Below, piece by piece: positions 1 through 44,265 of a stretch of 44,265 nucleotides of DNA. The position numbers and the translations under genes are program-made. The DNA is from Bacilli bacterium. GTDB lineage: Bacteria; Bacillota_I; Bacilli_A; ML615J-28; CAG-698. Every line of letters begins with the position of its first letter. Within the stretch, counting starts at the first letter, position 1. Under the pieces are notes generated by a model. The model did not search any database. It was not told the origin of the DNA and saw nothing but the letters and a program-made list of their open reading frames with translations. The DNA lies in NCBI GenBank assembly GCA_918272565.1, contig CAKJYW010000002.1, positions 1-44,265 of the forward strand. The letters run 5' to 3'.

Positions 1-350
1 GCTAAAAGGTAAGTTTCTCTAAATTTATAATCTCTAGAATACAAAGAATTAGCTCTATCAATCATTGTTTTCATTTGACCGCTCATCTCATAATAATAGA
101 TTGGTGTTGCCCAAACGATGATGTCAGAAGCACACATTTTATCAGCTATTTCAATTGCATCATCTTTTATTACACACTTACCTATTTTTTGACAAGCCAT
201 GCAGCCTTTACAAAAAGCGATATGTTTATCCTTTAAAGACACAAATTCAACATTATTATTAATTTTAGCACCTTCCATAAAAGATTTTGCTAAAGCTTCT
301 GAGTTAGAATTTGAGCGAAGGCTTGTTGAAAGGATTAAGATATTTTTCAT
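1..350 (-). CDS. Flavodoxin-fold NAD(P)H-dependent oxidoreductase (partial, C-terminus outside window)
   Basis: I translated this by hand from the ATG at 350. It starts MKNILILSTSLRSNSNSE, the usual beta strand plus phosphate-binding loop of FMN-reductase/flavodoxin-like proteins, followed by a CKGCMACQ cysteine cluster and a DIIVWATPIYYYEMSG segment that matches the second flavin-binding loop of the family. About 116 residues are visible and the gene runs off the left edge. Such proteins bind FMN and reduce quinones, flavins or iron with NAD(P)H in the cytoplasm; the substrate cannot be told. An AGGAG sits 6 nt before the ATG, inside the end of the upstream peptidase gene, with a gap of only 3 nt between the two genes, so they are probably co-transcribed. 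The family call is secure; the specific function is not. Confidence 0.85.
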   Translation of the reverse strand, partial: MKNILILSTSLRSNSNSEALAKSFMEGAKINNNVEFVSLKDKHIAFCKGCMACQKIGKCVIKDDAIEIADKMCASDIIVWATPIYYYEMSGQMKTMIDRANSLYSRDYKFRETYLL

Positions 351-353
351 GTT

Positions 354-986
354 TTACTCCTCTTTCTTTGTTATTATTTCTATAATATTATAAATGACAT
401 CATAAATATCATCTAGTTCCATAAAAGGTTTATCATTATGATTTTGTTCTTTTATAAAAGGAACATGGATAAAGCCAACTTTGGCTTTATCTTTAGCTTC
501 ATTAAGCATTCTATAAAGAACAGTATTACAAACATATTCTCCAGCATCACTAGACTTTTCTAGTTCTAGTCCTTTGTTATTAATTTCACTAATAATTTCA
601 TCAATTGGTAAATTAGAATATAAGAAACTCTCTCCACCATCAATAATAGCTTCACCTACTGGCATATTACCACTATTATCAGCAATTCTAGCGTTCATCA
701 CATTTTTTGCTTTTTCTTCAATAGTTACTTTACTTCTCCCACCAGCTTGCCCTAGCATAATAACATAACTAGGAGAAACTTTATTATATAAATCTATCAA
801 CTCTAAAGGAGCCTTAATAAATTCAACAGGAAGTAATATCTTTTCTATATTAACTCCATTAACACTTTTAGGAAGTTTATCAAGTATCAACTCAGTAGGA
901 TTAATGCCATCGCCTCCAAAAGCACTAAATGCACTAATTAATATTGTTTTTTTAGAATCTTTTCGAATCTTCCTTGACTCAATCAT
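354..986 (-). CDS. pcp: Pyroglutamyl-peptidase I (pyrrolidone-carboxylate peptidase)
   Basis: Cysteine peptidase of family C15, which removes N-terminal pyroglutamate from peptides in the cytoplasm. The 210-residue length is normal. The family signature MLGQAGGR (77-84) is followed by the catalytic Glu at about 90; Cys153 in AGEYVCN and His174 in GFIHVP complete the expected Glu/Cys/His set. The N-terminal SAFGGDGINP stretch matches the substrate-loop region FxPFGGxxxNPS. There are about 14 extra residues before the first strand, so the true start could lie slightly downstream, but the ATG at 986 overlaps the end of the ImmA-like gene by 8 bp, which fits translational coupling. It is unusual to find this enzyme in an operon headed by an XRE regulator and a macrodomain protein. 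Confidence 0.93.
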   Translation of the reverse strand: MIESRKIRKDSKKTILISAFSAFGGDGINPTELILDKLPKSVNGVNIEKILLPVEFIKAPLELIDLYNKVSPSYVIMLGQAGGRSKVTIEEKAKNVMNARIADNSGNMPVGEAIIDGGESFLYSNLPIDEIISEINNKGLELEKSSDAGEYVCNTVLYRMLNEAKDKAKVGFIHVPFIKEQNHNDKPFMELDDIYDVIYNIIEIITKKEE

Positions 987-1515
987 TGTTACTATTCTTT
1001 TCTTCCCTTCTTTTCTTCTTCACTTTCCTTGTTAGTACACATTCCTTACTAACCTTAAAGTGACTAGCTAAAAAATCTATATCATCATCTACTAAAAAAG
1101 CTTTAGGAAGCAACAGTTCCCCCGCAAACTCATTTGCTTGCCACTCTGGGTCTTCATATGCTTTTCTAGTTTCTACTTCATAAAAATCAAATTTAAATAT
1201 TTGTGCTTGAATATAATGAAATAATTCATGTGCTAGTGTGAAATTAGATCGATATATTCCATTATCTACTTCTTCAATAACACTTTCCTTTAGATAAATG
1301 AAATTATCACTAGCATTATATAAAGCAACTGTCTTTTTATCTAAATAATGGTCATTATCATCAATTATTTGTATCCCTAATTCACCTTTATAAAAAAGGT
1401 GATTAAGGTAATCTAATATGGGAAATGCTTCATCTAACTTTATGTTAAAGCTCTCCCTTACTTCTTTAGCTATTTTTTCAATAGTCTTTACACTTAGAGG
1501 ACTAGTTTTTATCAT
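979..1515 (-). CDS. ImmA/IrrE family metallopeptidase
   Basis: 178 residues with the zinc-peptidase motif HELFH (His96, Glu97, His100) inside [14 protein letters not shown], followed by [14 protein letters not shown] (124-137), the second conserved block of ImmA/IrrE (COG2856) peptidases, which supplies the third metal ligand. Known members cleave a partner XRE-type repressor to switch on stress or mobile-element genes. The very basic C-terminus ([11 protein letters not shown]) is a short tail of unknown use. The start overlaps the macrodomain stop by 4 bp (ATGA) and the gene ends with TGA inside pcp. The natural partner, inferred from position, is the XRE protein encoded two genes upstream. 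The macrodomain gene lying between repressor and protease is not the usual ImmR-ImmA arrangement. Confidence 0.9.
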
Positions 1516-2027
1516 TTTTTATCCTCTATTAAATCTAAATATGTAACATATTCTACTTGTCTATAACAAGCAAGATAGATATCTACCTTATAATCACTAT
1601 TATCCTCAATCCACTTATTAATAGTACTAAGAGCAATTTCAGCTGCCTTGCGTAAAGGGAAGGCATAAGCCCCAGTAGCTATACAAGGAAAGCTAATTGA
1701 ATGTAAGCCATTCTCTTTTAATACATCAAGTGATCTTTTATAACATGATGCTAATTCTTCATTAGGATTATCACTAACATAATAAACAGGACCAACTGTA
1801 TGAATAATGTATTTAGCACATTTTATGTTATATGCTTTAGTAATCTTAGCATCTCCTGTAGCACATCCATTTAATTTAATGCACTCTTCTAGTAACCCAG
1901 GTCCCGCTGCATTGTGTGTTGCGCCATCCACTCCTCCTCCACCAAGAAGCGAAGGGTTTGCTGCATTTACAATAGCATCAACATTAGGACTATCTAAGAT
2001 ACTTCCATTAAAGATATTTATTCCCAT
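1512..2027 (-). CDS. Macrodomain protein (MacroD-type ADP-ribose/O-acetyl-ADP-ribose hydrolase)
   Basis: A stand-alone macrodomain of 171 residues. The ADP-ribose binding loops are intact: [20 protein letters not shown] (19-38), with the NAAN and GGGGVDGA motifs of MacroD-type hydrolases, and [13 protein letters not shown] (112-124), the phosphate-binding loop. Family members remove ADP-ribose from aspartate or glutamate side chains or deacetylate O-acetyl-ADP-ribose. The ATG shares its A with the TAA of the XRE gene and the stop overlaps the ImmA start, so the three are tightly coupled. No ADP-ribosyltransferase (DarT or similar) is visible next to it, which argues against a simple DarTG antitoxin role. 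It could instead reverse modification of a host or regulatory protein; that is inference. Confidence 0.93.
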
Positions 2028-2380
2028 TATTCTTCCTCTAAAACTTTCTTAAGCTTTTCAAGAAGAACTGGATCAGCATTCTCAATTCGTCTTGCAAATA
2101 CCATAGAAACTTCTTTTTGTGCTTCGTTCATCTTAGATAGCTCCAAATCAACATGTTGATTAGTCTCTATAGCTTTAGAATATAACAAATTATAATCTTC
2201 ACTACTCAAATTATAAATCTCTTTAATCTTACCCACTACTTCCATTGGCACCACTCTCCTACCAACCTCCATAGCAGATAAATAAGGTAGTGATATCTCT
2301 AACTTCTCAGACAAAGTCTTTAGAGTATCATTGTTCTTAGCTCTCAAATCCTTTAAAACCTTTCCAAAAGCACTAATCAT
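2027..2380 (-). CDS. XRE-family helix-turn-helix regulator
   Basis: 117 residues. An N-terminal lambda-repressor-like HTH (about 1-60: [38 protein letters not shown]) is followed by a short helical tail. An excellent Shine-Dalgarno (AAAGGAGG) sits 5 nt before the ATG, and a consensus-like promoter lies about 70 nt upstream. It is the first gene of the XRE / macrodomain / ImmA / pcp / flavodoxin run and is likely to regulate it. The downstream ImmA-type protease makes proteolytic inactivation of this repressor the simplest model, by analogy with the ImmR/ImmA pair of ICEBs1. The DNA site is not evident from the sequence. Confidence 0.88.
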
Positions 2381-2451
2381 AGTTTCCTCCTTTTATAAAA
2401 AAGTATTAAAAATAACACTTTATTAATCTATTTTCGTCTCTTTATATAAAA

Positions 2452-2480
2452 ATTATATCAAACAATCCCTAACTAGGCAA
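2452..2480 (-). promoter_or_regulatory. Promoter of the XRE-macro-ImmA-pcp operon
   Basis: Read on the minus strand, TTGCCT (2480-2475) and TATAAT (2457-2452) are separated by 17 bp, a sigma-A type promoter. Transcription would begin near 2445, giving a leader of about 65 nt before the XRE start. No other gene intervenes. Confidence 0.7.
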
Positions 2481-2525
2481 TTACTTTTTTCTACATAATT
2501 GAATAAGTGCTTTGTTAAAGATATA

Positions 2526-2558
2526 AAAACTCCATTGCATAAAACGCAATGGAGTTTT
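2526..2558 (-). terminator. Intrinsic terminator downstream of the Fic gene (possibly bidirectional)
   Basis: A perfect 13-bp stem AAAACTCCATTGC / GCAATGGAGTTTT with a 7-nt loop. A/T runs on both sides make it usable on either strand. It lies about 50 nt past the end of the Fic gene and isolates it from the XRE operon promoter. Confidence 0.9.
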
Positions 2559-2609
2559 CTTAAAATGGGAGGGAATAATTTGAATATCAAATCTCACTTC
2601 TTTTTCTTA

Positions 2610-3464
2610 TTAATCTTCCTCTTCATAATAATATGAGTAATCGATTCCTTTAAGGAATAGTTCTCTATCATCGATGTTATCAGCTAAAGCATTGTTTAGA
2701 AGCTTATGGATAGCTTTAGAGTCATCTACACTAGCCACCATAGCCTCTAAGTAGTTCTTCTTTTCAATCTTCGACCAATCAATGCACTTAGATAGCCTAT
2801 CTTTCAATAACAAATCTAACCAAATTCTAGTTGACCTTCCATTTCCTTCCATAAATGGATGAGCAATATTCATTTCGATATATTTATCAACTATCTCAGT
2901 AAATGTATCATCAGGCATATTGTCAATATCAGTTAGTACTTGTGGGAGGAAATCACCATTAGCAAAAGTAAAACCACCTTTAGAAATAGTTTTAGTTCTA
3001 ATCTTACCTGCAAATGGATAAAGCCCTTCAAACAAATAAGCATGAATCTTTTGTAAAGCTATAGTTTTTCCAATTTCATCTTTTTCAATAAGTTCCGTCT
3101 TATAAAAGTCGTAAGCTTTTTTCTTGCTCTGTTCATCAATTGGATCTAATAATCCTTTTATCCAACCTTGAATCTCCTTTTTATATTTTGATGGAATAAT
3201 TGAAAGGAGTAACCTAACACCTTCTTCATTGATCACATCAGAAAGGTATTTTTTACCATCATTAGCATATAACCTAAGTTGTCCACAAAAAGGTGACAAC
3301 TCATGGTTTCGCATCTTGACATTATTCCAGTACCTTCTAGGCGAATTAGGTTCAACAAGAATTGAAATAAAATCAACCGCAGAATACCACCATAAAGAGT
3401 TCTCGTTATCCCAAACAGCACGAATTGGTTTATTATTAAAATATCTAATCGAATGTTTTATCAT
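2610..3464 (-). CDS. Fic-domain protein adenylyltransferase with N-terminal BRO-N-like domain
   Basis: Residues 1 to about 105 resemble the BRO-N/phage antirepressor domain (IRYFNNKPIRAVWDNENSLWWYSAVDF). Residues from about 108 on are a Fic domain with the full active motif HPFMEGNGR (202-210), the flap region SKGGFTFANGDFL and a C-terminal SYYYE (277-281). SxxxE at this position is the autoinhibitory helix of class III Fic proteins such as Neisseria NmFic, to which the whole C-terminal half looks close; NmFic AMPylates gyrase B and topoisomerase IV. I chose the ATG at 3464 rather than the one 18 nt upstream because the -10 hexamer lies between them, so the transcript should start at or very near 3464 and be leaderless. 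A 27-bp palindrome overlaps the -35. Activity and autoinhibition are inferred from motifs; the natural target is unknown. Confidence 0.9.
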   Translation of the reverse strand: MIKHSIRYFNNKPIRAVWDNENSLWWYSAVDFISILVEPNSPRRYWNNVKMRNHELSPFCGQLRLYANDGKKYLSDVINEEGVRLLLSIIPSKYKKEIQGWIKGLLDPIDEQSKKKAYDFYKTELIEKDEIGKTIALQKIHAYLFEGLYPFAGKIRTKTISKGGFTFANGDFLPQVLTDIDNMPDDTFTEIVDKYIEMNIAHPFMEGNGRSTRIWLDLLLKDRLSKCIDWSKIEKKNYLEAMVASVDDSKAIHKLLNNALADNIDDRELFLKGIDYSYYYEEED

Positions 3465-3470
3465 ATTATT

Positions 3471-3516
3471 ATTATAGCACATATATATTCAGTTGTCCAC
3501 AAATTGTGGACAACTG
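3471..3516 (-). promoter_or_regulatory. Fic promoter overlapped by a perfect 27-bp palindrome (operator)
   Basis: On the minus strand TGGACA (3499-3494), a 17-bp spacer and TATAAT (3476-3471) form a strong promoter whose expected start point coincides with the Fic ATG at 3464. The -35 lies within a perfect palindrome spanning 3490-3516, with arms CAGTTGTCCACAA and TTGTGGACAACTG around one central base. This placement suits a repressor site. Each arm also resembles a DnaA box (TTGTCCACA against TTATCCACA), which may be coincidence. A second perfect inverted repeat, GGTCACA-3 nt-TGTGACC, lies at 3530-3546. Confidence 0.75.
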
Positions 3517-3529
3517 GTTTAAGAAATTA

Positions 3530-3546
3530 GGTCACAATCTGTGACC
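3530..3546. repeat. Second palindrome upstream of the Fic promoter
   Basis: Arms GGTCACA and TGTGACC are perfect 7-bp complements with a 3-bp centre. It lies 14 bp beyond the 27-bp palindrome. It may be an additional regulator site. On the plus strand a T-run follows 4 nt later, but no plus-strand gene ends here, so a terminator role is unlikely. Confidence 0.5.
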
Positions 3547-3659
3547 CATATTTTTTTAATGATTTAGTATATGCAATAAGTTCTTCTTTTAATGATATAG
3601 GTAAGAAAAGATTCTTTATGATGAAATTAGAAAACATTACAAAAGAAATGATATTAGAA

Positions 3660-3695
3660 AATAAAAAAAGTCTTGATAACACTATACCAAGACCA
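3660..3695 (-). terminator. Possible intrinsic terminator in gene-poor stretch
   Basis: Read on the minus strand, GTCTTG and CAAGAC are separated by a 12-nt loop and followed directly by TTTTTTTA. It sits downstream of the Fic remnant that ends at 3848. The rest of 3547-3847 is AT-rich and holds no gene I can support, apart from an 11-bp direct repeat (TGCACCCTCTA at 3735 and 3756). Confidence 0.5.
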
Positions 3696-3847
3696 TTTCT
3701 TCTATTATGTGTAAGGTAAGCAATGATGATACAATGCACCCTCTATAGATGAAGGTGCACCCTCTAAACCTATATTTTTAGGTATGATATGCATGTTTTA
3801 TACAACAAGAATATTTAAAAACAAATTTATTACAAAACAAGTAAATA

Positions 3848-4112
3848 TTACTTCAACCTAATATAATATGTTGACTTACCAACGCCTTCTTTTCTTATTA
3901 CACCTAAATCACATAATTCTTTTAAACTTCTTTCAATACTTGTTGAACTAAGTGACGGAACAAGTTCTAATATATCACTTTTTTGTAAATTTCCCAAGTT
4001 TAGAATTAACTGCCATTCTTACTACTTCAATACTAGGTTTCTTATCTGATACTAATTCTACTCTTTCTTCAAAATCATTATATGCACTAATAATCGTACT
4101 AACTAGGTTATA
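3848..4112 (-). pseudogene. Frameshifted C-terminal remnant of a Fic-family protein
   Basis: Reading the minus strand from about 4112, one frame gives an 'ISAYNDFEERVELVSDKK' segment and then '...VNSKLGKFTKK' followed by TGA. Removing one A from the 6-A run (T-run at 3979-3984 on the plus strand) lets the reading continue as 'SDILELVPSLSSTSIERSL' and on to 'GVGKSTYYIRLK', then TAA at 3848. This is the typical end of Fic proteins that carry a C-terminal winged helix (linker, 'GKFTKxDILEL', 'SxxSIERxLxxL'). The catalytic domain is absent: the remnant is cut off at its upstream end by the terminator of the next gene. It is therefore both truncated and frameshifted. It is a different Fic subfamily from the intact gene at 2610-3464. 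Confidence 0.7.
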
Positions 4113-4143
4113 AAAAGAAAAAAAAGCGATCTGCTGACCGCTT
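4113..4143 (-). terminator. Intrinsic terminator after the small membrane protein gene
   Basis: Minus strand: an 8-bp stem AAGCGGTC / GATCGCTT (one G-U pair) with tetraloop AGCA, followed by an eight-T tract. It lies immediately after the stop codon region of the gene ending at 4145. Confidence 0.9.
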
Positions 4144-4144
4144 C

Positions 4145-4315
4145 TTAATTTGTGACTTTCTTTACAATTTTTATTACTAGGAATACAACAACATAAGCTG
4201 TAAAAACAATTGTAAGAATATTAAGATATTTAACAGTATAGAACATCTTAATAAATCCCCACATAATTTCCAAGAAAGCCTTAAATAAAACCCAGAATCC
4301 TTGTAGGAAATCCAT
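4145..4315 (-). CDS. Small hydrophobic membrane protein, unknown function
   Basis: 56 residues from the chosen ATG at 4315. That ATG is preferred because AAGGAGG ends 8 nt before it; an ATG two codons earlier is only 2 nt from the Shine-Dalgarno. The protein is almost entirely hydrophobic and aromatic (MDFLQGFWVLFKAFLEIMWG, then a second helix ILTIVFTAYVVVFLVIKI) and ends in lysines, so it should span the membrane once or twice with the C-terminus inside. It has its own strong terminator and excellent ribosome site, which support a real gene. I do not recognise a family. Its position just after an XRE-type membrane regulator makes shared regulation possible. Confidence 0.65.
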   Translation of the reverse strand: MDFLQGFWVLFKAFLEIMWGFIKMFYTVKYLNILTIVFTAYVVVFLVIKIVKKVTN

Positions 4316-4400
4316 TTGCATCACCTCCTTGGATATAGAATACACCCATATTTTATATATGAAACTCCCCTAAGTCCAAGTCGGAAATTATAGGCCTAAA

Positions 4401-5315
4401 TTATCGATTTTCGGAAATTATTTTTCTGTTTTTTAAATAAAAATTACAATCAATCATACGTATTGTAACATATAATAGCATTAATTCATTAAACACTAGC
4501 GTAATATATGTAATTACATTAGCATCAGATATTTGTAATCCATATGCTATTAATGAACCAAAAACAAGCTCTATTAATAATATAATAGATTCAAAAATAT
4601 ATACTTTAAATCCACTAGTTTTATTTGCTTTTTTAAATAGATTTATACCAAATATAGTAATAAAAAATTCAAACAAAATCATAAGGAAATAGATTAAGAT
4701 TACAGATACCTCTACACTAATTACGCAGAATAATATAAGAACAAAAGTAAATCCAATAGAAATCATAACTTGAGTCATAATAAACTTAACGATAGGATGC
4801 TTTTCTTTTTTTTCGCATATAAATTGAACATTCTTTCTATCTTCAACAACTTCATCAACATAATTTTCTGATGATGTCCATTGAATAATAAAGAAGATTA
4901 ATTCTACTACTAATACAAGTGCTACAACACCAACAGACCACATCATTAAGTTATTATTAACATTTAAAGTTGATATTATCTGTAAAACAATTACAGGAAT
5001 TATTAATAGTCCCATAAATAAAGAATATTTAAAATTAGGAACTTTATATCTAAAAGGAACTTTATGCGTATCTTTTATAGTTGGAACAGCTAAGTCTTCT
5101 TTAAACAAAATAGTTGACATATCTATCTCTAATGATTTGCAAAATCTTTCCACAAATTCCAAGATGTTCTTTGTTTTTCCTTTTTCAAATTCTGAGACTC
5201 TACTTGCATTACTATAATGCATGAGTTCTGCGACTTTACCCTGTGTTAATTTTTTATCTTTTCTTATTGATTTAACACAAGCTATTATTTCTTCATCTGT
5301 TCTTTTAATAGCCAT
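4401..5315 (-). CDS. XRE helix-turn-helix regulator fused to a multi-pass membrane domain
   Basis: 304 residues. Residues 5-65 are an XRE-type HTH (IRKDKKLTQGKVAELMHYSN, SRVSEFEKGKTKN). After a linker there are about six predicted membrane helices near 97-117, 124-146, 177-200, 203-225, 238-259 and 265-285, with a charged cytoplasmic loop at 147-176. This design tethers a DNA-binding domain to the membrane, so it may sense a membrane or extracellular signal. No recognisable ligand domain is seen. AAAGG precedes the ATG. The small hydrophobic protein downstream, 85 bp away, could be its target or partner; that is inference. The 169 bp upstream (5316-5484) are AT-rich with no gene and no clear terminator. 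Confidence 0.8.
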   Translation of the reverse strand: MAIKRTDEEIIACVKSIRKDKKLTQGKVAELMHYSNASRVSEFEKGKTKNILEFVERFCKSLEIDMSTILFKEDLAVPTIKDTHKVPFRYKVPNFKYSLFMGLLIIPVIVLQIISTLNVNNNLMMWSVGVVALVLVVELIFFIIQWTSSENYVDEVVEDRKNVQFICEKKEKHPIVKFIMTQVMISIGFTFVLILFCVISVEVSVILIYFLMILFEFFITIFGINLFKKANKTSGFKVYIFESIILLIELVFGSLIAYGLQISDANVITYITLVFNELMLLYVTIRMIDCNFYLKNRKIISENR

Positions 5316-5484
5316 ATAATCCTTTCTATTTAAGTGTCAATCACTCTACAGTTATTTGACCTTAAATTTATTAAATCAAAATTTACACATAAACGACAGG
5401 TTTTAACATACCTTTTCCATTACTTTCAATTAAATGTCATTTTGAGATACAAATAACTAACATTATTTACTATTAGAATTAATG

Positions 5485-5985
5485 CTATTTATACTTCTCT
5501 AAAAGAGGTAATAACCACTTTAGAATCCAGCGTTTAGTTGTGTCATAATTTCCTGAATCATAATATACAGCTCCAACCATAGCTTCAATATATGGATCAT
5601 GTGCCTTATGCACAACTTGCTCATGGTCAGGAATATTTGGATCTTTGAAGAAATGTAAATCGTTATAAGAATAATCAATTAAACCTTCGTTAATCATTAC
5701 ATCATGCATTGTTGCATTGTCTTCTATACCGTTCTTTTTAATTGTGATCTCACCTTTGGTTCTTATTCCTTCTCTATAAAACTTATCAGCAATAACTGAT
5801 TTTAATATAGTATCACCAACAGTCGCCAAGCCTTCATTAGAATATTCAGAGCCGTTCTTTCCTTGACCTGGAACAGGTATTTTTATAGAACCCATAGCTT
5901 TAGCAAGCCAAGATATGTCATTGAAATGATAATGAATTTTAATCTCTAATTCTCTCATTTCACTTTCTATTCTTTTCTTTTCCAT
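5485..5985 (-). CDS. RNase III-fold protein with altered catalytic positions
   Basis: 166 residues aligning by eye to the RNase III nuclease domain: a YHFND start, NEGLATVGDTIL (50-61) where active enzymes have NERLEFLGDAVL, and DPYIEAMVGAVYYDSG (130-145) where they have DxxEALIGAIYLDSG. Of the four metal-ligand acids in E. coli RNase III, the equivalents of Asp45 (D58) and Glu117 (E134) are kept. The Glu41 equivalent is Ala54, and the Asp114 position is shifted by one residue (D130, then P131). No double-stranded RNA-binding domain follows. It may be a weakened nuclease or an RNA-binding scaffold. Its ATG overlaps the stop of the radical SAM gene by 1 bp (TAATG), and it is the last gene of the long AAA-ATPase operon. 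It is not the housekeeping Rnc. Confidence 0.75.
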   Translation of the reverse strand: MEKKRIESEMRELEIKIHYHFNDISWLAKAMGSIKIPVPGQGKNGSEYSNEGLATVGDTILKSVIADKFYREGIRTKGEITIKKNGIEDNATMHDVMINEGLIDYSYNDLHFFKDPNIPDHEQVVHKAHDPYIEAMVGAVYYDSGNYDTTKRWILKWLLPLLEKYK

Positions 5986-6557
5986 TACTTATCACCAACC
6001 AATCTAGCTATATCTTCGGTTAAAAATCCATTAACATCCATATTACCTTCTTCATCAATGGTTAATATTGCTGTTGTAAATCCATCCTGAATTTTATAAC
6101 CTTTATATGGTCCATTGTGAGTATATACTCGTTGATTGGTTGAACCTCTAAATTGAAGATTAACATTTCTTTTCTTGATTTGAAAACGACCTGCCACAAC
6201 AATGTCAGAAATATTCCAAACTTTTAACTGTTCGTTATTAAGTTCCTTTTTTAGATAACCAGTGAATAATATCGCTGTATACTTTTCATTCTTAATTGTC
6301 TTAACAACATCATATAAACCATTTGCTTGATCTAATGGCTCGCCTCCATGTATTGTTATTCCTTCTAAGCTTTCTTTTTTGCAGATTTCAAGAATATCAC
6401 TGGAGTTCATAATTGTTCCGCCTTCAAATGGCCATAAGTGCTGATTAATACATCCTTCACAATGAATACTACAACCTTTAAGGTAAATTAATAATCTTTT
6501 ACCTGGACCATACAAATGCTCATTTTCAACGATCATTAACTTGTGGACTCTAATCAT
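5985..6557 (-). CDS. NrdG-like radical SAM / 4Fe-4S protein
   Basis: 190 residues. GPGKRLLIYLKGCSIHCEGC contains the CxxxCxxC motif (Cys29, Cys33, Cys36) that binds the 4Fe-4S cluster of radical SAM enzymes, followed by WPFEGG and GGEP (71-74), which contacts S-adenosylmethionine. The overall layout is that of activases of anaerobic ribonucleotide reductase (NrdG) and of the short radical SAM proteins often annotated as such. No NrdD or other glycyl-radical protein lies in the window, and the gene is coupled by 4-bp and 1-bp overlaps to a DUF2997 gene and an RNase III-like gene, so a ribonucleotide-reductase role is unlikely. It more probably modifies or activates a component of this operon; the substrate is unknown. 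Confidence 0.85.
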   Translation of the reverse strand: MIRVHKLMIVENEHLYGPGKRLLIYLKGCSIHCEGCINQHLWPFEGGTIMNSSDILEICKKESLEGITIHGGEPLDQANGLYDVVKTIKNEKYTAILFTGYLKKELNNEQLKVWNISDIVVAGRFQIKKRNVNLQFRGSTNQRVYTHNGPYKGYKIQDGFTTAILTIDEEGNMDVNGFLTEDIARLVGDK

Positions 6558-6757
6558 GAATTCTTAGCCTTTATTGTGTTATCTACAGTTGTTCCTTCTT
6601 TAAAGAATTCTTCTTTTTTAGTTGTAGTTGATTCCAAAGCTAAATCTTTAAGAAGTTTGTCTAATTCTTCCAAACATTCTGTACCTTCCATACCGAATGT
6701 TTCAGCATTTATTGAACCTTTATCATCAATATCAATAACTATTTTTTTATCAGCCAT
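6554..6757 (-). CDS. DUF2997 family small protein
   Basis: 67 residues. The first half, KKIVIDIDDKGSINAETFGM followed by EGTECLEELDKLL, is the DUF2997 pattern (a short beta hairpin with I-D-G-x-I, then a G-x-x-C helix). The conserved Cys is present at about residue 28. The remainder is a charged, probably flexible tail that is longer than in most members. Proteins of this family occur next to DUF1257/Ycf35 and Ycf46-type ATPases in cyanobacteria and other bacteria, and the same trio is present here. The biochemical role is unknown. It overlaps its neighbours by 1 bp upstream and 4 bp downstream. Confidence 0.8.
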   Translation of the reverse strand: MADKKIVIDIDDKGSINAETFGMEGTECLEELDKLLKDLALESTTTKKEEFFKEGTTVDNTIKAKNS

Positions 6758-7500
6758 TATTCACACCTCACAAGTACTAATTGAGTTTGAGTACCTTTCT
6801 TCACTTCTTGAACTGCATATCCCATTTGTCTAGCTCTAGCATAAATCAATTTAGCTGTTCCATCTCTTAACTGTGAATTTGTTTTATTAACTGTCGTTTG
6901 AGCATCTTTAGAAATCTTCATGAGCTTATTTCTAATTTCATTAGCATCAGTTACCCATTGACCTTCTGAACGACCAATTAATCTTCCATCCTCAGTTTCT
7001 TCTGTGATAGTTCTTGTTCTTGTAGTCACATACTGGCCATTTTTCTTTATATTTCTAACCATTTCTAGAACATTTAAATCGATATTTCTAGTGACACTGT
7101 TTTCATTAAGGATCTGACAAATAACATCTGTTAATTCCTGATTTGCAATATTAGTTCCGAAGTCGAATTCTCTTTCAAGTTGTTTTAAAACAGTCAATAG
7201 TTCATCAGTAATGATATAGTTTTTACCTTTCAATGAACATTGAACTTGCTTAATATTTAGTCCAAATGCCTCAGCAACAGTCACTAAGTCCGAACATATA
7301 TTATATCTATCATTAACTAATATCATTCCATTACCAGAATATACATTGCAATTTTTAATTAAGATATTAAGTTTTTCAAGTTTCTGCTCAATAGAAGAAA
7401 TTATTGTTTTTTCTAGCTCTTCAAGTTCCTTTTTATCACAGCATTCAATTCTAACTTCTTCAACTTGCTGAAATGTATGAACCCTTCTTTCACAACTCAT
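6757..7500 (-). CDS. DUF1257 (Ycf35)-like protein
   Basis: 247 residues. The C-terminal block RQMGYAVQEVKKGTQTQLVLVR, preceded by a Gln/Thr/Asn-rich helix, matches the usual ending of DUF1257/Ycf35 proteins (a G-x-x-V-x-E pair followed by a beta strand). The N-terminus (HTFQQVEEVRIECCDKKELEELE) fits the family's 'input to a conserved beta-alpha unit' start. The middle, about residues 60-180, is an insertion I do not recognise; it includes TTRTRTITEETEDGRLIGRS, which looks like a beta hairpin. The assignment rests mainly on the C-terminus and on the neighbouring DUF2997 and Ycf46-type genes. CAAGGAGG lies 7 nt before the start. Function is unknown in every organism, to my knowledge. Confidence 0.65.
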   Translation of the reverse strand: MSCERRVHTFQQVEEVRIECCDKKELEELEKTIISSIEQKLEKLNILIKNCNVYSGNGMILVNDRYNICSDLVTVAEAFGLNIKQVQCSLKGKNYIITDELLTVLKQLEREFDFGTNIANQELTDVICQILNENSVTRNIDLNVLEMVRNIKKNGQYVTTRTRTITEETEDGRLIGRSEGQWVTDANEIRNKLMKISKDAQTTVNKTNSQLRDGTAKLIYARARQMGYAVQEVKKGTQTQLVLVRCE

Positions 7501-7504
7501 AGAA

Positions 7505-9688
7505 TTACCTCCTTGTAATGCACTTTAATCTAAATTCAGTACATATAGATTTTGTTTTTTCAAATTCATCTAAATTATTAATTATGATGTAACGTTGTCC
7601 TTTTTTATCATATACAGCATAATCTTCCGGTATACTTTCCTTGGATAGTTTATCCAAAGTTACCAAGCATTCATCATCATATTTTTTTATTGAAAATAAA
7701 TAATTCTCAACAAATGCTTCAAGCTTTGCTAGTTTTGTTTCTTCTTTAGGTTTCACTATATTTCCTATTGAATCATCATTAATAACCTTATGTTTTCCTT
7801 CTAGCAATTCCTCGCAATGCTTTATAAATGTATTTAGATTCTTATCATTTCTTGATCCTGAGTTACTTTCAAAATGCTTTTTCAATTCTAATAGATCATT
7901 AATTTTCTTTGTTAAGATTTCTACTCTTCTCTTATTACTTAAAACATCAATACCTTTTTGAATTAATGCATTTTTTTCTTTAATTGTTTGTTCATATCCA
8001 GCAATCTCATTATCAAACTTATCAAATTTAGTACCAGAACTTTCTTTATTAAGAGAATTAAACATGCATTTGCAAATATCAATTAAACTTTCTCTATTTT
8101 TCTTGTATAAGGCAATCATAGAGTCAATCCAATTATAATAGTCTTTGTAATTACAATTCTCTACTCGATCTTGAAATTCTTTTGTAAATCTCTCAGTTTC
8201 TAATAAAAACTCAATGAAACCATAATCTTGTTCCATAAATGCATTATAAGAATTCAATATACTTTTTATTTTCAAGATCTGTTGCTTGTTCCAAGCTGAA
8301 TTTAATTCATGTATTCCTTCATATATATTTGATTCAGAATATTTAGAATCAAATAATGGTGGAATAAGTGTAAATTGGTATTCAACTTTTTTTGCTTCGG
8401 CAGAATAATCATTATGCTTCTCTACTATTGATGAATCAAATGTCTCAGAAACAAAATCACTCATTAATTCAACATCAACATTTATTGATAATACTTTCTT
8501 TTCAATTATGTTGAGCTTTTCTATTTTGCCATTATAGCAAGAAAATATTTCACCTTTCAGCTTATCGGTTTCTATTGAATCCTTATAAAATCCAGATTTA
8601 TATTCCATACCTAAAAAAGATGAAATTTTTTCTATTGGATATGATAAATAAAAACCGCTATTAGTCATAGTGACACATGATAATGTATTATTTTTATAAA
8701 CAACAACTATCCCGTTTTGAGTAAAGTCACTAATGAGTAATTCAAGTTTGTTTTCTTTAGAATAATTGAATATTCTATTATTAAAATGCTTAGTATTAAC
8801 TGCATAATAACAAGAGATTTTATTTTTAAATGCAGCATTTATAACCATCGAATAATCTTTTTGGCCATCACTATCAACAATGATTAATTCACTAGCATCA
8901 TTTAAGAACGAATAATCACCTTTTAGATTCTTATTTTGAAAGTACACTTTGTATAGTGAATCATCAATTTCAGTATAACCATCTGCAATCATAAAATGGC
9001 CATTATCTTTTCCAATTATTCCTATGTAATTAAAATCAATACTTTTATCTATTTTTTTACTATTATATGAGAAATTATTATAGCCTTTAATAATTGAATC
9101 ATCTTTTGCAATGATATTTAATTTGATATATTTATTTGCCCACTCTATTTCATTAATTATTCTACTAGATAAACATGAATCACATAAAATTAGATTAACT
9201 TCATTTGAATGAGTAATTAATCTAATAACATCAGATATCATTGTGTCCTTATATAGTCGATTCTTATTAATGCCTAAATCGAACGGATGAAATAATGTCC
9301 ATCCCTTATCAAAAGTATTTTCTTTTGTAATTATTACTTTTTTATTTTCAATCATGCTTATCACTTCTTTTTCTTGTTTTTCATTAATAATAGGTTCTAC
9401 TTGAATAGGCTTTGATTTAATATCTTCTTTTGGCTTCAAAGCATAATCATCAAAAATATACTTATCAGCTTGTAAATATTTCTCACTTAATTCTAAAGCT
9501 GGTCTTGATAAAACTATTCGAAGAATGATTGGTGTTCCTACTAATTTGGCATACTTTTTAGGTGAGTAACCAGATTTTAAAGATGAAGTTGCAACAAAAA
9601 CATCTGCCTTTTTCTTGTATGAATGAAGCAAAAGCCCATCTTCTCTAGCTTCTTTAATTTCAATTCTAATTAACTCACCTTTTTTCAT
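7505..9688 (-). CDS. 727-residue protein of unknown family in the AAA operon
   Basis: No family recognised with confidence. Residues 1 to about 75 (GELIRIEIKEAREDGLLLHS...) read like a small beta-barrel of S1/OB type. Residues about 115-340 alternate strands and helices and include 'NGHFMIADGYTEID', which recalls the His-x-x-x-x-x-Asp strand of phospholipase D-like folds but lacks the lysine of an HKD motif. The region from about 450 to 640 is helical with coiled-coil character (KNALIQKGIDVLSNKRRVEI). The last 60 residues form a compact end domain. The gene lies between the AAA ATPase (3 bp gap) and the DUF1257-like gene, and is probably a structural or substrate-recognition partner of the ATPase. 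AGAAGGA precedes the ATG by 10 nt. Confidence 0.8.
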   Translation of the reverse strand: MKKGELIRIEIKEAREDGLLLHSYKKKADVFVATSSLKSGYSPKKYAKLVGTPIILRIVLSRPALELSEKYLQADKYIFDDYALKPKEDIKSKPIQVEPIINEKQEKEVISMIENKKVIITKENTFDKGWTLFHPFDLGINKNRLYKDTMISDVIRLITHSNEVNLILCDSCLSSRIINEIEWANKYIKLNIIAKDDSIIKGYNNFSYNSKKIDKSIDFNYIGIIGKDNGHFMIADGYTEIDDSLYKVYFQNKNLKGDYSFLNDASELIIVDSDGQKDYSMVINAAFKNKISCYYAVNTKHFNNRIFNYSKENKLELLISDFTQNGIVVVYKNNTLSCVTMTNSGFYLSYPIEKISSFLGMEYKSGFYKDSIETDKLKGEIFSCYNGKIEKLNIIEKKVLSINVDVELMSDFVSETFDSSIVEKHNDYSAEAKKVEYQFTLIPPLFDSKYSESNIYEGIHELNSAWNKQQILKIKSILNSYNAFMEQDYGFIEFLLETERFTKEFQDRVENCNYKDYYNWIDSMIALYKKNRESLIDICKCMFNSLNKESSGTKFDKFDNEIAGYEQTIKEKNALIQKGIDVLSNKRRVEILTKKINDLLELKKHFESNSGSRNDKNLNTFIKHCEELLEGKHKVINDDSIGNIVKPKEETKLAKLEAFVENYLFSIKKYDDECLVTLDKLSKESIPEDYAVYDKKGQRYIIINNLDEFEKTKSICTEFRLKCITRR

Positions 9689-9691
9689 ACA

Positions 9692-11293
9692 TTAAACGTC
9701 CTTCTTCTTTGTTATAAATGGATTTTTGTATTCTTGCTGTAATCTTGGTACTTCAGCACCTAAATCTTTTACATCTTCAGGAGCATCAGTACTTGCCAAT
9801 CTAGCTCTTTGTTCTGCCCATTTTCTTAAGTTAGCTATTGTTTCTGCCATAGTTCTTGATAATGGTGAAGTTGCAGCAATACAATCAAGTAAATTTTTCA
9901 TTTCAAGATCTTTTTGACCATTTGCATAAGCATTAAATAATGCTTCATTTACAACCTCTTCAATTTCAGCGCCAGAGAATCCTTCACTAGCTTTTACAAG
10001 TTTTTGCATATCTAATTTAAGCTCTTTTGCATCTCTATTTTTATTTTTTAAATGGATATTAAAGATATTTTCTCTTTCTCTAGCAGATGGTAAATCAACA
10101 AAGAATATTTCATCAAATCTACCTTTTCTTAGTAGTTCTGGAGGTAAAGCGCTAATATCGTTTGCAGTCGCAACAACAAATACTGGTTCTTTCTTCTCTT
10201 GCATCCAAGTTAAGAATGTACCAAATACTCTGGCACTAGTTCCACCATCAGTTCTACCACTTGATTGTGTTCCGCTTAGTCCTTTTTCAATTTCATCAAT
10301 CCACAACACACATGGTGAGATTGTCTTAGCAACATCTAATGCATATCTAATATTTCTTTCTGATTCGCCAACAATTCCACCAAACACTTTACCTAAATCG
10401 AATCTTAGTAATGGGAACTTCCATTCATTTGCGATAGCTTTTGCTGTTAATGATTTTCCACAACCTGGAACACCCAGTAATAAAACACCACGTGGAGTAT
10501 TTAGACCAAACTCCTTAGCCTCATCACTATAAGCATTACCACGCTTATGAATCCAATCTTTTAAGTTTTCCAAACCACCAATGTTTGTTAAATATTCTTT
10601 TGGATGGAAATATTCAAGTAATCCACTCTTTTTGATTATTTGTTCTTTTTCACTAATAATTAGAGGAATTTCATCTTCTGTTAACTTTCTATTAGTAATA
10701 ATAGCTTTCGCAAATGCCAATCTAGCTTCCATTACAGTTAGACCAAGCGCAGATTCAAGAAGTTTAGGAGTGATTTCACTTTCCATGCAGTATTCGGTGT
10801 ATTCTTCAACAACACTATTAGCTATTACCTCAATTGTTGATCTGTCTGGTAATTCGACTTCTATAACAGGTAATTCTTTTGAAAGTTCTTCTGGGACAAA
10901 CTTATTAGGTGAACTTAATATAATTGCTTTCTTGTAGTTTCCTTGATAGTTTTGAGCACGCATCATCTCTCTAATATATCTAATATTAACTGGATTATTA
11001 GTCTCACTATAAGGATGGAAATCCTCTAGCACAAGTAGCATGTCATTTTCATTTTTTAAATAATAATCTAAAACTGCAGGCAAAGTTACGCAATCAGGAT
11101 TAATAATTTTAAATCCATTACCTTCCCAAACTTTTAATCCAGAAACGCTGCTCCACGAATACCAATCTACATTTAAATCTTCTGCTACATAGTTGGTAAA
11201 TCCATGTACTCTTTCCCATTCGAACGAAGCAACTTCAACAACTTTTGCTCCTGCTTTAATTAAAGTTTCTAATTCTTCTTCATAATATCTCAT
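9692..11293 (-). CDS. Ycf46-type AAA+ ATPase
   Basis: 533 residues. The N-terminal third (about 1-220) is the RecA-like/degenerate domain typical of Ycf46 proteins, with LLVLEDFHPY near 86-95. The C-terminal AAA+ module has Walker A GVPGCGKS (274-281), Walker B VLWIDE (329-334), sensor 1 TAN (376-378), arginine-finger region LRKGRFDE (388-395) and sensor 2 GAEIEE (441-446). The Walker B Glu is present, so it should hydrolyse ATP and probably forms a hexameric ring. No protease or metal-binding domain is fused. Shine-Dalgarno GGAGG lies 8 nt before the ATG. Ycf46, DUF1257 and DUF2997 genes cluster in other bacteria and the same trio is here, so it is the likely motor of this system. Confidence 0.92.
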   Translation of the reverse strand: MRYYEEELETLIKAGAKVVEVASFEWERVHGFTNYVAEDLNVDWYSWSSVSGLKVWEGNGFKIINPDCVTLPAVLDYYLKNENDMLLVLEDFHPYSETNNPVNIRYIREMMRAQNYQGNYKKAIILSSPNKFVPEELSKELPVIEVELPDRSTIEVIANSVVEEYTEYCMESEITPKLLESALGLTVMEARLAFAKAIITNRKLTEDEIPLIISEKEQIIKKSGLLEYFHPKEYLTNIGGLENLKDWIHKRGNAYSDEAKEFGLNTPRGVLLLGVPGCGKSLTAKAIANEWKFPLLRFDLGKVFGGIVGESERNIRYALDVAKTISPCVLWIDEIEKGLSGTQSSGRTDGGTSARVFGTFLTWMQEKKEPVFVVATANDISALPPELLRKGRFDEIFFVDLPSARERENIFNIHLKNKNRDAKELKLDMQKLVKASEGFSGAEIEEVVNEALFNAYANGQKDLEMKNLLDCIAATSPLSRTMAETIANLRKWAEQRARLASTDAPEDVKDLGAEVPRLQQEYKNPFITKKKDV

Positions 11294-11305
11294 GTGGTAA
11301 TCCTC

Positions 11306-11680
11306 CTAAATCTTTATGAACATCTCATTTATTATTTTTCCATTACGATCTTCTATCTCAAATTTAACTTCATATGATAGATAATTATTTAAATCGTTAA
11401 AAGTGTGATATGCTTTATTTCTTTCCACTTCAACAATATCTATTTCATCGTTTCTAAGATATAATTTCAATCTATAGCATGAAGCTTCATTAGATTTAGT
11501 CCACCATACCATTTTCCCTTTGCTATGAAGGGTGACTCCTTTATTAGAAACAGTGCATTCTTCTTGAGAAGAAGTTAACTTTTCCAATTTCATATTGATT
11601 GATGCTAATTGAGTTTTTACATCTGCTAATGCTCTACCTACAGCACCACTTATAATGTCACCTTGACTTATTACTGGCAT
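11306..11680 (-). CDS. Small protein with C-terminal Fn3-like domain (member 4)
   Basis: 124 residues. Residues about 1-45 are a short helical segment (AVGRALADVKTQLASINMKLEKL), possibly a coiled coil for oligomerisation. The rest is a beta-rich domain that aligns with its three upstream neighbours at two places: 'VEVERNKAYHTFNDL' and 'FEIEDRNGKII'. The shared pattern V-E-V-x-R-N, then F-x-x-L, then E-D-x-N-G-K is that of a fibronectin-III-like beta sandwich. There is no signal peptide, so the protein is probably cytoplasmic, which is unusual for Fn3 domains in bacteria. It is the last of the four before the AAA ATPase (12 bp gap). Confidence 0.7.
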   Translation of the reverse strand: MPVISQGDIISGAVGRALADVKTQLASINMKLEKLTSSQEECTVSNKGVTLHSKGKMVWWTKSNEASCYRLKLYLRNDEIDIVEVERNKAYHTFNDLNNYLSYEVKFEIEDRNGKIINEMFIKI

Positions 11681-11697
11681 AATCTATTCCTCCTCTT

Positions 11698-12117
11698 TTA
11701 ATAAAATAATGAATAAAAACCATTTTCTAAAACAAATACCGAACCCTTTTCTTTGTTACTTTTAGAAATTATTTTTCCATTTTTATCTTCTGCTTCAACA
11801 TAGATATAATAATTTTTCCCCGTTGAATAATCCTTTGAATAGCCACAAAGGCCATGTCTCATACGTTCATCTGGATGTTTTTGATCTATTTTTCCTAAAT
11901 TATTAAATGAACAATATCTAATATTTCTTTCCAATTCTATTAAGGCAATCTCTTTAAAAGTTTCTTCCCCTTCTACTAAAGTTTGTCTTCCATTGATAAT
12001 ATGCATCTCCAAATGTTTATCACCTATCAATAGATGAACATAATATCTAGCTGCATCTTTTTCTTCATCCCAATAAGCCATTAACCCATTTAATAAACTT
12101 TCGATATATATATTCAT
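11698..12117 (-). CDS. Small Fn3-like protein (member 3, paralogue of the preceding gene)
   Basis: 139 residues, nearly all one beta-sandwich domain: 'MAYWDEEKDAARYYVHLLIG', 'DKHLEMHI', 'LIELERNIRYCSFNNLGKID', 'YYIYVEAEDKNGKIISKS'. It is clearly a tandem duplicate of the gene at 12126-12521, sharing long identical stretches. No signal peptide or membrane segment. It has its own start 8 bp after the previous stop. The domain resembles fibronectin type III, in which the final E-D-x-x-G strand packs against the sheet. Function is not known; such domains usually mediate protein contacts. Confidence 0.75.
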   Translation of the reverse strand: MNIYIESLLNGLMAYWDEEKDAARYYVHLLIGDKHLEMHIINGRQTLVEGEETFKEIALIELERNIRYCSFNNLGKIDQKHPDERMRHGLCGYSKDYSTGKNYYIYVEAEDKNGKIISKSNKEKGSVFVLENGFYSLFY

Positions 12118-12125
12118 AAAATCCC

Positions 12126-12521
12126 CTATCTTGATACTATTAAAGTACCATTATATGTATTACTGAATGTCTCAACAATAGCACAAACTTTATCAGTTTT
12201 TGAAATGATCTTGCCGTTTTTGTCCTCCGCCTCAACATATACATAATAATTTTTACCCGTTGGACTAAGACCATTATTATTGTTTCTAACTTTATCAATT
12301 TTAGCTAAATTATTGAATGAATAATATTTTGTATTTCTATCAACTTCAACTAATCCTATTTCTTGATAAGTTTCAATGCCAGTTGTTTGTACTCTTCCTG
12401 ATAAATCAAATGCTTTATGTTTATCACCTATCAATAGATGAACATAATATCTTGCCGCCTCTTTTTCTTCATCCCAATAAACCATAAATCCATGTAACAT
12501 TGGCCCAATATATGCATTCAT
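12126..12521 (-). CDS. Small Fn3-like protein (member 2)
   Basis: 131 residues. It is the close paralogue of the downstream gene: both begin MN-x-YI, followed by a YWDEEK-AARYYVHLLIGDKH block and a YVEAEDKNGKIISK block. The middle differs, with a shorter loop here (NNNNGLSPTGKNYY). No signal peptide, no cysteines in conserved places. GAGGAGAAA precedes the ATG. Its start lies 2 bp past the stop of the 388-residue protein that contains the same domain at its C-terminus. The duplicates are probably recent, since the DNA is also similar over the YVHLLIGDK stretch. Confidence 0.75.
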   Translation of the reverse strand: MNAYIGPMLHGFMVYWDEEKEAARYYVHLLIGDKHKAFDLSGRVQTTGIETYQEIGLVEVDRNTKYYSFNNLAKIDKVRNNNNGLSPTGKNYYVYVEAEDKNGKIISKTDKVCAIVETFSNTYNGTLIVSR

Positions 12522-12523
12522 GA

Positions 12524-13690
12524 CTATTTCTCCTCAACAAAATATGTTGGATATCCATTAACAATCCCACGACTCAACGCAATAGTTTTGCCACTTCTAT
12601 CTTCTGCTGCAACTTTAAAAACAAAAGTATTTCCTATTAAACCTGAAATAACTAGAATGTTTTCATTTCTATCGACTGTATAATCATTTAAATGATACAA
12701 ATCTTTTCTTCCGTTAACTTCAATGATTTTATATAGAGAAACAATATAATCTGCAGCATCGTCTACTTGCTTCCAGTAAACGTTAAAAGTTTGTCCATCT
12801 CTAATAACATACGGTAACAAACTCAATTCATTTTCACATTTATCCAGAATACACAGTTTACTCTTAGGAGTATCATAAGGAAGATAATATAATCCCTCTA
12901 AAGTTATATCCTTTGTAATCCTCCCTTTTGCTGTATCTAAATCACAAATCAAATTACTTTTATTAGGATACTTGTATACTTTTACAACTTTTGCAAGTCC
13001 ATAAGATACGAGATAAAACTCTTTATCCATCTGAATATCTGAAATATCTGGTTTCATTAATTTTCGCTCATTAAAATCTTCAAGCAACCATACATTATAA
13101 TCATTCATCTGTTTTTTACTATCAATTGTAATTTCATATGATTCATTTTGAGTATATCTTGAAGAACCAAAACTAGTAAAATAATTAGCTTTAAAAGTAA
13201 TTTTAATAGATTTGATTTTTACAGATTTTTCTTGACCTTTCACTAAATTAGAATAGCCATATCCATAACCATAATAATTATTTCGATTTGTTTTGCTTTC
13301 ATCTTTAATATAGTACGATTCTTTATCCCATTCTTCTTCATTTAAGAAAGAAAGCATATCTCTATTGCTTAATGGTTCAAACCGATTATCAATCTCCTGA
13401 AACACTTGATTCATACTGTATTGTTTGTTACTACCTATATTTAAACTTAGATTGCTTATCGAAATAGTTGAAACCCCAAATCTATCCAGAAAAACATGCA
13501 TTCCTATTGGCTTAAATAAATTAACTTTTTTGCTCTTCATACCATTAGTCTCCTTAGTAATTACTTTTTCTTCTTGTGTGGCTCTTGCTTCAATCTGAGA
13601 TGATTGCATTAAACTAGGACTATTTCCAACCGGTTTGTTAATCATTCCCCATCTTCTCAAATTTCTATTACTTGGTCCAATTACTCCCAT
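12524..13690 (-). CDS. 388-residue protein with C-terminal Fn3-like domain (member 1)
   Basis: The first about 60 residues are polar and low in structure (RNLRRWGMINKPVGNSPSLM). A central beta-rich region follows, with a tyrosine/glycine stretch NNYYGYGYGYSNL (about 136-148). The final about 110 residues carry the domain shared with the three downstream genes: 'TFNVYWKQVDDAADYIVSLY', 'YTVDRNENILVISGL', 'KVAAEDRSGKTIALSRG'. No signal peptide or membrane helix. I do not recognise the central region. It may be the full-length version from which the smaller domains arose, or a scaffold to which they bind. It lies 12 bp downstream of the first gene of the operon. Confidence 0.75.
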   Translation of the reverse strand: MGVIGPSNRNLRRWGMINKPVGNSPSLMQSSQIEARATQEEKVITKETNGMKSKKVNLFKPIGMHVFLDRFGVSTISISNLSLNIGSNKQYSMNQVFQEIDNRFEPLSNRDMLSFLNEEEWDKESYYIKDESKTNRNNYYGYGYGYSNLVKGQEKSVKIKSIKITFKANYFTSFGSSRYTQNESYEITIDSKKQMNDYNVWLLEDFNERKLMKPDISDIQMDKEFYLVSYGLAKVVKVYKYPNKSNLICDLDTAKGRITKDITLEGLYYLPYDTPKSKLCILDKCENELSLLPYVIRDGQTFNVYWKQVDDAADYIVSLYKIIEVNGRKDLYHLNDYTVDRNENILVISGLIGNTFVFKVAAEDRSGKTIALSRGIVNGYPTYFVEEK

Positions 13691-13702
13691 AATTGTAGCC
13701 TC

Positions 13703-14632
13703 CTATAAATCTAGCGGATTGATAATAGCATCAATTTGGTCTTGAACTACTTCTTCAAAATAATCATCATAATCCCATTGAGCATCATCAGCATTCTCAT
13801 TAAAAGCTCTCGCACATAATTCATCAAAGAATAAATGTAAGTTATCCAAACAATCTAAGATGAATTTCTCATCTAGCTTAACAACAGAAAGTGCAGATTC
13901 ACCATTTTGATATCTATCTTCTGGGTCCCAAACCATATTAGGATACCATTGTTTCAAGATCTTATATGATCTAAGAGAGTTATGCTTTAGAAAATTCCAA
14001 ACAGTAAATGCTCTATCATAAAGTTTGTAATTATCATATTGTCTGAATGATATTGCATTGTTACCCTGTAAACCTTGCATATAAATATCAAATTGTTTCT
14101 TAGTATAATCTTCTTCTTTATAACCACAGGCAGTTAACATCTTTAAGCATAACGCATCAATACTGGACATTAATTGATGGAAAAATTGAGCGTATAAAGA
14201 TTTAATAATTACTTTATAATCTTTTGCTCTTTTAATACCTGCTATAAATGCTTTTTCATTAGCCTCTTCGTAATCAAGCACTCCATCAGCTAAATGTGCA
14301 ACTCTTGCATCATCTTCTACTTGTTTTGGAGTTTTAATACTATCAATGAAGCTTTTATATTCTTTAAACCATAATTGTTTATAACCTGTTAATAGATCTC
14401 TAAACCAATTACATTTATATTCAGATCTATGTTGCTTGGTAGGAAGATAATAAACAGAATGTCTATTTTCAATTTTACTATCAGGAATAGTAAAGAATTT
14501 TTTATAACGTTTTGTGTCAATTTTAATTCTACCATCTTTAGCGATAAGACCATAATAATCGATTCTATCACATAGGTTTTCTTGTTCTAATTTATTATAG
14601 TCTTTGCCTATAACTTTGCTCTTTTTCTTCAT
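13703..14632 (-). CDS. First gene of the AAA operon: helical protein of unknown family
   Basis: 309 residues, mostly helical. The last about 180 residues include 'RAFTVWNFLKHNSLRSYKIL', a K-H-N element of the kind seen in some HEPN-like helical bundles, but the R-x4-6-H motif is not present and I do not claim HEPN. The C-terminus is very acidic (NADDAQWDYDDYFEE). No membrane segment or signal peptide. Translation starts 10 nt after AAGGAGGTG. The start codon is embedded in the regulatory leader: its bases pair with an upstream segment (see the leader entry), so expression of this gene is likely to be controlled after transcription starts. Confidence 0.8.
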   Translation of the reverse strand: MKKKSKVIGKDYNKLEQENLCDRIDYYGLIAKDGRIKIDTKRYKKFFTIPDSKIENRHSVYYLPTKQHRSEYKCNWFRDLLTGYKQLWFKEYKSFIDSIKTPKQVEDDARVAHLADGVLDYEEANEKAFIAGIKRAKDYKVIIKSLYAQFFHQLMSSIDALCLKMLTACGYKEEDYTKKQFDIYMQGLQGNNAISFRQYDNYKLYDRAFTVWNFLKHNSLRSYKILKQWYPNMVWDPEDRYQNGESALSVVKLDEKFILDCLDNLHLFFDELCARAFNENADDAQWDYDDYFEEVVQDQIDAIINPLDL

Positions 14633-14868
14633 GTTATTGACACCTCCTTAAAACGAAAAAGTGACGGTAGGTATTAGCCTATCGCCACTTCAATAACATT
14701 TATCCTCTTCATATGTTATTTTGTTTAGACACGCAATACCACTCTTGAAATTTAGCTTTTAACTATTGGTTTACTCCTCATATGGTATATCCCAACCATA
14801 AGATTCGCTCCAACATTTCATATAGGTAAAGTTCTTACTCCACTGTTTCAGAACATGCATTTGTATCT
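14633..14868 (-). ncRNA. Structured 5' leader of the AAA operon with attenuator and alternative pairings
   Basis: From the likely start point (about 14868) to the first gene there are about 236 nt. Three segments can pair exclusively on the minus-strand RNA. Segment B, AUGUUAUUGA (14699-14690), can pair with A, AAUAACAU (14720-14713), as an 8-bp hairpin. Or it can pair with C, UCAAUAACAU (14640-14631), a perfect 10-bp helix that covers the AU of the first gene's AUG and encloses the Shine-Dalgarno. Between B and C lies an intrinsic terminator. Choosing A-B would leave the start codon free; B-C would hide it. More hairpin potential exists upstream (for example UAUGGU/ACCAUA). I do not recognise a known riboswitch or T-box. 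A 29-codon reading frame (14771-14860) lies in the leader without a good ribosome site. Confidence 0.6.
14650..14690 (-). terminator. Intrinsic terminator inside the leader (attenuator)
   Basis: Minus strand: AAGTGGCGATAGG pairs with CCTACCGTCACTT around loop CTAATA (13 positions with one mismatch and one G-U), followed by TTTTTCGTTTT and then directly by AAGGAGGTG. A terminator abutting the ribosome site of an operon's first gene is a hallmark of attenuation. Confidence 0.85.
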
Positions 14869-14875
14869 AGGCTTA

Positions 14876-14925
14876 ATTATACCATAATCCTGCTAATTTT
14901 AGCAATATTATGAGCATAATTGCCT
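14876..14925 (-). promoter_or_regulatory. Promoter and candidate operators of the AAA operon
   Basis: Minus strand: TTGCTA (14905-14900), 18-bp spacer, TATAAT (14881-14876). The -35 is overlapped by an inverted repeat TGCTAA-2 nt-TTAGCA. Just upstream, ATTATG-2 nt-CATAAT is a second inverted repeat. These are plausible binding sites for the small XRE protein encoded upstream. A second TATAAT occurs near 14937-14942 and may be an additional start. The 14926-15000 stretch has nothing else. Confidence 0.65.
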
Positions 14926-15000
14926 AATTTGTCCCTTATATTATAACAAAGCAATTCAATGTTAAAAATGTACTATAGTTCAATTTAAAGAAAAAGAGGC

Positions 15001-15231
15001 TTATCTCATTACGAGTAAGTCCTCCATTTTCATATTGAATATTAGAGCAAGATTATACAAGTTTTCAGCATTAGGAATTTTCATTCCGCTTTCCCAATCG
15101 TATATCACTCTAGGTGATTTTAATTGGAGTAACCCAGCTAAATCTTCATGAGTTAGAGCTGATTTACAACGAAGCATTCTTAGCCTTAAACCAGTTGATA
15201 CTTTATCTAATATGGCTTTTTGATAATCCAT
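15001..15231 (-). CDS. Small XRE-family regulator upstream of the AAA operon
   Basis: 76 residues, almost entirely one HTH domain: 'RLRMLRCKSALTHEDLAGLL', 'SPRVIYDWESGMKIPNAENL', 'LALIFNMKMEDLLVMR'. The ATG at 15231 is chosen because GGAGG lies 9 nt before it; a TTG two codons earlier is only 3 nt from the Shine-Dalgarno. It is transcribed toward the AAA operon and ends about 100 bp before that operon's promoter, which carries two inverted repeats, so it is the best candidate regulator. An imperfect inverted repeat (TACTT..AAGTA type) at about 15272-15298 overlaps its own probable promoter (TGTATACT) and may be an autoregulatory site. Confidence 0.82.
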   Translation of the reverse strand: MDYQKAILDKVSTGLRLRMLRCKSALTHEDLAGLLQLKSPRVIYDWESGMKIPNAENLYNLALIFNMKMEDLLVMR

Positions 15232-15338
15232 AAACAAGTACCTCCTTCGAGCCCTTCCTCGACTTTCTGGTACTTTAAATTATCGATTTAAGTATACACC
15301 ATAATTAGAAATAAATCTAGAACTCTAATTATTCTTAC

Positions 15339-15851
15339 CTATTTTAAATTAAGTGTAATCACAACATCTTCATCACCAAGTAAATCAGTTAATTCACTTT
15401 TAGATAAATTGATGTGTCCTAATTTCGTATAAGACCATGTATTAGAATCATAGAATAATACTATTTGATTTGATGAGTATAAAACTATATCTCCTGGATT
15501 AGTAGTAATTCTAGTATCAGCTGATGGTAATGTAGAACCAATTGAACCTACCTGCTCAAATCCACCATACTTACTCATATTTATGGTTAATCCATCTTTA
15601 GCAAGATTCTTCAAAGCTCTTACCGAATCGTTATCAGCCCATATTACATCTACTTCTATATCATTAATTTTTAATGTTAATTCCATATTGGCAGTTTCAT
15701 CTTCCTTAGTTGTTTGATTATCCCCTGATGGAGTAGTAATTATTGTACTAGGCTCATCAGTAGTTGGTTGAGTTGGTGAATTATCTGATTTGCCACAAGA
15801 TGTTAGTGCGATAATCATAATTGCTAATAATAATGTTAGTACTCTTTTCAT
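15339..15851 (-). CDS. Lipoprotein with cyclophilin-like domain
   Basis: 170 residues. A lipoprotein signal peptide (KRVLTLLLAIMIIALTSC, lipid-modified Cys19) is followed by a Thr/Pro-rich linker and, from about residue 55, a cyclophilin-like beta barrel: 'IEVDVIWADNDSVRALKNLA', 'GSIGSTLPSADTRITTNPGD', 'IVLFYDSNTWSYTKLGHI'. This is the pattern of the small cyclophilin-like fold proteins (IG-LP-D, GDIVLY, WSYTRLG) found across bacteria; most have no proven isomerase activity. It would sit on the outer face of the membrane. It begins 3 bp after the DUF262 gene, an odd place for a lipoprotein in a cytoplasmic restriction operon, and is probably an unrelated neighbour carried in the same transcript. 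Confidence 0.85.
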   Translation of the reverse strand: MKRVLTLLLAIMIIALTSCGKSDNSPTQPTTDEPSTIITTPSGDNQTTKEDETANMELTLKINDIEVDVIWADNDSVRALKNLAKDGLTINMSKYGGFEQVGSIGSTLPSADTRITTNPGDIVLYSSNQIVLFYDSNTWSYTKLGHINLSKSELTDLLGDEDVVITLNLK

Positions 15852-15854
15852 AGG

Positions 15855-18020
15855 CTATACCAATGGATTAGCTAAGTATTTAGCAATTCTATCTTCTGTA
15901 TCAACGTTATCAGCATTTTGATTAATAACCAAAGCCTTTATTTCGTTATCGTCTTTATCTTTTAAAACAAATCTATCCTTTTCACAATAGATATATTGAC
16001 CATTGATTACAAGTCTTTGACCATATTTTTCACTATCTAGGTGAGTTGCATCTATTTCCTTTAAATATGGTTGGAAGGCATTTTCTGATACTTTTTGTTG
16101 GGTCCATAACGCATACATACAATACTTACTTTCTGCTTTTATCCAGTATTTTCCAAATCTATTAGGCCTAAATATAGGATATTTTATAAAGTAATATCTC
16201 CATTCATAAAGCGAATTTGATTCACAGTTTGTAATAAATGCATTTATTGTATTATCTAAAACAGTATTATCAAAAGTTTGTGACGAACTTAATAATTGTA
16301 CAAGACATCTTTTTGTGTCATCAAATCTTGCAGCAGAACTTTGGTGGAATATCATTCTCCAAGATTGAGAATCATTAATTCCAAACGAATAACGCCATCC
16401 TTTTTCGACTCTAGAATAATCTCCAAATGTCAGAAGTGCACATGATATTTTATCTTTATCACACCTGAATAACTCAGTGAATCTATCAAATAAACCATCA
16501 TTTTCAAGTCCAACTACTGATATTTGTCCATTTAATAAATCATGGTCCTCCAACTTGTTTAATGAGGAAATTTGATTAACATGAGTCTCCCTCCATGCCA
16601 ACTTCTTATTTTCTTCATCTAATTGTGTTGAATTATAGTTAATTGAAATATTATCTAAAATAACTCCGTTTACGATTATTGACTTAGTTTGTTCTAAAAT
16701 GCTAGGTAATCTATTACCACCAACACGGTTCTCGCTATCATTCATCTCGTCATTGGAATTAGAAATTAAATTATTAATTATTCTAATTCTTTCGCTCATT
16801 TGTTCGTCGCTAATATTAGCTTTATTAAGAGCATATTGAATGAATGCATATAATAGAATAAATTTTGCAAAGGTAAACGATCTGCTTCTACGCTCAGAAT
16901 ATTTATCATAGAAGTTTTCTAGGCAATCTCTTAATAAATCAGTGTTAGTAACATTCACTAATTTTGCTTTATTATCTTCTGATTTTGTAGAAATAAATTT
17001 ATCAAACAAATTTGCTTTTACATTGTCACCAAATTGGCTCCAACAATCAAAAGCTTTTTCAAAGAATTCTAAATGTTGTTTTCTGTTAGGATTATTCTCA
17101 CCAAAATATTCATTAATTAAATCAAAATCATCGTAACTTCTATTTTGAGGAGAATGTTTTTCTTCATAGCAAATAACATCACAAATATATTTAAAATAAT
17201 TTAAGAATAATGTATCTGTTAAACCATCATTATTTCTAAAATTCCATAAGAAATCAGTCCAATTTAAATCTATTTTATTTTCTATAATTTTCGCTTTTTC
17301 CTTATCGATGCTTTCTATTTGACGCTCAAATTCAGCTTTAAAGTGTTCAAATGGTGTTAGTGGTTTCCCTCTCGAATTCATCTTTATATACAATTCGTCA
17401 GTTAACCCCATATTTTTAATCGGAAGAAAATAGAACTTTATCTTCTTTTCAACAGTTAATTTATTCCATAAATCGTTAATTGTCTTAAAATGCTTATCAA
17501 TTTCATCTATCATAACAAGCATAGAACTAATAGTTGGATCATTTTTCCAATCAAGTGGAAACCACGATTGATTAATTATCTGTTCAGATAAAACTATTTC
17601 TATATTAAAATCAGGATTAAATTTTATTAGTTCGTGACAAAAATCCCTCGAACTATATCTGGTTTCGTAAGTAAAATTGCTTAAAAAATCATATTCAGTA
17701 CTAATTATCCCACTCCTCTTTGCAGAATACCAATATAGCAAGAATAATGTTGTTAATCGTTGCTGACCATCCAGTGGAGTCAACTTGCCTTTATTATCTA
17801 TATCACCATAAATAAAGTCTAAACATATTCCTTCACTATTTACTGCAGAAAGCAATGAAGATAAAAACCTATCTCTTATTCTTTTTACTTCATCATTTTT
17901 TCTTCCTTGAGCATAGTCACGTTGAATTATAGGAATAGCAACCTGTTTTATTTCAATTTCATCATTCTCATTATTTAAATGAAACAATTCATTAAAACTG
18001 CATAAATATGAGTTTGCCAT
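15855..18020 (-). CDS. DUF262 (GmrS-type) protein
   Basis: 721 residues. The N-terminal DUF262 domain has PIIQRDYAQGR (30-40) and DGQQRLTTLFLLYW, the two signatures of GmrSD/SspE-type ParB-like enzymes, which use a nucleotide to trigger DNA cleavage. A later 'YIKMNSRGKPLTPFEHFKAEF' matches the conserved MNxRGxxL element that follows in DUF262 proteins. I see no HNH/DUF1524 motif in the C-terminal half, so this may be the GmrS-like half of a pair whose nuclease half is the adjacent gene at 18022-19752. That model (two DUF262 proteins acting as a type IV-like or modification-dependent restriction unit) is inference. The gap to the upstream gene is 1 bp. Confidence 0.9.
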   Translation of the reverse strand: MANSYLCSFNELFHLNNENDEIEIKQVAIPIIQRDYAQGRKNDEVKRIRDRFLSSLLSAVNSEGICLDFIYGDIDNKGKLTPLDGQQRLTTLFLLYWYSAKRSGIISTEYDFLSNFTYETRYSSRDFCHELIKFNPDFNIEIVLSEQIINQSWFPLDWKNDPTISSMLVMIDEIDKHFKTINDLWNKLTVEKKIKFYFLPIKNMGLTDELYIKMNSRGKPLTPFEHFKAEFERQIESIDKEKAKIIENKIDLNWTDFLWNFRNNDGLTDTLFLNYFKYICDVICYEEKHSPQNRSYDDFDLINEYFGENNPNRKQHLEFFEKAFDCWSQFGDNVKANLFDKFISTKSEDNKAKLVNVTNTDLLRDCLENFYDKYSERRSRSFTFAKFILLYAFIQYALNKANISDEQMSERIRIINNLISNSNDEMNDSENRVGGNRLPSILEQTKSIIVNGVILDNISINYNSTQLDEENKKLAWRETHVNQISSLNKLEDHDLLNGQISVVGLENDGLFDRFTELFRCDKDKISCALLTFGDYSRVEKGWRYSFGINDSQSWRMIFHQSSAARFDDTKRCLVQLLSSSQTFDNTVLDNTINAFITNCESNSLYEWRYYFIKYPIFRPNRFGKYWIKAESKYCMYALWTQQKVSENAFQPYLKEIDATHLDSEKYGQRLVINGQYIYCEKDRFVLKDKDDNEIKALVINQNADNVDTEDRIAKYLANPLV

Positions 18021-18021
18021 A

Positions 18022-19752
18022 TTACTCTTCCTCCTTAAAAATCACAATTGGTTCAATGTAATCTTTCAAGACATCGTTTATAGCCTTAACATATGAATCT
18101 CTATCAGCTTGTCCCCAAAAATGAACTTGATTAACATTTGAAGGTGTGTAGTACTTTAAAAATACCATTTGAGTGCAATAAGGTATAAACTTTCCTTCTT
18201 TTATCATTTCAACAATCTGATTACGCTTAACATCGAAAGTTGAATTATTTAAAGCAGCATTATCTTGAGTATTTAATAATGCCAAATTTGAAATTGAATG
18301 TAAATAATCAACGCTCATACTTTCAGAAAAAATACTTTCAACTTTTTCTCTCATTTCATTGAATTTTTCACCATATCCCTCTGTAGGATAATTATCAGAA
18401 AGCATATCTTCAATTTTGTCCTTTATATCATTCAATTCATTGACAGTTATTTTCCCTGCCTCAACTTGGATTTGGCCGACTTCATTTAAAGATTCTTTAT
18501 GTAGTTTTAGCCATTCTTTCCAAGCAGCTACAGTTTTCATACCTTCAGATTGTTGAGCATGAATATGTTCTAAACTCCATTTATTACTTTTATATTTGTC
18601 AAACGGGAACCATTGACTTTCTTCTCCGTGTAATCTTGTTGATTCAACATTAAAAAGTAGTAATAATTTACTAATGTTTCTATAGTCAGTTTGATTCTCA
18701 TAGCTTAATTCGCCGTAATTCTTATTATTTAATTTTACTGATTCTTTAATTTTATCTATTAATAGTTTATTAAACTCTTTTTTAGTTTTATTAATAGATA
18801 AGTTATAGATATCTTCAAGCTTATATTCAACACTAATTAAATAACCAATTCTATGATATAAATCATGATTATTATACCAATCTTTTAATATTAAAAATGT
18901 ATGTTGAATATCATTCCATATTTTTAATAGTTCTGTTGTTTTTCTCAAATTATCAAAATAGAAAAATGTTGCATATTTATCATTACTATCTTGAGTTTTA
19001 GATATCAAATTAAGAATTAAATCGATTCTTGTTTGATATGTACTTTTAGTGTTATTAGTTAAAAAATACCAAAGCGAACTATTATGAAGTTCTTTTTCTA
19101 TATTATCCCATTGCAAAGATATTTCTTCTTGCCTATTTTCAATGGAATTCTTACTTGATTCTGATAAAAAAATAGCTTTCACTAGTTCTGATGAAGTTAG
19201 GGGTATTTTTCCAATATTTAATCTTTGGAAAAGCGAATTCCCATCTTCTTGACTATCAACCTCATACCATATAACATCAACTTTTTCAGATATTTTTTTA
19301 TAAAAGTTTATTGCTGCTAACATAGGGTCAGATTGTTTATTAAACCAGTCTTTTATTGAAAGATAGGCCTTTTTAATAAAATAGAAATCAATATTATCTT
19401 CTGATGAATCATCACTGATGTTATTTAAATACTGTTCAGAACGTGTTCTAACTTCATATGATAAACAAAATTTAGGCTCAACTGAAGGCAAATAACTTTT
19501 AATTACCTTCAATATTAAAAATATAGTTGTAAGTCGTTGCTGACCATCTATTAATTCAAGTAGATTTTCATTTTTCTTTACAACAATAGGCTGTAAACAA
19601 TATCGATAATCTCTCTTATCATCAATTTCCGAAATATCGTCTAAAAGCTTTGTAGCTTCTTTCCCCCATCTATATCCTCTTTGATAAGCAGGGACAAAGA
19701 AATTACCATTTATTTCAGATACTTTTTTCGTTTCTAATACAATTGTATTCAT
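18022..19752 (-). CDS. DUF262-DUF1524 (GmrSD-type) restriction protein
   Basis: 576 residues. The N-terminal DUF262 part contains PAYQRGYRW (21-29) and DGQQRLTTIFLIL (69-81), then 'LFQRLNIGKIPLTSSELVKA'. The C-terminal part has WSLEHIHAQ, the HNH-like DUF1524 motif whose His is catalytic, and later NLALLNTQDNAALNNSTFDV followed by KR, the second conserved DUF1524 block. This is the full GmrSD layout in a single chain. Known GmrSD enzymes cleave phage DNA with modified cytosine; SspE acts with phosphorothioate systems. It stands 1 bp from a second DUF262 protein and downstream of type I restriction genes. Confidence 0.92.
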   Translation of the reverse strand: MNTIVLETKKVSEINGNFFVPAYQRGYRWGKEATKLLDDISEIDDKRDYRYCLQPIVVKKNENLLELIDGQQRLTTIFLILKVIKSYLPSVEPKFCLSYEVRTRSEQYLNNISDDSSEDNIDFYFIKKAYLSIKDWFNKQSDPMLAAINFYKKISEKVDVIWYEVDSQEDGNSLFQRLNIGKIPLTSSELVKAIFLSESSKNSIENRQEEISLQWDNIEKELHNSSLWYFLTNNTKSTYQTRIDLILNLISKTQDSNDKYATFFYFDNLRKTTELLKIWNDIQHTFLILKDWYNNHDLYHRIGYLISVEYKLEDIYNLSINKTKKEFNKLLIDKIKESVKLNNKNYGELSYENQTDYRNISKLLLLFNVESTRLHGEESQWFPFDKYKSNKWSLEHIHAQQSEGMKTVAAWKEWLKLHKESLNEVGQIQVEAGKITVNELNDIKDKIEDMLSDNYPTEGYGEKFNEMREKVESIFSESMSVDYLHSISNLALLNTQDNAALNNSTFDVKRNQIVEMIKEGKFIPYCTQMVFLKYYTPSNVNQVHFWGQADRDSYVKAINDVLKDYIEPIVIFKEEE

Positions 19753-19764
19753 TGCTTACACCTC

Positions 19765-21420
19765 CTATTTTTGAAATCCCCAATATAGTCTAAATATATG
19801 GAGAGATATATAAATTGCAAACTTTGTCTTATATAAATCAACTGATTTTAACCTATGTGATATTTTATCCCTAATATCAAAACCATATTCATCAGTTAAA
19901 AACCATTTTAATGTGAAATAATAATCCTCATCGATTATTTTTAGTAATTCGTCTCTAAAACTATTTTTCTTATTATCATTAAATATATTATTTAGGCCAA
20001 TATAATCTCCACTACCATCACGTTTCATTATGTTCAAGCCGCATTGTTTCAAATAATGTCTAACGGATTCTTCTAACTCAAGTATAATATCAAAAATTGA
20101 GTTTTTATAATCACCTTCAAAAAATGAAATAAATAAGTCAGACAATAGTTGTGTTCTTGATTGAGCAACTAGCTTGTTATTTGAAAAAATATCTCTTATA
20201 GTTTTTTTAGCCTCATCATCCATTTTAAATGTGTTAAAAAATGGATTAAAAATCAAATCAAAATAAATATCAACTCGTAAGCCAATGTTTTGAGTAACTT
20301 TTAAAGAAAAATTTTGTTCTTCAGTCAATTCATTAAAATTTATAACTCTGCCATCTTGATCCAAAATATTATCTTTAAATAGAGCAGATAAACCTTTTTT
20401 AGAATCCTCGTAATTTTTCTGTAGTTCTTCTAATGATAAAGGAAATGTTTCAAAAAGCAATTTATATAATTTGTTACTATTGCTTAAAGATTCGTACATT
20501 TTTGTATTAGCTTCAATTTGTTTTTTTATCTGCTGAAATTGCTCATCAGGCAACGAAATACTATGATGCTCCAATTTAGATAATTGTTCTTTGTTTACAC
20601 GTTCTAATTCGCAATCAATAATCTGATAATCCTTATCTTCATATTCTTTCAAATCATCCATATACTGCCTTACTTTTTGTAATTCAGTCTGTTTAAGATA
20701 ATCATCAATATTAGCTAAATTTGCAAATATAAAGTCGCAGTATTTTTTCAATAATCTTTGATATTCTTTTTTATCGTTTTCTTTAAAATACTTTAAGAAA
20801 TCATTGTATGTGTCAATATAAAAATATGTTTCCTTCATATCGACTACAGTTTTATAAAACTTATTTATTATTTCAACATACTGTTGCTTAGTAAAAAGAT
20901 TTCTAAGTTCTTTATCTCGTAATAAATAATCTGAAAGTGAAAAATATCTTAAAGTATCTTCTTCCCCTAAAATGATATTAGAAAAAAGAATATCATTTAT
21001 GTCTTTTTTTTCACTCGGATGTTTATATAAAGTCCATTTTAAAATTAATGATAAATTGTGTGCGGGTAATCCGCCATTTATTTTTTTGATATTCTCAAAA
21101 TATAATATACTGCATTCTTTACAGTCACTTACAAGATTACTATTACTTCTTAAACTACTATTAGACAACAAATAGTCAAGCACAGATCTTATTAAAACAT
21201 TATACGAAGCGTTATAGTTTTCAAGGATTGTTTGCGCATCGTCGGGTTCAACTTTTATGCTCTTATAAGAATAGGTTATAATCGAGTACTTTTTTAAAAT
21301 AGAAATAAATGAATCATGTGAAAAATCTGACCTCGCGCCAAAAAAAATATTGTCAATATACCAATCGTTATATTGTTCTAAATTCATTTTTTCATTAATT
21401 TCATCCAAATATGTACTCAT
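19765..21420 (-). CDS. Helical protein with C-terminal HEPN-type RxxxxH motif (DUF4209-like)
   Basis: 551 residues, mostly alpha-helical. The last about 80 residues contain a helix ending in 'YGFDIRDKISHRL' (Arg517, Asp518, His522), the RDxxxH form of the HEPN nuclease motif, preceded by 'YYFTLKWFLTDEYG'. The placement, before the C-terminal end of a long helical protein, fits DUF4209-type proteins often seen beside restriction systems. HEPN domains with this motif usually cut RNA, so the protein could add an abortive arm to the operon. The N-terminal two-thirds are not recognised. It has no membrane segments. The family assignment is moderate; the motif is clear. Confidence 0.65.
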   Translation of the reverse strand: MSTYLDEINEKMNLEQYNDWYIDNIFFGARSDFSHDSFISILKKYSIITYSYKSIKVEPDDAQTILENYNASYNVLIRSVLDYLLSNSSLRSNSNLVSDCKECSILYFENIKKINGGLPAHNLSLILKWTLYKHPSEKKDINDILFSNIILGEEDTLRYFSLSDYLLRDKELRNLFTKQQYVEIINKFYKTVVDMKETYFYIDTYNDFLKYFKENDKKEYQRLLKKYCDFIFANLANIDDYLKQTELQKVRQYMDDLKEYEDKDYQIIDCELERVNKEQLSKLEHHSISLPDEQFQQIKKQIEANTKMYESLSNSNKLYKLLFETFPLSLEELQKNYEDSKKGLSALFKDNILDQDGRVINFNELTEEQNFSLKVTQNIGLRVDIYFDLIFNPFFNTFKMDDEAKKTIRDIFSNNKLVAQSRTQLLSDLFISFFEGDYKNSIFDIILELEESVRHYLKQCGLNIMKRDGSGDYIGLNNIFNDNKKNSFRDELLKIIDEDYYFTLKWFLTDEYGFDIRDKISHRLKSVDLYKTKFAIYISLHIFRLYWGFQK

Positions 21421-21433
21421 CTAATAATCCTTT

Positions 21434-22398
21434 CTAATCCAGTTGAATAATATCTATTTTTCTTTTCTCTGCATATTCAACCATCTTCTGCTTATTTATA
21501 TTATTGATATTCTTGCCCAAATAGATTGCTTTTATCTTCGGTGCTTTCATTTTATCGTTTGCTTTTCCTATTAATCTCCATTCTTTTTGATATTCCCATT
21601 TTTTATATTTTGTTAAAAATAATCTAATAAAATGAGACGAATCAGCTTGAATTTGACCATTTGAGAAGCCAGTAATCATTTGGCCTATAAAAGAACCAAC
21701 TAATTGCATAATAATGTTAGTTTCTCTTTCATCCTGATATATAACAGGTAATATACCTATATTATATTCATAATCAGAAACATCATATTCAATGCAATAT
21801 CCGCTATAATCTTTTGCATACTTATTCCACATGTAATCTATATCATTTGATTCAGCTAAAGAACATATGCCAGTTTCTTTTCTAGCGTTATATGCAGTTA
21901 AGAATAGTGGCTCTAATTGGCTACTTATTTCTGGTTTATCCAACATTTCAGGTATTGCTACAATCCTATTGATTAACTGAACTATTATCTCTTTATACTC
22001 TGGAGCCATTTCCTGAAGTTCTAGTGATAAATCCAGCATAAAATTAGCAGGAACTGTACCATCTTTTCTCGTAATAGCTAATATTTTATTCTTAGCATTT
22101 TCATAAGTTTCTTCACTAGAATATGGCTTGATTAACTCTATTATCTGATTAACACATTCTCTTTTTAGATTATTTGTTTCTAAATCTACTAAACGTTCAA
22201 AATCAACAGTGGTCATGCATTCAGTTTCATCATCTTCTTTATCAGCTGGGCATAAATACAATACTCATTTTCAAGCATATCAAAAGAATACTTATCAAAT
22301 GGACGGTATTTATATAAACATTTTGGGCCACCATAGGGAGTTTGATGATTACTTGCGATTATTTGATTTAAATATGCTATCTTTTCTTCGTTGGTCAT
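21434..22398 (-). pseudogene. DUF2971 protein disrupted by a frameshift
   Basis: From the ATG at 22398, translation gives 'KCLYKYRPFDKYSFDMLENE' and then runs out of frame to a TGA near 22213. Near 22257-22264 the other frame picks up as 'YLCPADKEDDETECMTTVDF', the usual continuation, and reads to 21434 through 'SLAESNDIDYMWNKYAKDYS' and 'WEYQKEWRLIG'. Both are DUF2971 signatures (LYKYRPF start; S-x-S-x-x-x-D-x-MW-x-x-Y-x-G core). Restoring one T (TATTG to TATTTG) would give one intact gene of about 320 residues. It begins 2 bp after hsdR. It could be a genuine recent inactivation, a programmed frameshift or an assembly error. DUF2971 proteins occur in defence islands; their activity is not established. 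Confidence 0.8.
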
Positions 22399-22400
22399 AA

Positions 22401-25400
22401 TTAGTCGTTACTGTTTTCTTCAAAGTTTTCTACTTGTTCCATTACTTTAGTAAATACTTCTGGACTATATTGAGGTGGATAGCCATTCTTAACCAAGCAA
22501 ATCTTTATTTCTAGTTTTAAATCATTTCTAACATTCTGGTTATTTAACCAATCTGCAAATGAAGATTTTGTATCAATAATCTCTTTTACTTTCTTTGCAA
22601 GAGTTTTACACTTGTCATTAATAATAACACCATCAACTTCTTTATCTTCTCCATATTCAAAATTATATTGATCACGAAGAGCAACCAAAATATCGTAGAA
22701 TGCTTTTTCTTCAAAAGTTAATCCCATCTTACGGAAGCTTTCTTTGCTTTCATTCATTTCTTTTAATATTTTTAATGCTTGCTCTGTGGCTTGTTTAATA
22801 ATGTCTTCAGAAGCCTGTTCTTGAGTTTCACCAGCTTCTTCTACTGATAAATGTTTACGTCTCTCATGATATTCTTCAATAGTTTTTTCTAATAACTCTT
22901 GGAACTTCTTAGCTGCAATTTGATTAGTTTTGCTATATTCCTTAATTTGCTTTTTAAGCATTTTAACAAGAATCTCAAGTTTAGTTGCAGGCATCTTTAT
23001 ATCAGATAATTTTTCAAAATATTCAGGGCTAAAAATGTCTTCTTGTTCACCGTCAAGAATACTTTCAACCTTATTATATTTTAAAGCTTCTTCAACCATC
23101 TTAGATACATAACGATTCATTGTATCTGTATCTATTTCTGTTGTTCCACCCATCTTACGTACAAATCCAGCAATAGCCATAAAGCATTGTGCTAGTGCAG
23201 ATTCTTCTTCGCCTAATTCACCAGATGGTTGGCATATTTCAAATGCTAAACGCATTCTCTTAACAGTTCTTAAAAAATACGTCTTAAATGAAACTTTATT
23301 AGATTTACCTTTACTATTCTCTGATTGTAATTCTTGAGTTGATTTAAATACATATTCAGCTGCTTTAGCTAATAATGTATATCTATCTACCGGATTACAA
23401 TTAGGATCTAAGAAAGGCTTTAAATCATAATCAGTAAATAATCGTTTTAAAATTTCAAGCTCTTCTCTAAATGAAGATGTAGCTTGTTTAACATCATCTT
23501 CAGTCGGAGCAACAGATGTGTCACCACCATAGATTTTCATTGCTTGACGCATATTATCTCTAATTCCAATATAGTCAACAATTAGGCCATATTCCTTACC
23601 TGGATATTTTCTATTGACTCTTGAAATTGTTTGAATAAGTTGATGCTTTTGAAGTGGCTTATCATTATACATATATGTCAATGATGGTACATCAAAACCA
23701 GTAATCCACATATCTACAACAATTACTATATGGAAGTTAGATTTATCGTTTTTAAACATAGCATCTAAATCTTCAGAACGTTTATCATTTTGAACTCCAC
23801 CTAAATAGTTATACATATCAGTTGGATCGTTCTTACCAACGCTAGCAACCATAGCTATGAATGGCATTGCTTTTAGTTCTTTTAATTCTTCTTTTGATAC
23901 TTCTGTTTCATCAGGTGCTTTCTTTTCAACAAACCATTCAGGGTATTTAGATTCAAATGTTTTTAATAATTTATATGCAATCGGTCTACTTGAACATACA
24001 ACCATTGCTTTTTGAATTCTATTAGGATCTTCATCACACGCTTTAACATAATGGTCATGTATATCTACAGCCAATCTTTCAAGACGTGATGGTTCACCTA
24101 ATATTACTTCCATCGAACTCATAGCTTTTTTACTTGCAGCTATATCTTCTTCAGTAGCGCCTTCATCTGCACACTTTTTATAATAGTTTTCAATTTCTTT
24201 AACTTTCTTTTTATCAAGTAAAACTTTAGCAATTCTAGGATGATATTTAATTGATACGGTAAGACCATCTGCTACAGCTTGATCCATTGTATATCTATCA
24301 ATTTCATCACCAAATGTCTGATATGTTTCAGCAATAGGAGTTCCAGTAAAACCAACAAATGTAGCATTAGGGAATGCTTCCTTTAGAACTTTAGCATATG
24401 GTTTAGATACCATAGCTTTCATGTTTTCATCCACATCTTTACTAAATTGAATCTTCTTTGAATGTTCAAGTTGAGTTCTATGTGCCTCGTCAGAAAAACA
24501 GATAATATTACTTCTACTATTAATTAAGCCTATCTTATCGTCTTCTCTATCACAGAACTTTTGAATAGTACAAATATAGAATCCGCCACTTTCTCTAGCA
24601 CCTAATTCTTGTCTTAAATCATTTCTGCTTTTAACAACAGCAACTTCACCAAGATTTAAGAATTCTTTGCTCTTAGTGAATAGTTTCGCTCCTTGTTTTT
24701 GAAGTTCTTCTCTATCAACAATCATAACAATTGTTGGTGAACCAATTTCTGGTATATCAGTACATCTTAAAGATAGTTGACGTGCCAAAAAGGCCATTGT
24801 ATAAGTCTTTCCGCATCCAGTAGCACCAAAATATGTACCACCCTTACCACTCTTCTCAACGACCGATTTAACAATACTTGCTTTCAATAATTTTGAAGCA
24901 AAGAATTGAGGATAGCGGCATACAATTTCAACTTCATCTCTATCATAAATTGCATCTTGGAAATAAATATAATCCCTAAAGATTTCCAAAAATCTAACAG
25001 GTGAATAAACACCTTTAATCATTGTTTTAGTTTCTTCAAAAGGGAGAGTAGATAATTTATCTCCATCATTTACACGTCTCCACGCATAGAAATGTTCATA
25101 TGGAGTTCTAACTGTTCCTAATCTAGTTTTAACACCATCAGAAATGCATGCTAAAGGACAATAATGTAATAAATGTGGGATATCTCTCCAATAACGAATA
25201 TTGATTTGTTCCCATGCATCATAAATTGTAGCATTAACATCAGATGGATTCTTTAGTTCAACAACACACAATGGCATACCATTAACATAAAGTAGGACAT
25301 CGGGTCTTCTTGTTTCATTTTTACCATTATTTGTGTATTCAACTACTAATTGATTAACAACTCTAAAAATATTATTATTAGGATTTTCAAAATCAATTAA

Positions 25401-25730
25401 CGCAACCATCTTAGCTAAACCATTGTTTGGTATAAATTGAATTCCATTAACCATCCATCCATAAACTTTATGCAAAGTAGCAAAGTCACTTTCAGCACCA
25501 ACTAATCTAACAGTATCAACAATTTTGGTTACTTCATCTTCAGTTAAATCTGGATTAGTTTTACTTAAAAATGTTTCTAAATCTTCATTGAATAAAACGT
25601 CTCTTTTGGTGATTCTTGTCATATCATTGCCAGAAACATATTTCCAGCCTTCTTGTTCCAAAAATCCTATAAAAGCATATTCATATTCAGATTCACAATA
25701 ATGGCCATAATACTCTTTTAGTTTTGCCAT
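22401..25730 (-). CDS. hsdR: Type I restriction endonuclease, R subunit
   Basis: 1109 residues, normal for the family. Nuclease domain near the N-terminus: RRPDVLLYVNGMPLCVVELK (141-160) with Asp144, Glu158 and Lys160 as the PD-ExK triad. Motor domain: Walker A GATGCGKT (302-309), DEAH box (414-417), 'VGFTGTPI', 'VDMWITGFDVPSLTYMYNDK' and 'ISRVNR' later. It translocates DNA and cleaves unmodified sites when combined with HsdM and HsdS, which lie immediately upstream (3 bp gap to hsdS). All key motifs look intact, so the system is probably active. Confidence 0.97.
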   Translation of the reverse strand: MAKLKEYYGHYCESEYEYAFIGFLEQEGWKYVSGNDMTRITKRDVLFNEDLETFLSKTNPDLTEDEVTKIVDTVRLVGAESDFATLHKVYGWMVNGIQFIPNNGLAKMVALIDFENPNNNIFRVVNQLVVEYTNNGKNETRRPDVLLYVNGMPLCVVELKNPSDVNATIYDAWEQINIRYWRDIPHLLHYCPLACISDGVKTRLGTVRTPYEHFYAWRRVNDGDKLSTLPFEETKTMIKGVYSPVRFLEIFRDYIYFQDAIYDRDEVEIVCRYPQFFASKLLKASIVKSVVEKSGKGGTYFGATGCGKTYTMAFLARQLSLRCTDIPEIGSPTIVMIVDREELQKQGAKLFTKSKEFLNLGEVAVVKSRNDLRQELGARESGGFYICTIQKFCDREDDKIGLINSRSNIICFSDEAHRTQLEHSKKIQFSKDVDENMKAMVSKPYAKVLKEAFPNATFVGFTGTPIAETYQTFGDEIDRYTMDQAVADGLTVSIKYHPRIAKVLLDKKKVKEIENYYKKCADEGATEEDIAASKKAMSSMEVILGEPSRLERLAVDIHDHYVKACDEDPNRIQKAMVVCSSRPIAYKLLKTFESKYPEWFVEKKAPDETEVSKEELKELKAMPFIAMVASVGKNDPTDMYNYLGGVQNDKRSEDLDAMFKNDKSNFHIVIVVDMWITGFDVPSLTYMYNDKPLQKHQLIQTISRVNRKYPGKEYGLIVDYIGIRDNMRQAMKIYGGDTSVAPTEDDVKQATSSFREELEILKRLFTDYDLKPFLDPNCNPVDRYTLLAKAAEYVFKSTQELQSENSKGKSNKVSFKTYFLRTVKRMRLAFEICQPSGELGEEESALAQCFMAIAGFVRKMGGTTEIDTDTMNRYVSKMVEEALKYNKVESILDGEQEDIFSPEYFEKLSDIKMPATKLEILVKMLKKQIKEYSKTNQIAAKKFQELLEKTIEEYHERRKHLSVEEAGETQEQASEDIIKQATEQALKILKEMNESKESFRKMGLTFEEKAFYDILVALRDQYNFEYGEDKEVDGVIINDKCKTLAKKVKEIIDTKSSFADWLNNQNVRNDLKLEIKICLVKNGYPPQYSPEVFTKVMEQVENFEENSND

Positions 25731-25733
25731 ATC

Positions 25734-26846
25734 TTATGCCCCCTTTGCTTCTTCGATAGATCCTTTAATCAAAATAGGACAAATATCCTTAATTTGAGTT
25801 TTTAATCTTTCGTTTATTTCTTTACGTTCTAAATAACATCTGAAAATTGCTGATAAAGACCTCTGGGTTTCTATTTTTGGAATAGGAATAGCAATTTCAG
25901 ATAATTGTTCAAAATTAAATTGTTCTCTTACGCCATCTCTATAAAACCAAATCATGTGTTGCATATTTGGATTTTTAAGCATCATCATTAGATACAAAGG
26001 ATCTAGTTCACTTTCGTCATTAATATAAAATACTATATAAGCATCCGAACATTTTAGTGTTTCATCACCCACATAGTAATCAATGGAACCTTGATGAAGC
26101 TGCGGTGGTGCAAACACAAAATCATTCTTTTTAACCAAATAACAAATATGTCCATTAGTCTCATCTTTTGATTGTTTAGGCTCGATAAATCCTTCTTTGC
26201 CAACACCGATTAATTTTTGAACAGAAAAATCAGAATTTTTTTCCATTCTTCGCGTTAAATGCTTAGATAATTCAAACAATGGACCTTTTTTTCTCAAATC
26301 TTCAATATACACATCGCAAACAAGTTTTAAATCCTCTAATCCTCGTTCATATGATTTTTGATTTTCTAACATAGATAAATATACATCTACAAATTTCTTT
26401 TGTGTTTCTATGTCAGGTAGTTCTATTTCAATGTCACACATATCTTCCCAGTTAAATGGTTCTCTTGCTGAGCCAAATGAATTATATCTACTATATCTAT
26501 CGAATTCTGGCCTATTAAAATACATAAATAAATACTCTGGGTTAATTTGTTTTTCATCAACATAAAAAACTACAGATATAGAAGATACTAAATATGATTC
26601 GCTTGTATTGTTAAATGCTAAAGAAATCTTATTACCTCTTCTAGATGTATCTGGCACATACGCAAATTGATTCGGTCTAACAATTCTATAATTATTAAGC
26701 GGAACACCTTCCATATTTGCTTTTGTATCGATAAACATCTTTTGAGTTGAAATCCCTCTAACTTGATCAAGAGAGAGCTCTAAATTACTGTTTTTTTCAT
26801 CAGATTGATATATGTATTTGCCAAGTTTAATTTTTCTTAATGCCAT
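25734..26846 (-). CDS. hsdS: Type I restriction-modification specificity subunit
   Basis: 370 residues with two target-recognition repeats. The first ends in 'EPFNWEDMCDIEIELPDIET', the second in 'EQFNFEQLSEIAIPIPKIET'; both are followed by helical conserved regions (QKKFVDVYLSMLENQ and QRSLSAIFRCYLERKE). This defines the DNA site, which cannot be read from sequence alone. It is slightly short for an HsdS, with a small first domain. Its start overlaps the end of hsdM by 20 bp. Confidence 0.93.
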   Translation of the reverse strand: MALRKIKLGKYIYQSDEKNSNLELSLDQVRGISTQKMFIDTKANMEGVPLNNYRIVRPNQFAYVPDTSRRGNKISLAFNNTSESYLVSSISVVFYVDEKQINPEYLFMYFNRPEFDRYSRYNSFGSAREPFNWEDMCDIEIELPDIETQKKFVDVYLSMLENQKSYERGLEDLKLVCDVYIEDLRKKGPLFELSKHLTRRMEKNSDFSVQKLIGVGKEGFIEPKQSKDETNGHICYLVKKNDFVFAPPQLHQGSIDYYVGDETLKCSDAYIVFYINDESELDPLYLMMMLKNPNMQHMIWFYRDGVREQFNFEQLSEIAIPIPKIETQRSLSAIFRCYLERKEINERLKTQIKDICPILIKGSIEEAKGA

Positions 26847-28515
26847 AACCTATACCCTCAAAAGCTGATTCAAGCATTCCTTGTGATTTCTTTTCTGTCT
26901 CTACAACTTCAATCATTTCTTGTTGAATTCGCTTCATTTCTTTATCAAAGTCTATATTTAAATCATGGTCAATAAATTCAATATATTTACTTGGTGTTAA
27001 TACCCAGCCCATTGACTCAACTGTATTTACTGATTTTTTTATTTCTTCTTCCGTAAGTTGTTTGTTATATACCTTTACAGAACGATACAATTCTGGCACA
27101 GCATAATTACTTCCATCTACGCCTTCGCATTGCCAGTCATGGTATATTTTAGCAGCTCGTTCTATTTGACCTATAACATTAACCTTTACATTATCAGAAT
27201 CTTTTGAATCTAGAGATGATAATAATACTTTCTTTTTATTTTCATTTTTTACAGGATTATCTGTCCAAGTTCTTAAATCCATAAATAAAATCTCATGTTC
27301 GCGATTTCTTTGCATTCTATCATGATATTTACCACCTTTTTTATTTTGGTTAAGAATCCATAATGTAACAGAAATATCAGTTGTAATAAATAATTCTCTT
27401 GGAAGTACAACAATAGCTTCTACTTTATCTTCTTCAATTAATTTCTTTCTGATATCTAAAGCATCACTATCATTTAAAGCGCCATTAGCAAGTAAAAAGC
27501 CAGCCACGCCTTTTGGTCTTAAGTGAAATAACATGTGTAAAATCCAAGCATAGTTTGCATTGCTTTCTGGTGGTGTTGGATAATCTCCCCATTTTACATT
27601 GCCATATTCAGAATCATACCAAGGTTTTAAATTAAATGGTGGATTAGCCATTATGTAATCAAAATATAGTCCTTTATGTAAATCTTTAACAAATGTTGAA
27701 ATACTAGCATCACCTAGATTATGGCTAATTCCACGAAGTGCAAGATTCATTTTAGCAAGTCGGTAAGTTGCTGCTTCTTTTTCTTGTCCGTAAACATTGA
27801 TTCCATTCAAATTGCCTTGTTTAGATTTAACTAAGGCTGCACTTTGAATAAACATACCACCAGATCCACAACATGGATCATATAATGTACCATCATAAGG
27901 TTCTACCATAGCTGCTATTAATTGAACAACATCATGAGGTGTATAGAATTCACCCTCTTCTTTAGTTGCATTAACAGCAAATTCCTTTAAAAAGTATTCA
28001 TAAACTCTACCAATCAAATCTTTTTCTTCACCAAATTGTTTATGACTAATCTTATTTACTTCATCAACAAGTTTCTTTATATCATTAGCACCTAAGTTTC
28101 TTGTTGTAAATGTACTTTTTACAAAGCATCCTTTCAATTGATTTGATTCATTCTCAATAGCAACCAATGCTGTATCAAGTGCAACATTAAGAGATGGTGC
28201 TGGAGTATTAATGATTGTGGACCATCTAGCTTCTTTAGGAAGGTTATATGTACCATCAGTAAATGTTGCGTCATCAAAGAATGCAGCTTGAATATTCTCA
28301 TCGTCTGGATCAAGTCCCTCTTTTATAATTCTTTCTCTTAATTTGACAAGACCATCTTCATATTTTTCACCAATAAAACGTAAAAATACTAACGTTAGCA
28401 TCATATCACGTTTTTCAAAAAACGAACCAGAATTACTTGCAGAACGAAGTATGTTTCTACAATTAAATAGTATTGTATCTAGATTTATTGCTTTTTCAGT
28501 TACTTTTTTTGCCAT
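26827..28515 (-). CDS. hsdM: Type I restriction-modification DNA methyltransferase subunit
   Basis: 562 residues. An N-terminal helical domain (HsdM_N) is followed by an N6-adenine methyltransferase domain with the SAM-binding motif DPCCGSGG (213-220) and the catalytic NPPF (291-294). It forms M2S with HsdS and protects host DNA. The ATG shares its A with the TAA of the XRE regulator upstream. It ends 20 bp inside hsdS. All motifs look intact. Confidence 0.97.
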   Translation of the reverse strand: MAKKVTEKAINLDTILFNCRNILRSASNSGSFFEKRDMMLTLVFLRFIGEKYEDGLVKLRERIIKEGLDPDDENIQAAFFDDATFTDGTYNLPKEARWSTIINTPAPSLNVALDTALVAIENESNQLKGCFVKSTFTTRNLGANDIKKLVDEVNKISHKQFGEEKDLIGRVYEYFLKEFAVNATKEEGEFYTPHDVVQLIAAMVEPYDGTLYDPCCGSGGMFIQSAALVKSKQGNLNGINVYGQEKEAATYRLAKMNLALRGISHNLGDASISTFVKDLHKGLYFDYIMANPPFNLKPWYDSEYGNVKWGDYPTPPESNANYAWILHMLFHLRPKGVAGFLLANGALNDSDALDIRKKLIEEDKVEAIVVLPRELFITTDISVTLWILNQNKKGGKYHDRMQRNREHEILFMDLRTWTDNPVKNENKKKVLLSSLDSKDSDNVKVNVIGQIERAAKIYHDWQCEGVDGSNYAVPELYRSVKVYNKQLTEEEIKKSVNTVESMGWVLTPSKYIEFIDHDLNIDFDKEMKRIQQEMIEVVETEKKSQGMLESAFEGIGYGIKKN

Positions 28516-28724
28516 TATTCATTTACCTCTTTTATTTCTATATCATTTTCTTTAAATAGTTGTATAAGTTTTACTTTTACAAGCTTTGTAGGAGCGTACT
28601 TATCGTTTTCCCATCTGTTAACAGACATAAAAGAAACTCCTAATAATTTAGCAAGTTCCTCTTGAGAAAGATTAAGTTTAGCCCTTAACTTTAAAATGCC
28701 ATCTGCATAGTCAATTTTAGCCAT
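28515..28724 (-). CDS. XRE-type regulator of the hsd operon
   Basis: 69 residues: 'ILKLRAKLNLSQEELAKLLG' and 'SVNRWENDKYAPTKLVKVKL', a compact HTH. It is the first gene of the restriction operon, and AAGGAAGG precedes its ATG by 8 nt. Such C-protein-like regulators delay or balance restriction and modification. Likely operators (AGAAATATTTCT at 28780-28791 and GAATATTTC at 28802-28810, about 20 bp apart) sit just upstream of its promoter. Confidence 0.85.
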   Translation of the reverse strand: MAKIDYADGILKLRAKLNLSQEELAKLLGVSFMSVNRWENDKYAPTKLVKVKLIQLFKENDIEIKEVNE

Positions 28725-28763
28725 ATTATTTACCTTCCTTAAACCTTTAACATTCTATAAAAC

Positions 28764-28811
28764 ATTATAACACTTTTTGAGAAATATTTCTAGCAAATGG
28801 TGAATATTTCC
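28764..28811 (-). promoter_or_regulatory. Promoter and candidate operators of the hsd operon
   Basis: Minus strand: an extended -10, TGTTATAAT (TATAAT at 28769-28764), with no good -35. A perfect 12-bp palindrome AGAAATATTTCT (28780-28791) and a related GAATATTTC (28802-28810) fall one and three helical turns further upstream. Repressor or activator sites for the XRE protein are the likely reading. A second TATAAT lies at 28816-28821. Confidence 0.5.
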
Positions 28812-28882
28812 AAGTATTATATCAATTTTTATCAAATTATAAACATTTATCAAAGATAATGACTATTTTCATATGCTTTTTC

Positions 28883-28961
28883 AAATCGTGTTAAATCGTG
28901 TAAAAATCAGTGTAATCGTGTAAAATTACATCAAATCGTGTAAAACCTGTTGAAATCGTGT
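28883..28961. repeat. Five helically phased AATCGTGT repeats upstream of the hsd operon
   Basis: Copies of (A/T)AATCGTGT start at 28883, 28893, 28913, 28933 and 28953, that is 10, 20, 20 and 20 bp apart. The intervals are whole turns of B-DNA, so all copies face the same side. The sequence between them is not conserved, which rules out a simple tandem duplication. The remaining intergenic DNA between 28725 and 29073 is AT-rich without a gene. Confidence 0.9.
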
Positions 28962-29073
28962 AAGGCAAGATATCATTTTGTATCCTTTTTGAAATATTAC
29001 GATTTTCTTCTTATTGACGATATTTGAATATGGGCTAAAAACGTTAAAAAAGACCCTATTTAGGCCAAAAATT

Positions 29074-29105
29074 AAAAAAAAATGACACAACTAATTGTAT
29101 CATTT
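29074..29105 (-). terminator. Terminator of the tRNA-Ser/tRNA-Glu unit
   Basis: Minus strand: an 11-bp stem AAATGATACAA / TTGTGTCATTT (one G-U) with loop TTAG, followed by a run of T. It begins about 15 nt after the CCA end of tRNA-Glu. Confidence 0.9.
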
Positions 29106-29119
29106 TAAATGTTTCAATA

Positions 29120-29196
29120 TGGTGACGAATACGGGATTCGAACCCGTGTATGTATGCGTGAAAGGCATATGAGTTAAACCGCTTCTCCAATTCGCC
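29120..29196 (-). tRNA. tRNA-Glu (anticodon TTC)
   Basis: Acceptor GGCGAAT pairs with ATTCGTC, the CCA end is encoded, the T arm has GGGTTCGAATCCC, and the anticodon loop CTTTCAC, closed by TATGC/GCATA, has TTC. The D arm is present (AAGCGGTTTAA). Length 77 nt with CCA. Confidence 0.93.
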
Positions 29197-29215
29197 GTAT
29201 TTATTAAGATAAAAA

Positions 29216-29306
29216 TGGCGGAGTAGGAGGGATTTGAACCCTCGCACCAGTTTCCCGATCTATGCCCTTAGCAGGGGCACCTCTTCAGCCGCTTGAGTAC
29301 TACTCC
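29216..29306 (-). tRNA. tRNA-Ser (anticodon GCT)
   Basis: Acceptor GGAGTAG pairs with CTACTCC, encoded CCA, long variable arm typical of serine tRNAs, T arm GAGGGTTCAAATCCCTC, and anticodon loop CTGCTAA between TGCCC and GGGCA giving GCT, which reads AGC/AGT. Length 91 nt with CCA. Confidence 0.93.
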
Positions 29307-29320
29307 ACAACGCCTTTAAT

Positions 29321-29349
29321 ATCTTACTAAATTTTTGTCTTTTTGTCAA
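29321..29349 (-). promoter_or_regulatory. Promoter of the tRNA pair
   Basis: Minus strand: TTGACA (29349-29344), 17-bp spacer, TAAGAT (29326-29321). The start point would be about 8 nt before tRNA-Ser. The rest of 29307-29388 holds nothing else. Confidence 0.85.
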
Positions 29350-29388
29350 GGAAAACAAAAGATAACTTTATGTTTATACCCTTTATTT

Positions 29389-29949
29389 TTACTTATTAGC
29401 ATCAATTATGCTTTGTAAATAATCGCTTATTGCGTTATTTGAATCTTTGTAATCACTAACAATATTTCCTGAAATAATAAGTAACATAGGAATATCATTA
29501 TCATAAATCAATAATTCATCAAATTCACTAACATTACTAATTACTTCTTTCTTTTCTCCACTATTTGAAATGATTACTTTCTTGTTTGTTGGATCATCGA
29601 TATCAAAGCCATAGATGTTATAAACTGATGTGTTATTTGCTGCATTCTTCTTAGCAAATGTAATGTATTTATACACTAGCTTATCAAAATCATCATCTTC
29701 TTTTTCTTCTTCAGCTTTCTTAGAATAAACAAAAACAAGATATGTTTCTGTTTGTGCTTCTTTAGATAAGATTTGTTCACCTTTAAGCTCAGTCAAAGAA
29801 TCATAACTATTAACACTTCTAGCATTAACAAATCTAAAAACAATGAAAACAATAAAGAAAACTGTTATGGCGATAATTAATCCCCAGAATAAGATTGACT
29901 TGAATCCTTTTTTTGCTTTTGGTGTTGGTGCATTATATTTTTTATTCAT
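29389..29949 (-). CDS. Membrane-anchored extracytoplasmic protein, unknown function
   Basis: 186 residues. A basic N-terminus (NKKYNAPTPKAKKGFKS) precedes one membrane helix (ILFWGLIIAITVFFIVFIVF), so the rest is probably outside. The outer part reads like a thioredoxin-type fold: 'ETYLVFVYSKKAEEE', then 'PMLLIISGNIVSDYKDSNNA', ending in a helix, but it has no CxxC and no catalytic residues I can identify. It has its own promoter just downstream of whiA and GGAG 8 nt before the ATG. The thioredoxin-like reading is an inference from the strand pattern only. Confidence 0.75.
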   Translation of the reverse strand: MNKKYNAPTPKAKKGFKSILFWGLIIAITVFFIVFIVFRFVNARSVNSYDSLTELKGEQILSKEAQTETYLVFVYSKKAEEEKEDDDFDKLVYKYITFAKKNAANNTSVYNIYGFDIDDPTNKKVIISNSGEKKEVISNVSEFDELLIYDNDIPMLLIISGNIVSDYKDSNNAISDYLQSIIDANK

Positions 29950-29979
29950 AATAACTACTCCATTTATTTTATATTTGAT

Positions 29980-30008
29980 ATTATACCAAATATCTTTCTA
30001 TTTTTCAA
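29980..30008 (-). promoter_or_regulatory. Promoter of the membrane-anchored protein gene
   Basis: Minus strand: TTGAAA (30008-30003), 17-bp spacer, TATAAT (29985-29980). An inverted repeat ATATTTG / CAAATAT surrounds the -10 and could be an operator. Confidence 0.8.
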
Positions 30009-30016
30009 TAACTTTA

Positions 30017-30958
30017 CTATTTCTTAAGTCCTTCAACTAATCTTGCTAAATCATTAAAGCAGTGACTAAGACCACTTTTACTAATATATCTACCAATCAC
30101 TTCTTCGCTTCTTTCACTTAACTCACTCAAAGAATCATCAGGATAGCTATTCCTTAATATTACCGCATCCATTAACCTTGGAGAGAGTTTAAGTAGACCA
30201 TAGTGCTCATTTAGATAAGCGATATCTTTAAGCTGCTTTTTAGCAGCTTTAATGCTCTTTTCTCCATTAGCAATATCACAGTTAGCCATACGGTTCGCAT
30301 AATTCCTTGAATCTTTTTCAATTCTGACATCTTCAAAAGCAAACAAAGAGTTGATAGCTCCAGTGTACCTTAAGAAGTCTGAAATGTGCTCTGCTTTATT
30401 AACGTATAAAACAAACCCTTTTTTTCTTTCTAATACTTTAGCATCAATATCTACTTGATCAAGAGTCTCAACTAAGAAGTTAGCATCTTCAATTGATGGT
30501 GCTACAATTTCTAAATAGTACCTATTCTTCTTTTCGGGGTTACTAATAGAACCTTGAATTAAGAAGGCACCCCTAACAGAAGCCATTTTGCAACAGTCTT
30601 TTTTTAATAAATCGTAATTGATTTCATCAATTAGATTATAGTATACATCTATAATCTTTAAATCTTGTAATATCTTAGTACCATTTTCTTTTAAAGTAAT
30701 CCTAAAGCGAGTTTTGTAATCTAACTTTTCTTTCTTAATAGCGATGATCTCTAAATCGACATTATAGAGCTTTTTAAAAAGTCTTACAATCTCTCTAACT
30801 GTAGAAGATAGTGTTGTAATTAGCTCAACACCAAATGAGCCTAAGCTAATAACAACTTCGCTTCTAAAGCGAATGATTGTATAAAGCTCTGCCTTCATAC
30901 AACAAGATTCTAAAGTGTTAGAAGAAATCTCTTTTTTTACATCAGTTGAAAAAGACAT
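30017..30958 (-). CDS. whiA: DNA-binding protein WhiA
   Basis: 313 residues. The N-terminal SFSTDVKKEISS and the LAGLIDADG-homing-endonuclease-like core (about 20-200, without catalytic acids), followed by the C-terminal helix-turn-helix segment 'RSEEVIGRYISKSGLSHCFN', are typical of WhiA. In Bacillus subtilis WhiA affects cell division and chromosome segregation. The usual yvcK/rapZ neighbours are missing; here it follows trxB by sharing the end (1 bp). The N-terminal cysteine pair ESCC is as in Bacilli relatives. Confidence 0.95.
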   Translation of the reverse strand: MSFSTDVKKEISSNTLESCCMKAELYTIIRFRSEVVISLGSFGVELITTLSSTVREIVRLFKKLYNVDLEIIAIKKEKLDYKTRFRITLKENGTKILQDLKIIDVYYNLIDEINYDLLKKDCCKMASVRGAFLIQGSISNPEKKNRYYLEIVAPSIEDANFLVETLDQVDIDAKVLERKKGFVLYVNKAEHISDFLRYTGAINSLFAFEDVRIEKDSRNYANRMANCDIANGEKSIKAAKKQLKDIAYLNEHYGLLKLSPRLMDAVILRNSYPDDSLSELSERSEEVIGRYISKSGLSHCFNDLARLVEGLKK

Positions 30959-31860
30959 TATTTTACGTAACGACTAGCAGCAAGTGCACTAATAGCGCCA
31001 TCATTGATGGCTGTTGCTATTTGTCGAACTCCTTTATCTACAATATCACCTGAAGCAAATAAGCCTTTAACGCTTGTTTCGTAGTTACAATCAACACTAA
31101 TATAGCCATTATCGTTAACTATACCTAAATCCTTAAATAGTTCACTATTAGGGTTTTGTCCAATGAATTCAAAGACACCATCGATATTAAACCAATATTC
31201 TCTGTTTTCTTTTAAATCTTCGATTAATACTTTTTCTAGTTTTTCTTTCCCACTAAATTCTTTAATAGTTGATGATAAGATGTATTTAACGTTATTAATC
31301 TTTTCTAACTCACTAACAACTTTAGGGTCAGCTCTAAATTCATCACGACGATGTAGAACATAAACTGTTTTAGCTATTTTTGATAGATATGCTGCTTCTT
31401 CTAGCGCTGCATTACCTCCACCAACAACTATAACCTCTTTATCTTTATAAAAAGATCCATCACAAATAGCGCACCAACTAATGCCACGTCCAGTATACTT
31501 ATCTTCGCCACTAACACCCAACTTTTTTTGCTTAGTGCCAGTTGCTATTATTACAGTTTTGCTTACGTACTCACCGTAAGTTGTTTTAATAAAGAATGCG
31601 TCATTTTCCTTTTTTAGGCTTATTACTTCGTCTCCAATAAATTCTACTCCTAAAGATGTCATTTGGTTAAACATATTCATTGATAGCGTTGCACCGTCAA
31701 TTCTTTCAAACCCTGGATAGTTCTCAATTGATGCGGTAGTAACCATTGCTCCTCCTGGAGCGCTTCTTTCTACAACAGCTACATTTAAATTCATTCTCTT
31801 AGCATAGATTGCGGCGGTCATCCCACTTGGTCCACTACCTATTATTAATACATCAAACAT
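30958..31860 (-). CDS. trxB: Thioredoxin-disulfide reductase
   Basis: 300 residues. FAD-binding GSGPSGMTAAIYA (8-20), redox-active CAIC (130-133) inside 'GRGISWCAICDGSFYKD', NADPH-binding GGGNAALEEA (147-156), and the C-terminal GLFASGD. Reduces thioredoxin with NADPH. The redox motif is CAIC in place of the more usual CATC or CAVC; this is a tolerated variant. Its start overlaps the HAD gene's stop by 8 bp. Confidence 0.95.
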   Translation of the reverse strand: MFDVLIIGSGPSGMTAAIYAKRMNLNVAVVERSAPGGAMVTTASIENYPGFERIDGATLSMNMFNQMTSLGVEFIGDEVISLKKENDAFFIKTTYGEYVSKTVIIATGTKQKKLGVSGEDKYTGRGISWCAICDGSFYKDKEVIVVGGGNAALEEAAYLSKIAKTVYVLHRRDEFRADPKVVSELEKINNVKYILSSTIKEFSGKEKLEKVLIEDLKENREYWFNIDGVFEFIGQNPNSELFKDLGIVNDNGYISVDCNYETSVKGLFASGDIVDKGVRQIATAINDGAISALAASRYVK

Positions 31861-32491
31861 TGATTTCCTCCAATAGTTTGTCTAATTTAGCGATATCATC
31901 AATTACGTAATTAGCGCCACTTTTAAATAAATCTTCTTCGCTTATTACTGCTTGACTAACGCCAATGGCTAGAGCTTCACTGTTTACGGCAGTTGCCATG
32001 TCGCTTGGACTATCACCAACGTAGATTACTTCATCATTAAAGATCTCTCTTATCTTATCTAAGCCTTCTCTAGCTGGTTTAGGACTCTTTACATCATCAA
32101 ACCCTAAGATAAAATCAAAATAACCTAAAGCATCTACTTCATTAAGCCCATCAACTATTACCGAATTAATCTTATTAGAATAGATTGCTAGTTTATAACC
32201 CTTAGCTTTTAATCTATCTAGCATTTCCTTACATCCAGGATAAATCTTAATTAGGTCATGTTGCAGCTCTTTATTAATCCTACGATAGTTATCATACATC
32301 ATAATAACTTCTTCTTCGTTACAACCCACTTTAGTAAATGTTTCAACCAAAGATGGTCCAAAATAAGTTTTTAAGTCTTCTTCTGTTGGAACAAATTTAG
32401 GATAGAACTCCCTAAATGTTCTAATAAAAGTTTCTCTTATCAGATTATATGTATCTAAAATTGTCCCATCTAAATCAAAACATATTACCAT
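31853..32491 (-). CDS. HAD-family phosphatase (phosphoglycolate phosphatase/PpaX-like)
   Basis: 212 residues. Motif I CFDLDGTILDT with the nucleophile Asp6 and Asp8, motif II Ser in 'LAIYSNK', motif III Lys in 'KSPKPAREGLDKI', motif IV GDSPSDMATA. A cap domain lies at about 15-80. Similar to PpaX and Gph; the substrate (phosphoglycolate, pyrophosphate or a nucleotide) is not decided by these motifs. It is 4 bp from uvrA and overlaps trxB. Confidence 0.9.
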   Translation of the reverse strand: MVICFDLDGTILDTYNLIRETFIRTFREFYPKFVPTEEDLKTYFGPSLVETFTKVGCNEEEVIMMYDNYRRINKELQHDLIKIYPGCKEMLDRLKAKGYKLAIYSNKINSVIVDGLNEVDALGYFDFILGFDDVKSPKPAREGLDKIREIFNDEVIYVGDSPSDMATAVNSEALAIGVSQAVISEEDLFKSGANYVIDDIAKLDKLLEEINV

Positions 32492-32495
32492 AATC

Positions 32496-35306
32496 TTATA
32501 ATACCTTTTTTAAATACTCTCCAGTGTAACTTTCTTTAACCTTGCTAACTTCTTCTGGAGTGCCACAAGTAACAAGTGTTCCACCAGCATCTCCACCTTC
32601 AGGTCCTAAATCAATAATATAATCAGCGCTCTTAATAACATCTAAATTGTGTTCGATGATAACAACTGTTGCCCCTTTTTCAACAATATAATTAATAACT
32701 TCTAAGAGTCTCTTAACATCATCGCTATGAAGTCCAGTTGTTGGTTCATCAAGTAGATATAGGGATGTTGGAGTGATCTTACGATGAAGTTCACTAGCAA
32801 GTTTTACTCTTTGAGCTTCCCCACCTGATAGAGTTGTAGCAGGTTGGCCAAGCTTAATGTAACCTAGCCCTACATCTTTCATAGTCTTTAAGACATTACT
32901 AACTTTAGGAATCTTATCAAAGAATTCACAAGCTTCATCTACTGTCATCTCTAAAACATCACTAATAGACTTACCATGATATTTAACTTCTAGAGTCTCT
33001 GAATTATATCTTTTACCATGACACTCTTCACAAGGAACATATACATCAGGTAAGAAGTGCATCTCAATTCTAATTACACCATCTCCCCAACAACGTTCAC
33101 ATCTTCCACCTTTAACATTGAAAGAGAAGCGACTCTTAGTGTATCCTCTAAGCTTTGCATCAACTGTTTCACTAAACAAATCTCTAATAAAATCAAATAC
33201 ACCAGTGTATGTAGCTGGGTTACTTCTTGGAGTTCTACCAATTGGAGATTGATCAATATCGATGATTCTATCAAAATCATTCCAATTGATGATATCATCA
33301 CATTCCCCTGCAATAACCTTAGATTTATAGATTCTCTTCATTAACCCATTTCTTAAAGTATCATTAACTAATGTTGATTTACCACTACCAGATACACCTG
33401 TTACAACAGTTAAAACACCTTCAGGTATTTTAACATTGATGTTCTTTAAGTTATGCTCTCTAGCACCCACTATTTCAACAAACTTGCTTGCCTGTCTACG
33501 AGTTTTAGGCACATCAATTTTCATTTTACCAGATAAATACATACCTGTGATACTACTTGGGTTAGCCATAACTTCTTCAGGAGTGCCGCAAGCTACAATC
33601 TCGCCACCATTAATTCCAGCTCTAGGACCAACATCAACTAGGAAGTCCGCTTTTCGCATAATCTCTTCATCATGCTCAACAACTATCAAAGTGTTACCTA
33701 AATCACGCATCTCTTTTAGTGCATCAATTAGCTTAGCGTTATCTCTTTGATGAAGACCAATTGAAGGTTCATCTAAAACATATAATACTCCAGATAGATG
33801 AGATCCAATTTGTGTTGCTAGTCTTATTCTTTGACTTTCACCACCTGATAAAGTTCCACTTAATCTATTTAAGCTTAAATAATCTAACCCTACGCGACAT
33901 AAGAAAGATAAGCGCTCTTTGATTTCTTTTAATATTAAAAATGCAATCTTTGCTTCTGTTTCATTTAATTCCAGACTATTAACAAATTCTAGCGCTTCTT
34001 TTATTGTAAGTAAGCTAAATTCATATATGTTTTTACCATTTACATAAACACTTAAAGCTTCTTCGCTTAGTCTTTTACCACCGCACTTAGGACATGGTTT
34101 ATCAACTAGATAGCTTGAATAATAATCACGAGAGAAGCTACTTGTTGTTTCCATATACCTACGTTCTATTAAATCACTTATGCCTTCAATATAATTATGT
34201 CTTTTATAAGTGTTATTAGAAGCTGTAGTAAATTCGTACTTTATAGGCTCCTTTGATCCATGCATGATGATATCACGTTCAAAGTCTGTTAAGTCTTTGT
34301 ATGGCTTATCAATATCGATGTTATAATAATCCATCATAATCTTGAATGTTTGCCATTCAATATTTTCTGAATCAACGATATTCTTTAAATATCTAATTGC
34401 ACCTTCTCTAATTGACTTATTGTAATCAGTAATAAGTAAGCTTTCATCAAGCTTTTGCATTACACCAAGTCCCTTGCACTCAGGACACGCTCCAAAAGGA
34501 GAATTAAATGAAAATAGCCTTGGCTCTAGTTCATGAATAGAAAAGTCGCAATATGGACATGCTAAATGTTCACTAAATGTTTGTTCAACCTCATTCACAC
34601 TTACCTTTACTCTACCTTCTCCGTACTTTAAAGCCGTTTCTAGTGAATTAAATAACCTACTTCTATTTTCTTTCCTTAACTTAATTCTATCAATTACAAT
34701 ATCAATATTATGAACGATGTTTTTATCTAGGGTAATATCATCTTCTAGCTCTAAGCTTTCGCCATCTACTCTAACTTTAGTAAAACCTTCTTTGCGAATT
34801 AGTTCAAAAACTTTTTCGTGAGTTCCTTTTTTACCATAAACAATAGGACTATAGATTATTACACGTGAATCTTCTTCATTAGAAAAGATCTTTTCAATCA
34901 TTTGGTCGATTGTTTGAGCTTTTATCTCCACATGATGATGTGGACAAAAAGCATGACCAATCCTAGCATAAAGAAGTCTCATGTAGTCATAAATCTCAGT
35001 AACAGTTCCGATTGTTGAACGAGGGTTTTTGTTAGTAGACTTTTGGTCGATTGAGATTGCGGGGGAAAGCCCCTCGATTGAATCAACATCAGGCTTCTCA
35101 CTATTTCCTAAGAATTGTCTTGCATAAGCAGAAAGTGATTCAATGTATCTCCTTTGACCTTCTTTGAATATTGTGTCAAAGGCTAATGAAGTCTTTCCAC
35201 TTCCTGACAAGCCAGTCATAACAACTAGTTTCTCTTTTGGTATTTTTAATGTTATGTTTTTTAAGTTATTTTCTCTTGCGCCTTTAACAACAATATATTT
35301 TTGCAT
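32496..35306 (-). CDS. uvrA: Excinuclease ABC subunit A
   Basis: 936 residues. Two ABC ATPase halves: Walker A GLSGSGKT and GVSGSGKS, signatures LSGGESQR and LSGGEAQR, and two Walker B regions ending VLDEPS and LLDEPT. Zinc-binding pairs CPYC/CPEC and CERC/CEEC are present. DNA-damage recognition in nucleotide excision repair, with UvrB and UvrC elsewhere. It follows ligA with no gap of note. Confidence 0.98.
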   Translation of the reverse strand: MQKYIVVKGARENNLKNITLKIPKEKLVVMTGLSGSGKTSLAFDTIFKEGQRRYIESLSAYARQFLGNSEKPDVDSIEGLSPAISIDQKSTNKNPRSTIGTVTEIYDYMRLLYARIGHAFCPHHHVEIKAQTIDQMIEKIFSNEEDSRVIIYSPIVYGKKGTHEKVFELIRKEGFTKVRVDGESLELEDDITLDKNIVHNIDIVIDRIKLRKENRSRLFNSLETALKYGEGRVKVSVNEVEQTFSEHLACPYCDFSIHELEPRLFSFNSPFGACPECKGLGVMQKLDESLLITDYNKSIREGAIRYLKNIVDSENIEWQTFKIMMDYYNIDIDKPYKDLTDFERDIIMHGSKEPIKYEFTTASNNTYKRHNYIEGISDLIERRYMETTSSFSRDYYSSYLVDKPCPKCGGKRLSEEALSVYVNGKNIYEFSLLTIKEALEFVNSLELNETEAKIAFLILKEIKERLSFLCRVGLDYLSLNRLSGTLSGGESQRIRLATQIGSHLSGVLYVLDEPSIGLHQRDNAKLIDALKEMRDLGNTLIVVEHDEEIMRKADFLVDVGPRAGINGGEIVACGTPEEVMANPSSITGMYLSGKMKIDVPKTRRQASKFVEIVGAREHNLKNINVKIPEGVLTVVTGVSGSGKSTLVNDTLRNGLMKRIYKSKVIAGECDDIINWNDFDRIIDIDQSPIGRTPRSNPATYTGVFDFIRDLFSETVDAKLRGYTKSRFSFNVKGGRCERCWGDGVIRIEMHFLPDVYVPCEECHGKRYNSETLEVKYHGKSISDVLEMTVDEACEFFDKIPKVSNVLKTMKDVGLGYIKLGQPATTLSGGEAQRVKLASELHRKITPTSLYLLDEPTTGLHSDDVKRLLEVINYIVEKGATVVIIEHNLDVIKSADYIIDLGPEGGDAGGTLVTCGTPEEVSKVKESYTGEYLKKVL

Positions 35307-37307
<2,001 letters not shown>

Positions 37308-39473
37308 CTATTTTTTACTTAAAGCATTGTGAGTTAATAGCAAATTAACCATCCTATGCTCACTATCAAAGAAAATTGATCCAATGTCTTTATTAATAGC
37401 TACAATTATTCCTTCACCAAACTTAGTGTGAATAACTCTATCTCCAACATGATAAATAGATGCATCCTGAGTATAGACATCGACTTTTTCTTTTTTCTCT
37501 TCTTTTTTTATTTTATTCATTGGAGATATTCTATCATTATCATAATCTAAGTCTCCAAATGAATAATTATCATTATATCTTCTTTCTTCTTTTTTCTTGA
37601 TATTAAAACCTAAGAATTCTTGTAAGAAGCGGCTTGGAGTGTTTCTTTGCCTAGCTCCATAAAGTAGCCTTTGATTAGTGTATGTTAGGTAAAGCTTCTT
37701 TTTAGCACGGGTTGTAGCAACGTAAGCTACACGACGCTCTTCTTCTAAGTTACCTTCTTCGATACTTCTTGGGCTTGGGAAGATTCCTTCTTCTAACCCT
37801 ACTAAAAATACATAATCAAATTCTAATCCCTTGATAGAGTGGATTGTAGAAACTGTAACGCCATGAGGGTCTTCTTTTTGACTTTGTAAAAACTCATCAG
37901 ATAAAATTGCTTCATCAAAGGCAGCTTTAAGCCTCTCAATCCTAGGTAAATCTTCTTTACTAGATTCTACACTAATTAAAATTGATCTAAATTCTTTCAA
38001 ATTATCTTTTCTATCATCAAAGGTATCAGGATCTTCCTCTTTTAGATAATCAAGATATTTAAGTTCATCAAGTAACTTATCATATAGATTAACTAGGAAA
38101 GTTGTTTCCATATCTTTTTTATATCTATCGATTAATTCTTTAAAATCTTGTAATTCATCATATTTTGCTTTAGGAAGCAAAGTCTTACAAGAATCAATTG
38201 CACTAAATAGAGTTAAGCCATATTCATCTTTTAGATGTTCTATCTTTTGAATTGTGGCATCCCCTAATCCACGTGAAGGAACATTTATGATCCTTTTAAA
38301 ACTAACCATATCATTACTATTAACAATTAACTTTAAATAAGCAATGACATCTTTTATTTCTCTACGTCTTAAGTAACTAACTCCACCATAAACTTTATAA
38401 GGAATTCCATGCCTAATTAACCCTAATTCAAAATTACGAAGTAGCGTACTACTACGATATAGAATTGCAAAATCTTCGTACCTATTATTCCTATTCTTCT
38501 TTAACTCAATTTGATCAACGACGTATCGTACTTCATCTTTTTCATCATATGCTTGAAAGACACATACATCACTCTCATCACCTTTTACATCACTAAATAA
38601 GCTTTTCTTTTCTCTATCTTCATTGTGACTAATAAGGCGATTACATCCATCTAGAATAAATTGAGTAGAACGATAATTCTGATTTAGAGTAAAGCTTGAA
38701 TGTTCTGGAAAATCCTTCTTAAATAATTTAATGTTTTCGTAGTTTGCACCTCGGAAAGCGTAAATTGATTGATCATCATCCCCCACAACAAACAAGTTCC
38801 TACTATTTAGAGCTAAGAGCTTAACTAGTTGATATTGTGTTTTATTAGTATCTTGGAATTCATCAACTAAAATGTATTCAAATTTCTTACGATATTTTTC
38901 TAAAACATCTTTGTTTTCTAGAAACAAATCACGAACCTTTAAAAGCAAATCATCAAAATCAAATAGATTTGATTTCTTCATCTTCTCTTCATAAATATCT
39001 GAATATTTTCTAATCCAAGGATCATCGCTCTTTAGTTCGAAACATTTATTGTAACTTATCTCTTTTTGTAAAACTCTTGCTTTTCTTTTGTCCTCTTTAG
39101 CTTCATTTAGCATGTCACTAATAATCTTATGTTGATCATCTTCATCAACTATTGAAAAATTATTCTCATAACCTAAGTGATGCGCTTCTTTTCTTAAAAT
39201 ACGAGCGCAAAGAGAATGAAATGTTGAAACAGTTAAAGAATAGTAGTCAAATTCAACTAAAGCTTTAACTCTTTCTTTCATTTCGTTTGCGGCCTTATTA
39301 GTAAAAGTAATAGCTAGAATATTAGATGGATTAATGCCCTTTTCCAAAATCATGTATGCAATACGATAAGTGAGCGTTCTAGTTTTACCACTTCCGGCTC
39401 CAGCATAAACGATTACTGGTCCATTTACTTCTAGTATTGCATTTCTTTGGGCTTCATTTAATAATTCTAGCAT
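37308..39473 (-). CDS. pcrA: ATP-dependent DNA helicase PcrA/UvrD
   Basis: 721 residues. Walker A AGAGSGKT (24-31), DEFQDTN (motif II), QSIYAFRGA (motif III), 'NYRSTQFI' (IV), 'VSTIHSIKGLEFDYVF' (V) and 'VAYVATTRAKKKL' (VI). SF1A helicase used in repair and replication restart. The C-terminal end carries a Tudor-like 'GDRVIHTKFGEGIIVAI' segment that binds RNA polymerase in other PcrA proteins. Confidence 0.97.
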   Translation of the reverse strand: MLELLNEAQRNAILEVNGPVIVYAGAGSGKTRTLTYRIAYMILEKGINPSNILAITFTNKAANEMKERVKALVEFDYYSLTVSTFHSLCARILRKEAHHLGYENNFSIVDEDDQHKIISDMLNEAKEDKRKARVLQKEISYNKCFELKSDDPWIRKYSDIYEEKMKKSNLFDFDDLLLKVRDLFLENKDVLEKYRKKFEYILVDEFQDTNKTQYQLVKLLALNSRNLFVVGDDDQSIYAFRGANYENIKLFKKDFPEHSSFTLNQNYRSTQFILDGCNRLISHNEDREKKSLFSDVKGDESDVCVFQAYDEKDEVRYVVDQIELKKNRNNRYEDFAILYRSSTLLRNFELGLIRHGIPYKVYGGVSYLRRREIKDVIAYLKLIVNSNDMVSFKRIINVPSRGLGDATIQKIEHLKDEYGLTLFSAIDSCKTLLPKAKYDELQDFKELIDRYKKDMETTFLVNLYDKLLDELKYLDYLKEEDPDTFDDRKDNLKEFRSILISVESSKEDLPRIERLKAAFDEAILSDEFLQSQKEDPHGVTVSTIHSIKGLEFDYVFLVGLEEGIFPSPRSIEEGNLEEERRVAYVATTRAKKKLYLTYTNQRLLYGARQRNTPSRFLQEFLGFNIKKKEERRYNDNYSFGDLDYDNDRISPMNKIKKEEKKEKVDVYTQDASIYHVGDRVIHTKFGEGIIVAINKDIGSIFFDSEHRMVNLLLTHNALSKK

Positions 39474-39482
39474 GGTTTACTC

Positions 39483-41114
39483 CTATTTAATTGATGACTT
39501 AAGTGGACAAATTCTATTGAACACTAAGTGCTCATCAGTTGAATCTTTATCGACTGCGTAATATCCATCACGGATGAATTGGAATCTTTCTAATTCATCA
39601 AAATGTTCTTTACAGTTTTCGATGAAACCTTCCATCTTAATCCAACTATCTTTATTAACTCTTTCCGTAATTGGCTTTTCTTCATCAGGATCATTAATTA
39701 ATACATCAAATAGATTGAATGTGGCGCACCTTGCAGTAGATGCTTCAACAAATTGAATTGTTCCATTAGGCTTTCTGTCTGTAAAGCCACTACCACTCTT
39801 TGTAGCTACGTCGTATGTAGCATGAACGCATTTAATTGATCCATCTTCATTATATTCAACGCTATTAGCTTTAATGAAATATGCATGATAAAGTCTAACT
39901 TCAATTCCTAAAGCTAATCTCTTATAATGCTTATTTGGTTTTTCTAAAACGAAGTCTTCTTTTTCGATATAGATGTTCTTACCAAAAGCAACTTGTCTAG
40001 TTCCAAGTTCTTCGTTTTCGGCGTTGTTTTCAGCTGTAACGTATTCGATTTTACCATCTTCATAATTATCAATAACAACAAGTAGTGGATCTTTAACAGC
40101 CATTAAGCGGTTAACTTTTAATTTAATATCTTCACGAAGGAATTGTTCAAGTAATTCTCCATCGATTGTTGAATTGATACGTGATAAACCAGTTGATTTA
40201 ACGAAGTCTTTAATAGATGAAGCAGTGTAGCCTCTTCTTTTTAGTCCAACTAAAGTAGGCATTCTAGGATCATCATAACCAATTACTTTACCACTATTAA
40301 CAAGTTCTCTTAAATATCTCTTACTCATTATAGTATTGGTAATGTTTAGTCTACCAAATTCGTATTGATGAGGAACATGTTTCATCTCACACTTTTCAAC
40401 AACCCAATCGTATAAAATACGATGGTTATCATATTCTAAGCTGCAACAAGAATGTGTGATTCCCTCAAGTGCATCTTGAATAGGATGAGCAAAGTCATAC
40501 ATTGGATAAATACACCATTTATCTCCTTGACGGTGATGATGCATATGTAAGATTCTATATAATACAGGGTCACGCATGTTGATGTTAGGATGAGCCATAT
40601 CAATCTTAGCTCTTAAGACCTTTTCACCATCAGCGTATTTACCTTCCCTCATCTCTTCAAATAGCTTTAAGTTTTCTTCTACTGTTCTATCTCTATATGG
40701 AGAGTTAATACCAGGATTAACTAAATCACCACGATATTTACTTATCTCTTCTTGACTTAAATCACAAACATAAGCTAATCCTTTTTTAATTAGCTTAATA
40801 GCAAGATTATAAGTCTCATCAAAATAGTCACTACCAAAAAGAACTTTAGCTGGATGATAGCCTAACCATTCGATATCTTTAATAATCGCATCAACAAATT
40901 CGCTATCTTCTTTAGCAGGGTTTGTATCATCGAATCTTAAGTTAGTCTTTCCACCGAAACTTTCTGCAAGTTCAAAGTCAGTGATTATTGCTCTAGCATG
41001 ACCAATATGCAAATATGCATTTGGTTCAGGTGGAAATCTTGTAACAATTTCTTTTACCTTTCCACTTGCTAAATCTTTTTCCATTATAGTCTTAATAAAA
41101 TTAGATTCTTCCAT
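39483..41114 (-). CDS. glnS: Glutaminyl-tRNA synthetase
   Basis: 543 residues. Class I motifs HIGH (36-39) and the KMSKS-type IMSKR (262-266); PPEPNAYLHIGH is the GlnRS-specific version of the first. Charges tRNA-Gln directly, so this organism does not depend solely on the GatCAB amidation route. Located between pcrA and a B3/B4-domain gene. Confidence 0.96.
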   Translation of the reverse strand: MEESNFIKTIMEKDLASGKVKEIVTRFPPEPNAYLHIGHARAIITDFELAESFGGKTNLRFDDTNPAKEDSEFVDAIIKDIEWLGYHPAKVLFGSDYFDETYNLAIKLIKKGLAYVCDLSQEEISKYRGDLVNPGINSPYRDRTVEENLKLFEEMREGKYADGEKVLRAKIDMAHPNINMRDPVLYRILHMHHHRQGDKWCIYPMYDFAHPIQDALEGITHSCCSLEYDNHRILYDWVVEKCEMKHVPHQYEFGRLNITNTIMSKRYLRELVNSGKVIGYDDPRMPTLVGLKRRGYTASSIKDFVKSTGLSRINSTIDGELLEQFLREDIKLKVNRLMAVKDPLLVVIDNYEDGKIEYVTAENNAENEELGTRQVAFGKNIYIEKEDFVLEKPNKHYKRLALGIEVRLYHAYFIKANSVEYNEDGSIKCVHATYDVATKSGSGFTDRKPNGTIQFVEASTARCATFNLFDVLINDPDEEKPITERVNKDSWIKMEGFIENCKEHFDELERFQFIRDGYYAVDKDSTDEHLVFNRICPLKSSIK

Positions 41115-41119
41115 ATTTT

Positions 41120-41773
41120 TTACCTTCTAACTTCTATTTTTTGAATATTTGTGGCACTACAGTATTTAGTAAATAGCTCTATTGCTCTATCACCATCTTT
41201 TAAATCTGTAGTTTTAAAACAAATAATCATTAATAATATTTTCTTAGTATTCTCGTTTACACTAGTTCTAATTGTATCACTTGTTGGAGAACCAAAAGGT
41301 GAAACATTATCACAATATAGAGGTATCCTACTAACATTGATGATGCCTCTGCCTATTCCTTCATAGATATCATCATCTTTCCCAATTCTAATAGTGATAT
41401 CTCCTTCAATCTTATCGTAGTCTAGGACAGCAGTTGAGCGAAACAAATTAATAGATAACACATTCCCCGCATCAACTAAGTTATTTATCCTATATAAGCT
41501 GTTACCTTTAACGATTCTACGAAGCAGTGATTCACAAGCAAGGCGATATCTACTAGGATCTTTCCCTAGTTTTTTGTAAGAATCCCTTGCCTCTTTAATA
41601 AGAGGAATACATAAGACTTCCTCTAATGTGTATTCCTCGCTTATTAATTCTTCAGTTTTTCTAATCTCACCTTCGATTACGCTACTATCTTCTAACCTTA
41701 CATCCATTGAGTAAGCTAAAACATTAAAGTCAGGTAAGATTTCTAATAATTCATTACTAATAGTAATTGTCAT
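41120..41773 (-). CDS. Free-standing B3/B4 domain protein
   Basis: 217 residues. Resembles the B3/B4 editing domain of PheRS beta: 'LIKEARDSYKKLGKDPSRYR', 'SLYRINNLVDAGNVLSINLF', 'DGDRAIELFTKY'. Stand-alone versions are common in Bacillota and may clear mischarged tRNA, but substrate and activity are not established. It begins 1 bp after the coiled-coil gene and stops 5 bp before glnS, so a link with aminoacylation is plausible. Confidence 0.88.
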   Translation of the reverse strand: MTITISNELLEILPDFNVLAYSMDVRLEDSSVIEGEIRKTEELISEEYTLEEVLCIPLIKEARDSYKKLGKDPSRYRLACESLLRRIVKGNSLYRINNLVDAGNVLSINLFRSTAVLDYDKIEGDITIRIGKDDDIYEGIGRGIINVSRIPLYCDNVSPFGSPTSDTIRTSVNENTKKILLMIICFKTTDLKDGDRAIELFTKYCSATNIQKIEVRR

Positions 41774-41774
41774 T

Positions 41775-43274
41775 TTATTTTTCTAGCTTAGCTAATTCCT
41801 CTTTCTTTTGAGCTAGCTCTGCTTTTAGTTTCTCGCCATATTCTTTGAATTCAGCGTTCTTTTCATTTAATTCAACCATAGAGTCAATCAAACGAACATA
41901 GTAGTCAACTCTTTCATCCTTAGCAAGTTCACGAAGCAACTTAGTATCTTCATCAATCTTTGTAGCTAGATTATCTTGAGTAATCTTAACATCTTGGATT
42001 TGAGCTTTGATTCTAATAACTTGACTACGATCATTTTCTTCATCTAAGCCATTTAGTTCTTCATTTAACTTAGCAAGTAATTCTTTGTTCTCTTGATATT
42101 CTCTATTATATCCTTCAAGTTCTTCGCTCTTACGTGCGTAAAGATTAATCTTTTCATCAAGATCTTCAACTTTTCTTTGAGATTCTAAACGTTCATTTAA
42201 TTTATCTCTAATTAATCTAATACGTTTGTTATTTCTTTCGATTTCTTTTTCTAATTCTTCGATTTCATCACGAAGCTTAGCTTCAGTCATCTCATTACGC
42301 AAAGCATCTAAGTCAGCAGAGTTATCTTTAACGATAGTAACAACTTCTTTTTCGCCCTTACCTTCTTTAAGTAATCTTCTTAATTCTTCGATTACTTCGT
42401 CTTTCTTTTCTAACTCTTCATCGTATTCATCTTCTAGATCTTCGATTTCTTGTTTATGAGCTTTCTTAAGGTCTCTTAAAGTAGCTTTAGATTCTCTCTT
42501 ATATTTATTGAAGTCTTTATTTAATTGTGCATTCTCATCTTCTAAATCATCAATTTGTTTAGAATATGCAGCATTTTGCATTTCTTCAACTTCAAGTCTC
42601 TCTTTAACAAAATCGTTGTATAAAGTAGATGCTTCGTTTTCTACTCTAGCAGTATTTTCTTTTTCATTGATTACATTTTGCTTTTCTACTTCAACATCTT
42701 TTAGAGCTTGATTCTTTTCTTTATTTGCTTGCTTTAATTCTTTTTGTTGTTTAGCTTTAGTAGCCTTTAAAGTTTCAATGCTTTTAGCATTTCTATCAGC
42801 TTGACGACTTAGCTTCTTATTTTCTTTTGTAGCTTCGTCTAGTGCAGCTTTGTTTTCCTTAGCTTCACTTACAACTTTTTCGTTAGCTTTTTGTTCTTTC
42901 TTTAAAGCAGCAGTCTCTTCTTTTTGTTTAGCTAATTCTTTCTCTTTCTTAGAAATCTCTTTCTTCAATGAGTCGTTTTCTTTAGCTAGATCATCTTTTT
43001 GACTTAATTCATCTTCTAATTTAGCTTTCTCTTTTTCAAGACCAGCAATCTCATCTTTGTATTCGGCTGCTTCGTCTTGCGTTAATCTTGCGCCTTCTTT
43101 CTTCTTGGCTTCATTAGCTGCTTCTTCAAGTTGGTCATCTTGAAGTTTCTTTCTAGCCTCCATTTGGCGACGCATTCTCTCAACATGGTCAGTAGACGTT
43201 TCTAAGGCTTCATCTTCTTTTTCTAATTCTTGATTTTCTGAGTTAAGCTTTTCTTTTAGATTCTCTTTTTCCAT
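41775..43274 (-). CDS. Long coiled-coil protein
   Basis: 499 residues, nearly all Lys/Glu-rich heptad repeats from about residue 15 to the end, with no signal peptide or membrane segment. GGAGAGAGAAA precedes the ATG. Likely a cytoplasmic structural or scaffolding protein; I do not recognise a family. It forms a pair with the three-helix membrane protein upstream (15 bp gap), so it could be a cytoskeletal or membrane-linked element. Confidence 0.85.
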   Translation of the reverse strand: MEKENLKEKLNSENQELEKEDEALETSTDHVERMRRQMEARKKLQDDQLEEAANEAKKKEGARLTQDEAAEYKDEIAGLEKEKAKLEDELSQKDDLAKENDSLKKEISKKEKELAKQKEETAALKKEQKANEKVVSEAKENKAALDEATKENKKLSRQADRNAKSIETLKATKAKQQKELKQANKEKNQALKDVEVEKQNVINEKENTARVENEASTLYNDFVKERLEVEEMQNAAYSKQIDDLEDENAQLNKDFNKYKRESKATLRDLKKAHKQEIEDLEDEYDEELEKKDEVIEELRRLLKEGKGEKEVVTIVKDNSADLDALRNEMTEAKLRDEIEELEKEIERNNKRIRLIRDKLNERLESQRKVEDLDEKINLYARKSEELEGYNREYQENKELLAKLNEELNGLDEENDRSQVIRIKAQIQDVKITQDNLATKIDEDTKLLRELAKDERVDYYVRLIDSMVELNEKNAEFKEYGEKLKAELAQKKEELAKLEK

Positions 43275-43289
43275 TTTCTCTCTCCATTT

Positions 43290-44237
43290 TTATTTAATGT
43301 AACTGTATATTATGTAACCAATGATAAACAAAATTGAACAAACAACTAGTAAAAATACCGGGAATTTAAACAAAGTATAAAAGATTTTACTTTTATCATA
43401 CTTTTCTTTTAGTGCTGCAGTCTTTTCAACCATACTGCTAAACGCTGTAATCCTTTCACCAGCTCCAACACCTTCCATACCAAACGGTATGAAGAAATCA
43501 TTCTTTTTGATATTGCGCATATAATATTTGTAAACTTCTTTAAATTTATGCGTAAAGTCTGTCATGATTCTATTTTTGCTAGCTTCTAGAACTCTATCGT
43601 TTCTATCGTAGCTTCTTCTTAGGTTATTAACGGCACTAGAGTATTTAAATTTTAAGAAATACGCTAGTATTATTAAAACCCCCAAAAGGAGCGATACCCC
43701 TACAAACAAATAATTATCAAAATTTAAAGACGCTTTAATGATATCAACAACACTCGCAAAAAATCCAGGAAGTTCAAAGAACGTTTGAAATGTTATAAAA
43801 ATTAAACCAGCATAAAGCAGTGTAATTAATAACAAGAAAAACGTCAAAGCACCATGAACTCTTTTTATCTCAGGTCTAGCACCTAATCTCCTAATATCAT
43901 CATTTAATGATTTCGTCATTGTGATTAGATAATCATTTTTCCAATGTTCGAATATCTTTTTTGTTAACCTCTTTTTCTTTCCTTTTCTAAAGTCAACCGA
44001 TCTAACGATATCACCAAACGATTTAGTCTCTCTTTTGTATTTAACAAAATAGTCTTCGATTGAATCAATTTCGTATGCTTTGTACTCCGCCACATACATA
44101 AAAGGATTGCCTAAGAGGATATTATTTTTAATTGTTTTCTTCTCGATGTCAATCTGACTTTCTGAAGTTTCTTCTTTTTTTACTTCAACTACGTCTTCTT
44201 GAAAAGGAGCATTCTCTACTACTTCATTCATGACCAA
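43290..44237 (-). CDS. Membrane protein with about three transmembrane helices
   Basis: 315 residues. Helices near 132-152 (ALTFFLLLITLLYAGLIFIT), 173-194 (NYLFVGVSLLLGVLIILAYF) and at the C-terminus (FPVFLLVVCSILFIIGYIIY); the acidic N-terminus and the central loop are cytoplasmic. The start is uncertain: a TTG at 44237 lies 9 nt after AAGGGG, an ATG six bp later is 15 nt away. I kept the TTG. No family recognised. It is the first gene visible of the core operon, so its promoter may be at or beyond the window edge. Confidence 0.8.
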   Translation of the reverse strand: MVMNEVVENAPFQEDVVEVKKEETSESQIDIEKKTIKNNILLGNPFMYVAEYKAYEIDSIEDYFVKYKRETKSFGDIVRSVDFRKGKKKRLTKKIFEHWKNDYLITMTKSLNDDIRRLGARPEIKRVHGALTFFLLLITLLYAGLIFITFQTFFELPGFFASVVDIIKASLNFDNYLFVGVSLLLGVLIILAYFLKFKYSSAVNNLRRSYDRNDRVLEASKNRIMTDFTHKFKEVYKYYMRNIKKNDFFIPFGMEGVGAGERITAFSSMVEKTAALKEKYDKSKIFYTLFKFPVFLLVVCSILFIIGYIIYSYIK

Positions 44238-44265
44238 GTTAAAATTCCCCTTATATCTATACTTA

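Follow-up and report, generated by a model that had tools for sequence, protein, structure and literature searches.

In type III toxin-antitoxin systems (ToxIN, CptIN and TenpIN), an RNA is encoded upstream of the protein and a terminator lies between the two. A published survey of candidate RNAs is also said to contain structured RNA motifs upstream of DUF3800 genes, and the AbiF protein has been proposed as an ancestor of Cas13. In C. difficile, the ncRNA RCd22 and the HEPN toxin AbiF share one SigA promoter, most transcripts end at a terminator located between them, and RCd22 binds AbiF directly and so neutralises it both in cis and in trans (PMC12373285). For AbiD1, a 5'UTR responsive to a phage protein is referred to among the works cited there (PMC12373285). 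The locus described here carries a leader RNA which probably controls or partners the uncharacterised protein encoded after it.

The DNA analysed (the window) was a stretch of 44,265 nt from contig CAKJYW010000002.1 of Bacilli bacterium, CAG-698 (GCA_918272565.1), in which the leader and its operon are located on the minus strand (Table 1). A sequence-only reading of the window had described a 90-base element ahead of the operon. This element is real, but it corresponds to the 3' end of a much longer leader of about 235 nt. The 5' end of the leader was placed from the promoter at 14905-14876, and in an alignment of four genomes the conservation of the leader begins at this predicted transcript start. 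Identity in the four genomes was 94-98% in the leader, compared with 61-89% at the fourfold-degenerate sites of the next gene and 33-76% in the DNA upstream of the promoter. The difference between the leader and the fourfold sites points to strong purifying selection across nearly the full leader. Only 18 positions differed or contained indels among the four leaders, six of them within the 13-nt loop of hairpin H1; the arms of H1, the loop of the terminator and segment c (see below) were invariant. The fold of the window leader RNA had a z-score of -2.55.

Table 1 Features of the leader and its surroundings in the window
Feature	Coordinates	Strand	Description and basis
76-aa HTH protein	15001..15231	-	Just upstream of promoter; orthologue in L010, L011
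Promoter	14876..14905	-	TTGCTA - 18 - TATAAT, TG-extended -10; 10/12 consensus positions; predicted transcript start about 14868
Complete leader RNA, conserved and structured	14633..14868	-	Identity and fold
P1 5' strand	14863..14868	-	AGAUAC; pairs with 14732-14727; compensatory replacements in homologs
P2 hairpin	14831..14854	-	GUUCU (14854-14850)/AGAAC (14835-14831), loop GAAACAGUGGAGUA
Core 5' strand	14821..14827	-	ACC-UAUA; ACC pairs with GGU 14740-14738; sole such site in window
P3b 5' strand	14815..14820	-	UGAAAU; pairs with AUUUCA 14751-14746
P3 insert	14752..14814	-	UUGG/CCAA and AUGGU/ACCAU hairpin; peculiar to window-type leaders
Core 3' strand	14738..14745	-	AGAGU-GGU; invariant or nearly so across homologous leaders
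P1 3' strand	14727..14732	-	GUGUCU; partner of 14863-14868
H1 hairpin (a:b)	14692..14720	-	Arms AAUAACAU/AUGUUAUU, invariant in four window-type leaders
Terminator-like hairpin and UUUUU	14656..14689	-	Sequence and fold; terminators of other sequence at same place in L024, L029, L034, L035, L038, L042
Shine-Dalgarno	14643..14649	-	AAGGAGG; sequence
Segment c	14631..14640	-	UCAAUAACAU; ends on AU of AUG at 14632; start-codon pairing partner of b
309-aa protein, first operon gene	13703..14632	-	No match in Pfam or NCBIfam and no clear one in PADLOC
Type A cargo	5485..13690	-	388 aa, three small repeat-like ORFs, AAA ATPase, 727 aa, 247 aa, NrdG-like radical SAM, 166-aa RNase III-like

Three complementary segments at the 3' end of the leader, a (AAUAACAU, 14720-14713), b (AUGUUAUUGA, 14699-14690) and c, were found by inspection of the minus strand exactly where the sequence-only reading had located them. 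The first 8 nt of segment b are complementary to segment a (a:b), and b and c can form 10 perfect pairs which cover the start codon (b:c). The complementarity of b and c exceeds chance: when b was fixed and the start region was shuffled, matches of at least 8 nt with b occurred in 0.15% and a match of 10 nt in none of 20,000 shuffles, and the a-b-c triple did not occur in 20,000 shuffles of the whole 90 bases, all of these being post hoc tests of the complementarity. Between b and c lies the hairpin AGUGGCG.UAGG-CUAAUA-CCUA.CGUCACU (14689-14660), whose stem has 7 + 4 pairs flanking one mismatch and which is followed by UUUUU; the claim of a terminator-like hairpin with a U tract ahead of the first ribosome site was thus correct. 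The three pairings had also been regarded as mutually exclusive. However, the bases of the terminator are disjoint from both a:b and b:c, and only the latter two compete with each other. The terminator was therefore rejected as a third competing partner, as it can form in either state. No pairing of the kind that characterises a riboswitch or attenuator, competing with the terminator, was found among those proposed; other or tertiary competitors are possible.

Transcription reaches segment c later than the terminator. The b:c pairing could therefore form only once the polymerase has read past the terminator, and hence could affect translation but not termination. In the isolated 90-mer, the state with b:c and the terminator was predicted to be more stable than the alternative (-21.3 versus -17.7 kcal/mol). 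In the predicted fold of the 310-nt read-through transcript, a:b dominated, with a mean pair probability of 0.92 versus 0.02 for b:c. Of the suggested states, in which the start codon is freed by a:b or hidden by b:c, the two do exclude each other, but b:c would rarely form in the long transcript. When the three segments were compared among related leaders, H1 and the terminator were found to recur with other sequence, but b:c was confined to four near-identical leaders, and reading of the diverged leaders L024, L029, L034, L035, L038 and L042 gave no instance of it. A conserved b:c switch was rejected for this reason.

The conserved part of the leader is instead a core located further upstream, which was found in the leaders of most of the about 20 loci encoding diverged relatives of the 309-aa protein. 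Its elements follow the order P1, P2 hairpin, NACC-UAUR-P3b...P3b'-RGAGU-GGUN and P1', and form a three-way junction with CCUAUR opposite RGAGUGG. Covariation was evaluated in an alignment of ten leaders, none of them window-type, on the minimum free energy (MFE) structure of one member, and the folds of L039 and L040 reproduced the same junction. Standard pairs made up 94% of the cells and compensatory change was found in 13 of the 18 pairs; none of 500 shuffles reached any of the measures and slid controls collapsed, although a structure derived from a member is favoured over its slid versions. A structure-guided table to which the window, L022, L024, L035, L038, L042 and L060 were added was 98% paired, with 14 of 16 pairs compensated, and leans towards that structure because it was aligned to it by hand. 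For example, the P2 stem is replaced by UUCC/GGAA in L038 and by GCAU/AUGC, GCAA/UUGC and others elsewhere. As indicated by these compensatory changes across diverged members, the leader is a structured RNA family with covariation.

The RNA model R1 did not recognise the window leader, owing to an insert in its P3 that is about 60 nt long. This insert is folded, and a compensatory change from AUGGU/ACCAU to AUAUAU/AUAUAU was seen between the window and L038. The membership of the window leader in the family is based on synteny, the motif and the structure-guided alignment. The core descriptor CCUA[UA]...GAGUGG[UC], for which about two stray matches were found in 268 kb of loci on both strands, has a single site in the window; this site falls within the leader, its inner stem has 6 pairs, and its register matches that of the relatives. 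The family fold of the window leader is 3.6 kcal/mol above its MFE. The core was not visible in the leaders of L036 and L037, which encode relatives, and only parts of it were found in L034 and L041. No class with this sequence had been known to the sequence-only reading, and the leaders indeed matched no Rfam 15 family at either gathering or permissive thresholds. By this comparison, the covarying RNA family is new.

What follows the core varies. The order of core, H1 and terminator was observed in the window type, L024, L029, L034, L035, L038 and L042, with a different sequence in each, and hairpins of other sequence occupy the place of H1 in L024, L034, L035, L038 and L042. No evident terminator follows the core in L015, L022, L039, L040 and L043-L048. 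In L015, L039 and L040, the Shine-Dalgarno or start codon is included in CUCC/GGAG-type hairpins, and in L044-L047 a UAAAC/GUUUA-type hairpin extends into the AUG region. Occlusion of the RBS or start codon thus recurs in diverged leaders by unrelated sequences, but b:c itself, the form that had been proposed, is found in the window type only. From this pattern we conclude that the conserved function probably resides in the core, and that terminator and occlusion would be interchangeable means of lowering protein relative to RNA.

The relatives of the 309-aa protein (about 20 loci, 27-46% identity) occur sporadically across the same class. An FxKHN motif is invariant in the family, and the catalytic Arg of HEPN proteins is not conserved. 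AlphaFold predicted an all-helical protein at low confidence (four sequences, pLDDT 54), and no fold match was found for this model. Searches of the family against Pfam, NCBIfam, PADLOC and PDB sequence profiles gave nothing significant, and none of the 21 family members matched Abi_2 (PF07751) in Pfam. In the profile-profile comparison with Abi_2 (hhalign), NFLKHN lined up with RNxxAH at a probability of 0.2%, which is not significant. Given the low-confidence helical model and this non-significant alignment, "HEPN-like" is used for the 309-aa protein as a hypothesis only.

The association of RNA and gene was evaluated by R1 scans of 146 genomes of one family and of 296 genomes across the class; because R1 misses window-type leaders, these scans tested the short form only. 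Strong matches were found in ten of the 146 genomes; in nine of these the RNA precedes the family gene, and in G654 the match lies at a contig end. The sole strong match among the 296 genomes (G050) also had the RNA before the family gene. Weak R1 matches of about 17-22 bits were seen at 11196-11259 of the window, inside the AAA gene, and in L059, L080 and L081. In a nucleotide search, the window-form leader was found in three of 199 relatives, including the window's own, all with the gene; a weak 36-nt match was seen in G159. No relatives were found in phages, plasmids or viral contigs, and there is thus no sign of carriage by sequenced phages. In G634, a solitary extra copy of the RNA (L060 1501-1568, P1 GUGUGGCA/UGCCACAC) is located 1.9 kb upstream of an intact module and is followed by only a 30-codon ORF, without a recognisable protein; it may be a decoy, a remnant or a stand-alone RNA. 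In another locus (L024/L031, G223), stop codons and a frame change disrupt the family gene, but the leader core and terminator are intact.

The leader had been assigned to the AAA operon but is not specific to it: together with the first gene it is found ahead of differing cargo, of which at least two types were distinguished, or with no cargo at all. The gene order of type A, the type in the window, is identical in L093 and largely kept in L082. Type B (L083, L089 and L091) consists of SF1-helicase-like, DUF4145/HEPN-like, ClpB-like AAA and radical SAM genes. Across the cargo operons (window 5485-6557 and 9692-13690; L082, L093, L083, L089 and L091), the ATPases are interchangeable and an NrdG-like radical SAM protein is common, and a small RNase III-like protein occurs in the cargo of the window, L091 and L093. 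Comparison with named defence systems gave only generic AAA/IetA matches. With its GmrSD-like and type I restriction-modification genes, the window is a defence island. Several further features of the neighbourhoods were observed. One of the three type A repeat-like ORFs has a weak fn3 match, and two adjacent small paralogues (12126-12521 and 11698-12117) share a YWDEEKxAARYYVHLLIGDKH motif and resemble a tandem duplication. A 726-aa cargo protein of L083 (3906-6086) has C-terminal DUF4145 and weak RiboL-PSP HEPN similarity, and is a second HEPN-like candidate in its operon. In G050, a DUF3800 gene (L094 1449-2144) adjoins the module and has its own hairpin-rich leader (about 2145-2260), which ends in a U tract and matched no Rfam family.

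Compared with AbiF/AbiD and their ncRNA (RCd22, abiF motif RF03085), the module has the same succession of promoter, structured ncRNA, Rho-independent terminator, RBS and protein gene, and like AbiF/RCd22 its RNA is tied to one protein family and found in mobile or defence regions (PMC12373285). It differs in that its protein has no Abi_2 match, that its RNA is a three-way junction of roughly 70-145 nt whereas RCd22/abiF RNA consists of two 36-37-nt motifs, and that it is followed here by multi-gene cargo. RF03085 gave no match at the gathering score, nor, for the window and L044, when the E limit was raised to 10; since it also found no match beside 11 Abi_2 genes of related genomes, this result is weak evidence on the RNA side. 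The type III layout of RNA gene, terminator and protein gene can be recognised in the sequences of the window and several diverged homologs, but no tandem repeats were seen in the module RNA and the protein has no match to those toxins. Similarly, the DUF3800-linked motifs also consist of a structured RNA before one uncharacterised mobile protein family, but the protein family is a different one. Riboswitch and attenuator leaders such as the T-box share the conserved junction RNA, the terminator and the RBS occlusion; unlike them, the module has no Rfam riboswitch match and no regulon, and its terminator is not overlapped by the proposed pairings. In its layout the module resembles AbiF-RNA and type III modules, yet it fails the sequence tests for AbiF RNA and Abi_2.

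The conserved and covarying RNA, its link to one gene family and the promoter-, terminator- and RBS-like sequences can all be read in the DNA itself. By analogy, we consider the chances about even that RNA and protein form a partnership, with the RNA as antitoxin or cofactor, in an AbiF/RCd22-like organisation. RNA polymerase would start at about 14868, and the transcript would fold into the three-way junction (P1, P2 and P3 with the CCUAUR/RGAGUGG internal loop) and then H1. Most transcription would stop at the terminator (14689-14656), which would give a discrete RNA of about 210 nt in excess, and occasional read-through would give the operon mRNA. In this mRNA the start codon or Shine-Dalgarno may be further hidden, by b:c here and by other hairpins in relatives, so that terminator and RBS occlusion would together keep the RNA in excess of the protein. 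The RNA would bind the 309-aa protein, for which we infer toxicity or nuclease activity, and hold it inactive or load it, as RCd22 does with AbiF; the supply of RNA would then set the activity of the protein. A more specific proposal is made tentatively: the RNA could be a trans-acting antitoxin, cofactor or guide of a new, non-AbiF HEPN-like family, the pair being a sensor that gates interchangeable ATPase/radical-SAM/RNase-III-like operons with a presumed role in defence.

Of the other explanations, the one that survives best, though we think it rather unlikely, is autogenous attenuation, in which the core is the binding site of the 309-aa protein or of some other factor, which sets read-through or start-codon exposure in cis only. 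The terminator ahead of the RBS, the RBS-occluding hairpins in many relatives and the single protein family downstream would all be expected from it, and the AbiD1 5'UTR would be a precedent as far as its citation in PMC12373285 goes. However, none of the proposed pairings provides an antiterminator that overlaps the terminator, the core is kept in leaders without a terminator, and near-complete constraint over 235 nt together with the solitary RNA copy exceeds the needs of a simple operator. A metabolite riboswitch, in which a large aptamer would be joined to a terminator or RBS platform, is improbable. It would account for the strong conservation of the junction core and the variability of the expression platforms, but in the genomes scanned the leader precedes one protein family only, with no transport or metabolic regulon, its distribution is sporadic (4 of 199 relatives) and the cargo varies, the core being kept where the cargo differs. 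The single downstream protein family and the retention of the core where the terminator is gone fit an RNA-protein module better. From the original reading as a riboswitch or protein-controlled attenuator, the conserved folded leader with a terminator was thus retained and the three-way switch was not, and control by a protein in cis may still apply.

It is very improbable that segments a, b and c are an incidental 8-nt direct repeat in an ordinary 5'UTR with a weak terminator, since the absence of b:c from diverged leaders and its rarity in the long transcript would be explained in this way for b:c at most, and for the full leader it is excluded by conservation and covariation. Translation-coupled attenuation by a leader peptide was rejected: the 29-codon ORF (MHVLKQWSKNFTYMKCWSESYGWDIPYEE) is open in all four window-type leaders, but it has no Shine-Dalgarno and begins 8 nt from the predicted start of transcription, the differences among the four leaders are nearly all non-synonymous in it, and the frame is lost in L038, where the RNA helices are kept by compensation.

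If the favoured RNA-protein partnership is correct, this RNA family and its unannotated protein family would represent a second, apparently independent case of the AbiF layout. The pairing of a structured RNA with a HEPN-like protein would then have arisen more than once, and such RNA-protein pairs could stand at the head of complex operons of several genes in defence islands. With the alignment and the RNA model, binding, neutralisation and defence become directly testable.
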